Below are positions 1 through 64,000 of a stretch of DNA of 64,000 nucleotides, piece by piece (the first letter of the stretch is position 1; every line of letters begins with the position of its first letter). Source of the stretch: Halobaculum sp. MBLA0143 (GTDB taxonomy: Archaea; Halobacteriota; Halobacteria; Halobacteriales; Haloferacaceae); NCBI RefSeq assembly GCF_041361465.1, contig NZ_JBGKAC010000001.1:248001-312000 (forward strand), read 5' to 3'. The notes under the pieces are model-generated. The model searched no databases. It was not told where the DNA came from and worked only from the letters and a program-made list of their open reading frames with translations. Position numbers and translations under genes: made by a program.

Positions 1-422
1 CGGGCGAGCGCGACACGTTGTCTCTCACCGCCCGACAGTGTCTCGGGCCGGCGGTCGGCCAGCTCCGAGACGGCGAGCCGTTCCAGCAGCGTCGCCGGCT
101 CCCGTGTCGTCTCGTGGTAGCGCCGGCCGAACCCGACGTTCTCGCGGACGGTCAGGTGTGGGAACAACGCGTGCGACTGGAAGAGGAGTCCGGCGTCCCG
201 CGTCTCCGGTGGCGCGTCCGTCACGTCTCGTCCGGCAATCTCGACGACACCGTCGTGATCGTGGAAGCCACCGAGACACTCCAACAGGAGCGTCTTCCCA
301 CTCCCGCTGGGCCCGAGAACGACCAGTGTCTCCCCGGACGCCACCGTCGCGTCGGCGGTCAGGCGAAACGACTCGGCGCCGTCGCCGAACCGGGCGCGGA
401 CGTCGAACGACAGCGACACCAC
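1..422 (-). CDS. ABC transporter ATPase, molybdate/tungstate type (partial)
   Basis: This is the N-terminal ~140 residues of an ABC ATPase; the rest lies beyond the left edge. Reading leftward, the Walker A motif GPSGSGKT, the Q-loop LLFQSHALFPHLTVREN and the signature LSGGERQR are all visible. It would hydrolyse ATP at the cytoplasmic face to drive oxyanion uptake. The GTG start at 422 abuts the stop of the permease gene directly, so the two are translationally coupled (a second GTG at 419 is possible). The permease family next door and the divergent ModE-like regulator suggest molybdate or tungstate as substrate. The substrate is inferred; the ATPase identity is clear. Confidence 0.9.
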   Translation of the reverse strand, partial: MVSLSFDVRARFGDGAESFRLTADATVASGETLVVLGPSGSGKTLLLECLGGFHDHDGVVEIAGRDVTDAPPETRDAGLLFQSHALFPHLTVRENVGFGRRYHETTREPATLLERLAVSELADRRPETLSGGERQRVALA

Positions 423-1469
423 TCACGCCACCCCGGGAGTTCCGTCGTCCGTCACCCAGCGTACGAGGAGGAACACCGCCGCGGAGACGGCCAGCAACAC
501 GGCTGCGACGGCGCCGCTCTCGGCGAGTCCCCGGCTCGTGTACGTCTGGTAGACGAACACGGGCGCGTGACTGGCCGTGATCGCCCCGACGCCGGGGACG
601 ACGACAGAGACGGTGTACGCGACGACCGCGACGGCGCCGAACTCCGAGACCCCTCGCGCCCACGCCAAGACGCCGCCGGTGACGACGCTCCGGCCGGCCA
701 ACGGGAGTGTGACCCGCCGGAACGTCTCGAACGGGCTCGCGCCCTGCGAGCGAGCCGCCATCCGGAGGTCGTCGTCCACCGCCTCGAACCCCTCCCGAGC
801 GCCGTGGACTGCGAACGGCGCACCAACGAACGCCAGCGCCAACACCATCCCGGTCAGCGACGACAGAATCTCGACGTTCGGAAACACACCACCCCGCCCG
901 AAGCCGAACAGGACCAGGATTCCGGCGACGGAGTGGGGGACGACCAACGGGAGGTCGACCAGACTCTCGACGACTCTCTCCCCGGGGAACCCACGAGCGA
1001 GGAGGTACGCGAGCGGCACCCCGCCCGCGAGCGACCCGAGCGCTGCGAGCAACGGGGCGTACACGGTCACGAACAGCATCCGGTGGACGGCGCCGTCCGT
1101 CGCCGCCTCCCACACGAGCCCCGGCTGTTGTCGCAGGAGAAACGCCAGGATCGGCACCCCGAGCGCCAACAGGAGCGTCGCGGCGAGCCCGGCGATCACG
1201 ACCCCGAACCAGCCGTCGTCGTTCCGTGCGCCGAGGACCCCGGCCGACACGAGCGCGAACGGGACGTACCACGTCGGTCGCCCGGTCGCCGAGGCGACAG
1301 TGAACGCCGCCACCTGGACCGTCACGACGGCGAGAACGGCCGTCGGGCCTCCCCACAGTCCAGTCTGGCCCGACGACTCGGCCTCACCCACCGGCGTCCC
1401 GGCTTCGCTCACCGACGACCCGGTCTGGTCCGCCGACGACCCGGTCTCGCCGGAGCGACGTATCGACAC
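423..1469 (-). CDS. ABC transporter permease, molybdate/tungstate type
   Basis: This 348-residue integral membrane protein has about six hydrophobic segments after a polar N-terminal tail of ~35 residues. The cytoplasmic coupling (EAA) loop reads DLRMAARSQGASPFETFRRVTLP, followed by a segment ending GVSEFGAVAVVAY. That pattern is typical of ModB/WtpB/TupB permeases for molybdate and tungstate. The gene starts at GTG 1469, with a TATA-like CTTATGA centred about 28 nt upstream, so the transcript is probably leaderless. It is followed without a gap by its ATPase. No substrate-binding protein gene lies in the visible part; it may be beyond the left edge. Which oxyanion is carried cannot be told from the sequence. 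Confidence 0.88.
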   Translation of the reverse strand: MSIRRSGETGSSADQTGSSVSEAGTPVGEAESSGQTGLWGGPTAVLAVVTVQVAAFTVASATGRPTWYVPFALVSAGVLGARNDDGWFGVVIAGLAATLLLALGVPILAFLLRQQPGLVWEAATDGAVHRMLFVTVYAPLLAALGSLAGGVPLAYLLARGFPGERVVESLVDLPLVVPHSVAGILVLFGFGRGGVFPNVEILSSLTGMVLALAFVGAPFAVHGAREGFEAVDDDLRMAARSQGASPFETFRRVTLPLAGRSVVTGGVLAWARGVSEFGAVAVVAYTVSVVVPGVGAITASHAPVFVYQTYTSRGLAESGAVAAVLLAVSAAVFLLVRWVTDDGTPGVA

Positions 1470-1500
1470 AGATACATCGAAACGCCCAACCGGTCATAAG
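1460..1500. promoter_or_regulatory. Divergent promoter with inverted repeat
   Basis: An inverted repeat GTATC-(6 nt)-GATAC spans 1460-1475 and covers the GTG start of the permease. A TATA-like element (CTTATGA on the minus strand, 1494-1500) lies just beyond it and could also serve the divergent ModE-like gene starting at 1531. An operator here could control both directions. That the ModE-like protein binds it is inference. Confidence 0.45.
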
Positions 1501-1530
1501 CGTTTTGTCGAGTGGTAGGAGAACACGACC

Positions 1531-2262
1531 GTGTCCGGAGACCCCGACCGCGCGGACGAGACCGCCGTCGCGGCTGGACTCACTGTGGACGGCGTCACCT
1601 TCGACACCACCGACGCGCGGCTCCTGCGTGCCGTCGCGGAGGCGGGCTCCGTCAGCGGCGCGGCCGAGCGACTCGGTCGCTCTCGGGCCCGAGCGCTCGG
1701 ACGACTCGACGACCTGGAGTCGGCGTTCGGCTCGCTGTTGGAGCGTCGCCGCGGCGGGGCCGACGGCGGCGGGAGCCGGCTGACCGGCGACGGCCGGTCG
1801 TTGCTCGAACGCTTCGACAGGCTCCAGGCGGTGTTGGCCGGGACCGTCCGGGCCCGCGAGTCCGTGTTCCACGGCCGCGTCGCCGCGACGGACGGCGACA
1901 CGGTCGTCGTCGCCACGTCGGTCGGTCGCGTCAGGGGGCTCGCCGTCGAAGCCCCGGTGGTCGACGACCGTGTCGCCGTCAGCGTCCGGAGCGACGCCGT
2001 CACGCTCCAGGCGCCCGAGGCGACCCCCCCGGCGGACGCTACGAGCGCCCGTAACCGACTCGCCGGGACGGTCGACAGACTCGACCGGTCGGCGTCCGTG
2101 GTCGCGGTGACGGTGGCCGTCGGCGGCGACGAAGAAGAGAACGGAGAGTCAGTCGAGGCGCTCGTGACCGCCGACAGCGCCGACCGACTCGACCTCGCCG
2201 TCGGTGACGCCGTCACCGTCTCGTTCAAGACGACGGCGGCCCGTGCCGTCCCGGTCCGGTGA
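1531..2262 (+). CDS. ModE-like transcriptional regulator with TOBE/Mop domains
   Basis: This 243-residue protein has an N-terminal winged helix of the LysR/ModE type (about residues 25-100, with the helix-turn-helix LLRAVAEAGSVSGAAERLGRS). Two TOBE/Mop-like beta segments follow (about 110-165 and 175-243). This is the architecture of ModE, in which molybdate binds the Mop domains and changes DNA binding. It is transcribed away from the ABC permease across a 61-nt gap, which suggests it controls that transporter. The GTG start at 1531 is about 34 nt from a TATA-like CATAAG. A stretch DEEENGES interrupts the second Mop-like segment. The ligand is inferred from family and context. Confidence 0.85.
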   Translation: MSGDPDRADETAVAAGLTVDGVTFDTTDARLLRAVAEAGSVSGAAERLGRSRARALGRLDDLESAFGSLLERRRGGADGGGSRLTGDGRSLLERFDRLQAVLAGTVRARESVFHGRVAATDGDTVVVATSVGRVRGLAVEAPVVDDRVAVSVRSDAVTLQAPEATPPADATSARNRLAGTVDRLDRSASVVAVTVAVGGDEEENGESVEALVTADSADRLDLAVGDAVTVSFKTTAARAVPVR

Positions 2263-2265
2263 CGG

Positions 2266-3534
2266 CTACAACGCGTTCAAGACGGCGTCGGCGGTGGCGT
2301 CCGCCGGCACCGGCTCCCCGCCCGCCTCGTAGGCGGCGTCGGGGTCCTTGAGCAGGTGACCGGTCGTCAGACACACCACGTCCTCGTCGGCGCCGATCGT
2401 GCCGTGATCGCGGAGCTTCTTCAGTCCGGCAACGCTGGCAGCCGACGCCGGCTCGACGCCCACCCCCTCGCGGGCGAGCGCCCGTTGTGCCTCCGTGATG
2501 GCGTCGTCCTCGACGGCCACAGCCGTGCCGCCAGTCTCGCGGACGCCCGGGAGCGCCTTCGGTGCGTTCACGGGGTTGCCGATCCGGATCGCCGTCGCAC
2601 GGGTCTCCACATCCGGCCACCGCCTGATCTCGTCGTTCCCCTCCGTGACGGCCTCCACCAACGGCGCCGCGCCGGCCGCTTGGACCCCGGTCAGCGACGG
2701 GACCTCCGACGGCTCCATCGCGCCGGCGGCGACGAGTTCTCGGAACGCCTTGTACAGCGCCGAGGTGTTGCCGGCGTTGCCGACCGGCAGGACGATCCGG
2801 TCCGGGTACTTCCCGTTGTCGGCGTAGAAACGCTCCAGGATCTCGAAGCCGATCGTCTTCTGCCCCTCCAGCCGGAACGGGTTCAACGAGTTGAGGAGGT
2901 ACGCCTCGCCGCGGCCGGCCAGTTCTTGGACTACGTCGAGACAGTCGTCGAAGTTGCCGTCTAGCTCCACGATCCGGGCGTCGTGGAGACTCGCCTGTGC
3001 TACCTTTCCGGCGGCGACCTTCCCCTGCGGCAGCAGGACGAGCGTCTCTAGCCCGGCGCGGGCGCCGTACGCCGCCAGCGCCGCGCTCGTGTTCCCCGTC
3101 GAGGCACACGCCAGCCGGTCGACACCCACCTCCTGGGCGACCCGGACGCCGACGGTCATCCCGCGGTCCTTGAACGAACCCGTCGGGTTCATCCCCTCGT
3201 GTTTCACCCGGAGTCGGTTCACCCCGGCGTCCTCGCGGATGCGCGGCACGCGGTGCAACGGAGTGTCGCCCTCCGGTAGCGACACTCCCTTCTCGAACGG
3301 GAGGGCGTCTGCGTACCGCCACACCCCACGGTCCGTGGGGCTCGCCTCGAAGTCACCCCAGTCGGGGTGGTCGTCGTACCTGACCTCGAGCAGTCCGTCA
3401 CAGTCGTCACAGGTGTACCTGATATCGTCGAACGGGGAGAACGTCGACCCACAGGCGACACAGGCGAGCCAGGTCCCGTCGTCCGCCGCCGACGGCACTG
3501 CCTCCGACTCGCCCACGAGCGGAAGTTCGGCCAT
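2266..3534 (-). CDS. thrC: Threonine synthase
   Basis: This PLP enzyme of 422 residues converts O-phosphohomoserine to threonine in the cytoplasm. An N-terminal zinc ribbon (C25, C28, C42, C45) precedes the fold-type II PLP domain. The PLP lysine is K122 in GSFKDRG, and the phosphate-binding loop reads VGNAGNTSA. The ATG at 3534 gives the usual archaeal N-terminus; longer open frames upstream are GC-driven. It is convergent with the ModE-like gene, leaving only 3 nt between stops. Its partner, homoserine kinase, lies far away at 47636, so the threonine genes are not an operon here. Confidence 0.95.
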   Translation of the reverse strand: MAELPLVGESEAVPSAADDGTWLACVACGSTFSPFDDIRYTCDDCDGLLEVRYDDHPDWGDFEASPTDRGVWRYADALPFEKGVSLPEGDTPLHRVPRIREDAGVNRLRVKHEGMNPTGSFKDRGMTVGVRVAQEVGVDRLACASTGNTSAALAAYGARAGLETLVLLPQGKVAAGKVAQASLHDARIVELDGNFDDCLDVVQELAGRGEAYLLNSLNPFRLEGQKTIGFEILERFYADNGKYPDRIVLPVGNAGNTSALYKAFRELVAAGAMEPSEVPSLTGVQAAGAAPLVEAVTEGNDEIRRWPDVETRATAIRIGNPVNAPKALPGVRETGGTAVAVEDDAITEAQRALAREGVGVEPASAASVAGLKKLRDHGTIGADEDVVCLTTGHLLKDPDAAYEAGGEPVPADATADAVLNAL

Positions 3535-3613
3535 ACGCCTCCCTCGGTGCGCTCCGTGAAAAGTCGGGCGTTCGGTGTCAGACGTGCCGGTCCTCTCGCC
3601 GGGGCCCGTCTGC

Positions 3614-4024
3614 TCACTCCGTCTCGTTCGTCTCCTCGGTCTCGTCGGCGCCTTCTCTCTCGTCCGTCTCCTCGGTCTCGTCGGCGACGGCCGCAGCGGC
3701 CTCCTCCGGGGTGAACGTCGCCGTCGCCACGGCGTCGGCGGGCACCTCGAACTGGACGGTCTCGATCTCCCCGTCGGCCAACTCCGGGAGCCGTTCGTTG
3801 AACCGGCGGTAGAGGTCACTCGCTCGGTGTGTCTCCGCGGCGGCGGCGTCCGCGTACTGCTCGAAGAAGCGGGCGACCGGTCGGTCCCCGACACCGACGC
3901 TCGCGCGGTACCGGACCGTGTCCGGCTCCGCACGCTCGGCGCGTGCGACCAACTCCGCGGCGAGATCGCGGAACGCTGCCTCCTCGTCCGGTGCGACCGG
4001 GATCTCGGTGTGGACGACGATCAC
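3614..4024 (-). CDS. Antibiotic biosynthesis monooxygenase (ABM)-fold protein
   Basis: This 136-residue protein has an N-terminal ABM-type dimeric ferredoxin-like fold (about residues 1-95, starting MIVVHTEIPVAPDEEAAF). A very acidic tail of about 40 residues rich in E and T follows (TEETDEREGADETEETN). Family members include cofactor-free monooxygenases and stress proteins of unknown substrate; nothing here identifies the substrate. The start is GTG 4024. It lies 79 nt upstream of thrC on the same strand and could share its transcript. Confidence 0.7.
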   Translation of the reverse strand: MIVVHTEIPVAPDEEAAFRDLAAELVARAERAEPDTVRYRASVGVGDRPVARFFEQYADAAAAETHRASDLYRRFNERLPELADGEIETVQFEVPADAVATATFTPEEAAAAVADETEETDEREGADETEETNETE

Positions 4025-4138
4025 GGACGGACCTCGCACGCGCGCGACCAGTAGCTTGCGGGTGGTCTCACCGGCCGAGCCCACCCGTGGACGCCGCGAC
4101 CACAAGCCACCTTGCCGTCGGAGTCCGACGAGGTACCA

Positions 4139-5047
4139 ATGGAGATTCTCGTCTTCGGCGCCGGCGCGCTCGGGAGCCTCGTCGGCGGGTTGCTCGCCCG
4201 CGAACACACGGTGACGCTCGTCGGCCGCGACCCACACGTGGCCGCCGTCCGCGAGTCCGGGCTCCGGATCGAGGGGGCAGCCGAGGCGACCGTCGGCCCC
4301 GACGCCCGGACGGACGCCGCCGGACTCGACACTGATCTCGCAGTCGTCACTGTGAAGGCAGGCGACGTGCCCGCGGCCGCCGCGGCGCTGGCCGACGGCA
4401 GCCACGATACCGTCTGGTCGCTGACGAACGGGCTGACGGAGGAACGACTCCGGGAGACGCTGGGCGACCGCGTGCTCGCCGGCACCGCGACGTACGGCGC
4501 CGAACTGCCGGAACCGGGTGTCGTCCGGTGTACCGGTCTCGGCGACCTCCACGCCGGGGAACTCGACGACGACGAGACGGAGTCGGACCGTGCCCGGAGC
4601 GTCGCCGACGCCTGTCGTGCCGCCGGCGTCGCCTGTACGGCGACGGCACGGATGGACACGCGACGCTGGCGGAAACTCGCGGTCAACGCCGGGATCAACG
4701 GCGTCACTGCGCTGGCACGCGTGCGGAACGAGGCAGTGCTCGCAGACCCCGGCCGGCCGGTCGCGGCGCGGGCCGCCCGGGAGACGGCACGGGTGGCGCG
4801 CGCAGAGGGAGTCGATCTGAGCGACGAGACGGCCGTCGACGCCGTCCGCGAGGTGGCGGCGGCGACGGCCGACAACCGTTCCTCGACGCTCCAGGACGTG
4901 CGCGCCGGCCGGCCGACGGAAGTCGACGCGATCAACGGTGCAGTCGTCCGGCGCGGGGAGACCGCGGGCGTCGGTACGCCGACGAACCGCACGCTGTGGG
5001 AGCTGTTGGCCGCTTGGGCGACGGCGAACGCAGACACCAGCGGGTGA
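4139..5047 (+). CDS. panE: Ketopantoate reductase-like (ApbA/PanE family) enzyme
   Basis: This 302-residue protein begins MEILVFGAGALGSLVGGLLA, a Rossmann GxGxxG dinucleotide-binding motif. Its C-terminal helical domain contains RRWRKLAVNAGINGVTAL, which carries the conserved lysine and asparagines of the ApbA/PanE family. The family reduces 2-dehydropantoate to pantoate with NADPH in coenzyme A synthesis, and archaea commonly use this enzyme. The ATG at 4139 is preferred over an upstream TTG because it starts exactly at the Rossmann strand. Some ApbA-family paralogues act on other substrates, so the symbol is probable, not certain. It is monocistronic and divergent from the ABM-fold gene. 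Confidence 0.8.
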   Translation: MEILVFGAGALGSLVGGLLAREHTVTLVGRDPHVAAVRESGLRIEGAAEATVGPDARTDAAGLDTDLAVVTVKAGDVPAAAAALADGSHDTVWSLTNGLTEERLRETLGDRVLAGTATYGAELPEPGVVRCTGLGDLHAGELDDDETESDRARSVADACRAAGVACTATARMDTRRWRKLAVNAGINGVTALARVRNEAVLADPGRPVAARAARETARVARAEGVDLSDETAVDAVREVAAATADNRSSTLQDVRAGRPTEVDAINGAVVRRGETAGVGTPTNRTLWELLAAWATANADTSG

Positions 5048-5120
5048 GACGCGCCGGCGAGCCGGACGGGCTCGCCTCCTGCCCGCAGACACCGGCAATT
5101 ACTACCGCATGTCTGTTGGG

Positions 5121-5206
5121 ATATGCCACACGAGAGAAACTCAGGGTAGGTGTGACCACAACTTACATATGCCACACGGTTCATACGGTGATTGCAAGCT
5201 AGAGGT
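5121..5206 (+). promoter_or_regulatory. Subtilase promoter with 12-bp direct repeats and Shine-Dalgarno site
   Basis: The 12-mer ATATGCCACACG occurs at 5121-5132 and again, identically, at 5167-5178, 46 bp apart. The second copy overlaps the TATA-like TTACATAT (5163-5170) that should drive the subtilase gene. AGAGGT at 5201-5206 lies 9 nt before the ATG at 5216 and is a good ribosome binding site, so this transcript has a short leader, unlike many genes here. The repeats look like paired regulator sites. Confidence 0.55.
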
Positions 5207-5215
5207 CCAAGAACA

Positions 5216-8200
5216 ATGGACAAAAACAGAAATAAAGCACTCGCACTGTTCCTGACGGTGCTGATGGTGGCCGCTCCCGGAGCCGGGACGGTCGCAGCAG
5301 CGCCGGGGACAGTGACCGACGCATCGGACACGAATCAGGTAACGTTCGAACAAGGGGTCGTCGACCCGTCGGCGGCCGTCGACTTCGCCGACGAGGGTGA
5401 GGTCGACCCGACACTGACCGACGCCGAGGGGACGACGACGGTAGTCGTGCGTCTCGACGGAGCGGACCAGTCACGGATCTCACAGCTCGACCGCGAGGCG
5501 AGCGTGCAGAGCCTGAAGTCGCACGCCGCTTCGACACAGCAGAACCTCCTCCGCTTCGTGAGTCAGCGCGACGGGGTCGAGGTGGAAGAACGGTTCTGGA
5601 TCCTCAACGGTGTCGTGTTGGAGATCGACACGAACGAGGTCGACCTGCAGACTGTCGCCCGGATCGAGGGCGTCCAGCGGGTCCACAGCAACTTCGAGAT
5701 CACGCTCCCCGAGCCCGACAAGCAGACGCGAGTCTCGGACACGTCGTTCGACGCCGGCGACGACGGTGTCGACACCACCTACGGGCTCGACCAGATCAAC
5801 GCCCCGGAGCTGTGGTCCCAGTTCGACACGAAGGGTGAGGGTGTCGACGTGGCCGTTCTCGACACCGGTGTCGACCCGGACCACCCGGACATCAACATTC
5901 AGGACGAGCACTTCGTCGAGGTCGACTCTGACGGGAACGTCGAGAACGTCGCGCCGTACGACAACGAGGGTCACGGGACGCACGTCTCCGGGACGGTCGC
6001 CGGTGGGAACGCCTCCGGCGAGTACATCGGCGTCGCCCCCGGTGCGACCCTGTGGCACGGGAAGGTGCTCGGTAGCAACGGCGGCGGCTCGTTCGCCCAG
6101 ATCGCCGGCGGGATGGAGTGGGCCGCGAACCAGCCCGAGATCGACGTGGTGTCGATGAGTCTCGGCGCCGGGGGCTACTACCCCGACCTGATCGAGCCGG
6201 TCCAGAACCTGGAGGCTGCCGGCAAGATCGTCGTCAGCTCCTCTGGCAACAGTGGCCAGGGGAGCTCCGGTACGCCCGGCAACATCTACGACGTGATGGC
6301 GATCGGTGCCAGCAACGAGGCCGGCGACATCGCCTCCTTCTCCAGCGGTGAACTCGTCGATACGAGCTCCGACTGGGGTGCCGACGCGCCCGCCGACTGG
6401 CCGGACGAGTACTACGTGCCAGACTACGCCGCGCCCGGCGCGGCCGTGAAGTCTGCACAGAACGGGGGCGGCTACACGGAGCTGTCCGGCACTTCGATGG
6501 CGGCACCGCACTTCGCGGGTGCCATCGCACTGATGCTGTCGGCCGGCGGGGAGGGCCTAGAGAAGTCGACGATCCAGAAGGCCCTGACCGACACGGCGAC
6601 GCTCCCGCCGAACGCCGAGCCGGACCGGTTCGGTGACGGTATCATCGACGTCGCGGCCGCGACCGAACAGGTCACGCTGAACCAGTCGATCACCGGCGTC
6701 GTCACCGACACGAGCGGTGAGCCCGTTCCGGAGGCGACGGTGACGACGGACCAGGGCTTCGAGACGATCACGAACAAGTACGGTGAGTACACCGTGCTCG
6801 CCGAGGCGGGCGACGTTCAGGTGGACGTCACCGGGTTCGGCGTCGAGAACGCCTCGAAGACCGTGACGGTCCCCGAAAACGAGACGGTGACCCTGAACTT
6901 CACGGCCTCGCCGCAGGTCGGCGTCGAGCCGGTGAAGGCACAGCCCGCCGCCGTCGAGGCCGGTGCCAACGTGAGCGTCACTGTCGACGTCGCGAACATG
7001 GAGTCGTACAGCACGACGCTGGCAGACGGCTTCGACCAGTCGAACGCCACGCTGTCCGTCGACGGGACGGAGGTGCCGTTCGGCACGACGATCGAGTTCG
7101 ACCAGCCGGTCGACGACACGGTGACGGTGACCGTCGAGACTGCCGACGGCTCCAGCGGTGACCTGTCGATGGTGCACACCTTCGGCGGCGCCGGCGAGAG
7201 CCTGGAGGTGACCACGGGTCCGACCCAGGTGTTCACTGAGCTGAAGGCGGTCGGTGTCGTCGACGACAGCGGCGAGTTCGGCGGTGCAGTCGAGCAGACG
7301 CTCGCCGAACAGCTGCCGGCGAGCTACGAGATCGACGTGATCGACAGCCAGACGGCGATCGACTCCGTGGACGCGTACGACGCGTACGTCGTCCAGAACA
7401 TCGACGAGTCCTCCCCGCAGGAGTTCGTCGAGGTGACGAGCGGCTACGAGGTCGGGACGGTGTACCTCGATCAGTACGGCTCCAGCTCGAACGGTATCGA
7501 GGCACGCTCGAACGCGCTCGGTGATCCGGCGGAGACAGACCAGGCGTTCAGCGGGAGCAACCCGTTCCTGGTCGACTACCAGGCCGACCACCCGTTGTTC
7601 GACGAGGTCGCCTCCGGGTCGCCGATCCAGCTCCACGAAGGGGACTTCGCGGACCGGACGACGTTCAGCGGGACGGACGCGAACGTCCTCGCCGGCGTTA
7701 GCTCCGGTGCGAGTGGTTCCGTCGAAGGGAGCGCCGTCGCAGTCGACGAGGAACGCTGGGACATCCTGACGGCCTCGATGGGGTACACCAGCTTCGTCGG
7801 CGCGAGCGACTACACCACGGCAGCGGACATGATCCTCGGGAACGCCGTGGAGATTGCGGCCAACCCGCCGGGTCCCGCCGGTGAGATCTCGGTGTCGAAC
7901 GAGACCGTCACGCCCGGAACGAACTCCACCGTCTCGGTCCAGACGACCGTCGAGGGTGTCTCCGGGTACGAGGTGACGCTGACGTTCGATCCGGAGAAGG
8001 TTCAGGTGTCCGAGGTGACCGGTGTCGACATGGCCGACCCGGTCGTGAACCTGGACAACGACGCAGGGAAGCTCGTGCTCACGCAGGCACAGGCGAAGCC
8101 GGTCGACGCCGCGGAGTTCGCCCGCGTCGAGTTCGAGACGACTGGTCTCGAGGGCGGTGAGTCCGCGACGATCGACGTCGCCGACGCCGGGTCCAACGTG

Positions 8201-8551
8201 TACGACACGAACGGTTCGGCGTTCATCTCGAACACCGACGCAGGTGAAGTCGAGGTGCTCCAGGCAGAGCTGGGTGACGTGAACGCCGACGGGGCGATCA
8301 CCGCCGGTGACGCCGTCATCGTCCAGCGGTACATCGCCGGGCTGCCGACGGAGACCTCCGGCGACCAGATCGCCACGCTCGCCGACGTGAACCAGGACGG
8401 CGCCGTCACGTCCGCGGACGTGACCGCCATCCTCCAGCTGGTCGCCAGCGACGACGCGTCCGGCGAGGAAGAGGAGTCGAGCCAGCAGACGACCAACGAG
8501 GTCGAGACCACCCCGCCGGTCGACGCGGCGACTGTGGCCGTCGCCAACTGA
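5216..8551 (+). CDS. Secreted subtilisin-like protease with cohesin and dockerin domains
   Basis: This 1111-residue S8 protease has a Sec-type signal at residues 1-30. An I9-like propeptide (about 55-165) and the catalytic domain (about 190-490) follow. The triad is D216 (VLDTGVD), H253 (GHGTHVSG) and S427 (GTSMAAPH), with oxyanion N345. After it come a carboxypeptidase-regulatory-like beta domain (about 497-570), a beta domain, a glutamine-amidotransferase-like region (about 675-885), a cohesin-like domain (about 889-1016) and a dockerin (about 1018-1083). The dockerin has two calcium loops, DVNADGAITAGD and DVNQDGAVTSAD. It should be cleaved on export and act outside the cell. A linker and acidic tail end the chain. 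The next gene encodes a membrane-anchored cohesin with a very similar core. The protease call is certain; the cohesin call rests on pattern and context. Confidence 0.93.
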   Translation: MDKNRNKALALFLTVLMVAAPGAGTVAAAPGTVTDASDTNQVTFEQGVVDPSAAVDFADEGEVDPTLTDAEGTTTVVVRLDGADQSRISQLDREASVQSLKSHAASTQQNLLRFVSQRDGVEVEERFWILNGVVLEIDTNEVDLQTVARIEGVQRVHSNFEITLPEPDKQTRVSDTSFDAGDDGVDTTYGLDQINAPELWSQFDTKGEGVDVAVLDTGVDPDHPDINIQDEHFVEVDSDGNVENVAPYDNEGHGTHVSGTVAGGNASGEYIGVAPGATLWHGKVLGSNGGGSFAQIAGGMEWAANQPEIDVVSMSLGAGGYYPDLIEPVQNLEAAGKIVVSSSGNSGQGSSGTPGNIYDVMAIGASNEAGDIASFSSGELVDTSSDWGADAPADWPDEYYVPDYAAPGAAVKSAQNGGGYTELSGTSMAAPHFAGAIALMLSAGGEGLEKSTIQKALTDTATLPPNAEPDRFGDGIIDVAAATEQVTLNQSITGVVTDTSGEPVPEATVTTDQGFETITNKYGEYTVLAEAGDVQVDVTGFGVENASKTVTVPENETVTLNFTASPQVGVEPVKAQPAAVEAGANVSVTVDVANMESYSTTLADGFDQSNATLSVDGTEVPFGTTIEFDQPVDDTVTVTVETADGSSGDLSMVHTFGGAGESLEVTTGPTQVFTELKAVGVVDDSGEFGGAVEQTLAEQLPASYEIDVIDSQTAIDSVDAYDAYVVQNIDESSPQEFVEVTSGYEVGTVYLDQYGSSSNGIEARSNALGDPAETDQAFSGSNPFLVDYQADHPLFDEVASGSPIQLHEGDFADRTTFSGTDANVLAGVSSGASGSVEGSAVAVDEERWDILTASMGYTSFVGASDYTTAADMILGNAVEIAANPPGPAGEISVSNETVTPGTNSTVSVQTTVEGVSGYEVTLTFDPEKVQVSEVTGVDMADPVVNLDNDAGKLVLTQAQAKPVDAAEFARVEFETTGLEGGESATIDVADAGSNVYDTNGSAFISNTDAGEVEVLQAELGDVNADGAITAGDAVIVQRYIAGLPTETSGDQIATLADVNQDGAVTSADVTAILQLVASDDASGEEEESSQQTTNEVETTPPVDAATVAVAN

Positions 8552-8571
8552 CCACGCCGGCGCGGACGACA

Positions 8572-8583
8572 AGCTTTTTTGTT
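8572..8583 (+). terminator. Poly-T terminator after subtilase gene
   Basis: AGCTTTTTTGTTT lies 20-30 nt past the subtilase stop in otherwise GC-rich DNA. T-runs of this kind terminate transcription in archaea. An AT-rich box (AAATTATA, 8588-8595) follows directly and may promote the next gene. Confidence 0.5.
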
Positions 8584-8609
8584 TGCTAAATTATAGCTGT
8601 TAGTGCAAA

Positions 8610-9380
8610 ATGAACAGAGTTGTCTCTACGCTCTTCGTGGTGTGTCTTCTCGCGGGGGGCGTGTTCGTCGCCACTAGCACGGTGGCGGCAACGGACGCGA
8701 TCCACCAACAACAGCAGAACGGGACGATCAACGTCACGACGGAGCAGCGCGGCGAGACGCTGACCGTCACTCTGTCCGCGTCCGGCGAGATGGCCGGGTA
8801 CCAGGCGAACGTCACGTACGACCCGAGCGTGGTGACGTTCCGGGGAGCGACCGGCGTCGACTTCGCCGATCCGGTGGTGAACAACAACGGGGCGGCCGGC
8901 TGGGTGTTCCTCACACAGGCGGCTGCCGACGGCGTCGAGAACCCAGAGCTCGTCCAGATCACCTTCGAGGTCGTCGGGAACGGGAACCCCCAGATCGGCT
9001 TCGATCGGTCGAACACACTCCTCAACGACGCCGACGCGGAGGTTGTCGAGCCGACCTACGAGACGAACGAGGTCGGCAGTTTCACGGTCGCCACGGCGAC
9101 CCCGACGGCGACCCCGTCACCGACTGTGACACGATCTGCGACAGACTCTCCGACCGCGACTCCGTCGGTGACAGACTCGCCGGCTACGGCCGACACGGCA
9201 ACACCGCCCACCGGCACGTCGACGACACAGTCGACGGAGTCCGGCACGGCGACGTCCGGAACGACCACGCAGGACGCTGACGACGGACTCCTGTCGAGCC
9301 CGCTCCTCGTCGGGATCGGCGTCGGCGCCGGGATGGTGTTGCTGCTGGGGGCCGGTGTCCTCCTGGGACGGCGACTCTGA
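8610..9380 (+). CDS. Membrane-anchored cohesin-domain protein
   Basis: This 256-residue protein has a signal peptide (about 1-26), one cohesin-like beta domain (about 35-155) and a Thr/Ser/Pro-rich linker (about 156-225). A C-terminal transmembrane helix (LLVGIGVGAGMVLLLGAGVLL) and an RRL tail follow. That is the layout of a cell-surface anchor facing outward. Its core TGVDFADPVVN...VFLTQA closely matches TGVDMADPVVN...LVLTQA in the preceding subtilase, so the two cohesins are paralogues. In bacterial cellulosomes, cohesins bind dockerins; here it may hold the dockerin-bearing protease at the surface. The ATG is close to AAATTATA, so it may have its own promoter. Confidence 0.82.
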   Translation: MNRVVSTLFVVCLLAGGVFVATSTVAATDAIHQQQQNGTINVTTEQRGETLTVTLSASGEMAGYQANVTYDPSVVTFRGATGVDFADPVVNNNGAAGWVFLTQAAADGVENPELVQITFEVVGNGNPQIGFDRSNTLLNDADAEVVEPTYETNEVGSFTVATATPTATPSPTVTRSATDSPTATPSVTDSPATADTATPPTGTSTTQSTESGTATSGTTTQDADDGLLSSPLLVGIGVGAGMVLLLGAGVLLGRRL

Positions 9381-9503
9381 AGCCGACTCCCGCCGCCCGA
9401 CGACCGTCGAGTGACACGAGTGGTCGGTCGACTCGGCGGAGGGCCAACTCGGCACGGGGTCGACTCGGCGGACGACTACCACCGCCTCGTCGACTCCCTA
9501 CGA

Positions 9504-10325
9504 TCACTGTTCGAACGCTACGCTCCCCACCTGTGTCGAGACGGTCAACGTCGGCCCACCGTCGCCGACCTGCCCGCTCGCGGCGCCGCCGACGATCCCG
9601 TCGGAGCCGGACAGCCCCGGCGCGGTCACGCCCCCGACCGACGAGGACACGCGCACCTCGGCGTCCAACTCCGGACCGGCGCGCAGCCGCACGGAGCCGG
9701 TCGTGCTCTCGACGGCCGTGTCGCCGTCGATGGCCCGGACGACCGCGTCGATCTTCCCCGCTCTCGTCCGTACGTCGCCGATGGCCGCGGCCTCCCGAAC
9801 CGTGATCGACCCCGCGTCCGTCTCGGCGGTCACGGTGCCGTCGACCGACGACACCTCCACGCCCCCGTTCGTCGTCGACAGCTCTGCGTCCCCGTCCACC
9901 CCGTCGACCGTCACCCCGCCGTTCGTCGACGAGACCGACAACGGCCCGGTCGTGTCCGTCAGCTCGACGCCCCCGTTCGTCGTCTCGACTCCACGGAGGG
10001 TGACACCCGTCGCCTCGACGCTCCCGTTCGTCGTCGCCGCCCGCTCGATCGGGAGATCTGTCGGGACCGCGACCGTCAGCGACACTGTCGCGTCCGACCC
10101 CCCGTCGTGTTCTACCTCCACCGAGAGCGGGTCCGTCCCACCGGCGACGACTCTGGCGTTCGCCAGTTCCCGCTCGCTGTCTCCCCGCTTGTGTGCCTCG
10201 ACGACGACGTTCGACTCGTCGTGTGCGGTGAGTGTGAGGCTCCCGTTCGTCGTCTCGACCGCGAGCGACGACGGACGGTCGAACTCGTGGGTCTCCGTGG
10301 TCTCGTGGGTCTCGCTGCCGAACAT
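9504..10325 (-). CDS. DUF4097-type putative adhesin (beta-solenoid)
   Basis: This 273-residue protein is rich in short repeats such as ETTNGGVEL, SSTNGGVTV and STTNGGVEV, about 16-20 residues apart. Such repeats are expected to form a right-handed beta-solenoid, as in the DUF4097/DUF4098 family. There is no signal peptide or transmembrane segment from the ATG at 10325, so it is probably cytoplasmic despite the adhesin label. The start is supported by a TATA-like TTTCAAA about 28 nt upstream (10350-10358); the longer frame to 10541 runs into repeats. Its function is unknown. It is convergent with the cohesin gene. Confidence 0.75.
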   Translation of the reverse strand: MFGSETHETTETHEFDRPSSLAVETTNGSLTLTAHDESNVVVEAHKRGDSERELANARVVAGGTDPLSVEVEHDGGSDATVSLTVAVPTDLPIERAATTNGSVEATGVTLRGVETTNGGVELTDTTGPLSVSSTNGGVTVDGVDGDAELSTTNGGVEVSSVDGTVTAETDAGSITVREAAAIGDVRTRAGKIDAVVRAIDGDTAVESTTGSVRLRAGPELDAEVRVSSSVGGVTAPGLSGSDGIVGGAASGQVGDGGPTLTVSTQVGSVAFEQ

Positions 10326-10531
10326 CGTGAGTGTCGTCTCGGACGGCGACGGTTTGAAAGCTCGCAGAATGGCGTTTCTGTTCGTTCGGTGATGGATCTG
10401 CGGTTCGGCGAGGACTGCACGCCGAGTCGAGTCGCTCGGGCAGCCACCGGACGAGTGGTAGCGCCGGATACACTGTGGAGAGAAGTGAAACTGTCTGGAC
10501 TTCGAACTCTGAAGGAGCGTACTGCCGCTCA

Positions 10532-10767
10532 CTTCGTTCACAGCAGAAGACCTCAGCCGACGTTCGAACCTCGATTACTCCGCTCCCTGCTTCGAATCCC
10601 GGCACAGCTTTCGCTGTTAGCTTCGTTCACAGCAGAGAGCCTAGGCCGGGATTTGAACCTCGGTCGCTCCGTTCGCTGGCGCTTACTCCGCTCCCTGCTT
10701 CAAATCCCGGCACAGCTTTCGCTGTTGGCTTCGTTCACAGCAGAGAGCCTAGGCCGGGATTTGAACC
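10532..10767. repeat. Repeat array built from tRNA-Thr 3' end
   Basis: CTTCGTTCACAGCAG begins units at 10532, 10621 and 10729 (spacing 89 and 108 nt). In the second and third units the first 39 nt are identical and run into the T-arm and acceptor sequence of the tRNA-Thr gene. The third unit is the real tRNA 3' end. Each of the first two units also carries the T-arm sequence in the opposite orientation (TTCAAATCCCGG or TTCGAATCCCGG), giving an inverted repeat with CCGGGATTTGAA in unit two. Such 3'-end copies are typical of past integration at a tRNA. Between 10326 and 10531 only the promoter of the adhesin-like gene is recognisable. Confidence 0.75.
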
Positions 10768-10817
10768 CGGGCTCTCGTCCTTACCAAGGACGCGCTTTAC
10801 CTCTAAGCTACCCAGGC
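10746..10817 (-). tRNA. tRNA-Thr (GGU anticodon)
   Basis: The minus strand folds as a full cloverleaf. The acceptor is GCCTGGG/CCTAGGC with one G-U pair, the D-stem GCTT/AAGC, the anticodon stem CGTCC/GGACG and the T-stem CCGGG/CCCGG with loop TTCAAAT. The anticodon loop TTGGTAA gives GGU, which reads threonine codons. The discriminator is U and CCA is not encoded. No intron is seen. Copies of its 3' half lie immediately downstream. Confidence 0.95.
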
Positions 10818-10903
10818 AGGCACCACATGGTACCTCACTCGCGTCTTTAGTCGTTTCGATACGCGGCGGGACCGCGGGAGGGCGGCCGACTCCCACGCGA
10901 CTC

Positions 10904-12775
10904 TTACAGCACGAACTCCGCGATCGCGGGCGTGAGGAACGCCTCGATCAGCGCGGCGACGACGAGCAACACCGCGACGCCACCGAGGACGTGCGCGCCG
11001 TGCCGGAGTTCGTCGGCGACGGTCGCGGCGTCCGTCCGGCCGCGAACCCCTCGCCAGCCGACGCCGGCGAGGTGGAGCCCCAGCCCCCAGGCGACGAGGA
11101 GGACGGGAATCTCGAGGATTCCGTGGGGGGCGACGAGCGCGACGAACCCTTGGAGGTCGAACGCGCCGGCGAGCGCGCCGACGAGTGCGCCGTTGAACGC
11201 CGCCGCGACGGCCGCGGGCACGCCGAAGGCGAGCCCGCTGTACACGCCGGTCGCGGCAACGAGCCAGTTGTTGGCCGCGATGTTGAGGAAGTCGTTCACC
11301 GGGAACGCCCCGAAGACGTTGCCCACGTTCTCCGGCGGCGGGACGGCCAGGCCGGCGGGCGCGGTGAGCCCCCAGCCGCCCAGGAGGCCGACGGCGAACG
11401 CCGCCAGCGCGCCGACGACCGCCAGCGGCGACTCGGCCGCGAACCCGGTGAACGCCCGGAGCCCGCCGCCGAACGCCGTCCGGAGCCGGTCGACGACCGA
11501 CTGCCGAGACCGGGTCGGTACCGTCGGCGGACCGGCGGGTGCGGCCGGCTCGACACTGGTCGCCGTCGCCGCTGGGTCGTCTCGTGCCGCCGTCGTGTGC
11601 GTCTGTGTCGACCGAGCGGTCGCTCCCGGCTCCCGGTCGTCCGTGTCGCGGTCGAGTGTTGCGTGGTCGGACGTGTCGCCACCTGGCGCGCTGCGGTCGT
11701 GCCCGTCGCGGCCGGACGTGGCGTCGTCACCGTCGGGGGCGACCGCCGCCGACCGTGTGTCCGGAGACGCGGGGCCCGTCCGGACGCCGGCGTAGACGGC
11801 GGTGGCGAGGAGATCGACCACCGGGGAGACGACGAGCGGCGTCAGGAGCGCGCCGACGCGGGCGGCCGAGACGGTGCCGAGGACGCCGGCGACGACGCCG
11901 GACGCGACGTACAGCCCGCCTGCGGCGACGACGAACGCGACCGCGACGGCGGGGTGGTGCCGGAAGAAGCCGAGACTCCCCCGGACGGCGCCGACGACGC
12001 CTCGGTCGTCGACGACGGCGGCCGGCCCGGCGAACGACAGGAGGATCACGACCACCAGCGTGACGAGCACGCCGCCGAGCCCGAGCAGGACCGTCACGGC
12101 CGCGGCCACGGAGCCGGCGGCGACGAACACCCCTGTCGCCGCCAGCGGGGCGCCGACGAACAGGAGTCCGACGACGAGACGGAGGAGGAACAGCCCGAGG
12201 AACGTCCGCCAGCGACCGGCGCCGCGCACGCCGGCGGTCAGCGCCGTTCGCGCGGGCTCGGGGTCGTCTTCGACCGCGAGCGCGGCCCAGACCGTCGACT
12301 GTGTGACGGCGACGGAGACGCCGCGAACGAGCGCGAACGCCAGGACCGACAGCAGGACGCCGGCGACGACGACCCCGACGACCGTCGGCGAGGCGAGGTC
12401 GGCGACCGCCGCAGACAGCTCCGGCGGGATCGACAGGTCCGGGGCGCCGGGCGGTGTGCTGGGGTCGGCGGGGTCGACTACGCCGTCGGCGCCGTCGCGG
12501 CCGACGAGCGGCTCGGCCGCCCGGAGCACGGGCTCGATCCGGCCGGTCGCGGCCAGGAACGCGACCGCGACCCCGAGCGCCAGCAACAACGGCGCACGGG
12601 CGACCCCGGCGGCGCCGAGCGCGACCAGGTACGCCGGCAGGACGGCCGTCGGGAGGTCGCGCACGACCCGGCCGGCGGCCGTGACGGCGCCGGAGACGGT
12701 CGGATCACGATCCGAGAGCGGGGGGAGCGACCGTTCCGTCGGCGGACGCTCCCGGTCGTCGTCTGGCTGGGACAC
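10904..12775 (-). CDS. Multi-pass membrane protein with C-terminal SpoIIM (stage II sporulation M)-like domain
   Basis: This 623-residue integral membrane protein has two parts. The N-terminal ~330 residues hold about six hydrophobic segments of a haloarchaeal membrane domain. A polar, low-complexity linker of ~100 residues (rich in D, T, A) follows. The last ~190 residues form a SpoIIM-like domain with the signature APHGILEIPVLL. SpoIIM relatives in archaea have no proven role and do not imply sporulation. GTG 12775 is chosen because a TATA-like GTTTAC box lies ~28 nt upstream; the frame open to 12877 crosses that promoter. It is divergent from the helical protein at 12883. Confidence 0.75.
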   Translation of the reverse strand: MSQPDDDRERPPTERSLPPLSDRDPTVSGAVTAAGRVVRDLPTAVLPAYLVALGAAGVARAPLLLALGVAVAFLAATGRIEPVLRAAEPLVGRDGADGVVDPADPSTPPGAPDLSIPPELSAAVADLASPTVVGVVVAGVLLSVLAFALVRGVSVAVTQSTVWAALAVEDDPEPARTALTAGVRGAGRWRTFLGLFLLRLVVGLLFVGAPLAATGVFVAAGSVAAAVTVLLGLGGVLVTLVVVILLSFAGPAAVVDDRGVVGAVRGSLGFFRHHPAVAVAFVVAAGGLYVASGVVAGVLGTVSAARVGALLTPLVVSPVVDLLATAVYAGVRTGPASPDTRSAAVAPDGDDATSGRDGHDRSAPGGDTSDHATLDRDTDDREPGATARSTQTHTTAARDDPAATATSVEPAAPAGPPTVPTRSRQSVVDRLRTAFGGGLRAFTGFAAESPLAVVGALAAFAVGLLGGWGLTAPAGLAVPPPENVGNVFGAFPVNDFLNIAANNWLVAATGVYSGLAFGVPAAVAAAFNGALVGALAGAFDLQGFVALVAPHGILEIPVLLVAWGLGLHLAGVGWRGVRGRTDAATVADELRHGAHVLGGVAVLLVVAALIEAFLTPAIAEFVL

Positions 12776-12882
12776 GACGAACAGGTGACACGCCAGGAGC
12801 GTAAACTCTGCCGGTGGGTGTCGCACGGCGAGACACGGGCACGTCGCGCAGTCTTTTCGGCCCCCCCGGCCGAACACCAGGT

Positions 12883-13482
12883 ATGGACACCGAGGAGTTC
12901 ACCGACGCGCTGCGAGAGGCACACGAGACGCCGTTGTCGCGGCTGGGGTCGTCGAAGTCGCTGTACGCGCTCACCGGCGGCGAGATGGCCGGCGACGCCG
13001 TCCGGGCGGCAGTCGCCCGCGAGGCGACGTTGGCCGCCGAGACGTACGACGACCTCGCGGCCGCGACGGACGGCGAGACACGGACGCTGCTGTCCGACCT
13101 GGCGGCGTCGGCCCGCGACCAGGCGGAGACAGCTGGCACGGAGCCGACGGACCGCCAGTTCCCGGATCTCGAAGCGCTGGCGGCGACGGAGACGGACGCC
13201 GGCCGGCTCGGCGGCGCACTCGCCCGCCAACTGCTCGCAGAGACGCGGGTCGCCCAGGCGGTGGGGTTCTTCGTCGGCGACGCCGACCCCCAGAGCGCAC
13301 AGACGTTCCGGTCGCTCCGCTCGGCCGTCGAGACGGACCGCGACCGCGTGGCGGAGGCGCTGGCGGGCGTCGACGACCGGGAGACGGCCCGCGAGGCGGC
13401 CGACGCCGTGATCGAGGCCGCCTACGAAGACTACGTGGAGAGTCTCGAGTCGATGGGCGTCGAGCCGAAGAACGTCTGTTGA
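12883..13482 (+). CDS. Helical protein, possibly rubrerythrin/ferritin-like
   Basis: This 199-residue, all-helical acidic protein reads MDTEEFTDALREAHETPLSRLGSSKSLYALTGGEM at its start. Spaced Glu residues and long amphipathic helices recall haloarchaeal rubrerythrin-like proteins, but I cannot place a clear pair of ExxH iron ligands. It has no signal or membrane segment. A weak TATA-like TCTTTT lies ~30 nt before the ATG. It is convergent with the small coiled-coil gene across a palindromic tandem repeat. The function is not known. Confidence 0.65.
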   Translation: MDTEEFTDALREAHETPLSRLGSSKSLYALTGGEMAGDAVRAAVAREATLAAETYDDLAAATDGETRTLLSDLAASARDQAETAGTEPTDRQFPDLEALAATETDAGRLGGALARQLLAETRVAQAVGFFVGDADPQSAQTFRSLRSAVETDRDRVAEALAGVDDRETAREAADAVIEAAYEDYVESLESMGVEPKNVC

Positions 13483-13509
13483 GCCGGAGGTCGGCGACAC
13501 GCCGTCTCC

Positions 13510-13601
13510 CGGCGTGACGGGAGTGCGCGTCACCCCCGGCGTGACGGAGGTACGCGTCACCCCCGGCGTGACGGAGGTACGCGTCACCCCCGGCGTGACG
13601 G
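13510..13601. repeat. 27-bp palindromic tandem repeat
   Basis: Three 27-bp units (13510-13536, 13537-13563, 13564-13590) and an 11-bp partial unit lie between two convergent genes. Units two and three are identical; the first differs at a few positions. Each unit contains GTGACG near its left and CGTCAC near its right, so every unit can fold as a hairpin and so can combinations of units. It may act as a bidirectional terminator. There are no spacers of CRISPR type. Confidence 0.85.
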
Positions 13602-13603
13602 CA

Positions 13604-13870
13604 CTACACCCCGTCGACGCCCTCTCGGTACGACGAGAGGAGGTCGCGGGCACGTTCGACGTGGTCGGCGGCCGTCTCGTCCACTTCGGCTTCGATCTCT
13701 CGGAGGACGTGGAGGTGGCGGGCCAACTTCCCGTGGTCCGGCCCGGTGTCGGCCGTCGCGGCGTCGGCCAACGCCTCCGCCTGCTCGAACAGTCGTTCGC
13801 GCGTCTCCCCGGCCGTGGTCTCTGTGGCGGTGCGGAGCGCGTCGCTCGCGTCCGAAAGTTCCTGGTGCAC
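13604..13870 (-). CDS. Small coiled-coil haloarchaeal protein (DUF7553-like)
   Basis: This is a short helical protein of 88 residues starting MHQELSDASDALRTATETTAGETRERLFEQAEALADA. The heptad-like pattern and length resemble a haloarchaeal family of unknown function, recognised from memory of its general shape. GTG 13870 is preferred because GGAAGGAG ends 8 nt upstream; GTG 13879 would add three residues. A TATA-like ATAAGTTTA (about 13898-13906) supports a start in this area. No function can be given. Confidence 0.6.
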   Translation of the reverse strand: MHQELSDASDALRTATETTAGETRERLFEQAEALADAATADTGPDHGKLARHLHVLREIEAEVDETAADHVERARDLLSSYREGVDGV

Positions 13871-14020
13871 ACGACACACTCCTTCCGGCCGTCGTGGTAA
13901 ACTTATCCCCGTCTCTCGGAACTGTCTGTCCGTCTAGGATTAATTACTTTGTTATTTGAAGAGTTGTAAACTGACGGGAGAGATATATAGTCTACGCATC
14001 GGTACCTCCGGCTCATATCA

Positions 14021-14040
14021 AGGATTAATACGCGAATCCT
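14021..14040. promoter_or_regulatory. Inverted repeat before ABC importer operon
   Basis: AGGATT-(8 nt)-AATCCT forms an inverted repeat 15 nt before the ATG at 14056. AGGATTAAT also occurs once upstream near 13935. The region 13930-14020 is AT-rich for this genome and holds TATA-like ATATATAG (13983-13990). GGAG at 14041-14044 is the likely ribosome binding site. The repeat lies between promoter and gene, where a repressor could act. Confidence 0.5.
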
Positions 14041-14055
14041 GGAGACCAAACCACG

Positions 14056-15249
14056 ATGCGATCCAGACGGCAGGCACTGTCACTGACGGGAGCGGCGGTC
14101 GCAGCCGGACTGGCCGGCTGTGTGACTGATAGCAGCGGCACGGACACGGAGGCGGGTGGTTCCGGGTCCGAGGAGGCAGGGTCGGACGACTCCGGGGGCT
14201 CGGGCGGCTCCGACGGCGAGACGTACGAGGTGGGGTACGAGGACTCGAAGACGACGGTGTCGGCCGCCGACTTCCCGGAGAAGCTGTACGTGTACGCGGT
14301 CCAGACGGGCTGGTCGAACTGGGGCGCTCAGATGAAGACGTTCGAGGAGAAGTACGGCGTCCCGTTGAACGACGATCAACGTTCCTCCGGAGAGGCGCTG
14401 TCGGACCTGCGGGCTAACGCCCAGGACCCCACCCACTCGGCGTACAACGGCGGCTACACGTTCGGCATCCTGGCGATGAAAGACGGGCTGACTCAGTCGT
14501 ACAAGCCGGCCAACCGGGACAAAGTGCCGGAGAAGCTGAAGACGGACAACGGCCACATGACGGCCACCCGGCGGATGACGACCACCGTCACCTACCGGAA
14601 GGACATCTACGAGGAGGAAGGGATCGAGCCGCCGGAGACGTGGGAAGATCTCAAGCGAGAGGAGATCGCCTCGAAGACTCAGTACCAGCCGCCGAACGCG
14701 GCCGTCGGGCTGGCGGGCGCACTGTCGATCAACAACGCCTACGGCGGCAGTCTCGACGACGTGCAGCCGGTGGTCGACTACTACAAGGACGTGAAAGAGA
14801 AGGGCGCCGTGTTCGCCGGCAACGTCGAACAGAAGTTCACGAAGGGTGAGGTCCACACCTTCGTCGAGTACGACTACACCGGGCTGGACCTGAAGTACAA
14901 CGCCGACTCCATCGGCGAGGACCAGGTCGCCACCAGGCTGCTCACCGGCCCCAACGGCGAGAAGGGTGCGTTCAACCAGCCGTACGGCTACGGGATGCTG
15001 AAGGGCGCCCCGAACCCGGAGGCGTGTAAGCTGTTCATGGACTACGTGCTGTCGCTGGAGGGTCAACGGAAGTTCCTCGACGCGTTCGTCCGGCCGATCC
15101 GCGCGCCGGAACTGGAGATGCCCGACCAGTTCCCGCCGCAGTCCCGTTACGACGAGACGGAGTTCCAGGTGGACTACACGAAGCTCGTGGAGAACCAGAA
15201 GTCGATCATCGAGCAGATCGGGAAGGGCGTCGGGCTGACGGGGTACTGA
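14056..15249 (+). CDS. ABC importer substrate-binding lipoprotein (Tat-exported)
   Basis: This 397-residue periplasmic-type binding protein has a twin-arginine lipoprotein signal: RSRRQALSLTG, a hydrophobic core and the lipobox LAGC (Cys22). A flexible Gly/Ser/Asp-rich linker (about 25-70) follows, then a type II binding fold. After export and lipid attachment it would capture solute outside the membrane. The overall pattern, including DYTGLDLKYNAD, is that of binding proteins for polyamines, thiamine, iron(III) or phosphonates; the ligand cannot be decided. It heads a four-gene operon with two permeases and an ATPase. Confidence 0.88.
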   Translation: MRSRRQALSLTGAAVAAGLAGCVTDSSGTDTEAGGSGSEEAGSDDSGGSGGSDGETYEVGYEDSKTTVSAADFPEKLYVYAVQTGWSNWGAQMKTFEEKYGVPLNDDQRSSGEALSDLRANAQDPTHSAYNGGYTFGILAMKDGLTQSYKPANRDKVPEKLKTDNGHMTATRRMTTTVTYRKDIYEEEGIEPPETWEDLKREEIASKTQYQPPNAAVGLAGALSINNAYGGSLDDVQPVVDYYKDVKEKGAVFAGNVEQKFTKGEVHTFVEYDYTGLDLKYNADSIGEDQVATRLLTGPNGEKGAFNQPYGYGMLKGAPNPEACKLFMDYVLSLEGQRKFLDAFVRPIRAPELEMPDQFPPQSRYDETEFQVDYTKLVENQKSIIEQIGKGVGLTGY

Positions 15250-15256
15250 GCCGCCG

Positions 15257-16231
15257 ATGTCCACACTCGACTCGGAGTCACTGCGCCGGGCCGCGACGGT
15301 CGCTGCCCCGGAGACGGAGCGGGACCGCGAGCACCGCCGGATCGCCCTGCTGTCGCTGCCGTTCCTCGCGCTGGCGACGTTCGGCGCGTTCGTCCCGCTC
15401 GCGGAGATGCTGCGGGTGAGCACCTCCACCTCCAGTTTCGCGGTCGAGGGGTTCACGCTGTCCGCCTACCGGGAGCTGTTCGCGTCGATGCTGGCGTTCG
15501 TCCCGATCGTCGGCGACGCGCTCGTCCCCGAGGCCAGCGCCGTGTACGGCTCCGTGATCTGGAACTCGCTGTGGTTCGGCGCCGTGACGACCGTCGTCAG
15601 CGTCGCCGTCGGCGTCGGGCTGGCCCACAGTTTGGAGAAGTACGACCTCCCGTTCGAAGGGACACTCGTCACGCTGCTGTCGTTCCCGATCAGTCTTCCG
15701 GGGATCGTCGCGGCGTTCATGATGATCGTCCTGTTCGGGACGACCGGCGTCCTCTCGAACGCGCTGGCGTTCCTCGTCGGGACGAACCCGGACGCGGTGG
15801 CGCTGACGGGCCAGCCGTCTGGCAGCCCCGCGGCCGTGCTGGGGCTGTTCTTCGGCTACCTCTACTCCATGATCCCGCGAGCGACGTTCCTCCTCCGGGG
15901 GACGTACGCGGAGGTGAACCGCGACGCCGAGGAGGCCGCCCGGGCGCTGGGCGCGAGCCCGTTGGAGACGTTCCGGCACGTCACTCTCCCGCAGATTCGG
16001 CCGGGGGTCGTCGCGGCGCTGATCCTCACCTTCCGGACGGCACTGGCCATCTTCGGCACCGTGCTCGTTCTGAAGGCGCTGTCGGTCGTGACGTTCCGGT
16101 TCGACCAGGAGATCCAGGTCGGATTCGACCTCCCGATGGCGTCTGCGCTTGCGGTGGTGTTCTTCGCGTTCACGCTCGCGTTCACCTTCCTCGGGCTGCG
16201 GTTCACGAGCGCGGAGGTGGGTGAAGCGTGA
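15257..16231 (+). CDS. ABC importer permease 1
   Basis: This 324-residue inner-membrane protein has about six transmembrane helices after a polar N-terminus. The EAA coupling loop is EEAARALGASPLETFRHVTLPQIRPGV. It belongs to the PotB/ThiP/FbpB-type permease group. Its ATG lies 7 nt after the binding-protein stop, and its end overlaps the next permease by 4 nt, so the two halves of the channel are coupled in translation. The substrate follows that of the operon and is unknown. Confidence 0.9.
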   Translation: MSTLDSESLRRAATVAAPETERDREHRRIALLSLPFLALATFGAFVPLAEMLRVSTSTSSFAVEGFTLSAYRELFASMLAFVPIVGDALVPEASAVYGSVIWNSLWFGAVTTVVSVAVGVGLAHSLEKYDLPFEGTLVTLLSFPISLPGIVAAFMMIVLFGTTGVLSNALAFLVGTNPDAVALTGQPSGSPAAVLGLFFGYLYSMIPRATFLLRGTYAEVNRDAEEAARALGASPLETFRHVTLPQIRPGVVAALILTFRTALAIFGTVLVLKALSVVTFRFDQEIQVGFDLPMASALAVVFFAFTLAFTFLGLRFTSAEVGEA

Positions 16232-17154
16232 CGGACGACGATTTCGCTGCCGACGGGGGCGTCCCGCAGGCGACGAACGGCACGCTGGACCGACTGTCGG
16301 CAGAGGTCGGCCGCCGGCTGCTGTTGGTCCTGTTCGGCGTGACCCTCCTGTTCCTGATCGGACCGGTCCTGCTCACGTTCGCCGCCTCCTTCTTCGAGAG
16401 TTGGACGGGGCTGGCTCCCAGCGGCCCGCTGACGACGATCCACTGGGAGCAGGCGCTCGGGCTGACGGAGACGGTCGGCGCCTCCCGCGGACTCGGCACC
16501 TGGATCGTGGACATCCCGGCGACGGGACTCGCCGTCCGGGTCCCCGCGAGCATCGGGTTCAGTATGCTGCTGGCGCTGGCGGGTGTCGGGATCAACTTAG
16601 TCGTCGGGGTACCCATCGCGTACGCCGTCACTCGGTACGACTTCTACGGCCGGGACTGGCTCAACACGGTCGCGGTGTTGCCGATCGTCCCGGGGATCGT
16701 CCTCGGGATCGCGTTTCTGCGGACGTACCCGAACCTCCCGAGCGCGGTCGCGTTGATCATCGGCTACTCCCTGCTGAAGGCACCGTACATGGTGTTGTCA
16801 GTCCAGTCGTCGTTCGAGTCGATGGACCTGCGCCGACTGGAGGAGACCGCACGGTCGCTGGGTGCCTCCTGGCCGCGGACGCTGGCGACGGTGATCCTCC
16901 CGAACGCGAAGCGGGGGATCATCTCCGGGTCCGTGGTGTGCTGGACGCTGGCGGCCGCGGAGTTCAACTTCTCGTACATCGTCTACTCCCGCGGGCCGAA
17001 GCCGTTCTCGTTGTTCCTGTTCGAGAACATCTCCAACAACCCGTTCCAACGGGCGGCCGCGGCGGTGTCGGTGTACTTCCTGATCGTCGGGTTAGTGACG
17101 GCGTTGCTGCGGGCGACCGGCGAGCGCGGGTTCTCCGCGGGTGGTGTACAGTGA
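16228..17154 (+). CDS. ABC importer permease 2
   Basis: This second permease subunit of 308 residues has about six transmembrane helices and the EAA loop LEETARSLGASWPRTLATVILPNAKRGI. GTG 16228 overlaps the stop of permease 1 (GTGA). It would pair with permease 1 as a heterodimer and dock with the ATPase encoded next. The N-terminal ~35 residues are polar and acidic, as expected for a cytoplasmic tail. Confidence 0.9.
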   Translation: MTDDDFAADGGVPQATNGTLDRLSAEVGRRLLLVLFGVTLLFLIGPVLLTFAASFFESWTGLAPSGPLTTIHWEQALGLTETVGASRGLGTWIVDIPATGLAVRVPASIGFSMLLALAGVGINLVVGVPIAYAVTRYDFYGRDWLNTVAVLPIVPGIVLGIAFLRTYPNLPSAVALIIGYSLLKAPYMVLSVQSSFESMDLRRLEETARSLGASWPRTLATVILPNAKRGIISGSVVCWTLAAAEFNFSYIVYSRGPKPFSLFLFENISNNPFQRAAAAVSVYFLIVGLVTALLRATGERGFSAGGVQ

Positions 17155-17203
17155 CGCGAGCGACTGTCGAGGCAGTGACGACTACGGACACGAGGTGAGC
17201 ACG

Positions 17204-18217
17204 ATGGCAGAACGAGTGGAGTTGACAGACGTGACGAAACGCTTCGGAGACACCCTCGCGGTAGACGGGGTCTCGCTGACGGTGGAGCCGGGTGAGACGC
17301 TCGGGCTCGTCGGCCCGTCCGGCTGCGGGAAGACGACCACCCTCCGGGCGGTCGCCGGCTTCGAGACGCCGACGGCCGGCCGGGTCGCCTTCGACGACGA
17401 GCCGGTGACGGACGTGCCCCCCGAGCGCCGGGACGTCGGGCTCGTGTTCCAGTCGTACGCCCTGTTCGACAACCTCTCGGTCCGGGAGAACGTCGCCTTC
17501 GGGTTGAAGATGCGAGACGTGCCCCCCGAGCGCCGGCGGGAGCGCGCGACGGAGCTGTTGGAGCTGCTGGGGATCGACGGCATGGGTGACCGCGACCCGA
17601 CGACGCTGTCGGGCGGCCAACAACAGCGTGTCGGGCTGGCGCGGGCGCTGGCTATCGAGCCCCGCGTGCTCCTCTTAGACGAGCCGATGACCGGGCTAGA
17701 CGCCAAGCTGAAGCGACGGCTAGAAGAGGAGATCGGTCGCCTGCTCGCGGAGTTGGACGTGACGGCGCTGTACGTCACCCACGACCAGGCGGAGGCGATG
17801 GTGATGTGCGACCGGATCGCCGTCATGAACGAGGGACAGATCGAACAGGTCGGCCCGCCGGAGACGGTGTACGAACGGCCGGCTAGCTCCTTCGTCGCCG
17901 ACTTCGTCGGCACCTCCAACCGGCTGTCGGCGACCGTCGACGGCGACCGCCTGGACCTCGGTCACGCGACGGTGCCGGCGCCGCCGGCCGCCGCCGCCGG
18001 CGACGTGACCGTCGTCGCGCGACCGGAGGCGTTCACGCCCGGCGACGGCCCGGTGACGGCAACCGTCGACGAGCGGTTCTACCTCGGCGACCACGTCCGC
18101 GCCAGCGCCACGCTCCCGGACGGGAACGAGCTGACGCTCCGATTCGACCCCGGCGAGGAGCCGGACGGCGACGAGGTCTCACTCGCCGTCGACCCGGATC
18201 GACTCCACGTTCTGTGA
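17204..18217 (+). CDS. ABC importer ATPase with C-terminal TOBE domain
   Basis: This 337-residue ATPase has Walker A GPSGCGKTT (about 36-44), the Q-loop LVFQSYALFDN, signature LSGGQQQR (about 133), Walker B LLLDEPMTGLD and the H-loop VTHDQAEAM. A C-terminal TOBE domain (about 240-337) follows, as in PotA, UgpC and FbpC. The ATG at 17204 lies 49 nt after permease 2. The region 17141-17203 is also open in this frame but reads like linker DNA. It powers the importer of this operon. Confidence 0.93.
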   Translation: MAERVELTDVTKRFGDTLAVDGVSLTVEPGETLGLVGPSGCGKTTTLRAVAGFETPTAGRVAFDDEPVTDVPPERRDVGLVFQSYALFDNLSVRENVAFGLKMRDVPPERRRERATELLELLGIDGMGDRDPTTLSGGQQQRVGLARALAIEPRVLLLDEPMTGLDAKLKRRLEEEIGRLLAELDVTALYVTHDQAEAMVMCDRIAVMNEGQIEQVGPPETVYERPASSFVADFVGTSNRLSATVDGDRLDLGHATVPAPPAAAAGDVTVVARPEAFTPGDGPVTATVDERFYLGDHVRASATLPDGNELTLRFDPGEEPDGDEVSLAVDPDRLHVL

Positions 18218-18233
18218 GTGTCGCCGGGGTCTC

Positions 18234-19196
18234 TCACTCCAGCGCGACGGACTCTCCGTCGGACGCGAACACGGCGTCGACGACACGCTGGATTCGGGTC
18301 GCCGTCGACAGTGACACGAGGTCGCCGTCGTCCCCGTCGAGCTCGGCGACGAACTCGTCGAGCAGCCGTCGGGTGGTCGGCGCGCGGTCGTCGACGAGCA
18401 CCCGTTCGGACTCGCGGCCGCGGTCGGCGACGAGCCGGTGCCAGTCCGTCAGCGTCAGCTTCCCCTCGGTCCCGAGGACGGTGATCGAGTTCTCCTCGTC
18501 GTCGGCGACGCCGGTCGCCAGGTCGAGCGTCCCGTGGACGCCGTCGACGGCGAAGGACCCGACGACGGAGGTCTCGTGTCGCTCCGGCCCGTCGTACTGT
18601 GTCTCTGCAGTGAGCCGCTCTACCGGACCGAAGGTCTCGTCGACCCCGAACAGGAAGTGGGTGCCGACCTCGCGGATCGGCCCGCCCTGCTCGCGCGACT
18701 CCAGCCAGGCGACGTCCTGCCACTCTCGGGGCCACCGAGGGAACCGGAACCGGAGGTCGACGCGCCGCACCTCGCCGACGTCGCCGTCCGACACCCGTCG
18801 GCGAAGTTCGCGGAACCCGGGGGTGTAGCGGAACGGGAGGTTGACGCCCGCCACGCGGTCCGTCTCGGCGGCGGCGTCGACCAGCGTCTCCCCGCCGGTG
18901 GCCGTCGGTGCGATCGGTTTCTCACACAGGAGGTGTTTCCCGGCCGCGAGTGCGTCCGTGCCGACGGGCACGTGCCCGACCGGCGGGACGCCGACGTACA
19001 CCACGTCGACACTGTCGTCGCCGACGAGGTCCGTGTGGTCGCGGTGGGCGACACAGTCGTACGTGTCGGCGAACTCCTCGACCCGGTCGGCGTCCGTGTC
19101 ACACGCGGCCCGGACGGTCGCGTCCGGGTGGTCCGCGAGCGTCTCCGCGAGTCTCGTCCCGATCACGCCGCAGCCGACGACTCCGAACTCGTACAC
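18234..19196 (-). CDS. Gfo/Idh/MocA-family oxidoreductase
   Basis: This 320-residue dehydrogenase has an N-terminal Rossmann fold (MYEFGVVGCGVIG, GxGxxG at 8-13) and the family motif CEKPIAP (about 95). The C-terminal beta-sheet domain carries GGPIREVGTHFLF, including the conserved Asp/His region. Members oxidise or reduce sugars and inositols with NAD(P). The substrate is unknown. The GTG at 19196 starts exactly at the Rossmann strand. It is convergent with the importer operon and only 16 nt from its end; whether it works on the imported solute is speculation. Confidence 0.88.
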   Translation of the reverse strand: MYEFGVVGCGVIGTRLAETLADHPDATVRAACDTDADRVEEFADTYDCVAHRDHTDLVGDDSVDVVYVGVPPVGHVPVGTDALAAGKHLLCEKPIAPTATGGETLVDAAAETDRVAGVNLPFRYTPGFRELRRRVSDGDVGEVRRVDLRFRFPRWPREWQDVAWLESREQGGPIREVGTHFLFGVDETFGPVERLTAETQYDGPERHETSVVGSFAVDGVHGTLDLATGVADDEENSITVLGTEGKLTLTDWHRLVADRGRESERVLVDDRAPTTRRLLDEFVAELDGDDGDLVSLSTATRIQRVVDAVFASDGESVALE

Positions 19197-19246
19197 GGTC
19201 GCCGTCCGACCGTGGCGCACTTGTGGGTTCGGCTCGCGGCGACTCG

Positions 19247-19597
19247 TCACACCTCGTCGCGGTCGGTGAACGTCTGCCGGTGGGTGATCAGTCCTGCGTC
19301 GTCGAACGTGTGGAAGTCGGCGAACCAGAACTCGACCGGATCGCCGGCCTGGCGACCCTCGAACTGGCCACGGACGGCGACGGTCCCGCCGTCGGCGACG
19401 ACCTCGCCAACCTCGTGGCTGCCGTCCGACAACGGTCGGTCGCGCTCGTAGAACGTCCGCAGCGCCTCGCGCCCCTCGATGGGAGACTGTCCCGGGCGTT
19501 CGTACGTCACGTCCGGGGCGAACAGGGCGACGAGCGCGTCGGTCTCCCCCGCGTCGACGAGGTCGTAGTACTCCCGGACAGTCGCAGTGTGGCTCAC
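19247..19597 (-). CDS. SnoaL-like (NTF2-fold) protein
   Basis: This 116-residue protein starts MSHTATVREYYDLVDAGETDALVALFAPDVTYERPG, the usual opening of the SnoaL/limonene-epoxide-hydrolase-like group. The rest of the cone-shaped fold is complete (FWFADFHTFDDAGLITHRQTFTDR). The family includes small hydrolases and isomerases as well as non-enzymes; nothing here assigns a substrate. A TATA-like TTATAC (about 19618-19625) lies about 25 nt upstream of GTG 19597, so a leaderless transcript is likely. It lies upstream of the Gfo/Idh/MocA gene on the same strand. Confidence 0.82.
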   Translation of the reverse strand: MSHTATVREYYDLVDAGETDALVALFAPDVTYERPGQSPIEGREALRTFYERDRPLSDGSHEVGEVVADGGTVAVRGQFEGRQAGDPVEFWFADFHTFDDAGLITHRQTFTDRDEV

Positions 19598-19685
19598 GAC
19601 TTCTCCTGTGACCGCGACAGTATAAGCCGAACGGCCGCCGACGGGCGACCAGGGGGTTCAAGAGCCGGCCCGGCGGAGTCGGAGT

Positions 19686-20585
19686 GTGACAGACGACGGG
19701 GAGCGGCCGGTCGCGCTCGTGACGGGTGCGGCCGGCGGGATCGGACGAGCGACCGTGGCGCGGTTCGCCGCCGCCGGCTGGCGGGTGTACGCGACGGACG
19801 CGGACGAGGCGGCGTTGTCGGCGGCCGACTGGGACGGCCACTCGGTGTCGACGGCGCGGCTGGACGTGACGGACGCCGACGACCGCGAGCGGGTGGTCGA
19901 CCGTGTCGCCGCCGAGACCGGCCGACTCGACTGTCTCGTGAGTCTGGCTGGGTACGCGCTCCCGGGGCCCGTCCTAGACGTGCCCAGCGAGGCGGTCCGG
20001 GAGCTGTACGACGTGCTCGTCCACGGGCCGACGGCGCTCGTCCGGACGGCGTTCGACGACCTCGTTGCCTCCGAGGGCCGGATCGTGACGGTGACGAGTT
20101 CACTCCTGCGGGCGGTGTTCCCGGGGACGGGTCACTACGCCGCGGCGAAGGCGGCCGCCGCGCGGACGACGGAGGCGGTTCGGATCGAGTGTCTGGACAC
20201 GCCCGTCTCGGTGACAACCGTCGAGCCAGCATGGGTGGACACCCCGTTCGAGCGTCGGGCGGCCGACAGGCTGCCGGAGGACCGCCGGGCGGCGTTCGAC
20301 CGGACGTACCGCTTCCACGAGGCGGGACGGATGTTGGACGGCGGGCCGGCGGCGGTCTCACCCGCTCGGGTCGCCCGGACGGTGTACCGCGCCGCGACGG
20401 CCGACCGACCACGGTCTGTCTACCCGGTCGGGCTCCCGGCAGTCGCACTGTGGCTCGCCGGGCTCGTGCCCGTCGGACTCGCCGACCAGATCCGGACCGG
20501 AGTCGCCGAGACCGTCACCCGGTTCCGGAGCGGTCGCCGCCGGCTCCGTAGTTTCGTCGACCGACTCCGTCGGCGTGTCGGCTAA
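19686..20585 (+). CDS. Short-chain dehydrogenase/reductase (SDR)
   Basis: This 299-residue classical SDR has the cofactor motif TGAAGGIG (13-20), an acidic residue after strand 2 (TDADEAAL) that favours NAD(H), the catalytic serine region VTVTSSLL and the YAAAK motif (about 151-155). After the core, a hydrophobic stretch (LPAVALWLAGLVPVGL) and a basic C-terminal tail (RFRSGRRRLRSFVDRLRRR) could attach it to the membrane. The substrate is unknown. The start is GTG 19686. Confidence 0.88.
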   Translation: MTDDGERPVALVTGAAGGIGRATVARFAAAGWRVYATDADEAALSAADWDGHSVSTARLDVTDADDRERVVDRVAAETGRLDCLVSLAGYALPGPVLDVPSEAVRELYDVLVHGPTALVRTAFDDLVASEGRIVTVTSSLLRAVFPGTGHYAAAKAAAARTTEAVRIECLDTPVSVTTVEPAWVDTPFERRAADRLPEDRRAAFDRTYRFHEAGRMLDGGPAAVSPARVARTVYRAATADRPRSVYPVGLPAVALWLAGLVPVGLADQIRTGVAETVTRFRSGRRRLRSFVDRLRRRVG

Positions 20586-20710
20586 CTCTGCGGGTTCGGC
20601 GACCGACTCCGCGGACAGTGGCCCCGGAGTCGAACGGTTCCACCCGCCGGCACGCTCCCGTCGTTCCACGTCGCACAGAGCCGACAGGGTGGTTTCGATT
20701 GATAGCCATT

Positions 20711-20718
20711 GTATAAAT
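20711..20718 (+). promoter_or_regulatory. TATA box for membrane protein gene
   Basis: GTATAAAT in a locally AT-rich stretch is a textbook archaeal TATA box. Transcription should begin near 20740, leaving a leader of about 50 nt before the ATG at 20792. Otherwise the 20586-20791 gap holds nothing recognisable. Confidence 0.6.
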
Positions 20719-20791
20719 CTTCGGGGAAGCGCCGTAGCGAACACACGACACCCCCAGGGTTGTGTCGTGGTCGCCCGACCGTCGAGACACG

Positions 20792-21262
20792 ATGTCGACA
20801 GGTACACGGACTGTGGACGGACTGGGAGCACAGGGCAACTGGCGGGCAGGCGTCCTCGGAGGCGTCGCCGGAGCGCTCGTGATGGGCGCGTTGGTCGTCA
20901 CGATGAACACGCCGACGATCGCGGTTGCGATTCCGTCGCTGTACACGCTGGCGCCGCCACAGAACCCCGCGGCGGGACTGGTCGTCCACGCCGCCCACGG
21001 CGCGGTGCTGGGTGTAGCCTTCGCCGGGCTGGCGGGCGTGGCCGGCGTAGACTCGCTCGGGCGCACCGTCGCCGGCGGGGTCGCGTGGGGAGTGGCGACG
21101 TGGGTCCTGTTCGCGGCGCTCGTGATGCCGCTGTGGCTGTGGGCGATCGGGTCACCGGCGTCGCCGCCGTTCCCGAACTTCGCACCGCCGTCGTTGCTGT
21201 GGCACGCCGTCTACGGGCTCGTCCTCGGTGGGGTGTACGCGGCCACGACGGAGGTCGTCTGA
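20792..21262 (+). CDS. Four-helix membrane protein of unknown function
   Basis: This 156-residue protein has four hydrophobic segments (about 15-37, 55-75, 85-108 and 135-152) separated by short loops. A conserved-looking proline/phenylalanine loop (SPPFPNFAPPSLLWHAVYG) precedes the last helix. Similar small membrane proteins are widespread in haloarchaea without known role. The ATG follows a strong TATA box by ~75 nt; an upstream TTG in frame is less likely. Confidence 0.7.
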   Translation: MSTGTRTVDGLGAQGNWRAGVLGGVAGALVMGALVVTMNTPTIAVAIPSLYTLAPPQNPAAGLVVHAAHGAVLGVAFAGLAGVAGVDSLGRTVAGGVAWGVATWVLFAALVMPLWLWAIGSPASPPFPNFAPPSLLWHAVYGLVLGGVYAATTEVV

Positions 21263-21319
21263 GCGGCAGCGGCGCCGAGAGGGGAAACCCACAAGCCCGC
21301 CGCTCACGTCTCTCCGGGT

Positions 21320-21784
21320 ATGAGTGATTGGACGGACGCCATCGTCGGCGACCGGATGCAGGTGGACCAGCAGTTCAACGAGCGGGTCCGCGGCTCCGAG
21401 TTCACCAACCAGGAGTGGGGTCTGATCATGACGGCGACGGAGTTCGACATCGAGGCCGCAGACGACCCGGAGGCGGCCCGGATCGTCGCCGACACGGACA
21501 AGCTCCCGCAGGTCATGCCGGAGTTAGAGCAGATGTCCGAGGGGATGGGGGGGATGGGCGCCGGTCCCGGCGGTCCCGGGAGCCAGGGTGGCGGCGGCGG
21601 CGGCCTCTCGGACGCCATCTCCGGGATCAAAGACGCCATCCTCGGCGGCGGCGACGGCGGCGGCGTCGACGACGACCGGCTCGCGGCCGCAGAGGAGTTG
21701 ACACAGGAGTACGCGGAGACGCTCCAGAACCACCTCGAACAACAGGGGAAGTGGGAGCAGGTGCGGCTCGCCTACCGGGAGTAG
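21320..21784 (+). CDS. Haloarchaeal DUF5799-like protein
   Basis: This 154-residue soluble protein starts MSDWTDAIVGDRMQVDQQFNERVRGSEFTNQEWGLIMTATEFDI. It has a glycine-rich, methionine-containing middle (GMGGMGAGPGGPG) and a helical C-terminus (LTQEYAETLQNHLEQQGKW). It matches my memory of a conserved haloarchaeal family of unknown function. It is acidic, with no export signal. The repeat-like Gly tract varies easily in such genes. Confidence 0.7.
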   Translation: MSDWTDAIVGDRMQVDQQFNERVRGSEFTNQEWGLIMTATEFDIEAADDPEAARIVADTDKLPQVMPELEQMSEGMGGMGAGPGGPGSQGGGGGGLSDAISGIKDAILGGGDGGGVDDDRLAAAEELTQEYAETLQNHLEQQGKWEQVRLAYRE

Positions 21785-21902
21785 CCGTCCGCCGGGCGAC
21801 GGTTCAGTCGACGGTTCTCTGCACCACCCGAGAAACGTCTCTGTCGGCGCCTCTCGTCTCTGCCGGGCAACGCTTTAGTTGGCGCCTCCCGTCCCCGCCG
21901 AC

Positions 21903-22214
21903 GTGAGCGACGGAGACGAGGAGCCGACGGTAGACCTCGGACTCGCGGACATCGAGTCGGAGATGGCCGACGAGGGGGTCGTCGGGGACGTAGTGCTGGG
22001 GGTGCTCGACGGGACGACCGACCCGGCGGAGTGGGTCCGAAACGTCGAGTACGGCAACGTGCTCGTGTTGGACGTCGAGGGTGACCTGAACGAACTCGCC
22101 CAGGAGATCGCGCCGGCCGTCTCGGAGATGGACGGCAGCCTCACGCACTTCCGTGGGTTCCTGATCGTCTCCCCCAGCGGCGTCGAGATCGACACGAGCC
22201 GGCTGGGTGGCTGA
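21903..22214 (+). CDS. Haloarchaeal DUF5779-like protein
   Basis: This 103-residue protein starts MSDGDEEPTVDLGLADIESEMADEGVVGDVVLGVLDGTTD. A mixed alpha/beta pattern with VLVLDVEGDLNELAQEIAPAV follows. It resembles a small conserved haloarchaeal family of unknown function. GTG 21903 is the first start after a typical haloarchaeal GCCGAC context. It lies 40 nt upstream of ncsA on the same strand and may be co-transcribed, but no functional link is known to me. Confidence 0.68.
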   Translation: MSDGDEEPTVDLGLADIESEMADEGVVGDVVLGVLDGTTDPAEWVRNVEYGNVLVLDVEGDLNELAQEIAPAVSEMDGSLTHFRGFLIVSPSGVEIDTSRLGG

Positions 22215-22254
22215 GACGAAACCGTGAGGTGGCCGCGGCCGATACGCCGACGCG

Positions 22255-23229
22255 ATGGAGTGTGACAAGTGTGGCCGCGACGCGGTCCACCACGCCGCCT
22301 ACTCCGGGGCGCACCTCTGTGGCGACCACCTCTGTGCGTCCGTCGAGCGGCGAGTGCGTCGGCGCGTCCGCGAGGACAGTCTGTTGCCGGACGACGCCAC
22401 CCCCGAGGATCCCGAGCGGTGGGTGATCGGCCTCTCCGGCGGGAAAGACAGCGTCGTCCTCACACAGATCCTCGCGGAGACGTTCGAGCAGGACCGGCGC
22501 GTGGAGATCGTGGCGCTGTCGATCCACGAGGGGATCGAGGGGTACCGCGACGAGTCGCTCACCGCGTCCGAACGCCTGACCGACGATCTCGACGTCGTCC
22601 ACGAGACCGTCGGCTACGCCGAGGAGTTCGGCGTCCGCATGGACGACGTCGTCGAGGACGACCCGGAGAACATGGCGCCGTGCGCCTACTGTGGTGTGTT
22701 CCGGCGCGACCTGTTGGAGGCGTACGCGGAGAAACACGACGCCGACAAGCTCCTCACCGGGCACAACCTGGACGACGAGGCGCAGACGGCGCTGATGAAC
22801 GTCTTCGAGGGCGACGTGCGTCAGATGGCGAAACACTTCGACGCCTCGCTCGGTCCGTTCCCGGAGCGCAACCCGACCGACCGGTTCGTCCCGCGGGCGA
22901 AGCCGCTGCGAGACGTGCCCGAGAAGGAGGTGGCGTTGTACGCCCACGTCCGCGACCTCCCGGCCCACATCACGGAGTGTCCACACGCCAGCGAGGCGTA
23001 CCGTGGCGAGATCCGCGACCTCCTCCTGGAGTTCGAGGAACGACACCCGGGCGTGCGCCACTCGATCATGTCCGGCTACGAGGAGTTGGCCGCGCTCGCG
23101 GCCGAACGACACCGAGGGGAGGACAGCGAGACGGACGAGGCGCTCTCCCCGTGTGTCGAGTGTGGCTCTACGACCGCCAACGAGGTGTGCCGGAAGTGTT
23201 CGTTGCTGGCGTCGTTGGAGGCGGCTTAA
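22255..23229 (+). CDS. ncsA: tRNA 2-thiolation protein NcsA
   Basis: This 324-residue enzyme thiolates U34 of tRNAs for Lys, Glu and Gln in the cytoplasm; in haloarchaea the sulfur route involves ubiquitin-like SAMP2. It has an N-terminal zinc site (C3, C6, C22, C27), the PP-loop ATP site SGGKDS (61-66), the catalytic CAYCG pair, TGHNLDDEAQT and a C-terminal zinc ribbon (CVECG...CRKC). All features of the Ncs6/TtuA group are present and the length is normal. Its stop codon overlaps that of the convergent membrane gene in a shared TTAA. Confidence 0.92.
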   Translation: MECDKCGRDAVHHAAYSGAHLCGDHLCASVERRVRRRVREDSLLPDDATPEDPERWVIGLSGGKDSVVLTQILAETFEQDRRVEIVALSIHEGIEGYRDESLTASERLTDDLDVVHETVGYAEEFGVRMDDVVEDDPENMAPCAYCGVFRRDLLEAYAEKHDADKLLTGHNLDDEAQTALMNVFEGDVRQMAKHFDASLGPFPERNPTDRFVPRAKPLRDVPEKEVALYAHVRDLPAHITECPHASEAYRGEIRDLLLEFEERHPGVRHSIMSGYEELAALAAERHRGEDSETDEALSPCVECGSTTANEVCRKCSLLASLEAA

Positions 23230-23927
23230 CGCCGCCACGGCGACCGCGACCGACGGGTGAAGCGCCGGGTGAGTGCGGTGTACACCGCCGGCGTGACGAG
23301 CGCCGCGGTGCCGCCGACGAGCGCGGGTAGCCTCGGGACGGCGCCGACGACTCCGGCGGTCACGAGCCCGGCGCCGGCGAGGAGGCCGGCCGCGACCGCC
23401 AACAGGCGGTACCGGTACGCCGGGAGCACTCCACGGCGACCGGCGTACAGCCCGAGCGGCAGTGCCAGCAGGGGGCCGGCGGCGCCGCCGTACAGCGACC
23501 CCGCGAGCGCGCCGACCGTGGGCAGTCCGACCCCGAGCAGTCCGGCGGCCGCGAGTGTCGGTCGCGCCGGCGGGCCGAGCGTCTCGTCGTAGCCGACGGC
23601 GTAGGCGGTCGGCGGGACGGCGACGACCCCGCCGAGGAACACCCCGCGCGTGAGTGCCGCCGGCACGGTGTCCCGGGCCTGGAGCAACACGTCGACGGCG
23701 ACGACCCCACCGACGAGAACGGCGACCCCGCCGACGGCCCACGGGACGAGCACGCCCGTCGGGTCGTCGTCCACGCGGACGGCGTAGCCCGCGAACGGGT
23801 ACGCGAACACGACCACGACGAGCACGGACTGGTGGACGTCGCCGGTCGCCCACAGCGCGAACCCACCGAACGACAGGCCGAGGAACACCCCCGTCAACAA
23901 CGCGAACTCCGGCACCCGTCGTGTCAC
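23226..23927 (-). CDS. Polytopic membrane protein of unknown function
   Basis: This 233-residue hydrophobic protein has about seven predicted transmembrane segments and ends with basic residues (RRFTRRSRSPWRR), expected in the cytoplasm. It matches no transporter motif I recognise. GTG 23927 begins MTRRVPEFALLTGVFLGLSFGGFALWATGDVH; longer frames upstream are shadows. It is convergent with ncsA and overlaps its stop by 4 nt. Confidence 0.68.
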   Translation of the reverse strand: MTRRVPEFALLTGVFLGLSFGGFALWATGDVHQSVLVVVVFAYPFAGYAVRVDDDPTGVLVPWAVGGVAVLVGGVVAVDVLLQARDTVPAALTRGVFLGGVVAVPPTAYAVGYDETLGPPARPTLAAAGLLGVGLPTVGALAGSLYGGAAGPLLALPLGLYAGRRGVLPAYRYRLLAVAAGLLAGAGLVTAGVVGAVPRLPALVGGTAALVTPAVYTALTRRFTRRSRSPWRR

Positions 23928-24031
23928 GAACTGTGGTCGGACGGCGGCGGGCAAAACGCCGTCGGACCGCAGGCAACGCAGTAGTCTGCGTTCGACGTAG
24001 ATTTGTACTGCTGGAGGCGCGACAGTCGCGT

Positions 24032-24196
24032 GTGACAGACGAGGGCCCGGGCGTCTCGCGGTGGGTGGAAGCGACGACAGCGTTCGACAGGGTGCAGTCG
24101 ACGGCGCTGTCGACGGCCCCGACGCGGCTCGTCTGGGTCGTCTGCTCGCTCGTCGAGGACCGGCTGGCGACCTGGCCGGACGCCCGTGACGGGTGA
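24032..24196 (+). pseudogene. Truncated N-terminal fragment of haloarchaeal winged-helix regulator
   Basis: A 54-codon frame starts MTDEGPGVSRWVEATTAFDRVQSTAL and ends RLATWPDARDG. The opening resembles the N-terminus of haloarchaeal winged-helix proteins of the DUF7342-type, which continue for ~150 residues into a DNA-binding domain. Here the chain stops before the recognition helix could form. Either this is a relic or a stand-alone micro-protein. The resemblance is from memory. Confidence 0.4.
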
Positions 24197-24286
24197 GGAG
24201 AGGGTAGTGCGGGGGTGGAGTCCGACGAACCCGAACCCGGCCGAGCGCCGAACCCCTGAAGCCGTTCGCGCTCGTAGCCGACTCCG

Positions 24287-26380
24287 ATGAGTGACGCCGA
24301 GGGCCCACTGTCGCCGGACCGTCCGGAGGTGGACCGCGACTTCGAGGTGGACGCACCTTTCGACCCCGCCGGAGACCAGCCGGAGGCGATCGCGCAGTTG
24401 GCCGACGGCTTCCGGGAGGGGATGGACGAACAGACGCTGCTGGGGGTGACCGGCTCCGGCAAGACGAACACGGTGTCGTGGCTGGTCGAGGAGATCCAGA
24501 AGCCGACGCTGGTGATCGCCCACAACAAGACGCTGGCCGCACAGCTGTACGAGGAGTTCCGAGAGCTGTTCCCCAACAACGCCGTCGAGTACTTCGTCTC
24601 CTACTACAACTACTACCAGCCGGAGGCGTACGTCGAGCAGACGGACACGTACATCGACAAGGAGCTGTCGATAAACGACGAGATCGACCGGCTGCGCCAC
24701 TCCGCCACGCGGTCGTTGTTGACCCGTGACGACGTGATCGTCGTCGCCAGCGTCTCCGCGATCTACGGGCTCGGTGACCCGGGCAACTACCGCGAGATGG
24801 CGCTGGAACTGGACGTGGGCGAGGCCGTCGGACGCGACGAACTGCTGTCGCGGCTGGTCGACCTCAACTACGAGCGCAACGACGTGGACTTCCACCAAGG
24901 CACCTTCCGGGTGCGGGGAGACACCGTGGAGGTGTTCCCGATGTACGGCCGTCACCCCGTCCGGGTGGAGTTCTGGGGCGACGAGATCGACCGGATGACG
25001 AAGGTGGACCCCGTCGACGGCTCCGTCGTGAGCCGGGAGCCGACGGTGATGATCCACCCGGCGGAACACTACTCGATCCCGGGCGAGAAGATGGAGACGG
25101 CCGTCTCGGAGATCGAGGAGCTGATGGAGCGACGGGTGAACCACTTCGAGCGGGAGGGAGACCTCGTCGCCGCCCAGCGAATCGAGGAACGGACGACGTT
25201 CGACCTGGAGATGATGGAGGAGACCGGCTACTGCTCGGGGATCGAGAACTACTCCGTCCACCTCTCGGACCGCGAGCCGGGCGACGCGCCGCACACGCTG
25301 TTGGACTACTTCCCGGACGACTTCCTGACGGTGATCGACGAGTCACACCAGACGATTCCCCAGATCAAAGGCCAGTTCGAGGGGGACAAGTCCAGGAAGG
25401 ACTCGCTGGTGAACAACGGGTTCCGGCTGCCGACGGCGTACGACAACCGTCCGCTCACGTTCGAGGAGTTCGAGGAGAAGACGGGCCAGACACTGTACGT
25501 CTCCGCGACGCCCGGCGACTACGAGCGCGACAACTCCGCGCAGGTGGTCGAACAGATCGTCCGACCGACCCACCTCGTCGACCCGGCGGTGTCCGTGACT
25601 CCCGCCGAGGGCCAGGTGGACGACCTGTTGGACCGGATCGACGAGCGTGTCGACCGCGACGAACGGGTGCTCGTCACCACGCTCACCAAGCGGATGGCCG
25701 AGGACCTGACGGAGTACGTCGAGGAGGCGGGCTACAGCGTGGCGTACATGCACGACGAGACGGACACGCTGGAGCGTCACGAACTGATCAGGTCGCTCCG
25801 GCTCGGCGACATCGACGTCCTCGTCGGGATCAATCTCCTCCGGGAGGGGCTGGACATCCCGGAGGTGAGTCTGGTGGCGATTCTAGACGCCGATCAAGAG
25901 GGGTTCCTGCGCTCGGACACCACGCTCGTCCAGACGATGGGGCGGGCCGCCCGGAACGTCGAGGGTGAGGTGGTCCTCTACGCGGACGAGCGGACGGACG
26001 CGATGCGGTCGGCCATCGAGGAGACGCGGCGCCGCCGCGAGATCCAACGGGAGTACAACGAGGAACACGGCTACGAGCCCCAGACCATCCAGAAGGAGGT
26101 CGGCGAGACGAACCTCCCGGGCGCCGAGACGGACACGAGCGACACGACGGACGGTGACGTCGCGGACGCCGAGGCGGCACAGGCCCGCATCCAGGCGTTA
26201 GAGGAGAAGATGGACGAGGCGTCGGCGAACCTGGAGTTCGAACTCGCCGCGGACATCCGCGACCGCATCCAGGACCTCCGTCGGGAGTTCGAGCTCGCCG
26301 ACGACGGCGACGGCGTCCCGCCGGAAGACCCCGCTGGTGTCCCGACCGACGACGAACTCGGGATCGAGCCCGGGGAGTGA
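24287..26380 (+). CDS. uvrB: Excinuclease ABC subunit B
   Basis: This 697-residue helicase-like subunit of nucleotide excision repair loads at damage found by UvrA and positions UvrC for incision. Walker A is GVTGSGKT (53-60). The beta-hairpin region [11 protein letters not shown], motif II DESH, the [12 protein letters not shown] region and the QTMGRAARN helicase motif VI are all present. The C-terminal UVR motif ([27 protein letters not shown]) binds UvrC. An acidic insert of ~35 residues before the UVR motif and an acidic tail are haloarchaeal adaptations. Bacterial-type Uvr genes are usual in Halobacteria. uvrA and uvrC are not in the window. Confidence 0.97.
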
Positions 26381-26454
26381 GGCGGTAACGCCGACTGGAC
26401 TGGTGACGATGTCGAACCGACCCGTATTTTACGCGGTCGGTCGAACGACGACTC

Positions 26455-26667
26455 GTGCCAGACCAGACAGAGTCAGATCCGGAGGTACCGGTCGTCTGTG
26501 ACGCCTGCGGAACGGAGACGGCGGTGCCGCTGTCGGAAGTGGAGACGACCGTGACGCGGCACAACGAACGGCTCCACGGCGGTGAGACGCGCGCCGAGGT
26601 GGATCCGGCGCTGGCCGACCAGCTCGCAGATCTCGTCGCCGAGGAGATGGGGCTGTTGGAGGACTAG
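26455..26667 (+). CDS. Small zinc-finger-like haloarchaeal protein
   Basis: This 70-residue acidic protein has a CDAC pair near residue 15 and an H-x(4)-H pair (RHNERLH, about residue 35). Together these could bind one zinc ion. The C-terminal half is a helix (ADQLADLVAEEMGLLED). GTG 26455 lies 27 nt after a TATTTTACG box, so the transcript is probably leaderless. Its stop overlaps the stop of the convergent DUF460 gene. Function unknown. Confidence 0.65.
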   Translation: MPDQTESDPEVPVVCDACGTETAVPLSEVETTVTRHNERLHGGETRAEVDPALADQLADLVAEEMGLLED

Positions 26668-28628
26668 CCGGACTCCGCCCGGTGTTCGGAGATGATCTCG
26701 TCGACCATCTCCGCCGTACGGCGCCGTTCCCGTTCGCGGGCGCGGTCCTCCCAGTCGTCGATCACCTGCTCCACGTCGCTCTCGCGGGCGACGGCGAGGT
26801 CGTCCACCTCCTGCATCGCCACGTCGGCGGCCGGACCGACGGGCACGTCGTTGTCGAACAACACCTCGTCTGCGGCGTCGGAGGTGTTGCCCGACCGCAG
26901 GACGACTCGGGGGTCCGTGGCGACGAGCTGTTCTGCGGTCGCCCGACCCGCGCCGGAGGCGTCACGCAGGTACACCACGTCGCCGGACGCGAGCCCGTAC
27001 TGCTCGTCGGCTTCGCGGATGGCGTCTTTCGTGAACTGTTCGACCACCTTCACCGGGACGAGATTGCGTCCCTCCGCCACGTCGGTGAAGTCGTCGTGGT
27101 CCAGCTTCCACAGCGTCTTCAGCCGGGCGAGCTTGTCTTCCATCGCCGACAGTTCCTCTCTCGCCTCGTCGCGCTGGCGCTCCAGCCGGTCGTTCTCCCG
27201 GCGGAGCCGGGTCACCTCGCGGTCGCGGCGCGCCTCGCGGCGCTCCTCGCGGCGAGCGTCCGTCAGCTCCGACTCCAACTCCTCGATTCGCTCGTCCTTC
27301 TGTTCGAGCTGTTCTTTCAGGTCGTCCGTGTGGTCTTGGAGCCGTTCCACCTGGGTCTCCAACTCCCGGATGCGGCGCTCCTCTTCGGACAGCTCCGGCT
27401 CCTCGTGGCCGTCGTCGTCTTCGCTCGGCTCCTCGTCGCCGCCGAGGTCGCGCAGGACTGCCTCGACGGACTCCTCGCCGGAGACGACCCGAGCGATCAC
27501 CGTCTCGCGGTCGACCCCGGCGGGCACCTTCCGGGTGATGCGCTCGAACTGGTCTTCGTGGTCGTCCAAGGCGTACAGCGCCGCCGCGAGCGCGTCTCGT
27601 TCGTGGTCGTTTTCGTACGAGTACTCGCGGGTGCGGTGGAGCTTCTCGTCCACCGGGAGGTCCGTCGGCGGCGTCCAGCCGGCGGCGTCGAACGACCGCC
27701 GGAACTGTTCGACCGTCTCCGGAATCGGTGTCACGTCGGCGGCGACGATCACCGGCCGACCACGCTCCACGAGCCACTCGATCACGTCCGCGGTGTCGGC
27801 CGTCCGGGTGGAGTGGACGTCCAACACCTCGCCGTCCAAGTCCACGACCGCGACGGCGGTGGTCGTCCCGGGGTCGATCCCGACCAGGACGTGGTCGCGG
27901 CGCTTCACCAGCGGCTCGAACTCGATCCCGTCCGTCCGCTCGCGTTCGATCTCGATCCGGGTGTCGCCCACGCGCTCCCGAGAGACCGGGAGCTCGTGAG
28001 GCGGCGCCTCGACGATGAACACGGCGTTCTGGAAGCCGCCGTACTTCTCCGTCACGTCCCGCTCGTACGCCAGCCCGGCGTCGTCCAACATCGACTCCAC
28101 CTCCCGAGTGCGTTTCTTGACGTTGCCGTGGATGCGTCTGGTGTAGCGGTCCTGACTCCAGCCGCCGGAGCCGGTAGAGCGGCCCCGCGACACCTTCACC
28201 TCCGTCGTGTCGGCGAACGCCGACACCTCGTAGCCGACGTTGGCGGCCGCCAGCCGCGCGGCCGCCTCCGCTTCCTTCATCGGTTTCTTGCCGTACGGGA
28301 CGCTGTGGCGAGCCGCCACCCGGGACAACGGCTCCGGCCGCTCGGCCCCCGTCACCTGGACGAGCGAGGTCTCTCCCGGCAGGGACCGCAACAGCCGGAC
28401 GAGCGCGTCCTTGTCTGCGGCCAACTCGTACATGTTGTCCGTGCCGACCAGGGCCGGCTCCACCTCGTCGATCCGACGCCGGAGCTTCCGGTGGCTCACC
28501 ACGTCCCGGTGCAGCTCCTCGCCGTCGAACTCGACGAGTGCGTACGAGGGGCTGTCCCCCCGAACGTCCCCGCTCTGTACGTCGACACCGAACACGACCG
28601 AGTCGAGCGCACTCGTCCGGGCGTTCAC
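26664..28628 (-). CDS. DUF460 protein with RNase H-like nuclease fold and coiled coil
   Basis: This 654-residue protein has an N-terminal domain (about 10-200) and a RuvC/RNase H-like domain starting VGIDPGTTTAVAVVDLDG (about 250). A later YENDHERDALAAALYAL holds the second acidic site. An acidic linker, a long coiled coil (about 415-530) and a C-terminal domain (about 535-654) follow. The GIDPGTT pattern matches metal-dependent nuclease cores, so a nucleic-acid role is likely, but none is proven for DUF460. GTG 28628 is preceded by a T-rich box ~30 nt upstream. Confidence 0.85.
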   Translation of the reverse strand: MNARTSALDSVVFGVDVQSGDVRGDSPSYALVEFDGEELHRDVVSHRKLRRRIDEVEPALVGTDNMYELAADKDALVRLLRSLPGETSLVQVTGAERPEPLSRVAARHSVPYGKKPMKEAEAAARLAAANVGYEVSAFADTTEVKVSRGRSTGSGGWSQDRYTRRIHGNVKKRTREVESMLDDAGLAYERDVTEKYGGFQNAVFIVEAPPHELPVSRERVGDTRIEIERERTDGIEFEPLVKRRDHVLVGIDPGTTTAVAVVDLDGEVLDVHSTRTADTADVIEWLVERGRPVIVAADVTPIPETVEQFRRSFDAAGWTPPTDLPVDEKLHRTREYSYENDHERDALAAALYALDDHEDQFERITRKVPAGVDRETVIARVVSGEESVEAVLRDLGGDEEPSEDDDGHEEPELSEEERRIRELETQVERLQDHTDDLKEQLEQKDERIEELESELTDARREERREARRDREVTRLRRENDRLERQRDEAREELSAMEDKLARLKTLWKLDHDDFTDVAEGRNLVPVKVVEQFTKDAIREADEQYGLASGDVVYLRDASGAGRATAEQLVATDPRVVLRSGNTSDAADEVLFDNDVPVGPAADVAMQEVDDLAVARESDVEQVIDDWEDRARERERRRTAEMVDEIISEHRAESG

Positions 28629-28694
28629 GAGTACAGTGTACGGGGGTGAGTGACAAAAACTCCCCGGCGAGAGCGACCACGAGACACGCCCCGC

Positions 28695-30035
28695 TCAGCC
28701 CGGCCCGTGCCACACCCGTACGCCGTCGGCCGTCCCAGCGGCGACCGCGACCCCTTCGCCGGTCGACACGCCCGCGACGTTCGTCGTCAGCCGCCCCCCG
28801 AGCGGGAGCGACCAGACGGCACGCGTGCTGTCGTCACCGCTCCGACGGATGGCGTCGAGTCGTTCCCGACTCGTCCGTGGGAGGAGTAGTTCGACGGTCC
28901 CGTCGGCGTCGAGGTCTCCCGCGAGTGCGCCGTCGAGCACCCGCGAGTCGTAGGTGTGTGTCGAGTAGCCGGCGCGGCGCGCCGTGACCCGGAGTTCCCC
29001 GTCGTCGAACCGGTAGAACTCCACCGTCCGGTCGACGTGCGGCTTCCGGAGGACGGCCACCTCTCGGCCGGCACCGAAGTCGGCGACACAGAGGCGGTGT
29101 CGCCACCCGGAGCCGTACACCGGACCGGTCGCCCGCGGATCGCCGTCCGTGTCGTACAGCCGGAGCCGCGCCCCCTCCCGAGCGTCTGCGACAGTCGTCA
29201 GGAGTCCCGACACACCCCCGATCTCGACCGGAAGCGGCGCGAACCCCTCGAACACCGACCGCTCCAGGGAGTGATCGACGACGACCTGCTCGGCGGCGGT
29301 GTCGACGACGAGGAGTCGGGACGCCTCCACCGAGTCGCCGAGCGCGCCGTGTCGGTACCTGCCGGTCGCGCCGCCGTACACCGCGTACCGACCCCCGCCG
29401 ACCGGGACGGGTCTGGCGTCCGGCGGCGCGTCGATGTCGAACGACACTCTGCCGGCGTCGTGTCGGTGGACGAGTCTGCCGTCACCGGCGACGAAGAGCC
29501 ACCCACGCCGCGTCGGGACGGGGTGAGTGTGTGGCGCGAGCGCCGGGGGTGGAGTGACGACACCGACCGATCCGTCTCTCACGTCGGTGTCGGTCCGGGC
29601 CACCGCGTCCGCCTGGGCGTCCCGGTCACTCGCCCGCCACCCGACCGGCGGCGTGTGGACCCGTCCGTGCTCGGCCACCAGCCTCACCCCGTCGCCGACG
29701 TGGTGTGTCCGCGCCCGGCCGTTCTCGGCGACGACGGTCCAGACCGACGCCGTCGGGCTCCTGCCCACCGCCGGGTGGCCGACGAGCCAACGTGGTGTCC
29801 CCCGTGTCGGAATCTGTGTCTCCGCTCCCGTCGCGACGTCTCCGACACCGTCGAGCACGCGACTCCCACGGGCGTCGACACCCGCGAACGCGAACTGGAC
29901 GCCTGCGGGTGCCAACGGCCCGTCGACGGTCTCACTGGGACTGGAGCCGTCTGTCGATCCGTCGGGGGTGGTCACACAGCCGGCCAGCGAGACGGCGACC
30001 GTGGCGTCGAGCACCGCACGTCGTGAGCGTCGCAC
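28695..30035 (-). CDS. Tat-exported lipoprotein, beta-propeller-like
   Basis: This 446-residue protein starts MRRSRRAVLDATVAVSLAGC, a twin-arginine lipoprotein signal with lipid-accepting Cys20. The rest is beta-rich with repeated blades (for example RVLDGALAGDLDADGTVELLLPR, which resembles an FG-GAP/VCBS repeat that can bind calcium). Its place is the outer face of the membrane. Such propellers commonly mediate protein binding; no enzyme motif is seen. GTG 30035 sits directly before the Arg pair. Confidence 0.72.
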   Translation of the reverse strand: MRRSRRAVLDATVAVSLAGCVTTPDGSTDGSSPSETVDGPLAPAGVQFAFAGVDARGSRVLDGVGDVATGAETQIPTRGTPRWLVGHPAVGRSPTASVWTVVAENGRARTHHVGDGVRLVAEHGRVHTPPVGWRASDRDAQADAVARTDTDVRDGSVGVVTPPPALAPHTHPVPTRRGWLFVAGDGRLVHRHDAGRVSFDIDAPPDARPVPVGGGRYAVYGGATGRYRHGALGDSVEASRLLVVDTAAEQVVVDHSLERSVFEGFAPLPVEIGGVSGLLTTVADAREGARLRLYDTDGDPRATGPVYGSGWRHRLCVADFGAGREVAVLRKPHVDRTVEFYRFDDGELRVTARRAGYSTHTYDSRVLDGALAGDLDADGTVELLLPRTSRERLDAIRRSGDDSTRAVWSLPLGGRLTTNVAGVSTGEGVAVAAGTADGVRVWHGPG

Positions 30036-30098
30036 ACCGCTCGTGTTCCCCCGACGACGGGAAGAGTGTCCGGCTCTGTCCGCCGATTCGCCGTCGGC

Positions 30099-30746
30099 TC
30101 AGAGGTGGCTGGTGTCTCCGGAGGAGTCGAGTCGCCACCCACCGTCAGTGCCGTCGCCCCCTCCACGGTCGTCGGTAGCGTCGCGCTCGACGCGGGTGAG
30201 TCCGCACAACGGGGCCTCGACACCCGCAGTCGATCCGACGAGTCCGTCAACGACGCCACCGATCGTCAGGCCGTGACCCACCAACAGGACGGGGCCCGCC
30301 TCCCGCGCGACGATCCGGCGCGTGGTCTCGCCCACGCGAGCGGACGCCTCGGCGTGGCTCTCCGGAAACGACGGCGTGACGAGCGGCTCGTGGTCGAGTT
30401 GGAGGGTGTCGAACCGCGCGGCCAGCTCCTCACGAGGGAGTGTCTCCGGTTCGGCGTCGAACCAGTCCGCGTTGCGGTGTTCACCCAGCCCAGGTTCGAG
30501 CCGGAACGTCGCGTCGATCTCCCGGCAGATCTCCGCCGCGGTCTCGACCGTCCGGGTGAACGGAGAGGCGTACACCGCGTCGAAGCCGACCGACGACTCC
30601 GCGAACCGCCGACCGACCCGCCACGCGGCCCACCGTCCCAACTCCGTCAACGGCGGGTCGTGGACTCGCTCCGCCACCGCCTCCCAGTCGTCGGTGACGC
30701 TGTCTCTCCGCTCTCCGTGCCGGACGGCCCAGACGGTGTCGGTCAC
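30099..30746 (-). CDS. Histidine phosphatase (phosphoglycerate mutase-like) family protein
   Basis: This 215-residue cytoplasmic protein has the phosphohistidine motif RHGE (9-12), the distal LVGHGLTIGG (second catalytic His, about 157) and YASPFTRTVETA, all in correct order. The family covers mutases and phosphatases; the substrate cannot be inferred. The C-terminus carries a Gly/Asp-rich extension (DDRGGGDGTDGGW). It lies 63 nt upstream of the propeller lipoprotein on the same strand. Confidence 0.88.
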   Translation of the reverse strand: MTDTVWAVRHGERRDSVTDDWEAVAERVHDPPLTELGRWAAWRVGRRFAESSVGFDAVYASPFTRTVETAAEICREIDATFRLEPGLGEHRNADWFDAEPETLPREELAARFDTLQLDHEPLVTPSFPESHAEASARVGETTRRIVAREAGPVLLVGHGLTIGGVVDGLVGSTAGVEAPLCGLTRVERDATDDRGGGDGTDGGWRLDSSGDTSHL

Positions 30747-30792
30747 GCGTACGTACTCCGGGAGCGCGCGGCCGAAGACGTTGGTGGCCGTC

Positions 30793-31248
30793 TCACGCGT
30801 CCTTCCGACTGGCCGACTGCGAGAGCCGGACCACTCTGTCGACGTTCTCGGTCAGATCGAGTGTCTCCGGCCGGCGAACGACGAGCCAAGCGTGGACGAC
30901 GACGGACGAGGCGATAGCCAACTGCGCGACGACGAGAAGCGACTCCTCGGCACCACCCAACGACCCAGACGAGCCGAGTTCCCCGAGTGCCGTGGCGACG
31001 ACACCACCGGTCAGCAGGCACATACCGACGGCGTACCACCCGCGCCACGACAGTTCGAACGACCCGACCGCGACCGACTCCACGGAGCCCGCGACGACGA
31101 CCGCACCGGCGGCCACGAGGAGCCCGATGACCAGCGGGTCGCCGAACCGTAGGACCTCGAACGGGAGCGTGGAGGCGACTGTACCCACCGCCTGGAGCCC
31201 CCCGGCGTACCGGAGTGTCGACTGATTCACAACAGGTTGTGACACCAC
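30793..31248 (-). CDS. Four-helix membrane protein of unknown function
   Basis: This 151-residue protein has four hydrophobic segments (about 12-30, 38-57, 68-86 and 100-122) and a polar C-terminal tail (RRPETLDLTENVDRVVRLSQSASRKDA). No motif identifies it. It lies 46 nt upstream of the histidine phosphatase on the same strand and may be co-transcribed. GTG 31248 is followed by a second in-frame start choice close by, so the exact N-terminus is uncertain. Confidence 0.6.
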   Translation of the reverse strand: MVSQPVVNQSTLRYAGGLQAVGTVASTLPFEVLRFGDPLVIGLLVAAGAVVVAGSVESVAVGSFELSWRGWYAVGMCLLTGGVVATALGELGSSGSLGGAEESLLVVAQLAIASSVVVHAWLVVRRPETLDLTENVDRVVRLSQSASRKDA

Positions 31249-31354
31249 GGCCTCCTAACGTTGTCCCCGGCTCTCGACGGGCGCGACAGCCGCGGCCACG
31301 CCAGAGTCAGCCGTGACCACAGTAGATTTAAGCTGGCCCGTGGTACTCGGCGAC

Positions 31355-31564
31355 GTGAGAGACACCACCCTCGCGGCCAAACAGAGCCTCGCGTTGCTCC
31401 TGACGCTCCCGGTCGCCACCGCCGGTGTCGGAACGCTCACGCGATCCGATCCTGTCGCCGGCGCGTGGTCCGGGCTGGCGCTGGCGGTCTCGACTGCGCT
31501 GATCGGATCGTGGGCCGGGCTGTTCGGCGATCCCGACCGGACGGGTGCGTGGCTGGGGCTGTAG
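31355..31564 (+). CDS. Small two-helix membrane protein (first gene of duplicated locus)
   Basis: This 69-residue protein starts MRDTTLAAKQSLALLLTLPVA with two hydrophobic segments (about 9-27 and 36-54), then FGDPDRTGAWLGL. GTG 31355 is chosen because a GATTTAA box (about 31325-31331) lies ~27 nt upstream; GTG 31340 is the alternative. A decayed copy of this gene lies at 32462. That shows it belongs to the tandemly duplicated block with the two membrane-protein pairs. The function is unknown. Confidence 0.6.
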   Translation: MRDTTLAAKQSLALLLTLPVATAGVGTLTRSDPVAGAWSGLALAVSTALIGSWAGLFGDPDRTGAWLGL

Positions 31565-31655
31565 CTGGGTCGGAGCTCCGTTCACGACTGCTAATGTACG
31601 ACTCTCTGTACGTCGTTGTGGTCCCGTTCCAGCACGGACCCGCGTGGAGGACAGT

Positions 31656-31970
31656 GTGAGTTCCCCAGAGCGGCGACGAATCAAGCAGTTCGCAGTCGTC
31701 TCGCTGATCGTGGGGCTGTTCTCGCTGCGGGCGGCGTTACTGGGCCCGCCGTACGCGGTGTTTTCGATACGGTACTGTACGGAGACGACTGGCTCGCTGA
31801 CCGTCGTCTGGACCGCCGACCTCACGTTCGACTACGCCGGCGGCTGTGGAGCGTTGTTCGCCCGCCACCTCTACGCGGTGAAGTACGTCACGACCACCTG
31901 CGGCGCGATTATGACCCTGTACGGCGCTGTGATGCTGTTCAGACACGGACTCCCAGGGATGAATCGATGA
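31656..31970 (+). CDS. Small membrane protein A1 (paired-loop family)
   Basis: This 104-residue protein has an N-terminal helix (KQFAVVSLIVGLFSLRAAL), an external loop of ~45 residues and a C-terminal helix (CGAIMTLYGAVMLF) ending RHGLPGMNR. The loop has two cysteines flanking VVWTADLTFDY, which could form a disulfide outside the cell. GGAGG at 31647 places the ribosome for GTG 31656. The stop overlaps the ATG of B1 (ATGA). It is paralogous to A2, B1 and B2. I know no named family for it; topology and disulfide are inferred. Confidence 0.7.
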   Translation: MSSPERRRIKQFAVVSLIVGLFSLRAALLGPPYAVFSIRYCTETTGSLTVVWTADLTFDYAGGCGALFARHLYAVKYVTTTCGAIMTLYGAVMLFRHGLPGMNR

Positions 31971-32266
31971 CCGTTCCAGAGTGGCGACGGAAGTTGGCGA
32001 TTGTCGCTCTCACGACGGGTCTGCTCAGCCTGCGAGCGGCGCTGACACACCCTCCGGGGCCGGTACTCCAGGCGGGCTGTCAGGGGTGGCACTACAATCC
32101 AGTCACGTGGCGAGCCGATCTCACACTCGACTTCTACGATCAGGAGTGTTACGGCTATGCCGACGGCGCACTTGTCGTCTTCTCGCTCGTCACCGCCTGC
32201 GGCGTCGTTCTGACGGCGTACGGCGCAGTCACCCTGTTCCGCCACGGCCTCGACGGCAGTCAGTGA
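31967..32266 (+). CDS. Small membrane protein B1 (paired-loop family)
   Basis: This 99-residue protein is built like A1: helix KLAIVALTTGLLSLRAAL, loop with CQGWHYNPVTWRADLTLDFYDQEC, and helix CGVVLTAYGAVTLFRHGLDGSQ. The two loop cysteines bracket the motif TW..xLTLDFY shared by all four paralogues. It is translationally coupled to A1. The last ~70 nt differ from B2 at only one position, while the loops differ widely. Function unknown; it could be a receptor, inhibitor or immunity factor. Confidence 0.7.
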   Translation: MTVPEWRRKLAIVALTTGLLSLRAALTHPPGPVLQAGCQGWHYNPVTWRADLTLDFYDQECYGYADGALVVFSLVTACGVVLTAYGAVTLFRHGLDGSQ

Positions 32267-32270
32267 CTCC

Positions 32271-32332
32271 CTTCAGTCCCCGCCCGCTTCAGTCCCCGCC
32301 CGCTTCAGTCCCCGCCCGCTTCAGTCCCCACC
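32271..32332. repeat. 16-bp tandem repeat, copy 1
   Basis: CTTCAGTCCCCGCCCG is repeated three times exactly from 32271, then once partially with an altered end. A related array of two full units and a partial lies at 34395-34440. In the second array the last TCA is the stop codon of the MATE gene on the minus strand; here it belongs to the MATE relic. Confidence 0.8.
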
Positions 32333-32398
32333 GGCCCCACTCCCACGCTCGTCCATCATGTCGGCGGCGCGGTCGGCCCAGTTCGTGTACCGGAAGCC
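32321..32398 (-). pseudogene. Relic of MATE transporter 3' end
   Basis: About 78 nt match the 3' end of the MATE gene (34429-34506) with about one mismatch, including the stop codon and the coding segment for NWADRAADMMDERG. Homology stops abruptly near 32398, where unrelated DNA begins. This marks the right edge of the first copy of the tandem duplication. Confidence 0.8.
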
Positions 32399-32461
32399 CG
32401 AACCACCACCTCGGAGTCAGCTCTTGACCACAGTACATCTGGAGTCGCGGTAGTCGGCGAC

Positions 32462-32548
32462 GTGAGAGACACAGCCCTCGCTGCCAAACACATCGTTGTG
32501 TTGCTCCTGACACCCCCGACCGGGTGGGTGCGTGGCTGGGGGGGCCGT
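32462..32548 (+). pseudogene. Decayed copy of small two-helix membrane gene
   Basis: The segment 32424-32548 aligns with 31312-31566: shared TGACCACAGTA, GGCGACGTGAGAGACAC, GCCAAACA, TTGCTCCTGAC and, after a deletion of roughly 115-120 nt, GGTGCGTGGCTGGGG. The deletion removes both membrane helices. A 44-codon frame remains open by chance to 32596. It marks the left edge of the second copy of the duplicated block. Confidence 0.75.
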
Positions 32549-32591
32549 AGTCCGCCAGAGGCGCTGTCGTGGTTGCGTCGGGCCTGTAACG

Positions 32592-33794
32592 ATGTCTAGA
32601 CAAACAGCTAACAGCAGCGAAACAGAAACTTATACAAACTCGGATTCAATACACGGAGATATAACACGCTCGACCCGGCGGTCTGCACTCAAGAGTCTCG
32701 GCATCGGTGTTCTCGGCGTCGGAACTGTCCCAGTGGCTTCGGCCGACAAGAAGGTGACAGTGGTCACTGGGCGGTCGGGGTCTGAGCCGGTTGCGAGGGA
32801 GACGGTCCCGCGGCGGTGGTACGAACACGCGAAGGCGGCCCGCCGTGTCAAGTCAAACCTGAGCCGACGGTACGCAGCGAACGACGCGGTGGTGGACGTG
32901 GCAATCGGGCGCGGTGACTCGAAGATCGGACGCCTCTGGAAGAACACGGTCGAGGTCGACGTGCAGCGAGGCGCTGCCAGCAGTCTCAGTCTGCCGGACT
33001 CCGCTGAGGGAGTCGCTGTCAACACGAACGCCGTCGACCGGACGGACAACGAGATCGAACTCCAGTTCTGTAACAACATGGGGGACTACGACGGAATCGT
33101 GGGTGGTGTCGAGACCCGCGCGATTCAGGACGGCGACAACACCCTCGATTCGACTGCCACGATGTGTTGTCCGGTCACGAAGGGCTCGACACAGTACGCC
33201 CTGGTTGCGAATCACATGTTCCTGCCGGACAAATCACAGTGTGACGGGAACTGGGACAAGCGACTGTACCAAGACGACGCTAACGACTACATCGGTCAGG
33301 TCGAACGGTACAACGAAGAGTTAGACTACGCCCTGGTGAAGCCGTACGACCCGACCATGACAATTCAGAACCGTGTCGTCGGTGAGTCGTGGGCAGACGG
33401 CAGTATCGTCGGCCACGCCACCCTGGATGGACTCCAGATTTATATGTCAGGAGAGACGCCAGTGCGCAAGATGGGCGTATCTACGGGCAGGAACAGCGGA
33501 CGGATTAAGCGTCTTAATGCAGACTTCACATCTGGCTGCCCGTCAATAAATGGCGAGGGTATAAGAACTGGGGCGGAAGGTGCTAAAGGGGACTCTGGCG
33601 GACCACACTACGTTACAACGGAGATGGATGGTGTACTCATTACTGGAATGCACGTAGGTGCAAAAGGAGATAAAACTGGAGAGAAATCTTGTACAAATGA
33701 TGGGGTCTCGGGGAATGAGAGTCCTATACGGCCGGTGAGTATATCTACACCAGCGTACAAGATGTCTAATATAGACAATTTAAAATTTGGATAG
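32592..33794 (+). CDS. Tat-exported trypsin-like serine protease
   Basis: This 400-residue protein has a long polar N-terminus, then a twin-arginine signal (TRRSALKSLGIGVLGVGTVPVASA, about residues 36-60). A chymotrypsin-fold domain occupies about 150-400. The likely triad is H208 (ALVANHMF), D245 (LDYALVKP) and S335 in GDSGGP. About eight cysteines in the mature part suggest disulfides, fitting export. The last ~370 nt are AT-rich compared with the first part and neighbours. It lies between the two A/B membrane-protein pairs and ends 12 nt before A2, so it is likely co-transcribed with A2-B2. The target is unknown. Triad assignments rest on motif spacing. Confidence 0.85.
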   Translation: MSRQTANSSETETYTNSDSIHGDITRSTRRSALKSLGIGVLGVGTVPVASADKKVTVVTGRSGSEPVARETVPRRWYEHAKAARRVKSNLSRRYAANDAVVDVAIGRGDSKIGRLWKNTVEVDVQRGAASSLSLPDSAEGVAVNTNAVDRTDNEIELQFCNNMGDYDGIVGGVETRAIQDGDNTLDSTATMCCPVTKGSTQYALVANHMFLPDKSQCDGNWDKRLYQDDANDYIGQVERYNEELDYALVKPYDPTMTIQNRVVGESWADGSIVGHATLDGLQIYMSGETPVRKMGVSTGRNSGRIKRLNADFTSGCPSINGEGIRTGAEGAKGDSGGPHYVTTEMDGVLITGMHVGAKGDKTGEKSCTNDGVSGNESPIRPVSISTPAYKMSNIDNLKFG

Positions 33795-33806
33795 GTGGCA
33801 GTCCAC

Positions 33807-34100
33807 ATGAGTAGGCGCATCAAACAGTTTGCAGTCGTCTCGCTGATCGTCGGCGTGTTCGCGCTCCGGGCGGCACTTTCGAATCCTCCAGCAGGCGTGC
33901 TACACGGTGGCTGTCTGTCTGAGAGTGAGCCAGTCACTTGGACCCGTGGCCTAACACTGGACTTTTATCAGCAGTGTAGCATGACCTACGCCGAGCATGC
34001 AGTTGTAATATATCAGACTATGGTAGTCTGCGGCGCGATCATGACGCTGTACGGCGCGGTGATCTTGTTCAGACACGGACTCCCGGGGATGAACCGATGA
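33807..34100 (+). CDS. Small membrane protein A2 (paired-loop family)
   Basis: This 97-residue paralogue of A1 has helix KQFAVVSLIVGVFALRAAL, an external loop with C...PVTWTRGLTLDFYQQC, and helix CGAIMTLYGAVILFRHGLPGMNR. AGGTGG at 33793-33798 is the ribosome site for ATG 33807 and overlaps the protease stop. The gene ends in ATGA, overlapping B2. Both helices are almost identical to A1; the loop is not. Function unknown. Confidence 0.7.
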   Translation: MSRRIKQFAVVSLIVGVFALRAALSNPPAGVLHGGCLSESEPVTWTRGLTLDFYQQCSMTYAEHAVVIYQTMVVCGAIMTLYGAVILFRHGLPGMNR

Positions 34101-34390
34101 CCATTCCGGAGTGGCAACGGAAATTAGCTGTTACCGCTCTCCTGACGGGTCTGTTCAGCCTGCGAGCGGCCCTCACGAACCCCCCTATTTACAACGAGGT
34201 CTGCCAGGGATGGGGCTACAACCGAGTCACGTGGCGGCGAGATCTCACACTCGATTTTTATATGCAAGGTTGTCAAAGGCCGGTTGTCGGCTCACTTGCG
34301 ATCTTCTTGGGTGTCACCGCCTGCGGCGTCGTTCTGACGGCGTACGGCGCAGTCACCCTGTTCCGCCACGGTCTCGACGGCAGTCAGTGA
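34097..34390 (+). CDS. Small membrane protein B2 (paired-loop family)
   Basis: This 97-residue paralogue of B1 has helix KLAVTALLTGLFSLRAAL, loop CQGWGYNRVTWRRDLTLDFYMQGC, and C-terminal helix CGVVLTAYGAVTLFRHGLDGSQ. The loop keeps the two cysteines and TW..xLTLDFY, but the residues before and after them differ completely from B1. It is translationally coupled to A2 and convergent with the MATE gene 38 nt away. Confidence 0.7.
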   Translation: MTIPEWQRKLAVTALLTGLFSLRAALTNPPIYNEVCQGWGYNRVTWRRDLTLDFYMQGCQRPVVGSLAIFLGVTACGVVLTAYGAVTLFRHGLDGSQ

Positions 34391-34394
34391 CTCG

Positions 34395-34440
34395 TTTCAG
34401 TCCCCGCCCGCTTCAGTCTCCGCCCGCTTCAGTCCCCACC
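34395..34440. repeat. 16-bp tandem repeat, copy 2
   Basis: Two full units of TTCAGTCCCCGCCCGC type (one base changed in each) plus a partial unit lie between B2 and the MATE stop codon. The array at 32271 has one unit more. The unit-number difference is the expected slippage product after duplication. Confidence 0.75.
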
Positions 34441-35802
34441 GGCTCCACTCCCACGCTCGTCCATCATGTCGGCGGCGCGGTCGGCCCAGTTCGTGTACCG
34501 GAAGCCGAGGAAGGCGACGGCGGCCATCCAGACGTAGTGGAGGCCGACGGCCCAGTAGGCGCCGACGGGGCCGAGTTCGAACACGACGCCCAGGAGGTAC
34601 GTCCCGCCGAGTAGTACGCCGAACACGCCGGAGAGGCGGGCGACGAGCGGGATACGGGTCTCGCTTGCGCCCTGGAGCGCCCCCGAGAGGACGACGTAGC
34701 CGACGAGAAACACGGCGGTGAGCCCGTACACCTGGGCGAAGGCGACGGCGTACGGGACGGCGGCGGGCGAGCCCTGGGCGAACAGGGCGACGAACCGGTC
34801 GGCGAAGGCGACGAGCCCGAGGCCGACGGCGCCGACGGTGGCGAGCCCGAGCCCGGTGGCGGCGTACCCCTCGTACAGCGCACGGTCGGCGTCGCCGTCA
34901 CCCAGCGCCTGACCGACGACGACGGAGCCGGCGACGTTGTACCCGCGCGAGAGCGGACCGGTGACCTGTTGGTACATCCGGCGACCGATCTGGAAGCCGG
35001 CGTTGACGGGCGTCCCGAAGCTCAAGAGGAGCGCGTTGAACGGGAACTCCGCGGCGGTGGCGGCGAACCCCTCCAGCACGCGTGGGGTCGACACCCGGAC
35101 GAGCTGGCGGGCGATCACGAGGTCGCGCGGCCGGACGAGCGAGGCGTTCGTCCGGTCCGTCCACATCGCCGCCAGCAGCGCGCCGGCGGTGAGGAGGTTG
35201 CCGGCGGCCGTCGCCAGTCCGACACCGAGAACCCCGAGCTCGGGTGCGCCGAACAGACCGAGTCCGAATACGACGGAGCCGACGATGTTGACGGCGTTCG
35301 AGGCGACGTTGACGTACATCGGGGTGCGGGTGTCGCCGGTGCCCTGGAGCGACCGAGCGCCGACGAGCGCGACGTGACGCGCCGGCGCGGTGGCGAAGAT
35401 GATCGCCAGGTACGTCCCGCCGAGTGTGGCGGTTCGTTCGGCGGCGCCCAAGACGCCGATCAGCTCCCGGCCGAACAGGCCACCGACGAGCACGAACGGC
35501 AGACCGGCGACGATCCCCATCAGCAGCGCCTGGGTGACGGCCTCGTCGCGGTTGGCGACGGCGTCGGCACCGGTGTCCTGACTCGACAGGGCGATCGCGC
35601 CGCCTCCGAGCCCGAGCCCGATCCGGAGCGGGAACCGGGCGTACAGGTCCGCGAGGCCGATCGCGACGACCGCGGCCGGCGAGAACTGCGCGGTGACGAT
35701 CACGTCGGTCGTCCGCATCGCCGTCCGGAACGTCTGCTCGGTCATGACGGGCCACGACAGCGACAACACCCGTCGCCAGACACCGAGCAGTCGACTAGCC
35801 AT
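34429..35802 (-). CDS. MATE-family efflux transporter
   Basis: This 457-residue membrane protein has about twelve transmembrane segments in two related halves. Typical MATE elements are WPVMTEQTFRTAMRTTDVIVTAQFS at the start and ALQGASETRIPLVARLSGV and RSLQGTGDTRTPMYVNVASN before helices of each half. It should export organic cations or drugs in exchange for Na+ or H+. ATG 35802 is chosen because the frame upstream overlaps the promoter of the divergent nuclease. Its 3' end was copied into 32321-32398. It is unrelated in state to the decayed MATE at 57212. Confidence 0.92.
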   Translation of the reverse strand: MASRLLGVWRRVLSLSWPVMTEQTFRTAMRTTDVIVTAQFSPAAVVAIGLADLYARFPLRIGLGLGGGAIALSSQDTGADAVANRDEAVTQALLMGIVAGLPFVLVGGLFGRELIGVLGAAERTATLGGTYLAIIFATAPARHVALVGARSLQGTGDTRTPMYVNVASNAVNIVGSVVFGLGLFGAPELGVLGVGLATAAGNLLTAGALLAAMWTDRTNASLVRPRDLVIARQLVRVSTPRVLEGFAATAAEFPFNALLLSFGTPVNAGFQIGRRMYQQVTGPLSRGYNVAGSVVVGQALGDGDADRALYEGYAATGLGLATVGAVGLGLVAFADRFVALFAQGSPAAVPYAVAFAQVYGLTAVFLVGYVVLSGALQGASETRIPLVARLSGVFGVLLGGTYLLGVVFELGPVGAYWAVGLHYVWMAAVAFLGFRYTNWADRAADMMDERGSGAGGD

Positions 35803-35956
35803 ACACCCCACTGGAGTGCCCGCCTGTTCACGATGACGGAAGCGGAACGGACGTGTGTGGCGCGTGGCAGCCGACGGCCCGACCCCGACGCCCGCGACGA
35901 TCGTCGCGTCGGTATCGACCGAACTATGTGTGAAGTCGCTCAGACGATGTTTGTCG

Positions 35957-38242
35957 ATGCAACGCAGACAGTTCCTCTCTGGCGTCGTCGGAACGACGGC
36001 GGCCGCGGGGTTCGCGACTGCGACGAACGGTGAGGGGCACCGACCGGCCGAGCAGACGGCCACGATCTCACAACTGTACTTCGACTCGACGTGTAGCCTG
36101 CTGAACGCGGACGGAGAGCCGCTGGCGAGCGACGACAGCGTCGTCGTCCGTGCCGCGGAGACGGCAGAGGTGACCGACGAGGACGGCAACGGCGACGCCA
36201 CTCCGTACGACGGCGTCTCGGCGGCGCCGGCGCTCGCGGCCGTCGCCGACGGGGTCGCCGGGCTCGGCGCGCCGTTCGTGACGGACAGCGCCGACTTCGC
36301 GTACGGTAACGACGAGTTCCTGTTGAACCTCTGGGACGAGCTGATCGGCGGGGGGACGGTCCTGTGGGACGAGGGCCACGAGCAGTACTACTACGCAGAC
36401 CGGTTCGGCACGTTCCTCGACCACGCCGAAGACCAGGGGTACACCGTCGAGTCGACGACGGATATGACGGCGGACCTGGGTGGGGCGGACGCGCTGGTCG
36501 TCACGTCCCCGTCGCGGGCGTTCGACGACGCGGAGCTGTCGGCGATCCAGTCGTTCCGGGACGACGGCGGCGCGGTGATCCTCCACAGCCAGTCGGACTA
36601 CCAGAACTTCGACGAGACGGACAACATGAACGCGCTGGCGGCGGCGCTGTCGCTCCCGTTCCGGTTCGACGACTGCCAGGTGGTGGACGACGAGACGAAC
36701 GCGGGGAGCTTCTTCCAGCCGGCGACGACGAACTTCGTCGGGCCGGCCGCGTTGTTCGAGTCCCGGGAGGGGGTGCCCACCGGGCCCGAGTTCCAGTTCG
36801 ACACGGAGTACACCGCCGAGATCACGGACGTGGCCGACGGCGACACGTTCACCGTGTCGTTCCCGGACGCCGAGGGCGGGCCGGAGGAGGTACGCGTCCT
36901 GGGCGTGGACACGCCGGAGGTGCCGGCCGCGGCCGACGCCGAGGACCCCCACGAGTGGGAGGGGCTGGGCGACGAGGCCGAAGGCGAGGAGGTCGACGGT
37001 GAATACCCGTACCTCTCCTCGTGGGGCGAGAAGGCGTCGTCGTTCGCCAAGTCGGAGCTCGCGGGCGAGACGGTGACACTCACCTTCGACGAGAACGAGG
37101 GGATCGAGGACCCGTTCGGCCGGCTGTTGGCGTACGCCCACTACGACCGCGACGGCTCCGGCTCGCGGGACACGCTGTGGTCGCGAGAGGTGTTGTCGGC
37201 CGGCTACGCCCGGGTGTACGACTCCGGACTGTCGCGTCACGACGAACTGCTGCAGACGGAGCTGGCGGCCCGCGCGGACGACCGCGGCGTCTGGGGCGAG
37301 AGCGATCCGGACGACACCCGGCCGCTGCGCGACGAGCCGGTGTCTCGGCTCGTGTTCCCGCAGGCGGTGTCCGTCGGCCGGTTCGGCGGCGACCTCGCGG
37401 ACGAGCGCGTGCCCGTGCGGGCCGCGGAGACGGCCTCCCAGCCGGGGGCACCGTTGGTGGCCGTCGACCCGGACAGCCGGCTGGCGGCCGTCGGGGGGAC
37501 GCTCGTCGGCGACGACTACGTCGAGGAGTTCGACGGCTTCGGGAACGAGCCGTTCGTGGCGAACCTCCTGACGGCGCTGTCGGATCTCGAGGGTGACGTG
37601 CTGTGGGACGGCGGCCACGGCCAGTTCTCCGCCGACGCCGGCACCGCTCTGGAGGGTGCGAGCGCGTTCCAACGGTACCTCGAGGGCGTCGACCTGGGAG
37701 TCGAGCAGGTCAACGACTACGACACCGGCCTGTTGGTGCGGGGACAGGCGTTGCTGGTGACGCCGCCGGCGAGGAAGTTCGGCTCGGCGGAGCTGTCGGC
37801 GATCCGGTCGTTCCGCGACGCCGGCGGCGCGGTGGTGTTGTTCGGCTCTGCCGCCTCGACGGACGCCACAGAGCGGCTGAACGCCGTCGCGGCGGCGCTG
37901 GGATCGGACCTCACCCTGGGCACGACCGGCGTGACGGACCCGGAGACGGCCGCCACAGACGAGGCGGACCCGACGACGACCGCGTTCGGCGACGGCAACC
38001 TGTTCGGCGCTCACGCCGACACGGAGCCGTCGCTGGCGACGGCGACACCCACCCCGACCACGACCCCGACACCGACGGGGACGACCGAGTCCGCGACTCC
38101 GGCAGAGACGACGACCCGAGCCACGACCGAGACGACGGCGCCGGGACTGGGCGTCGTCTCGACGGCCGTCGCCGCCGTCGGTGGTGGGCTGGCGGCGCTG
38201 GCCGGACGCCGTCGCGGCGACGACGGAGACGGCGACGACTGA
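35957..38242 (+). CDS. Exported thermonuclease (SNase) with flanking DUF4350-like domains
   Basis: This 761-residue protein has a Tat signal (MQRRQFLSGVVGTTAAAGFATA) and a first alpha/beta domain (about 55-270, with GTVLWDEGHEQYY, ALVVTSPSRAF and SFRDDGGAVILHS). A staphylococcal-nuclease domain follows (about 275-440, RVLGVDTPE and FGRLLAYAHYD, matching the catalytic Arg/Asp regions). A second domain like the first follows (about 470-670, DVLWDGGHGQFS, LLVTPPARKFG, SFRDAGGAVVLF). A Thr/Pro-rich stalk and a C-terminal APGLGVVSTAVAAVGGGLAALAGRRR anchor end it, close to the PGF-CTERM type. It would degrade extracellular DNA or RNA at the surface. ATG 35957 opens the signal. The repeat domains are identified by pattern only. 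Confidence 0.82.
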   Translation: MQRRQFLSGVVGTTAAAGFATATNGEGHRPAEQTATISQLYFDSTCSLLNADGEPLASDDSVVVRAAETAEVTDEDGNGDATPYDGVSAAPALAAVADGVAGLGAPFVTDSADFAYGNDEFLLNLWDELIGGGTVLWDEGHEQYYYADRFGTFLDHAEDQGYTVESTTDMTADLGGADALVVTSPSRAFDDAELSAIQSFRDDGGAVILHSQSDYQNFDETDNMNALAAALSLPFRFDDCQVVDDETNAGSFFQPATTNFVGPAALFESREGVPTGPEFQFDTEYTAEITDVADGDTFTVSFPDAEGGPEEVRVLGVDTPEVPAAADAEDPHEWEGLGDEAEGEEVDGEYPYLSSWGEKASSFAKSELAGETVTLTFDENEGIEDPFGRLLAYAHYDRDGSGSRDTLWSREVLSAGYARVYDSGLSRHDELLQTELAARADDRGVWGESDPDDTRPLRDEPVSRLVFPQAVSVGRFGGDLADERVPVRAAETASQPGAPLVAVDPDSRLAAVGGTLVGDDYVEEFDGFGNEPFVANLLTALSDLEGDVLWDGGHGQFSADAGTALEGASAFQRYLEGVDLGVEQVNDYDTGLLVRGQALLVTPPARKFGSAELSAIRSFRDAGGAVVLFGSAASTDATERLNAVAAALGSDLTLGTTGVTDPETAATDEADPTTTAFGDGNLFGAHADTEPSLATATPTPTTTPTPTGTTESATPAETTTRATTETTAPGLGVVSTAVAAVGGGLAALAGRRRGDDGDGDD

Positions 38243-38349
38243 GACGGCGACGACCGAGAGGCCGGCGTAGTAGGTCGGTGACCGCTGGTGACGCCCTGTG
38301 ACTCGTCGGGCGAGAGGACGGACGGACCGTCGGGGCGGGCGTCGCCGTG

Positions 38350-38493
38350 GGCTGTTGTCGACGGCGGTAACGGCGTCGCTCCTGCGGGCTGTTGTCGACG
38401 GCGGTAACGGCGTCGCTCCTGCGGGCTGTTGTCGACGCCGACACCGTCGCTGCGGGCTGTTGTCGACGACGCCGACACCGTCGCTCCCGTGGC
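38350..38493. repeat. 37-bp tandem repeat between nuclease and kinase
   Basis: Two identical 37-bp units (38350-38386, 38387-38423) and two shorter, diverged units (38424-38454, 38455-38493) each begin GGGCTGTTGTCGACG. The block lies past the ends of two convergent genes and reaches the stop of the histidine kinase. Short inverted pairs (CGACGGCG and GCGTCG) allow weak hairpins. No coding function is likely. Confidence 0.8.
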
Positions 38494-40887
38494 TCACGCC
38501 GTCGGGTCGGTGACGAACTCGAAGCGGGCGCCGCCCTCTCTGGACTCGCCGACGGAGATCGTCCAGCCGTGTGCGTCCGCGATCTCCCGGACGATCGACA
38601 GTCCGAACCCGGTACCGTCCTCGCTCGTCGTCGTCCCGGGGTCGAAGAGCTCCGTCGGCGACAGCGACGGCAGGCCCGCGCCGTCGTCGGCGACGGCGAA
38701 CCCGTCGTCGGTGGCGGCCACCCGGACGACGACCGAGCCCTGGTTGTGTTCGAGCGCGTTCCGAAACAGATTCTCCAACAGCTGTCGGAGCCGGCTCTCG
38801 TCGGCCCGGACCCGACCGTCCGACTCACACTCCAACGTCCCGGTGGTCTCGGCGTCCGTCTCCGTCCGGGCGGCCGGCCAGGCGGCCTCGGCGACGCGGG
38901 CGAGCCCGACCGGAGTGACCTCCGTGACGTGTTCACCCTGACGAGCGAACGTCAGCATGTCCTCGATGAGTTCGTCGGCGCGATCCAGCGCCGTCAGTGC
39001 GTCGTCTAGCCGGTCCGGGTCGTCGTCGATCCGGGCCAGCTCCACGTTGCCGCGCACCACCTCCAACGGCGACCGGAGGTCGTGGCTGACGAGACTCGCG
39101 AACCGTTCGAGCCGTTCGTTCTGTCGCTCCAACTGCGCCTCGCGGCGACGCAGCGCCCGCTCGCCGACGAGTCTGTCGAGCACGGCCTCGGCGTTGGCGG
39201 CGAGCACCCGACCGAGGTGGCTGTCGCGGTCGTCGAACGCCGCCGGGTCCCCGTCGTACAGCGTCAGGACGCCGTGGTCGCCGAGCGGGTACGCCACTGC
39301 GGCGGCGACGCCGTCCGGCGTGGCTACCCGCGCCCGCCGGTCGCTGTCGACAGCCGCGTCCTCCGGAACCGCCCCGTCGTCCGTCTCGACAGTGACGTGG
39401 ACCGGCTCCTGGCGGGCGAACGCGCGGCCGACAGCCCCCTCGCCGGGGTCGCGGGCGAGGACCGCGAGGTCGTCCGTCTGGCTGCGCTCCGAGAGGACAC
39501 GGAGCCGACCGTCCTCCGGGTCGTGGCGGTGGACGGCACACCCCCCGGGCGACAACAGGTCGACAGCCACGTCGACGACGTACGTCGCGGCCGTCGAGAC
39601 GGAGCCGGCCTCCATGAACTCCCGGGTGGCGTCGTGGAGATCGGCCAGACGGTGTTGGTACGTCCGAGTGGCCTGTTCGCGGGCCACCCGGTCCAGTGCG
39701 GCGGCCGCCCGAGCGCCCAGCGTGTACGCCAGGTCGCGGTCGAACTGCGAGAACCGTTCGGTGGTGTCGGCCACGAAGTGGAGCACCCCCCACCGCCCGA
39801 CCGGGACGGACACGATCGACCGACCGCCGTCCGTGGCGGTGGCGTCCGGGTGTCGGCGGGCGTCGGCCACCCGGACCGCCTCCCGGTCGCGGTAGCTCCG
39901 CCCGGCGACCCCGGCGTCGGCCGGCCGGGGGTCGACCGCCGACAGCTCGGCGCCGGCGACCGCGACCGGCTCCAACACTCCGTCACGCCCGTGGTAGACG
40001 ACACAACGGTCGAACGACAGCACCGTCTCGGCGGCCGAGACGGTCGCCTCGTGGACGGCCGCGGGCGTCCCGGCGGCCGCGAGCTCCAGCCCGGCGTCGT
40101 GGAGCGCGGTCACCCGGTCGCGGTCGGCGACGTGACCGGACACGTCCACGTACACCCCCCAGACGAACGGATCGGACCCCGTGGCCCGGTCGTCGCCGCC
40201 GGGGACGACGGCGAGGTGGAACGGGGCCGACTCCCCGTCGCCGGCCACCTCCACGTCGTGGGTCGTCGCCTCGCCGGCCGCGGCCGCCGTCCGGAGTCCC
40301 GGCCGAGAGACGGTGGCGGCGTCGACGGCGACGGACTCCGGGAACCCCGGCAGTCGGCCGCCCCGGAGCTGGTCGCGGTCCGTGTCGAACCGCTCGGCGA
40401 ACGCCGGGTTGGCGTCCAACACCGTCAGCCCGCCGTCCGCGGGGAGCCAGCCGGCGACCACGGGGAACGGTGCGTTGTCCACCAACGCCGCCGAGCCGCC
40501 CGACCCCGCGTCCGCGACGGCCCGTCGGATGCGCTCGGCCAACTGCTCGAAGTGGTCGCGTCCCCGCCCCTTCCGGACGTAGTCCGTCGCCTCGAGCGCG
40601 GTCACGTCCGCCGCGACCGACTCGTCGCCCTCCCCGGTGTACAACACGAACGGCAGTTCCGGATGTTCGTCCCGCACGGCCTCCAACACGTCCAGCCCGG
40701 TCCACCCGGGCATCTCGTGGTCACAGAGAACGAGGTCGACGTCCGTCGCGTCGCCGACCCGTTCCGGCACCGCCGTCGGATCGGGCTCCGGCAGCGTCTC
40801 GATATCGGCCACGGTCGACAGCATCTCCGCGGTCAACTCCAGAAACTCCCGGTCGTCGTCGACGTGTAACACCCGTGGCCCCGACAT
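38494..40887 (-). CDS. Hybrid sensor histidine kinase (REC-PAS-GAF-GAF-HisKA-HATPase)
   Basis: This 797-residue cytoplasmic kinase has an N-terminal receiver domain (about 4-125, VLHVDDDREFLEL, phospho-acceptor in LVLCDHEMPG), a PAS-like sensor (about 130-265) and two GAF domains (about 275-400 and 420-570). The HisKA domain has SHDLRSPLEVVRGN (about 610). HATPase carries FRNALEHNQ, ADDGAGLP and TGFGLSIV. No transmembrane segments are seen, so the signal is intracellular, possibly light, redox or a small molecule. It is divergent from the membrane kinase at 41071 across an AT-rich promoter. Confidence 0.93.
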   Translation of the reverse strand: MSGPRVLHVDDDREFLELTAEMLSTVADIETLPEPDPTAVPERVGDATDVDLVLCDHEMPGWTGLDVLEAVRDEHPELPFVLYTGEGDESVAADVTALEATDYVRKGRGRDHFEQLAERIRRAVADAGSGGSAALVDNAPFPVVAGWLPADGGLTVLDANPAFAERFDTDRDQLRGGRLPGFPESVAVDAATVSRPGLRTAAAAGEATTHDVEVAGDGESAPFHLAVVPGGDDRATGSDPFVWGVYVDVSGHVADRDRVTALHDAGLELAAAGTPAAVHEATVSAAETVLSFDRCVVYHGRDGVLEPVAVAGAELSAVDPRPADAGVAGRSYRDREAVRVADARRHPDATATDGGRSIVSVPVGRWGVLHFVADTTERFSQFDRDLAYTLGARAAAALDRVAREQATRTYQHRLADLHDATREFMEAGSVSTAATYVVDVAVDLLSPGGCAVHRHDPEDGRLRVLSERSQTDDLAVLARDPGEGAVGRAFARQEPVHVTVETDDGAVPEDAAVDSDRRARVATPDGVAAAVAYPLGDHGVLTLYDGDPAAFDDRDSHLGRVLAANAEAVLDRLVGERALRRREAQLERQNERLERFASLVSHDLRSPLEVVRGNVELARIDDDPDRLDDALTALDRADELIEDMLTFARQGEHVTEVTPVGLARVAEAAWPAARTETDAETTGTLECESDGRVRADESRLRQLLENLFRNALEHNQGSVVVRVAATDDGFAVADDGAGLPSLSPTELFDPGTTTSEDGTGFGLSIVREIADAHGWTISVGESREGGARFEFVTDPTA

Positions 40888-40940
40888 CGGGCGACGGTTC
40901 GTGTTCCCCCCACAAACGTCTGACTCACACTGCGAGGCAG

Positions 40941-40996
40941 GTCACCCAATGTAATTACACGAAAAGAAAATCGAATTTACGCGAGCTGTGGGTGAC
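40941..40996. promoter_or_regulatory. AT-rich bidirectional promoter framed by inverted repeat
   Basis: GTCACCCA (40941-40948) and TGGGTGAC (40989-40996) form a perfect 8-bp inverted repeat around a 40-bp AT-rich core that stands out from the GC-rich surroundings. The core has TATA-like elements for both directions (AATTTACG on the plus strand, ATTTTCTTTT on the minus). It lies between two divergent kinase genes and could bind a regulator shared by both. Confidence 0.5.
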
Positions 40997-41070
40997 ACGG
41001 CGCGTTCGCCAGCAGATTCAAGACGGTGTGGCCACCCTCTCCGACCGTCCGCCGTCGGCGGGGTCAGACG

Positions 41071-42795
41071 ATGCAACCCGATCCACTCGCTTTCTACGTG
41101 TTCGTCGTCGCTCCGCTGATCGCGCTGTCCGTCTCCGTCGTCGGCTCCGTCCCGGTCGTCCGCGCGGTCGGCCAGCGGTGGCTGTTGCTCCTCGTCGCGG
41201 TCCCGGTCGTGATGATCGGCGCACAGGCTCTCGAACTGCTGGCGGTCGTCGAGACCGGGACGATTCCGGGGACGGCCGGCGGCGAGTTCGTGGAGACGGC
41301 CGTCAACGTGCTCACCGCCGGGGCGGTGTACTACGGCCTGACCGTCACCCGCGACCGCGAGGCACTGTCGGACCGGCTCTCCGACCAACGGCAGCGGCAC
41401 GAACGACTCGTCTCGGAGTCGTTGTCCCCGGTCGTGGTCGTCCGTGACGGCGCCGTCCGGGAGGCGAACCCGGCGGCGGAGGCGTACTTCGAGGCAGAGA
41501 CACTCGCGGGCGTCGACGCGACGACGCTCGTCGCGGACGGTGAGGTGCGCCGCCTCCAACGTCGCCTCCGGACGGTCGTGGAGACGGGCGAGCCGACCCG
41601 GCTCGAGGAACTCGCGTGTCTCACCCGAGACGGGGACGAGCGGCTGGCGGCCGTCGCCGCCGGTCCGGCGGAGTTCGCGGGCGAGGGGGCGGTCCAGCTC
41701 GACTTCCACGACCTGACGGAACACCGGGCGATGTCGGCGGAACTAGACCGGGTGCGCGACCAGCTGGAGGAGGCGTTCCGCAACACGAACGACGGAATCC
41801 TGTTCTTGGACCGTTCCGGCCGGGAGACGGTGTTGGAGTGCAACCAGACGGCCGCGCGGCTGTTCGGCTACGACCGGGAGACGCTGCGCGGGCTGTCGCC
41901 GACGGCCGTCTACGACGAGACGGCGCTGGCGACGTTCGCCGAACGGGTCGTCGCCGAGGACGGCTACGTCGCAGACGAGCTGTCTGCGACTACCGCCGAC
42001 GGGGAGACGGTGCCGACGGAGGTGTCCGGCTCCCCGACGACGCTGGGGGATCGAGAGGCGTTGCTCGCAATCGTCAGGGACGTGCGGGACCGTCGCCGCC
42101 GGGAACGACGCATCCGGGTCGTCAGCCGACTGTTGCGACACAACCTCCGCAACGACATGAACGTCGTGTTGGGGCACCTGGAACGACTGCGTGCGGCCGC
42201 GCCGCCGTCGGCCCACGACCACGCCGACCGGATTCGCGCGGTCGTCGACGACCTGTTGGAGCTGTCCGGCGAGGTGGAGATCGCCCAGGAGACGCTGGGT
42301 GAGTCGACGGAGACGGTGTTGGACGCTCGGACGCTGCTGACGGAGGCGGTTGCGACCGCCCGGGAGAACAACCCGGACCGGGAGCCGTCGGTGACCGTGA
42401 CGGCGCCGGCGGAGCTGGCGATCCGGGCCGACCGGTTGTTGGAGGTGGCGCTGGCCCACCTCGTCGACAACGCAGTAGAGCACGCCGACTACGACGAGCC
42501 GAGCGTGCGGGTGACGGCGACTCGCGTCGGCGACACCGTCCGGTTCACCGTCGCCGACGACGGCCCGGGGCTCCCCCCGGTCGACCGCCGGGTCGTGACT
42601 GGGGGCACGGAGATCGACGACGCCGAACACGTCGACGGCTTCGGGCTGTGGGTGGTGGCGTGGGTGACGGACACGCTCGACGGGGAGGTGACGTTCCGTG
42701 ACAACGACCCTCGCGGGACGGTCGTGGAGCTGACGGTGCCGGACGCGGTCGTCGACACGCCGGCCGACGCCGAGCCGGACGCGCCAGAGCGGTAA
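41071..42795 (+). CDS. Membrane sensor histidine kinase with two PAS domains
   Basis: This 574-residue kinase starts with three hydrophobic segments (about 8-30, 36-58, 75-92), then a short coiled coil, two PAS-like domains (about 112-225 and 230-350), a haloarchaeal HisKA with LLRHNLRNDMNVVLGH and HATPase motifs (VDNAVEHA, ADDGPGLP, GFGLWVV). The N-terminal membrane part may sense a signal at the membrane. No receiver domain is attached. ATG 41071 follows a ~70-nt leader from the shared AT-rich promoter. Confidence 0.92.
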   Translation: MQPDPLAFYVFVVAPLIALSVSVVGSVPVVRAVGQRWLLLLVAVPVVMIGAQALELLAVVETGTIPGTAGGEFVETAVNVLTAGAVYYGLTVTRDREALSDRLSDQRQRHERLVSESLSPVVVVRDGAVREANPAAEAYFEAETLAGVDATTLVADGEVRRLQRRLRTVVETGEPTRLEELACLTRDGDERLAAVAAGPAEFAGEGAVQLDFHDLTEHRAMSAELDRVRDQLEEAFRNTNDGILFLDRSGRETVLECNQTAARLFGYDRETLRGLSPTAVYDETALATFAERVVAEDGYVADELSATTADGETVPTEVSGSPTTLGDREALLAIVRDVRDRRRRERRIRVVSRLLRHNLRNDMNVVLGHLERLRAAAPPSAHDHADRIRAVVDDLLELSGEVEIAQETLGESTETVLDARTLLTEAVATARENNPDREPSVTVTAPAELAIRADRLLEVALAHLVDNAVEHADYDEPSVRVTATRVGDTVRFTVADDGPGLPPVDRRVVTGGTEIDDAEHVDGFGLWVVAWVTDTLDGEVTFRDNDPRGTVVELTVPDAVVDTPADAEPDAPER

Positions 42796-42869
42796 CCGCA
42801 CGACGGCGTCGTCCTGCCGAACGGAAACGCTTAAAGGGTGTCTCCCACTACGGACGGATGCGCTCACCT

Positions 42870-42943
42870 GGGCCAATAGCTCAGTCAGGTTGAGCGCTCG
42901 GCTGATAACCGGGAGGCCTCCGGTTCAAATCCGGATTGGCCCA
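42870..42943 (+). tRNA. tRNA-Ile (GAU anticodon)
   Basis: The sequence folds as a complete cloverleaf with acceptor GGGCCAA/TTGGCCC, anticodon loop CTGATAA (anticodon GAU) and T-loop TTCAAAT. The discriminator is A and CCA is not encoded. A TATA-like TTAAAG lies ~36 nt upstream (42831-42836). There is no intron. Confidence 0.95.
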
Positions 42944-42994
42944 CTCCCATCCGGGAGCGCAGGGCTGCACTCCCCAGCCACCTACTCTGGTCGT

Positions 42995-43174
42995 TCACCC
43001 GCCCAGCGTGTTCTCCACCCCGAACAGCATCAGGACGACCGTCACGACCGCGACCACGATGCCGATCAGCGCCGACACCCCGGGCGGCAACACCGGACGT
43101 ACGAGAAACGCGGCCAGGAGCAGGCCGAGCATACCGACGATCCCGTCGAGACGGACTCGGAGCGCGTCGTCCAT
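42995..43174 (-). CDS. Small two-helix membrane protein
   Basis: This 59-residue protein starts MDDALRVRLDGIVGMLGLLLAAFLV and has two hydrophobic helices (about 10-26 and 33-53) joined by PVLPPGVSA. The ATG at 43174 is preferred to upstream GTGs because the extension is polar and unsupported. Such small proteins are common in haloarchaea; the function is unknown. Confidence 0.6.
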   Translation of the reverse strand: MDDALRVRLDGIVGMLGLLLAAFLVRPVLPPGVSALIGIVVAVVTVVLMLFGVENTLGG

Positions 43175-43256
43175 ACCCGATTCCACCGACGGCACCGACG
43201 AAACCGTTGTGGCTCGCGGCGAAAGCGTCAAGTCCCGACCGGTCGACTCTGCAGGT

Positions 43257-43352
43257 GTGAACGCGAGTCGTCTCGTGGAGTACGGTGGTCTCGTGGCGCT
43301 GTTGCTCGCGGCGCTGGCCGTCGCGATTGCCGCCGGCCTCCAGGTCGTCTGA
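43257..43352 (+). CDS. Tiny single-helix membrane protein (31 aa)
   Basis: GTG 43257 opens a 31-residue frame: MNASRLVEYGGLVALLLA and then AALAVAIAAGLQVV. It is one hydrophobic helix with a polar N-terminal cap. The frame fits the gap between the divergent membrane gene and the kinase at 43440. It may be real, since single-helix micro-proteins are frequent in haloarchaea, but sequence alone cannot prove expression. Confidence 0.45.
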   Translation: MNASRLVEYGGLVALLLAALAVAIAAGLQVV

Positions 43353-43439
43353 GCCTCCCTCCGGGGGAAAGTTCATACACCACGCCCCGGTGTGTTCCGA
43401 TAGACGAACTCGCGGAGTGGTGTCCGCGGACACACACCA

Positions 43440-45593
43440 ATGAGAGACAGACGAACGGTGTTCACCCCTGACGAACCGCTCGATGTCCTCCACGTCGACG
43501 ACGACGACGGGTTCGCCGAGACACTCGTGGCGTATCTGGAGGACGTGATCGGTGGCTTCGCCGTCACCCGCGTCTCCGACGGGGAGGCCGCCCTGGATCG
43601 GCTGTCGGCGACGACGTTCGACTGTGTCGTGAGCGACTACCGGATGCCGGGGATGGACGGACTGGAGCTGTCGGAGGCGGTCGGTGAACGAGAGCCTCGG
43701 CTCCCGTTCGTCCTGTTGACGGGCCGAGGGTCGGAGTCGGTCGCCCGCGAGGCGGTAGAGGCGTCCGTCACGAGCTACCTCCCGAAACGGGCCGACGAGG
43801 ACGGGTTCCGTCGACTGGCCGACCGCGTCCGCGACGCCGTCGACCGGGCACACACGGCGGTGAGCTACCGCGAGGTGTTCGACAAGGCCGGCGTCGGGCT
43901 GACCGTCCGCGGGACGGACGCCGGCCGTCTGTTGGCCGTCAACGACGCCTACTGTGAGATGCTGGGGTACGACCGCGAGACGCTGCTGTCGGCGACGGAT
44001 CCCGTGTTGCCGGCGGACGACCCGGAGACGAGCGACACAGGAACGGGCGACCCGGAGACGAGCGACACAGGAACGGACGACCCGGAGACGAGCGACACAG
44101 GAACGGACGACCCGGAGACGAGCGACACAGGAACGGACGACCCGGAGACGAGCGACACAGGAACGGGCGACCCAGAGACGGCGCCGGAGACGGACGGGGG
44201 AGCGTCGGCGACGGACGACCCGGGAGTCGTGACCCCGGTCGCGGGCGGCGACGACCGGGCGGCGGCGTTCCGGTCGGCGGTCGCGGACGGCGCCGGCGAG
44301 GCGACGTGGGCCGTGAGCGACGCGGACGGCGACCGGCTGTGGCTGGACGTGCACTACGAGATCGCGGCGATCGGCGGCCGCGACCGGGTGCTGGGGAGCG
44401 TCCACGACGTGACAGAGCGCCGCGAGCGCCGCCAGGAGTTGGCCGACCGGACGGAGCAGGTGGCGGCACTGCACGACGCCGCCGCCCGCATTCAACGGTG
44501 TGAGGCGGGCGACTCCGTCTACGAGGAGGTGGTGCGGGCCGCAGAGGAGATCCTGGAGTTCGACATCTCCGTCGCCGACGCCCGCGAGGGGGACACGCTC
44601 GTCCCCCGAGCGGTGTCGGCGGCGATCTCGGAAGACGAGTACTACGAGACGACGCCGGTGGACGCCGACGACAACCTCGCCGCGCTGGCCGTCCGGGAGG
44701 GCGAGCCGTCGGTCGTCGACGACGTGACCACGCGGGAGGCGACACCGGCGGACACGGAGTTCCGGTCGGTGTTGACGGTGCCGATCGGGGAGTACGGCGT
44801 GTTCCAGGCCGTCTCGCGGTCCGTCGCCGCGTTCGACGAGTCGGACCTGGAGCTGACGGACCTACTCGTCACCCACGCCAGAGACGCGCTCTCGCGGCTG
44901 GAGCGGGAACGGGAGCTCCGGGAGCGCACCCGGGAGTTGCGACGCGAGAAGGAACGGTCGGAGGTGTTCGGCAGCGCCGTCTCACACGACATGCGCAACC
45001 CGTTGAACGTCGCCTCCGGCCACCTCTCGTTGGCGCGTGAACGGTACGGCGACGACGACAACCTCGCGGCCGTCGCCTCGGCGTTAGACCGGATGGAGGC
45101 GATCACGGAGGACGTGCTCACCATCGCCCGCGAGGGAGCGACGGTGGAGGAGACCCAGCGAGTGCAGCTGACGGCGCTGGCGGAGAACTGCTGGAGCAAC
45201 GTCGACACGGAGGAGGCGACCCTCCGGACGACAGACGAGTCGTTCGAGCTGGCGGCCGACCCGCGACGGCTGCGCCACGTCGTGGAGAACCTGTTCCGGA
45301 ACGCCGTGGAGCACGCCGGACCGGCAGCGGAGATCGAGGTGGGTGGTCTCCCGGCAGACACGGACGAGACGGCGGGGTTCTACGTCGCCGACGACGGCCC
45401 GGGGATCGACCCGGACACCCGCGGCGACGTGTTCGATCCGGGTTACTCCACCGCCAGCGACGGCACCGGATTCGGGCTGGCGATCGTCCGGGAGATGGCA
45501 GTGGCCCACGGCTGGGACGTCTCCGTGACGGAGTCGGCGACGGGCGGCGCTCGCTTCGAGTTCGACGGTGTCGAGACGGAACCGAGAGGTTGA
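43440..45593 (+). CDS. Hybrid sensor histidine kinase with minisatellite in PAS domain
   Basis: This 717-residue kinase has an N-terminal receiver (about 14-130, VLHVDDDDGFAETL, phospho-acceptor in VVSDYRMPGMDG), a PAS domain (about 140-335), a GAF domain (about 345-495), HisKA with SHDMRNPLNVASGH (about 518) and HATPase (FRNAVEHAG, ADDGPGID, GTGFGLAIV). The PAS domain is split by five copies of PETSDTGT(G/D)D (about 195-244). It has no membrane segments. Together with the kinase at 38494 it is one of two REC-first hybrids in the window. Confidence 0.93.
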   Translation: MRDRRTVFTPDEPLDVLHVDDDDGFAETLVAYLEDVIGGFAVTRVSDGEAALDRLSATTFDCVVSDYRMPGMDGLELSEAVGEREPRLPFVLLTGRGSESVAREAVEASVTSYLPKRADEDGFRRLADRVRDAVDRAHTAVSYREVFDKAGVGLTVRGTDAGRLLAVNDAYCEMLGYDRETLLSATDPVLPADDPETSDTGTGDPETSDTGTDDPETSDTGTDDPETSDTGTDDPETSDTGTGDPETAPETDGGASATDDPGVVTPVAGGDDRAAAFRSAVADGAGEATWAVSDADGDRLWLDVHYEIAAIGGRDRVLGSVHDVTERRERRQELADRTEQVAALHDAAARIQRCEAGDSVYEEVVRAAEEILEFDISVADAREGDTLVPRAVSAAISEDEYYETTPVDADDNLAALAVREGEPSVVDDVTTREATPADTEFRSVLTVPIGEYGVFQAVSRSVAAFDESDLELTDLLVTHARDALSRLERERELRERTRELRREKERSEVFGSAVSHDMRNPLNVASGHLSLARERYGDDDNLAAVASALDRMEAITEDVLTIAREGATVEETQRVQLTALAENCWSNVDTEEATLRTTDESFELAADPRRLRHVVENLFRNAVEHAGPAAEIEVGGLPADTDETAGFYVADDGPGIDPDTRGDVFDPGYSTASDGTGFGLAIVREMAVAHGWDVSVTESATGGARFEFDGVETEPRG
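44021..44170 (+). repeat. 30-bp in-frame minisatellite (5 copies)
   Basis: Five consecutive 30-bp units begin CCCGGAGACGAGCGACACAG and differ only in the GGC/GAC near the end. A sixth unit starts (CCCAGAGACG) and then diverges. The repeat encodes a 10-residue acidic unit within the PAS domain. Its length is a multiple of three, so unit gain or loss keeps the frame. Confidence 0.95.
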
Positions 45594-45618
45594 CGAACAC
45601 ACGGCTCCAACGACACAC

Positions 45619-45879
45619 GTGACCGACGAGAACGACGCCGCTGGCGGCGGAGTGTTCGGGTGGGAGGCGCTACGGCTGGTGGCGGTGTTGGTCGTCGGCG
45701 TCGCCGGTACCGGGATCGTCCGTCGACAGTTCGGCGTGTGGGGGTACGACGGGATCGGGCGACTCGTGTACGTCTTCGGCTACGGTGGGACGATTCTCCT
45801 CGTCTGGTACGTCTGGCTCCGGCCGTTGGACATCAGCGGCCCCAGCGGCGAGGTGACGTACGGCGACGACGAGGAGTGA
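45619..45879 (+). CDS. Small two-helix membrane protein
   Basis: This 86-residue protein has two hydrophobic segments (about 16-31 and 46-65), a linker with GVWGYDGIGRLVYVFGYGG and an acidic C-terminal tail (SGPSGEVTYGDDEE). GTG 45619 starts MTDENDAAGGGVFGW. It has no recognisable function. It follows the hybrid kinase by 25 nt on the same strand and may share its transcript. A run of nine C residues lies between it and the next gene. Confidence 0.62.
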   Translation: MTDENDAAGGGVFGWEALRLVAVLVVGVAGTGIVRRQFGVWGYDGIGRLVYVFGYGGTILLVWYVWLRPLDISGPSGEVTYGDDEE

Positions 45880-45930
45880 CACTGGCCGAGAACGGAAGCT
45901 ACACCTTCGACCCCCCCCCGACCCCCTGGT

Positions 45931-47277
45931 GTGACGGACACGAGCTTCTTCGACGGCGGGGAGCGTGCGCTCCCGGGCGTGCGCCGGGACGGCTACGTCT
46001 GGCCGGCGTACGACGACTACTCCTTCGACCGCGTCCCGGGGACGGCCGCCCGGGCGCTCGGGGTGGACCTCGACCGCGCGCTGCCGCCGGCGACGGTGCC
46101 GGACGGCGACTACGAGCGGGTTGTCGTCCTGTTGGTCGACGGCTACGGCTGGGACCGGTTCCAGGCGGGCGAACGGCCGTCGTTGCTGTCGCGGGCGGCC
46201 ACGGCCGGCGAGACGACGGCGATCACCTCCGTCTACCCCTCGGAGACGGCGGCCGCCATCACGTCGCTCAACACCGGACGGACGCCGGCGGAACACGGAC
46301 TGTTGGGGTGGAACCTCCGCCTGCCGACGGTCGACCGGACGGTCCAGACGCTGCCGTTCGTCACGCGGCCGGCCGACGACAGGCGGGCGGCGGCTGCCGC
46401 CGCGGGCGAGGATCCGACCGTCCCGGAGCTGTCGCCGACGGACGACCCCCGAGACCTGACGGCGGCGACGGACGGCGCGGTCGACGGCGAGGACCTGTTC
46501 GACGGCCGGTCCGTGTACGAGCGGCTGGGCGAGGCCGGCGTCGAGAGTCACGCGATCCAACCGTCGCGGATCACGGGCGGGCCCTACGGAGCGCAGGCGT
46601 TGGCGGGCGCGACGGTCCACGGGGTCGACAGCGTCGCCGAGTTCGGGCTGTCGATCCGCCGGCGGCTGACCGCCGCGACCCAGCCCACGTACGTGTACGC
46701 CTACTGGCCGGCCGTCGACGGGGCGGCCCACGACGCCGGCACGCGGAGCGACGAGTACGCGGCGGAGCTGGCGGCCGTCTGTGGCGCGGTCGAGCGGGAA
46801 CTGGACCGCCTCCCGGACGCGACGGCCGAGGAGACGCTCCTGCTCGTGACCGCAGACCACGGCCACAGACAGTCGGACCCGTCGGCCGCGGTCGATCTGA
46901 CGACACTGCCGGACGTGTGGGGGAGTCTGGCGCGTCACGACGACGGGCGACCGGTGTTGCCGACTGGTGGACCGCGGAACCTCCACCTCCACCTCCAGCC
47001 CGGGACGGAAGAGACGGTACGGGCGGCGCTGTCGGACGCCGACTTCGAGGCCCGCGTCCTGTCGGGTGAGCGTGCCGTCGAGGCCGGGCTGTTCGGCGAC
47101 GGCCCGGTGTCGCCGAAGCTCCGGGAACGGGTCGGCGACCTGGTGGTGGTGCCGAAGTCCGTCGGGGTGTGGATCGACGACGAGCGACGGAAACTCGAGT
47201 TCGTCGGCCAGCACGGCGGCCAACACCCCGAGGAGATGTCTGTGCCGTTCCTGGCGGCGCCAGTGGGGTCGTGGTGA
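45931..47277 (+). CDS. Alkaline-phosphatase-superfamily nucleotide pyrophosphatase/phosphodiesterase
   Basis: This 448-residue enzyme has the metal and nucleophile pattern of type I phosphodiesterases: VVVLLVDGYGWDRF (first Asp), SVYPSETAAAITSLNTGRTPAEHGLLGW (nucleophile Thr/Ser region), YWPAVDGAAHDAGT (Asp, His) and VTADHGHRQ (Asp-His). It has no signal peptide, so it should act in the cytoplasm. The substrate may be a nucleotide derivative or phosphodiester; the sequence does not tell. GTG 45931 is the first start after the C-run. Confidence 0.88.
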   Translation: MTDTSFFDGGERALPGVRRDGYVWPAYDDYSFDRVPGTAARALGVDLDRALPPATVPDGDYERVVVLLVDGYGWDRFQAGERPSLLSRAATAGETTAITSVYPSETAAAITSLNTGRTPAEHGLLGWNLRLPTVDRTVQTLPFVTRPADDRRAAAAAAGEDPTVPELSPTDDPRDLTAATDGAVDGEDLFDGRSVYERLGEAGVESHAIQPSRITGGPYGAQALAGATVHGVDSVAEFGLSIRRRLTAATQPTYVYAYWPAVDGAAHDAGTRSDEYAAELAAVCGAVERELDRLPDATAEETLLLVTADHGHRQSDPSAAVDLTTLPDVWGSLARHDDGRPVLPTGGPRNLHLHLQPGTEETVRAALSDADFEARVLSGERAVEAGLFGDGPVSPKLRERVGDLVVVPKSVGVWIDDERRKLEFVGQHGGQHPEEMSVPFLAAPVGSW

Positions 47278-47328
47278 GGAGAACGGAACGTTAATATCGG
47301 GCCGAAGGCGACTTCCGGAACAGAGAAC

Positions 47329-47580
47329 ATGCTCCCGTTACAGGTCATCGACTCCTTCCTGCTCGACTACAACGTCGGGCAGGCGCTCCTGCTCGGGTTC
47401 ATCCTGTCCGTGGCGGGAACGCTCCCGTTGAAGTCTCGGAAGGTGTTGTCGCTGGTCGCGCTGTCGTTCGGCGTGATCTTCATGCTCACGCCGCAGAGCC
47501 TGGTCCCGATCCACTACCTGTTCCTCGGGATCGTGTTGGTCGTCGTCGCGCCGTTGTTGTACGTCACCGCCGGGCGCTGA
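47329..47580 (+). CDS. Small membrane protein, three helices
   Basis: This 83-residue protein reads MLPLQVIDSFLLDYNVGQALLLGFILSVAGTLPL and then two further hydrophobic segments. The short loop LKSRKV is basic and probably cytoplasmic. A TATA-like TTAATATC (47291-47298) lies ~33 nt before the ATG. It appears conserved in type among haloarchaea but has no assigned role. Confidence 0.68.
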   Translation: MLPLQVIDSFLLDYNVGQALLLGFILSVAGTLPLKSRKVLSLVALSFGVIFMLTPQSLVPIHYLFLGIVLVVVAPLLYVTAGR

Positions 47581-47635
47581 CGGAAGTACGGCCGCGTCGG
47601 ACAGTCTTATCAGTAGTCCGGCGGGTAGCCGGTGC

Positions 47636-48511
47636 ATGGTCACGGTCCGTGCGCCGGCGACGACGGCGAACCTCGGGAGCGGCTACGACACGTTCGGGGC
47701 GGCGTTGGAACGCCCGGCCGACGAAGTCACGGTCCAGCGGGCGACGGAGACGACACTCACGGTGACGGGGGCGGGCGCAGAGTACGTGCCGGAGGCGCCG
47801 ACGGAGAACACGGCCGGAGTGGTAGCGGCGACACTCGACGCGCCGGCGACCATCGAGATCAGGAAGGGGATCAGACCGGCCTCCGGGCTGGGGTCGTCGG
47901 CGGCGTCGGCCGCGGCGGCGGCGGTCGCGCTGAACGAACTGTACGACAGGGGGTACAGTCGTGCGGAGCTGGTGTCCGTCGCGGCGGAGGGGGAGGCGGC
48001 GGCTTCCGGCGAGGTCCACGCGGACAACGTCGCGCCGGCGTTGCTGGGCGGGTTCACCGTGACCCGGCCGGACGGGACGACGGTCGTGGACGCGGAGCTA
48101 TCGCTCGTGGTGTGTCTGCCGGCACAGCCCATCTCCACCCGGGAGGCGCGACAGGTGGTGCCGTCGTCGCTGTCGATGGACGACCACGTCGAGACGGTTC
48201 GGAACGCGGCGACACTGACCGTCGGGATGTGTCGATCCGACCCGGCGTTGGTCGGGCGCGGCCTGGACGACCCGGTGGTGACGCCGGCGCGGGCGGCGCT
48301 GGTGGACGCGTACGACGCGGTTCGAGAGGCGGCCACGCGGGCTGGGGCGACGGGCGTGACGATCAGCGGCTCCGGTCCGGGTGTGCTCGCGGTGACGCGA
48401 CCGACGGACCAACGCGCGGTCGCGTCGGCGATGGTCGACGGGTTCGAACGGGCCGGGATCGACGCCCGTGCGATCCAGACCGGAGTCGGAGACGGAGCGA
48501 CCATCAGGTGA
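47636..48511 (+). CDS. thrB: Homoserine kinase
   Basis: This 291-residue GHMP kinase phosphorylates homoserine with ATP, feeding threonine synthase (encoded at 2266). The N-terminal PATTANLGSGYDTFG and the ATP-binding GLGSSAASAAAAAVALNEL (about 84-102) are diagnostic, as is the C-terminal GVTISGSGPGVLAV motif 3. Length is normal. The ATG at 47636 starts MVTVRAPATTANLG. It lies 55 nt after the small membrane gene on the same strand. Confidence 0.95.
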   Translation: MVTVRAPATTANLGSGYDTFGAALERPADEVTVQRATETTLTVTGAGAEYVPEAPTENTAGVVAATLDAPATIEIRKGIRPASGLGSSAASAAAAAVALNELYDRGYSRAELVSVAAEGEAAASGEVHADNVAPALLGGFTVTRPDGTTVVDAELSLVVCLPAQPISTREARQVVPSSLSMDDHVETVRNAATLTVGMCRSDPALVGRGLDDPVVTPARAALVDAYDAVREAATRAGATGVTISGSGPGVLAVTRPTDQRAVASAMVDGFERAGIDARAIQTGVGDGATIR

Positions 48512-48697
48512 GCCGACGCACCGGTCGCTTCGGCCCTTCGGGTGAGCACGCTGCCCGCGTTCACCGTCGCCGGGCGGCTCACCCGCCCGACTGCGAGCGG
48601 AACCTTCGACCTCGCCCCGCTCGGGGCAGAACGGTCTGGGGGAAGGGTTTTGTATTCTCGCGGAGAAGAGCGACCGAAAGCGGGTTCGCGTGAACTA

Positions 48698-50848
48698 ATG
48701 GCGTACAACGAGTCGTTGTTGACGGTGGCGGCGTTCCTCTCGGGGGGGCTGTCGGGACTGACGGCGCTGATCGCGGTGTCGCGCAGCCGTGGCGGCGCCC
48801 GGGTCGCGGGGGACACGCTGGCGGGCGTGGCGCTAGCGGCGGCGCTGTGGGCCGTGACGTTCGGACTGCGGCTGTCGGCGGAAGGCGTGGGGACGGCGTC
48901 GTTCTGGCTGCGCGTGAGCAACGTCGTGGCGGCGCCGATCCCGACGCTCCTCCTGGTGTTCTCGCTGTACCAGACGGGCAACGCGAGTCTCGTCGACGAG
49001 CGAGTGGCGGCGTTGCTGGCGGTAGAGCCGACGGCGGCGGCGGCGTTGGCGCTGACCAACCCGTTGCACCAGGCGTACGTGATGGGCGTGACGACCGTGG
49101 GGGTGCCGGCGGCGACCCCCGGGGTGTTCATGTCGGCGCACCTGGCGTACGGGTTGTTGGTCTGTGGTGTCGCGGCGGTGTCGTTCGGAAACGAGGCGGT
49201 CGGAACGACGGGACCGTACAGACGGCGGGCGACGTTACTGCTGACGGCGGTGTCGGTCCCGGTCGTCACGGTGGTCGCGTACGTGACGACGCTGCCGATA
49301 GCGCCGCCGTACGACACGACACCGGTGTGGTTCGGGCTGTCGTCGTTGTTGTTCCTGGTCTCCATTCGGTCGTACGGCCTGTTCGACGTGTCGCCGGTGG
49401 CACACGAGACGGTGTTCGAGGAGATCGACGACGCCATCGTCGTCGTCGACGACCGAGGGCTGCTCGTCGACGCCAACCCGGCGGCGACGACGGCGTTCGG
49501 CGTGGACGACGACGACGTCGGCCGACCGGTGCGGGCGGTGTTGCCGAACCCGGAGGCGATCGACAGCCTGCTCGTCGACGGGGAGACGACGTTCACGGCG
49601 GAGGGGCGACACTTCGAGGCGACGCGCACGTCGATCAGCGTGGGGCAGGCCGGGGCCTCGAACGTGTTCGTGTTCCGAGACGTGACGGACCGCGAGCGGG
49701 TGGAGCGTCGGTTCCAGACGTACATCGAGCAGTCGAACGACGTGTTAGTGGTGTTGGACGCGGAGACGACGGTGGAGTACGCCAGCCCGGCCACACGACG
49801 GGTGTTGGGTCACGACCCAGAGACGCTGACCGGTCGCTCCGTGTTCTCGTTGGTCCACCCGGACGACCAGTCGTCGATCCACCGAGTGTTCCGCTCGGTG
49901 ACGAACGCACACGAGCGCCACGAGGCGTCGGACGGGGGGGTCACGGACGGCGGGGTGGAGGCGGAGTCGGCGACGGACGAACGGATCGGGGGAGTGCCGG
50001 GCGACGACGAACGCACGACGAGCCGCGAGACGACAGAACGCGAGCGGTTCCGTCTCAAACACGGCGACGGCGGCTGGCAGACGGTGGAGGCGGTCGTCAC
50101 GGCCGGCGTCGGCGCGACGGCGGACCGACTCCTGGTCAACATCCGGGACGTGACGGAGCGCCAGCGGTACGAACAACGGCTCCGGGTGTTGAACCGGGTG
50201 TTGCGTCACGACCTCCGGAACGACGCGAACGTGGTGTTGGGGTACGCGGACCTGTTGTTGAAGTCGGACCTGGACCCGGCGGTCCGGGAGCGTGCAGAGG
50301 CAGTCCGGCGGAAGGCCAACCGGCTCGTGGAGCTGGGCGAGCAGGCGCGGGAGGTGGACCGCACCCTCCACGCGGAGGGGGGCGAGACACACCGGATCCA
50401 GTTGGACGACGTGGTCGACAGCGTGGCCTGGCGCGCACGAGAGACGTACCCGGAGGCGCAGGTGGACACGGAGTGTGAGGGGGAGTGTGCCGCGCTCGGC
50501 AACGATCTGGTCGACTCGGCGCTGTGGCACCTCGTCTCCAACGGGATCGAACACAACGACAGCGCGGAGCCGTGGGTTCGGGTGTCCGTGGAGTCGACCG
50601 ACGACTGGGTTCGCGTGACGGTCACGGACGACGGCCCGGGCATCCCGGAGTCCGAACGGAACGTGTTGGAACACGGGACGGAGACGGCGCTGGAACACGG
50701 CAGCGGGCTGGGGCTGTGGCTCGTGAAGTGGATCACGGACAGCGTCGGCGGCGACGTGTCGTTCGCGGAACGCGACCCGCGTGGCTCGATAGTGACGGTA
50801 GAGCTGGCGACGCCGGTCGGCGACCCCGGAGAGACCCAGGCGGAGTAG
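48698..50848 (+). CDS. Membrane sensor histidine kinase (7TM-PAS-PAS)
   Basis: This 716-residue kinase has an N-terminal membrane domain of about seven helices (about 8-230) of the HisK 7TM type, which in haloarchaea is taken to sense membrane or ligand signals. Two PAS domains follow (about 237-340 and 345-500), the second with an acidic insert (DGGVTDGGVEAESATDERIG). HisKA reads LRHDLRNDANVVLGY and HATPase VSNGIEHND, DDGPGIPE and GLGLWLV. ATG 48698 is preferred; the frame upstream reads across a TATA-like TTTTGTATT (48645-48653). Its stop directly abuts the stop of the next, convergent gene. Confidence 0.92.
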   Translation: MAYNESLLTVAAFLSGGLSGLTALIAVSRSRGGARVAGDTLAGVALAAALWAVTFGLRLSAEGVGTASFWLRVSNVVAAPIPTLLLVFSLYQTGNASLVDERVAALLAVEPTAAAALALTNPLHQAYVMGVTTVGVPAATPGVFMSAHLAYGLLVCGVAAVSFGNEAVGTTGPYRRRATLLLTAVSVPVVTVVAYVTTLPIAPPYDTTPVWFGLSSLLFLVSIRSYGLFDVSPVAHETVFEEIDDAIVVVDDRGLLVDANPAATTAFGVDDDDVGRPVRAVLPNPEAIDSLLVDGETTFTAEGRHFEATRTSISVGQAGASNVFVFRDVTDRERVERRFQTYIEQSNDVLVVLDAETTVEYASPATRRVLGHDPETLTGRSVFSLVHPDDQSSIHRVFRSVTNAHERHEASDGGVTDGGVEAESATDERIGGVPGDDERTTSRETTERERFRLKHGDGGWQTVEAVVTAGVGATADRLLVNIRDVTERQRYEQRLRVLNRVLRHDLRNDANVVLGYADLLLKSDLDPAVRERAEAVRRKANRLVELGEQAREVDRTLHAEGGETHRIQLDDVVDSVAWRARETYPEAQVDTECEGECAALGNDLVDSALWHLVSNGIEHNDSAEPWVRVSVESTDDWVRVTVTDDGPGIPESERNVLEHGTETALEHGSGLGLWLVKWITDSVGGDVSFAERDPRGSIVTVELATPVGDPGETQAE

Positions 50849-51202
50849 CTACACGAGCACGAGCGGCTCGTGGTCGTCCGGCGGTTCCTCGACGACACGG
50901 AAGGCGGCGGCGTGCGCGGCCCGACAGGCCGCAAGCGTCGCGTCGGACAGCGACAGCGTCGCGGCGAACTCCGGCCAGACGCGCTCCGGGACGGCGAGGT
51001 AGTGGGTGTCCCCGTGACGGGCGACGAGCGGGTCCGTCTGGAACGCCTGTCGGTAGTCGTACACGAGCGCGGGGACAGTCGGCGCCGCGGCGGCGTCTCG
51101 GACGGCCGCGAGCGCGTCCGCCAGGGTCGGCTCGGCGACGCCGTGGTCGGCGGCGACGCGCGCGGTGTCGACGGCGGCGAACGGGTCGGTCGGGTCGGTC
51201 AC
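50849..51202 (-). CDS. Uncharacterised small soluble protein
   Basis: This 117-residue protein starts MTDPTDPFAAVDTARVAADHG and has a predicted alpha/beta pattern with VPALVYDYRQAFQTDPLVARHGDTHYLAVPERVW. I recognise no family. GTG 51202 lies 37 nt after the GH68 stop, so both are probably on one transcript; whether they act together is unknown. It has no export signal. Confidence 0.6.
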   Translation of the reverse strand: MTDPTDPFAAVDTARVAADHGVAEPTLADALAAVRDAAAAPTVPALVYDYRQAFQTDPLVARHGDTHYLAVPERVWPEFAATLSLSDATLAACRAAHAAAFRVVEEPPDDHEPLVLV

Positions 51203-51239
51203 GAACGGCGTACGCGACGGACGGGCAGGAGGGTTCCGG

Positions 51240-52574
51240 TCACTCGTCGACGACGGTCGGAGCGCCGCCGTAGCCGCCGGCCGACTGTGTTGCCGTCTCC
51301 GCGGGCAGCGAGGGGAGCGACTCCGAGCGAGTCGGCAGGTGCCCGTGGTCGAGCGTCCCGAGGATCCGCGTCTCGTCGCCAGAGAGTGCCACCCGGAGCG
51401 TCGGCGCGAGCGTGCCGCCGAAGCGGGCGAACTGCTCGTCTCGCGGGAGGTCGGCAACGTCGTCCAGTGACATCCCGCCCAGGTCGTAGTAGTTGAAGAA
51501 CGACGTGACGAGCAGCTCCTCGGCGTGGGGGTACGCCAGCCAGGAGTACGTCTGGTAGGGGGCGTTGGCGGGGTTCGTGACGACGAGCCCGGTGTCGTTG
51601 AGCGGGCGGTAGTCGCCGCGGAGGTCGTCGGCGACGAACCCGTAGAGCGCGTCGAAGCCGTCGAACCCGGGGGCGAACGTGTGACGGTGACTGGAGACGA
51701 ACAGGTAGTACCGGCCGTCGTGGACGACGACGTGCGGTCGCTCCAGCTCCTGGTTGACACAGACGGAGTGGAGCAACGGGGCCTCGGGCTCGAACGTCGT
51801 GGGGCTGCCGTCCGGGCTCGTGGCGACACCGACACAGCCGTTGAACGACTGGGCCGTCGTGTCGCCGCCACAGCGGTCGCTGTCCTCGGAGACGGGGACG
51901 TTCGCCTCGAACAGGAGGTGTGTCTCGCCGGTCGCGGGGTCCTCGAAGAACCACGGGTCACGGAACGTGTAGATCATCCCGCGGGACTGGGCCTGTGTCT
52001 CGTAGCGGTCGCCGTCCGGGCGCAACACGGTCTCGTGGCGCCAGGAGCGGTCCAGTCGGGCAGTCTCGTCGGTGACGCGCAGCCGGCCGTCCGTGCCGGC
52101 CGCGAGCCGTTGGGTGTAGCTCAACTCCGTCTCGTTCGCCTCGCCGGCGGCGGTGTAGTAGAGGGTCACGTCCCCGCGGCTCGGATCGTCCGAGTCCGGC
52201 TCGAACAGTGCGCTGCCGGCCCACTGCCGAGAGCCCAGCGGGCCGTCCGGCTCGAACGCCGGCCCGGCGTCGCGCCAGGTCCGACCGTCCGGAGAGTAGA
52301 GACACCGGATCTCGGCAGCGTCGTGGCGCTTGCCCGGCAGGAGGTCGTCGGGGGCGGTGAGCGCGAAGATCACCCGCACGCCGCCGGGCGTCGCCACGCT
52401 GCCGTCGCGGGTCCGCAACAGCCAGGTGTCCCAGAGGTGGAAGTCGTCGCCGACCCGTTCGTCCGGCGGGTAGACGACGGGAGCGACCGTCTCGGCCGTC
52501 CGGACGAGTCCGTCGGCAGCCCCCCCGCTCCACGACGGGATCCCGTCCCACCCCGGTGGGTCGCTGTGTGACAT
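51240..52574 (-). CDS. Glycoside hydrolase family 68 fructosyltransferase (levansucrase/inulosucrase-like)
   Basis: This 444-residue enzyme has the GH68 five-bladed propeller pattern. The likely nucleophile is D49 in LWDTW, the transition-state stabiliser D206 in FRDPWFF and the acid/base E278 in ELERPHVV. GH68 enzymes cleave sucrose and polymerise or transfer fructose. Family members are usually secreted, but no Sec or Tat signal is present from ATG 52574, so it may be exported in another way or act on intracellular sucrose. The acetyltransferase encoded divergently need not be related. The product (levan or inulin type) cannot be told. Confidence 0.88.
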   Translation of the reverse strand: MSHSDPPGWDGIPSWSGGAADGLVRTAETVAPVVYPPDERVGDDFHLWDTWLLRTRDGSVATPGGVRVIFALTAPDDLLPGKRHDAAEIRCLYSPDGRTWRDAGPAFEPDGPLGSRQWAGSALFEPDSDDPSRGDVTLYYTAAGEANETELSYTQRLAAGTDGRLRVTDETARLDRSWRHETVLRPDGDRYETQAQSRGMIYTFRDPWFFEDPATGETHLLFEANVPVSEDSDRCGGDTTAQSFNGCVGVATSPDGSPTTFEPEAPLLHSVCVNQELERPHVVVHDGRYYLFVSSHRHTFAPGFDGFDALYGFVADDLRGDYRPLNDTGLVVTNPANAPYQTYSWLAYPHAEELLVTSFFNYYDLGGMSLDDVADLPRDEQFARFGGTLAPTLRVALSGDETRILGTLDHGHLPTRSESLPSLPAETATQSAGGYGGAPTVVDE

Positions 52575-52753
52575 ACTCGCGGGGTCGGGGCGGCCGCTCA
52601 AGCCTCTGTCGCTCTCCGCTCACCCGCGACATATTCGGACCTTCCACCAAAGAATTATACTCTGACGAACGAAAATGGGGACGTGAGACGGACCGACAGG
52701 ACGTGTGGCGCACACCAGAACCCATATGCACGCGCCGGAGGTATTGTACAGTC

Positions 52754-53674
52754 GTGACAAAACGCCACGTCGAACTCCCGGCCGACGCCGAGTCGGGAGT
52801 GTCAGCCTTTCTCGAACGGGTCGACGAGCGTCTGGCCTCCGAGGAGGACACCTGTGCGGTCGTACGGGAGACGCTCGTCGACCTGTTCGGCGACCGCGAC
52901 GCCTACGAGCGCTGGCAGAACGGCGGCGACGTGTCGCCAGCAGAACGGGTTCGGCTCCAGGGGTACGATCCGTGTAACGCGACACTGGAGTCGGAGTACT
53001 ACGCGGAGAAAGACGAGGAGGCGTTCCAGGAGTCGAAGTACCTCCAGTGGCTCTGGCGGCAGTTCGACGACACCCCGATGGCCGACAACATCGAGTTCGC
53101 GCTCCGGTTCCGACGGATGCTCGCCGACCACCTGTTCGCGGACTGTGGCGACGACTGTCGGTTCTTCAAGGGGATCTCGTTCACCTACGGCCACAACATC
53201 GAGGTGGGGGACAACGTCGTGATCCACGACGACGTCCACTTGGACGACCGCGGGGAGTTGACCATCGGCGACCGGGTGTCGATTGCCGACTCCGCACACG
53301 TCTACTCCCACGACCACGACGTAGTCGACCAGACGGAGGTGTACAACTACCACACCGTCGTGGACGACGACGCGCGAATCGGCTTCGACGCGATGGTGCG
53401 AGCGGGCTCTCGTGTCGGCGAGAACGCGATGCTCGGCGCGAAGGCGATCCTCCAGGGGGACGTGCCCGACCACCACGTCGCCGTCGGCACCCCCGCCCGG
53501 AGCGTCCGGGTCAAGCCCGGGTGGGAGTCCGTCGCCGCCGACGTGGACGACCGGCTGCCGGACGGGCGGGAAGAACGGAGACTCGAGTACGCGCTGTCGG
53601 GTGAGTTCGACGAGTTCGACGAGTTCGGGCGGGAGCTGACCCCGCCCGACGGCGTCGAGGCCGACGACGACTGA
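52754..53674 (+). CDS. Hexapeptide-repeat acyltransferase (maltose/galactoside O-acetyltransferase-like)
   Basis: This 306-residue protein has a helical N-terminal ~130 residues, then a left-handed beta-helix of hexapeptide repeats (about 140-260: FTYGHNIEVGDNVVIHDDVHL, GDRVSIADSAHVYSHDHDVV, ENAMLGAKAILQGDVPDHHVAVGTPA). The HVYSHDHD segment supplies the catalytic-type His. Such enzymes transfer acetyl from acetyl-CoA to sugars. The acidic C-terminal tail (GEFDEFDEFGRE) contains a small repeat. GTG 52754 lies 29 nt after CATATG, a plausible TATA-like box. Confidence 0.87.
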   Translation: MTKRHVELPADAESGVSAFLERVDERLASEEDTCAVVRETLVDLFGDRDAYERWQNGGDVSPAERVRLQGYDPCNATLESEYYAEKDEEAFQESKYLQWLWRQFDDTPMADNIEFALRFRRMLADHLFADCGDDCRFFKGISFTYGHNIEVGDNVVIHDDVHLDDRGELTIGDRVSIADSAHVYSHDHDVVDQTEVYNYHTVVDDDARIGFDAMVRAGSRVGENAMLGAKAILQGDVPDHHVAVGTPARSVRVKPGWESVAADVDDRLPDGREERRLEYALSGEFDEFDEFGRELTPPDGVEADDD

Positions 53675-53788
53675 TCGAGCGAGGCTGTTCTGGCGTGTCT
53701 CACCCGTTCGTCAGCGGCCGCCTCGGCCTCGGCGGCTCCCGCGACACCGACCGCAACCGACAACACACACCCGGCCGACTGCCGGAGT

Positions 53789-54697
53789 GTGAACCTGGGC
53801 GTCGTCGGACTCGGACGGATGGGACGGATCGTCACCGAGCGGCTGCTGGCGGCGGACCACGACGTGGTCGCGTACGACGTCGACGCGGAGGCGACGGCTG
53901 CCGCCGCGGAGGCGGGCGCGCAGCCGGCCGACTCGCTCGGAGACCTGTGTGAACGGGTCGCGGCCGCCGGCGAGACGGACGCGACGGTCGTCTGGCTGAT
54001 GGTGCCGGCGGGTGACGCCGTCGACGCCACGCTCGGGGACCTGGAGCCACACCTCTCGGCCGACGACGTGGTCGTCGACGGCGGCAACTCCCACTTCGAG
54101 GACTCCGTCCGACGGGGGGAGACGACGGACGCCGCCTACCTCGACTGTGGCACCTCCGGCGGGCCGGCGGGTGCCGAGCTCGGCTTCTCGTTGATGATCG
54201 GTGGCCCGGAGGCGGCATACCAGCGGCTGACGCCCGTCTTCGACGCGGTCGCAACCGGACCGGACGGGCACGCCCGGATGGGTCCCAGTGGCGCCGGTCA
54301 CTACGTGAAGATGGTCCACAACGGCGTGGAGTACGCCCTGATGCAGGCGTACGGCGAGGGGTTCGAACTCCTCCACCGCGGGCGGTACGACCTAGACCTG
54401 GAGGCAGTCGCTCGCACCTGGAACAACGGCGCGGTGATTCGGTCGTGGCTGTTGGAGCTGTGCGAGGAGGCCTTCCGCGAGGAGGGGACGGACCTGGGCG
54501 ACGTGGCCGACCACGTCGCCGGCGGCTCGACGGGCACCTGGACGGTTCAGGAGGCGCTCGAACGGGAGGTCCCGGTGCCGTTGATCCACCAGGCGTTGGC
54601 CGAGCGGTTCGGCTCCCGCGAGGACCGGTTCGCCCGGCGACTCGCCAACCGGCTCCGGTACGGCTTCGGGCGTCACGAGGTGCGACGGCAGGAGTAG
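53789..54697 (+). CDS. gnd: 6-phosphogluconate dehydrogenase (decarboxylating, short type)
   Basis: This 302-residue enzyme has the Rossmann motif MNLGVVGLGRMGRIV, the 6PGDH signature VDGGNSHFEDS, GTSGGPAGAELG and the catalytic lysine in GHYVKMVHNGVEYALMQAYGEG. It oxidises and decarboxylates 6-phosphogluconate to ribulose 5-phosphate. This shorter form (~300 residues, versus ~470 in the classic enzyme) is common in archaea and Bacilli. Haloarchaea use an oxidative pentose-phosphate route that needs it. GTG 53789 begins the Rossmann strand. Confidence 0.92.
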   Translation: MNLGVVGLGRMGRIVTERLLAADHDVVAYDVDAEATAAAAEAGAQPADSLGDLCERVAAAGETDATVVWLMVPAGDAVDATLGDLEPHLSADDVVVDGGNSHFEDSVRRGETTDAAYLDCGTSGGPAGAELGFSLMIGGPEAAYQRLTPVFDAVATGPDGHARMGPSGAGHYVKMVHNGVEYALMQAYGEGFELLHRGRYDLDLEAVARTWNNGAVIRSWLLELCEEAFREEGTDLGDVADHVAGGSTGTWTVQEALEREVPVPLIHQALAERFGSREDRFARRLANRLRYGFGRHEVRRQE

Positions 54698-54773
54698 TCG
54701 GGAGACGGCGGCGGCGTCGCCGGGGAGCGGTCTAATCACAACCCTATTGAACCCCCGTGTCCAAGCCGCTCGC

Positions 54774-55358
54774 ATGGTAGACCCCGTGGCACTCGGGACG
54801 GGCGCGGCTCTCGTCGTCGTGTTCGTCGTGCTGCACTACGCCCGCGGGACGGGCTGGGAGCCGACCGGCGACATCTCCGACGAGGTGTTAGAACACCGGG
54901 CCTCGACGGTCGAGGAGACGGAGTTCCCGGAGCCGGGCAACCGGGCGATCGGCGGCGGCGGCGTCGCCGCCGGCGCGGTCCCGGCCGGCGAGGACGGTGA
55001 ACTCGCCGAAGGCGGCACGGCGGTCGAGGAGGAGGCCGGTCCCGGCGACATCCCCGACGACGAAGTGGAGTACTACGAGGTGGAGTTCGCCAAGGAGGGC
55101 GAGACCATCGAGGTGGCCAACGACGAACCCCTGCTGGATCAGGGTGAAGACGGCGGGATGGACCTCCCGTACGCCTGTCGACAGGGCCAGTGTGTCTCGT
55201 GTGCCGGCCAGATCACGGACGGCGGCAACTCCGAGGAGTACGTCGAACACGACGACCAACAGATGCTCGGCGACGCCGAGCTCGACGACGGCTACACCCT
55301 GACGTGTGTGGCGTACCCCCGAGACGACTTCACGATCGAGACCGGAGAGGCACCCTGA
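54774..55358 (+). CDS. Membrane-anchored 2Fe-2S ferredoxin
   Basis: This 194-residue protein has an N-terminal transmembrane helix (GTGAALVVVFVVLHYA), an acidic linker (about 35-95) and a plant-type 2Fe-2S domain. The four cluster cysteines are in CRQGQCVSCAG and LTC near residues 138-178, in the order C-x(4)-C-x(2)-C...C. The loop YVEHDDQQMLGDAEL matches halobacterial ferredoxins. The helix suggests electron transfer at the membrane, unlike the soluble ferredoxin of Halobacterium. ATG 54774 opens the helix. Confidence 0.9.
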   Translation: MVDPVALGTGAALVVVFVVLHYARGTGWEPTGDISDEVLEHRASTVEETEFPEPGNRAIGGGGVAAGAVPAGEDGELAEGGTAVEEEAGPGDIPDDEVEYYEVEFAKEGETIEVANDEPLLDQGEDGGMDLPYACRQGQCVSCAGQITDGGNSEEYVEHDDQQMLGDAELDDGYTLTCVAYPRDDFTIETGEAP

Positions 55359-55600
55359 CACGGTCGCCGTCGGCCTGTCGACCGGCCGTCCCGTCGTCGT
55401 CTCGTACCCACTACCACGACGATTCTCTCTGCGGTAAGTCACCGACCGACCGCCCGTCGACGAGACACTAGAGCCGCCTGCCGTCTGGCGAATCGGAACG
55501 GAGTCGGCCCCGACGTAGTGGTTTCTGGTAAAGAAGTTCGAAAAATAACTTTGTGGTGTCCGTTCGAACGAGAACCTGTGCGTCACACCGCACTGTAACC

Positions 55601-56410
55601 ATGTTCGAGGATACCACTGACACGACGGACGAATCACAGACGACCTCACGGCGGAACGTGCTGGCGGGACTGGGAGCCGGCGCGGTCGGGCTGGCGACGG
55701 TCCCCGCGGTCACACGGGCGTTCAACCACGGAACGGCCTACGAGTTCACGGTCACAGTCGAGAACGTCTCCCGGGGGACGACGCTCCAGACGACGGTCGA
55801 CGGCGAGTCGAGCGAACAGGGGGTACCGCTGTCACCGGGCGCGTACGCCGTTCACTCCCCGGATCGGCCGATCTTCACGACCGGCCGCCGGGAACGGGAC
55901 AACGGGCTGGAGGAAGTGGCCGAGGACGGATCACCCGGACGACTCGCGGAGTCGCTGGCCGGGCGTGACAGCGTCTTCGACGCGGGGGCGTTCGACACGC
56001 CAGTCGGCGCAGACGGGCCCGGTCCGCTCCCGCCCGGTCGGAGCTACGAGTTCACCGCGGAGGCGCTCAGCGGCTCTCCGGAGATGTCGCTCTCGCTCGT
56101 GACGATGTTCATCCCGTCGAACGACGCGTTCTACGCGTTGGGCGGCCAGGACGGCCTCTCGTTGTTCGACGGCGACACGCCGAGGACGGGCAACGTGACC
56201 AACGCCGTCGGACTGTGGGACGCCGGCACGGAGGTGAACCAGGAGCCGGGTGTCGGCGACCACCAGGCACAACGACAGCGTGCACCGGGTGTCGGCGACG
56301 TCGAACGCGAGGCCGTCGCTCCGATGGTACGAGTGAACGGCTACGACTACCCGGACGTGTCGGACGTCGTCGAGGTCTCCACGTCGGCCGAGACGGTGAG
56401 TGACCAGTAG
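55601..56410 (+). CDS. Tat-exported spondin-domain protein
   Basis: This 269-residue protein has a twin-arginine signal (TSRRNVLAGLGAGAVGLATVPAV) and a spondin N-like domain (about 48-200: YEFTVTVENVSRG, LSPGAYAVHSP, SLSLVTMFIPSNDAFYAL, LFDGD). Spondin-type domains are beta-rich and mediate extracellular contacts, sometimes with metal. The C-terminal ~60 residues are polar. ATG 55601 follows AT-rich DNA with an AAAAATAAC box ~56 nt upstream. No partner is apparent nearby. Confidence 0.78.
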   Translation: MFEDTTDTTDESQTTSRRNVLAGLGAGAVGLATVPAVTRAFNHGTAYEFTVTVENVSRGTTLQTTVDGESSEQGVPLSPGAYAVHSPDRPIFTTGRRERDNGLEEVAEDGSPGRLAESLAGRDSVFDAGAFDTPVGADGPGPLPPGRSYEFTAEALSGSPEMSLSLVTMFIPSNDAFYALGGQDGLSLFDGDTPRTGNVTNAVGLWDAGTEVNQEPGVGDHQAQRQRAPGVGDVEREAVAPMVRVNGYDYPDVSDVVEVSTSAETVSDQ

Positions 56411-56516
56411 CCGTACAGAGCCACAGTCGACGACACGGACGGCGGGTTCGCAGCGTGCACGGACAACCGACCAAGCTTTAGGCTCGCAGTCGGCCTCCAA
56501 CAAAGAGAGACGACAC

Positions 56517-56828
56517 ATGGAGAAAGCGCTCTGGTATCTCCTCACGGCGACACGCGGCGGGGAGAACCGACTGCGGATCATCCGTGCCCTCTCCGAGCAG
56601 CCGAAGAACGCGAACGAACTCGCGGACGAACTGGACGTGGGCTACAAGACGGTGCGACACCACCTCGACACGTTGGAGGAACACGGCCTCGTCGAGGCCG
56701 GCGAGCAACAGTACGCGCGACTCCACTTTCTCACCGACCAGTTCAGACGACACCGCGGCCAGTTCGAGGAGGTCGCACGACAGGTCGAACACGACGACCG
56801 GCCGGACGTTGCACGGGACGGCGGGTGA
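56517..56828 (+). CDS. Winged-helix (ArsR-like) transcription regulator
   Basis: This 103-residue protein is a single winged-helix domain: LLTATRGGENRLRIIRALSEQPKNANELADELDVGYKTVRHHLDTLEEHGLVEAGEQQYARL. The recognition helix is clear and no metal-binding cysteine is present. It is followed 6 nt later by a small membrane protein gene. Such HTH/membrane pairs recur in haloarchaea, where the membrane partner may sense the signal; the target genes are unknown. ATG 56517 starts the domain; the longer frame is unsupported. Confidence 0.85.
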   Translation: MEKALWYLLTATRGGENRLRIIRALSEQPKNANELADELDVGYKTVRHHLDTLEEHGLVEAGEQQYARLHFLTDQFRRHRGQFEEVARQVEHDDRPDVARDGG

Positions 56829-56834
56829 CCCAGA

Positions 56835-57131
56835 GTGTCGATGAGCGGGACGATCATGGTCGCGGGCGCTCTCTCGGGCGCGAACCTGCTCCTGTTGGGA
56901 GCGGTGAGCGGACTGTGGATACAGAACTACCGGAGCGTCGGCACGTCGTTCGTCCTCGGACTGCTCGCGTTCGCTGTCGCACTGTTCGCGGAGAACGCGT
57001 TGGCACTGTACTTCTTCGTCACGATGCAGAGTCTCTACGCCGGCGACCCACACGTCCAGCAGGCAGTTCTGTTGTTGCGTGCCGTCCAGTTCGTCGCGGT
57101 CGTCGTCCTGACGTACACGACGCTGCGGTGA
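56835..57131 (+). CDS. Small membrane protein paired with winged-helix regulator
   Basis: This 98-residue protein has three hydrophobic segments (about 8-25, 38-60, 78-95) and short loops. It starts GTG 56835, MSMSGTIMVAGALSGANLLLLGAVSGLW, 6 nt after the regulator stop, so the pair is an operon. A role as signal sensor or target of the regulator is inference from the pairing. Confidence 0.72.
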   Translation: MSMSGTIMVAGALSGANLLLLGAVSGLWIQNYRSVGTSFVLGLLAFAVALFAENALALYFFVTMQSLYAGDPHVQQAVLLLRAVQFVAVVVLTYTTLR

Positions 57132-57211
57132 CGGGTCGTCGCCGTGTGAGTCGGTGACGACGCACCGGTGTGTTGATACGTCCCCTCGCCACAGTGGGTG
57201 ACGGATCAGTC

Positions 57212-58446
57212 GTGACTGCGACGGAGCCGACGGACGACTCGCTCACCTCCGGAACGCTGGCCCGTCCGATGTTCGAGCTCGCGTGGCCGATCGTCGCCAC
57301 GCAGTTGCTCCAAGTGGCGTACAACCTCGCCGACACGGTGTGGCTGGGACGCTACTCCACGGACGCGGTCGCGGCGATCAGCCTGGCGTTCCCGCTGATC
57401 TTCCTGTTCATCTCCGTCGGCGGTGGGTTCAACGTCGCCGGCTCACGCTCGTCGCCCAGTACACCGGCGCGGACTCCGCGGGGTCTGCGGGGACAGTCGC
57501 CGGGCAGACCCTCGGGTTCATCACGGCCATCGCGGTCGCCGTCGGCCTGTTGGGCTACGCGCCGACGAACCCGCTCTTGGCCGTGTTGCCGTCGTCGCCG
57601 GCGACGGTCGGCCAGGTGATCCCGTTGGCGGCCGGCTACATGCGGGTGTTCTTCGCCGGACTCCCGTTCCTGTTCGGCTTCTTCGTGTTCTCCTCGCTGA
57701 TGCGGGGGTACGGCAACACCCGAGCGCCGACGATCGTCATGGCCGTCTCCGTGTTCGTCGACGTCGTGATCGACCCAATCCTGATCTTCGGGGTCGGGCC
57801 GGTGCCGGAGTTGGGCGTCATCGGTGCGGCGGTGGCGACCGTCCTCTCGCGGGGGATCGCCACCGTGATCGGGCTGTACGTGTTGCTCGGGACGGCGGCC
57901 GGTCCGGACGTGTCGCTCCCGGACTTCCGACCGCGGCTGGAGTACGTCCGGAAGACCGTCCGCGTCGGGGTGCCGTCGGCGGCCGAACAGTCCGCGAGCG
58001 CGCTGGGGTTCATCACCCTGACCGCGGTCGTGGTGACGTTCTCGCCGGAGGTAGTGGCCGCCTACGGGCTGGGCAACCGACTCGTCTCGCTGGTGTTCCT
58101 CCCGGCGCTGGGGCTCGGCCGCGTCCACATCGTCTACGGCCTCGCGGTCGTCGGCGACTTCGGCCCGGCCGGAATCTGGATCGGGATGGCCGCCGGCCAG
58201 ATTCTCGGTGCCGTCGCCGCCGGCGCGTGGTTCACCCGCGGCACCTGGAAGTCGACCGTGATCGACGAGGGGGGCGACGAGGCGGGTGACGCCGACGACG
58301 CGGTCGGCGACTCCGACGACGCGGCCGACAGTCCGCCGTCCGACGGCTCGCCGGAAGACGACGGAGAGCCCGCCGACGAAGCCGAACTCGACGAGGCGTT
58401 CGTCGACACGACATTCCTCGCGGGCGACGAGGAACGGTCGGAGTGA
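57212..58446 (+). pseudogene. Decayed MATE-family efflux transporter
   Basis: The N-terminal MATE sequence (LTSGTLARPMFELAWPIVATQLLQVAYNLADTVWLG...FNVAGS) runs to about 57442. There one base is missing (GGCTC-ACGCTC where GGCTCGACGCTC is expected) and the frame shifts to continue as TLVAQYTGADS. A second defect lies near 58115: LPALGLGR joins directly to VHIVYGLAVVGDFGPAGIWIGM, an in-frame loss of roughly 110 codons covering several helices. The last ~55 residues are an acidic tail. The intact MATE gene at 34429 is only distantly similar. Both lesions could be assembly errors, but two independent ones argue for real decay. Confidence 0.8.
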
Positions 58447-58458
58447 GCAGTCGGGGAC

Positions 58459-58956
58459 TCACCGCCGTGGGTCCGGCTCCGGCAGCTGTTCGACGACGAC
58501 CCGGTCGGGAACCACTCCGCGTGACTCCCACTTCACCAACTCGTAGCCGAACCGCCGTTGGATCTCGACGCCGCCGTACTTCGGCGCGATTCGGTACTGG
58601 AGGCGGAGCGTTCCGTCGGATTCGAGTCTCGCGTCGACGTCGTCCAACCGCTCTCGGTCCTGATCGAGCGGCGCACACGCGACCGTGAGAAACGTCTCCG
58701 GCGGGCTGGCGGAGCGGTACGGCTCCTCCTGTGTGTCGTCGAACAGTTCCCAGTGAAGTCCCTCGATTGCTTCGTCTGTCGCCGCGAGTGTCGCGTCGAT
58801 ACCGTCCGCCGACAACGACATTTGACCGCCGAAGAACGGTTCTTCTCTCCTGAAGCTGTACGCCCGAACCGGATTCGGATCGGCGAGACTCGACAGACAG
58901 CCAGCCGTAGCTCCGAGGAGCGAAACTCCCGTCGCCAATGCTGTCCGTCGTCTCAT
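58459..58956 (-). CDS. Exported lipoprotein of unknown function
   Basis: This 165-residue protein starts MRRRTALATGVSLLGATAGC, a Tat-style lipoprotein signal with lipid-accepting Cys20. The mature part is mixed alpha/beta with two further cysteines absent or rare, and ends GVVPDRVVVEQLPEPDPRR. No family is recognised. It is encoded 12 nt downstream of the exported protein gene at 58969 on the same strand, so both may form one transcript and one surface complex. Confidence 0.68.
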   Translation of the reverse strand: MRRRTALATGVSLLGATAGCLSSLADPNPVRAYSFRREEPFFGGQMSLSADGIDATLAATDEAIEGLHWELFDDTQEEPYRSASPPETFLTVACAPLDQDRERLDDVDARLESDGTLRLQYRIAPKYGGVEIQRRFGYELVKWESRGVVPDRVVVEQLPEPDPRR

Positions 58957-58968
58957 CAGTCTGGTTCG

Positions 58969-59709
58969 TCAGATGTCCGCCTGGAACGCCTCATCCTCCT
59001 TTACCCACTGTTCGCTCCCGCCACTGAACACCGGTGCCGGGTACGGACTGAAACTGATCCCGTCGAGGCTGACGGTTCCAGAGGTGTGGTACCAGTCGAA
59101 GAAGATTTTCCGTGTGTCCGGACTGCCTTGATCCTTCACCTTGACGTACTCACCGTAGAACCCGGTGATGTCCCCGTCGCTGTCCACTGGTTGATCGTAG
59201 TAGCTGTCGTAGTCGCTGTAGCCGAGACAGGAGCCTGTCGGGCCAAAGCAGTTCTTGTTGTCCTGTTTCGCAGTGTACGGCCCGGTGTAGTAGTCGCTGC
59301 GGACGAACTCGTCGTTGTTGTACCCGATGCAGACGCGATCTAACGGACGGTAGCCCGGCTCGTACGCATCTAACTGCTTGTTGACGTACGTGAAGTCGAT
59401 GGTCGGACGGAATGTCGTGTTGTAGTCCGTCGTGAACGTCATCTTGATCTTCGAGTTACCCTTCTCAAACTGAACTCCGACATCGGAAGTCGTCTCCACG
59501 TCCTTCTTCTGGAACTCGAAGCGCTTGTCTGCGAGGTGATCGCGCCACTCTTCAGTGGTCCAGTCTAGCCGCTTCCGCAGCTCGATTGTCTTCTCGTACA
59601 TCTTCTTCGGGTCGGGACGGGCGAGTCCTGGGACGGACGCACCCGCGGACAGTGCGACGATGCTTGCTCCAGTCTTCAACAGCTGCCGTCTGCCAGTGTC
59701 ACCGAACAT
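58969..59709 (-). CDS. Tat-exported protein of unknown function
   Basis: This 246-residue protein has the signal GRRQLLKTGASIVALSAGASVPGLA. The mature part is rich in Tyr, Asp and Lys (for example YNNDEFVRSDYYTGPYTAK and GYSDYDSYYDQP) with three cysteines. It is less acidic and less GC-rich than its neighbours, which suggests recent arrival. ATG 59709 lies 30 nt after AGTATATT, a good TATA box, so it is leaderless. No family is recognised. It precedes a lipoprotein gene on the same strand and lies next to a tRNA gene, a common insertion site. Confidence 0.68.
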   Translation of the reverse strand: MFGDTGRRQLLKTGASIVALSAGASVPGLARPDPKKMYEKTIELRKRLDWTTEEWRDHLADKRFEFQKKDVETTSDVGVQFEKGNSKIKMTFTTDYNTTFRPTIDFTYVNKQLDAYEPGYRPLDRVCIGYNNDEFVRSDYYTGPYTAKQDNKNCFGPTGSCLGYSDYDSYYDQPVDSDGDITGFYGEYVKVKDQGSPDTRKIFFDWYHTSGTVSLDGISFSPYPAPVFSGGSEQWVKEDEAFQADI

Positions 59710-59889
59710 CAAGTAGAAGAAACACGGCACAACTAATATACTTTTATGACCAGGGGTAGAATGTCAGATCGGCTAGGTATTTAACGAAGTGAGATTGATT
59801 AAACGCCGTCGGAGCCGGCGACGAGGAACGCTCGGAGTGAACGCCGCCCATCGAAGGGTTGAAATTGTCGACCGAGTTAGATAGAGTGA

Positions 59890-59962
59890 GGGCGGCTAGT
59901 TCAGCGGACAGAACACTTGGTTCCGGACCAAGGGGCCGGGGGTTCGAATCCCTCGCCGCCCG
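59890..59962 (+). tRNA. tRNA-Arg (CCG anticodon)
   Basis: The full cloverleaf has acceptor GGGCGGC/GCCGCCC, anticodon stem CTTGG/CCAAG with loop TTCCGGA (anticodon CCG) and T-loop TTCGAAT. The discriminator is G and CCA is not encoded. Its last 22 nt are repeated ~98 nt downstream. Confidence 0.94.
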
Positions 59963-60038
59963 TACAGCGAGACCGCGAGCAGTCGAGCGAACCGGCAGCG
60001 AGGATTCGAATCGGGGAACGACCACAGGGAGTGACCGA

Positions 60039-60060
60039 GGTTCGAATCCCTCGCCGCCCG
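60039..60060 (+). repeat. Duplicate of tRNA-Arg 3' end
   Basis: The 22 nt from 59941-59962 (T-arm and acceptor 3' strand) recur exactly here. A nearby GGATTCGAATC at 60002-60012 is a weaker echo of the T-arm. This is the pattern left when an element integrates at a tRNA 3' end, or by later deletion of its contents. Confidence 0.8.
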
Positions 60061-60080
60061 GTAAGCGACCTTTCTCACTC

Positions 60081-60111
60081 CTTGGGTGCGCGCCTGCGCC
60101 GCGCACCCAAG
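60081..60111. other. Perfect 12-bp stem hairpin
   Basis: CTTGGGTGCGCG (60081-60092) pairs perfectly with CGCGCACCCAAG (60100-60111) across a 7-nt loop. An A-run follows on the plus strand. It does not have the T-run of a plus-strand terminator and may be an RNA structure or the trace of an element end. Confidence 0.6.
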
Positions 60112-60407
60112 AAAAAGCCCGATCAAAAAGGCGCTCGCTCGGCTGCTTCGGTCCCTCGTCCGCGTCTTGGATCGTAGTGCTCCAACGACCGCGACCGCTC
60201 CGCTCCCGAGCTGCCCACACCAGCGACCGCTCTCCACTCTCCGTACGGCCCTCCGACCTCGCTCACCTCTCTCCGTCTGCCCGACACTACCCCGCCCGCA
60301 CACGGGGCGAGCGCGTCTGACGAACCCACTCGACGGCTCTACCTGCCGAACGGAAGTACGTGCGTTTATCAGTGCGGCGGCCGGAAACGAGGTATGGAGG
60401 TGAGTCA
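60112..60407. other. Intergenic region before antiporter
   Basis: No gene is visible here. The stretch to about 60330 reads like ordinary intergenic GC-rich DNA with no open frame of biased codon use. A TATA-like GTTTATC (60364-60370) and a strong ribosome site GGAGGTGA (60396-60403) at its end serve the antiporter gene, giving a short leader. Confidence 0.6.
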
Positions 60408-62288
60408 ATGGCCAGTTCTTCGTTGATCGCAGTCACTGCCACCATCATCGCGGTCGGGGTCGTGGCGAAGCTCCTGGCGGACCGCTTCCAAGTGCCGAGC
60501 ATCATCTTCCTCGTGACCGCCGGAGTGTTGCTCGGACCGGAGGGGGTCGCCGCCGTGTTCCCGCAGATCGACCCGTTGATCACGCCCGACTCCTTCGGCG
60601 ACGCACTCCCGTCGATCGTAGGGCTGTCGGTGGCGATCATCGTCTTCGAGGGGGCGTTCCACCTCCAGGCACCGAAGCTCCGGGAGGCACCCAGCGTCAC
60701 ACTCCGACTCGTGACGCTGGGCGCCGGCGTGGCGTTCGCCGGGACGACGATCGCGGTGCGGTTCGCGCTGGGAGCAGACTGGCTGGTCGCGGCGCTGATC
60801 GGAGCGCTGCTGGTCGCCACCGGTCCGACGGTCATCACGCCGATCTTGTCCGTCGTTCCGGTGCGGAACCGTGTCCAGGCCGCACTGGAGACGGAGGGGA
60901 TCGTCAACGACGTGACGGCGGCGATCGTCGCGGTCGTCGTCTTCGAGCTGATCATCAGCGAGGGAGCGACGCTCGCGGAGTTCGTCGTCCTGTTCGTCGA
61001 GCGGCTGGGGATCGGCGTGGTCGTCGGCACGCTCACGGCGGGGCTGATCTACGCCATGCTGCAGTACGTCGACCTCTCGCCGGGCAACGCCCCACAGAAC
61101 GCCCGACTGCTCGTGCTCGCGGGCGCACTCGTCGCCTACGGCGGCGGTGACCTCCTGAAGACGGAGGCGGGCGTCGCCGCCGCCGCGACCGCCGGAATCG
61201 TCCTCGGTAACCTCCACGTCCCCTACGAGGAGGAGATCACGGACTTCAAAGGCGACGTGACGCTCGTCGTCCTCTCGTTCGTGTTCATCAACCTCGCGGC
61301 GATTCTGGACTTCGACACCCTCCGGGCGCTGGGGGTCGGCGGAATCTTGATCGTGTTGGCTATCGTGTTCGTGATCCGGCCGGCGCTCGTGTTCCTGTCG
61401 GCCCGTGGCGACCGGTTCACCCGCGAGGAGAAGCTGTTCGTCTCCTTCGTCGGGCCGCGGGGGATCATTCCCGCCTCGGTCGCCACCTTGTTCGCGGTAG
61501 AGTTGGCCGACGCCGGGATGCAGTCGGCCGCCGACACGCTCGTCGGCACAGTGTTCCTAGTCATCCTCGCCACGGTCGTCTTGGAGGGCGGCCTGGCGCG
61601 CCGAATCGCCGAAACACTCGACGTCATACCCATGCGAGTTATCATCGTCGGAGGCGGCACCGTCGGCCGTGCGCTGGCGGACCGCCTCGAAGACCGCGGA
61701 GAGAACGTCGTCTTAGTGGAGACGGACGACGAACAGGTACAGTACGCCCGCAACGAGGGTCACACGGTCCACATCGGTGACGGGACGAACATGGAGGAGC
61801 TCCGGGCGGCCGGCGCGGACAACGCCCGGACCGTCATCGCCGCCACCGGCGACGACGACGCCAACCTCCTGATCGCCCAGCTCGTGGAGTCGACGTTCGA
61901 CCCAGAGCAGATCCTCACGCGGGTGAACGACCCCAGCAACGTCGACGCCTTCGAAGAGTTGGGCGTCCAGACGGTGTCGACGACGCTGGCGACCGCACAG
62001 GAGTTGGACAACTACATCGAACGGCCGGCGATGGCCCGTTGGATGAACGAGCTCGGCCAGATCGGCGACGTGCAGGAGATCAAGGTGACGAACGACGAGA
62101 TCGTCGGACGATCCGTTCGGGACCTGGGTCCGGAGATGCCGGGGACGAGTCTGATCGCGTTGGTCGCACGCGGCGGCGAGACGAACGTCCCGGACGCCGA
62201 CACCGTCCTCGAAGAGGGTGACCGAGTGACGATCATCGGCGACCGCGAGGACGTTCGAGAGTCGATGCAGGAGTTCAACCCGAACTGA
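60408..62288 (+). CDS. Cation/proton antiporter with TrkA (RCK) domains
   Basis: This 626-residue protein has an N-terminal antiporter domain of about twelve helices (about 5-400; CPA1/CPA2 features TGPTVITPIL and FVGPRGIIPASVA). A TrkA-N Rossmann domain (about 412-530, MRVIIVGGGTVGRALADRLE) and a TrkA-C domain (about 545-626) follow. It would exchange Na+ or K+ for protons, with NAD(H) or nucleotide binding to the TrkA domain gating it. GGAGGTGA 5 nt before ATG 60408 gives an unusually strong ribosome site for this genome. Ion homeostasis is central in salt-loving cells. Confidence 0.92.
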   Translation: MASSSLIAVTATIIAVGVVAKLLADRFQVPSIIFLVTAGVLLGPEGVAAVFPQIDPLITPDSFGDALPSIVGLSVAIIVFEGAFHLQAPKLREAPSVTLRLVTLGAGVAFAGTTIAVRFALGADWLVAALIGALLVATGPTVITPILSVVPVRNRVQAALETEGIVNDVTAAIVAVVVFELIISEGATLAEFVVLFVERLGIGVVVGTLTAGLIYAMLQYVDLSPGNAPQNARLLVLAGALVAYGGGDLLKTEAGVAAAATAGIVLGNLHVPYEEEITDFKGDVTLVVLSFVFINLAAILDFDTLRALGVGGILIVLAIVFVIRPALVFLSARGDRFTREEKLFVSFVGPRGIIPASVATLFAVELADAGMQSAADTLVGTVFLVILATVVLEGGLARRIAETLDVIPMRVIIVGGGTVGRALADRLEDRGENVVLVETDDEQVQYARNEGHTVHIGDGTNMEELRAAGADNARTVIAATGDDDANLLIAQLVESTFDPEQILTRVNDPSNVDAFEELGVQTVSTTLATAQELDNYIERPAMARWMNELGQIGDVQEIKVTNDEIVGRSVRDLGPEMPGTSLIALVARGGETNVPDADTVLEEGDRVTIIGDREDVRESMQEFNPN

Positions 62289-62330
62289 CGGGGACCGACG
62301 GAGAACTGCTTCGAGTCCGCGTCGATCCGA

Positions 62331-63512
62331 CTACCGGATCACGTCGAGACCGTCGTCGGTCTGACGGCTCCGCTCGCGGTCACCACCGTCCGACTGGTGT
62401 CTGTCGCCGTCTGCGTTCGCTCGGGCGTCGAAGTCGGCCTCCGTGAGGTCGCCTTCGATGCTCGCACGCGACCGGTCGGCCTGTTTCTGCGTGCTCGGAC
62501 CGAGCACCTGGGCGCTCTGGACTCCGGTCATGATCGCCATCACCCGGACCTTCCCCTTGTACTCCTCCTGGATGCGGGCGCCCCAGATGACGTTCGCCGA
62601 CGCCTCCAGCCGCTCCGTGATGGAGTCGGCGATCCCCTCGGCCTCCTTCAGCGTGAGGTCGGGGCCGCCGGTGATGTGGACGAGTCCCCCGCTCGCGCCG
62701 CGGTAGTCGACGTCCAACAACGGGTGGTTCATCGCGTCGTTGACCACCTCCTGGGTCTTGTTCTTGTCCTGGGTCTCGCCGACCAGCATCACGGCCACGC
62801 CACCCTGGTCCATGATGGTCGACATGTCGGCGTAGTCCAGGTTGATGAGACTCGGCTGGGTGATGGTCTCGGAGATCCCCTTCACCGTCTCCGCGATGAT
62901 CTGGTCCATCACGGAGAAGGCTTTGCCGATCGGGAGGTTCGGGACGTAGTCCAACAACCGGTTGTTGTCCAGCACGATGATGGAGTCGGCCTCCGTGCGG
63001 AGGTTCTCCAGCCCCTCCTCGGCTTTCACCGTGCGGGCGCGCTCGACGTTGAACGGGGTCGACACCATCCCGACGACGATGGCGCCCTGTTCTTTGGCGA
63101 TCTTCGAGATGACGGGCGCGGCGCCCGTCCCGGTGCCGCCGCCCATCCCGGCGGTGACGAACACCAGATCCGCGTCGCCCAGCACCTCCTTGATGGTCCC
63201 CTGGGCCATCTCGGTGGCGCGCTCTCCCATGCTGGGGTCGCCGCCCGCACCGAGACCCTGAGTCAGGGACTTGCCGACGAGGATCTTCGTGTCGGCCTCG
63301 ACCATCTTCAGGTGTTGTTTGTCCGTGTTGATCGCGACCGTCTCTGCGCCGTTGACACCGATGTTGTACAGGCGGTTGATCGTGTTGTTACCGGCCCCGC
63401 CCGCGCCGACGATGACGATCCGGGGGTCCCCGAAGTCGTCGCCGTCCGCGTCCGCCATCGAGCGGTCTTCTTCTTCCGCGTTCGCCAGCGCGTCCTGGAC
63501 GATATCCTGCAT
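62331..63512 (-). CDS. ftsZ2: Cell-division tubulin FtsZ2
   Basis: This 393-residue GTPase assembles at mid-cell to constrict the division ring. The tubulin signature GGGTGTG (124-130), the nucleotide loop [13 protein letters not shown] (37-49) and the T7 region [15 protein letters not shown] are intact. The N-terminus [15 protein letters not shown] is that of haloarchaeal FtsZ2, not FtsZ1. It lies 4 nt after cdrS on the same strand. The cdrS-ftsZ2 operon is known in Halobacterium and Haloferax, where CdrS regulates division genes. The C-terminal ~50 residues are polar and disordered. Confidence 0.95.
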
Positions 63513-63516
63513 CGGC

Positions 63517-63705
63517 CTACGCCTTCGCCCAGCCGCGCTTGTTGTCGCGGCGGGAGCGATCGCGGTTGTCGTCGTCCTGTTCGTTCAGCATGTCTCGAAC
63601 CGCGGCCCGAATCGCCTCGCTTCGGTTCGGGTACTCACCGCTCTCGACCATGCGTTCGACCTCGTCGATCTGCTGTTTCGGAATCCGTAGTGTCACACGC
63701 TCCAT
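63517..63705 (-). CDS. cdrS: Ribbon-helix-helix regulator CdrS
   Basis: This 62-residue protein has the ribbon-helix-helix fold: [40 protein letters not shown], with a basic tail ([15 protein letters not shown]). The short length and place directly before ftsZ2 identify CdrS, a regulator of cell division in haloarchaea (established for the family). ATG 63705 starts the ribbon; longer frames upstream cross the promoter. Its leader of about 100 nt holds a GTAAGAC site, and more copies flank the promoter. Confidence 0.92.
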
Positions 63706-63719
63706 GTTGTGTTCCCCCG

Positions 63720-63881
63720 GTAAGACGATCCGCCGGTCTCCCCGGTGGATCGTGCCGTCCTGCGGTTCCCCCACCGCGTGACGACCCGTATGACAGACCG
63801 TCTTACACACTACACGCAATCGACCCGCGGCTTATAAAATTACCGGCCGTGTCTTACAGTACCACACGGCGGCTGTCTTAC
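63720..63881 (-). promoter_or_regulatory. cdrS-ftsZ2 promoter with repeated GTAAGAC motif
   Basis: A TATA box (TTTTATAAG on the minus strand, about 63830-63839) should start transcription near 63805. On the minus strand GTAAGAC occurs at 63875-63881, 63851-63857 (both upstream of TATA) and 63800-63806 (at the start site). A fourth copy, in the opposite orientation, lies at 63720-63726 in the leader. The arrangement suggests a multi-site operator, possibly for CdrS itself. That assignment is inference. Confidence 0.6.
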
Positions 63882-63883
63882 GG

Positions 63884-64000
63884 TCACTGACGCCCGACGC
63901 CCTCGGACTCCCCCAACACGTCCGCCGCGGGCGTCCGACGCCCGCAGCCGGGGCAGAACGACCAGTCCGACCGAACCTCGTCACCACACTCGCAGAACAG
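63884..64000 (-). CDS. Zinc-ribbon protein (partial, C-terminal end)
   Basis: The last 38 codons of a gene that continues past the right edge read LFCECGDEVRSDWSFCPGCGRRTPAADVLGESEGVGRQ. Two pairs of cysteines (CEC, CPGC) form a zinc ribbon of the type often placed at protein ends. It is on the same strand as cdrS and ends just upstream of the cdrS promoter sites. Nothing more can be said about its function. Confidence 0.75.
   Translation of the reverse strand: MFCECGDEVRSDWSFCPGCGRRTPAADVLGESEGVGRQ

Follow-up and report, generated by a model that had tools for sequence, protein, structure and literature searches.

In the 64,000-nucleotide stretch of Halobaculum sp. MBLA0143 DNA analysed here (the window), the four small membrane-protein genes A1, B1, A2 and B2 lie within a tandem segmental duplication, overlooked in an earlier sequence-only reading, whose unit comprises a gene for a further small membrane protein (memb83), an A gene, a B gene and the 3′ end of a MATE gene. 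Between this genome and a MAG of the same genus, the loop that separates the two predicted membrane helices of these proteins has changed places between A and B genes. As read from the aligned genes, we consider this swap to be direct evidence that ectopic recombination shuffles loops between the A and B frames, and we are highly confident of the recombination history itself.

Results

The first gene of the duplicated unit is memb83, an open reading frame for a small two-helix membrane protein (31313..31564, plus strand), which is followed by A1 (31656..31970, plus strand) and B1 (31967..32266, plus strand). The right edge of unit 1 is a copy of the 3′ end of the MATE gene and its downstream region (32285..32398, minus strand), which is 97% identical to positions 34393-34506. 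The left edge of unit 2 is a degenerate copy of memb83 (32406..32541, plus strand) that retains the 5′ part, has an internal deletion of approximately 124 nt, and is identical to 31296-31411 at 92 of 111 positions and to 31532-31558 at 25 of 27. A trypsin-like (S1) protease gene is inserted in unit 2 only (32592..33794, plus strand) and precedes A2 (33807..34100, plus strand) and B2 (34097..34390, plus strand). The right flank is the MATE family transporter gene (34429..36201, minus strand; PF01554, E = 3.8e-32; orthologs in relatives), the source of the duplicated 3′ end, whose true start probably lies inside the open reading frame at a coordinate below 36201. The order of elements is memb83-A1-B1-MATE 3′ end in unit 1 and memb83 fragment-protease-A2-B2-MATE in unit 2. 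In MBLA0143, the MAG and G173 (a third genus member), the gene next to MATE encodes a protein with DUF4350 and staphylococcal nuclease domains (window positions 35951-38242).

The repeat extends from within A to beyond the B stop codon at a spacing of approximately 2.1 kb and continues as far as the convergent MATE gene, of which it takes in the 3′ end. Past the stop of B, near-identity continues through non-coding DNA and the copied MATE 3′ end (116 of 119 nucleotides identical over 32264-32398). Because of this near-identity and the degenerate copy of memb83, the locus should be considered a segmental duplication and not a set of four free-standing paralogues. The four paralogous genes described in the sequence-only reading were confirmed, and all four are open. 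That the genes form two translationally coupled pairs, A1-B1 and A2-B2, is borne out by a 4-nt overlap (ATGA) in each. Between B and MATE, a 16-nt unit (CCCCGCCCGCTTCAGT) is repeated (32270-32330 and 34393-34440), and unit 1 has one copy more than unit 2, which appears as a 16-nt gap in the alignment.

Directly upstream of A1 lies a vestigial fifth copy, in which only the 3′ end of an A-type gene survives (MYDSLYVVVVPFQHGPAWRTV*; 31594..31659, plus strand). This remnant of 21 codons was identified by alignment to the 3′ ends of A-type genes, with scores that were equalled by 0, 1 and 0 of 2000 dinucleotide shuffles, and its stop overlaps the A1 start just as in the intact A-B pairs. The GC3 values are 0.75-0.81 for A1 and B1 and 0.64-0.67 for the protease, A2 and B2 (0.64 for the protease itself); because of these lower values, unit 2 may have originated in another lineage and been acquired via recombination at its flanks.

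The A and B proteins have approximately 100 residues each, with two predicted membrane helices, an intervening loop of approximately 45 residues and the C-terminus YGAV.LFRHG, and the two types are paralogues of each other, with 42-43% identity. The loop of all four proteins contains two cysteines around a (T/V)W..xLT[LF]D[FY] core, which agrees with the bracketed motif described earlier, and a third invariant cysteine, missing from that description, stands at the start of helix 2 in all four. In a hydropathy scan, both helices exceeded the threshold in A2 only, and one helix did so in A1, B1 and B2. The AlphaFold model of A1 contains helices at residues 3-28 and 66-97 and a low-confidence hairpin (mean pLDDT 63.6, with most of the loop below 50). 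The presumed cytoplasmic ends both carry positive charges, from which we tentatively place the two termini in the cytoplasm and the loop outside. No match to A or B above the cut-off was present in Pfam, NCBIfam, PHROGs or PADLOC, and the A/B profile had only chance matches among the sequences of solved structures. The match of A1 to CyanoTRADDas_TM (PF20712), a family of two-helix membrane domains, fell below the cut-off (E = 0.019) and was treated as chance; it covers 29 residues of helix 2, occurs in one of the six A/B members, and is accompanied by no further common feature. The A and B proteins constitute a previously undescribed family of small membrane proteins.

The last 22 codons of B1 and B2 differ at 1 of 66 nucleotides and the loops at 45 of 135 (Fisher's test, 2e-8); for A1 and A2, the C-terminal ends differ at 7 of 69 and the loops at 88 of 138 (5e-14). 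The DNA identity of the N-helix ends is 74% for A and 81% for B. Thus, the near-identity of the ends that had been reported holds for the C-helix and not for the N-helix, and the strong divergence of the loops was confirmed. A combination of conserved ends with a variable segment, which characterizes surface-antigen systems, is found in B1/B2, in which the variable segment is the presumably exposed loop.

Silent divergence between the paralogues of one genome was estimated using a codon model instead of NG86, whose pS is inflated in the loops by several changes per codon, and in both B1/B2 (LRT 7.8) and A1/A2 (LRT 10.7) the loop exceeded the ends in this measure. At fourfold-degenerate codons alone, the loop/end contrast of B1/B2 is weak (2/12 vs. 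1/15), and these sites are few. The duplicated flank, which is presumed neutral, differs at 3 of 119 nucleotides compared with 45 of 135 and 88 of 138 in the loops; therefore, unless the flank has itself been homogenised, the loops did not diverge in place by point changes since the duplication, and recombination is required in either case.

Recombination is also seen in comparison with the MAG genes A3 and B3. The identity of A1 is 69% with B3 and 47% with A3, and in the MAG the A1-type loop sits in the B gene and a B-type loop in the A gene. A1 is a mosaic of A-type helices and a loop, type I, that is shared with B3; B1 has loop type II, B2 combines a B-type frame with loop type II, and A2 combines an A-type frame with a loop that is nearest to type II yet distinct. 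At the DNA level, blocks of the loop are 64-92% identical between A1 and B3 where A1 and A3 are 20-50% identical. In the quartet A1, A3, B1 and B3, informative sites were classed as supporting a swap (A1 with B3, A3 with B1) or orthology (A with A, B with B). The result is a mosaic of the type found in antigen systems subject to gene conversion, with 41 swap sites and 2 orthology sites in the loop, 0 and 8 in the C-terminal end, and 4 and 5 in the N-terminal end. Permutation of site runs gave p values of approximately 5e-5 for the swap run and 6e-4 for the orthology run. Replacing B1 with B2 produced the same result (39 vs. 3), and replacing A1 with A2 produced a weak one (12 vs. 6), which indicates that the loop of A2 is a variant in its own right. 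B3 resembles the A type in helix 1 as well; therefore, the exchange tracts were short and several. Because the family is known from two genomes, all of these comparisons involve six genes of approximately 100 codons. The earlier proposal that gene conversion or recombination has made the ends alike and the loops different is strongly supported by the interspecies swap and by the silent divergence of loop and ends.

The simplest history is that A1 derives from a B3-like gene in the B position: loss of the A gene in front of it would have been followed by replacement of its ends with A-type sequence. The A1/B3 loop could also be a case of simple orthology with converted ends, which would still be ectopic recombination and not strict cassette exchange.

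The loop shared by A1 and B3 is under purifying selection, with an omega of about 0.1-0.16. Its pS is 0.52 and its pN is 0.13 (omega 0.16, 95% interval 0.05-0.34), and the codon model yields an omega of 0.09 and rejects omega = 1 (LRT 29.8). The pS of orthologous neighbours is 0.28-0.45, and by this comparison the two loops separated near the time of the species split, or a little before it, and were constrained thereafter. Diversifying selection by point mutation, which had been offered as one origin of the loop variety, is thus rejected as the main cause, and the purifying selection on this loop indicates that diversity arose from the exchange of old, constrained loop types.

Among 170 genomes of the family, A and B occur in two, MBLA0143 and the MAG (G391), at the same locus, and the expectation that they always form coupled pairs held in both. 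The gene order in the MAG is memb151 (minus strand), memb83, A3, B3, a proteasome-like gene (minus strand) and MATE (minus strand), with the same 4-nt A-B overlap, and the order memb83-A-B is conserved in both carriers. The memb83 ortholog of the MAG is 67-68% identical and occupies the same position; neither memb83 nor A/B genes were found in G173 and G345, two of the four genus members. A scan with B2 that covered 84,980 species by one genome each and is sensitive to close relatives only had as its sole match a 6.7-kb contig (L006) of a haloferacacean MAG, and since its A3, B3 and proteasome-like genes match contig C259 of G391 at 99-100%, we take it to be the same contig. Profile searches of 391 genomes of the class returned only apparent chance matches outside the genus. 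Six weak loci from these searches were translated and read, and no protein like A or B appeared in any of them: stops interrupt the matched frame of the best locus, L069, and two represent the start of another conserved gene. A 95-residue NPP protein in L009 was not recovered by the six-member A/B profile. No A/B relatives were present in the viral contigs and the phage and plasmid records searched. A pattern of single homologues in many genomes, with no protease neighbour and with uniform divergence, was not found as a whole, and the homologues are paired, few and non-uniformly divergent.

Two side observations concern the same interval in relatives. The MAG gene between B3 and MATE (L006 2338-3168, minus strand) encodes a proteasome-like (Ntn hydrolase) protein of 276 aa that begins MTVGIG and has a proteasome beta-2 subunit as its best solved match (E = 4.6e-5). 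G173 has the same DUF460-like and MATE flanks with other genes between them (L027 7343-8777). These encode an ABC transporter pair, a histidine kinase of the PAS-GAF type, small peptides of 76 and 78 aa, and an enzyme with the tetrapyrrole-methylase fold (PF00590, E = 2.2e-19). This cluster, of which the domains alone were tested here, presumably resembles a split borosin-type peptide N-methylation cluster.

The exported GDSGGP protease does lie between A1-B1 and A2-B2, as had been stated, and its sequence contains a Tat signal (RR at residues 29-30) and a full triad, placed by motif at H208, D245 and S335. The ordered His-Asp-Ser triad with GDSGG that marks S1 proteases is thus present, and the alignment to streptogrisin B is weak (E = 0.28). 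In motif order and in weak profile matches, the protease resembles the exported, streptogrisin-like S1 proteases of haloarchaea (relatives of NF051463 and Trypsin_2), but no profile match exceeded the cut-off, including the curated cut-offs of these two, and the protein is outside the A/B family. Relatives of the protease occur in 50 of 391 haloarchaeal genomes, usually at 23-36% identity. MBLA0143 has four copies, the other three of which (C2:115383-116369, C1:1626964-1627944 and C1:2716211-2717227; L107, L108 and L109) are 29-30% identical to the one in the window. Ten loci of protease relatives, three of them from MBLA0143, contained no two-helix Cys-loop pair under a hydropathy rule by which one helix of certain A/B members goes unnoticed and which is not exhaustive for unrelated small proteins, and sequence searches located A/B relatives at the memb83-MATE locus only. 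The MAG locus has no protease, and the protease relative of the MAG lies elsewhere. Consequently, the suggested link between A/B and a secreted protease, of which there is one case in one genome, was not upheld; the protease is absent from the MAG locus and from unit 1, its relatives are unlinked to A/B, and it was rejected as a conserved partner. Most probably it arrived in unit 2 separately, as a passenger independent of A/B.

Discussion

We propose that A and B represent a lineage-specific tandem family of coupled two-helix proteins that would evolve by segmental duplication and ectopic recombination. The conserved helix-coding ends would serve as homology arms for recombination between copies, and an old, disulfide-capable external loop would be transferable between the A and B membrane frames. 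This combined explanation, to which no specific function is attached, appears to us fairly probable. A and B presumably act jointly as a coupled pair, and the loops may be exchangeable binding surfaces. The likeliest single function, which we name tentatively as a plausible candidate at well below even odds, would be recognition at the cell surface or the exclusion of viruses, toxins or neighbouring cells. A constrained, exchangeable, Cys-braced loop in a coupled pair fits such a function best, and we give a similar probability to a neutral history in which the proteins have an ordinary membrane role.

According to that neutral history, duplication and segment exchange among small orphan membrane genes are chance events, loop variety is not selected for, and the proteins have no part in recognition. 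The restriction of the family to one genus, its absence from two of four genus members, and the vestigial A copy and degenerate memb83 copy are all consistent with such birth and death, and recombination alone would account for the similar ends. However, all four genes are open and coupled and retain three cysteines and the motif, and between the two species purifying selection on the shared loop is strong; we consider the neutral history a real possibility that falls short of an even chance. A surface antagonism or immunity pair, whose loops would bind a viral, halocin or neighbour-cell ligand with a specificity set by loop type, agrees with the two predicted helices, the Cys-braced variable loop and the exchange of loop types between frames. 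It is rendered somewhat doubtful by the lack of any match in PADLOC, PHROGs or the viral contigs and of a recognised toxin or halocin gene in the unit: no linked toxin, effector or defence gene was found, with no PADLOC match for A1, B1, the protease or memb83 and no convincing PHROGs match for A/B.

The two remaining explanations rely on neighbouring genes. A and B could be accessory or stress-response membrane proteins that act with memb83 in a membrane complex, with the loop as a structural lid, and the identical memb83-A-B order in both carriers and the occurrence of memb83 nowhere else in the genus would be expected in this case; nevertheless, memb83 is degenerate in unit 2 and the exchange of very different loops between frames is left unexplained, so this explanation is unlikely. 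The sequence-only reading had also suggested control of the protease, in which case A and B would anchor it, inhibit it or be cut by it. Although the protease gene stops 12 nt short of A2 and the GC3 shared by the protease, A2 and B2, lower than that of A1 and B1, would be compatible with joint arrival, neither unit 1 nor the MAG pair is accompanied by a protease, and the three other MBLA0143 paralogues and seven other inspected homologue loci lack A/B-like pairs, which makes this explanation highly improbable.

If the loops are recognition surfaces, then the family would offer a compact, genetically tractable case for loop specificity and would hint at an unrecognised cell-surface conflict of haloarchaea. 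If they are not, then the locus nonetheless illustrates mosaic gene evolution cleanly, caught between two species. The boldest proposal, an archaeal surface-recognition system in which coupled proteins swap a Cys-braced loop at their helix-coding ends and thereby give each cell a combinatorial pair of loop types, is one that we regard as improbable. Searches of the open-access literature returned no report of loop shuffling in small haloarchaeal membrane proteins or of such an archaeal system, which is weak evidence of absence.

The shuffling of loops between paralogues is classic in bacterial pathogens, and in multigene families for surface antigens, such as pilin and opa of Neisseria and tpr of Treponema, gene conversion shuffles the variable segments. 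One report on syphilis strains has as its subject recombination-driven diversity in genes for predicted surface-exposed antigens (PMC6685089). The A/B proteins differ from these families in that they are archaeal two-helix proteins encoded by two to four genes only, with no store of silent cassettes: a search of the MBLA0143 genome for silent partial cassettes returned only the four A/B genes, to which the one vestigial tail upstream of A1 may be added. A relation by sequence to the bacterial families is not expected. By analogy, what the A/B family appears to have in common with the Neisseria and Treponema systems is a set of conserved frames, exchangeable external segments and recombination at the conserved ends.
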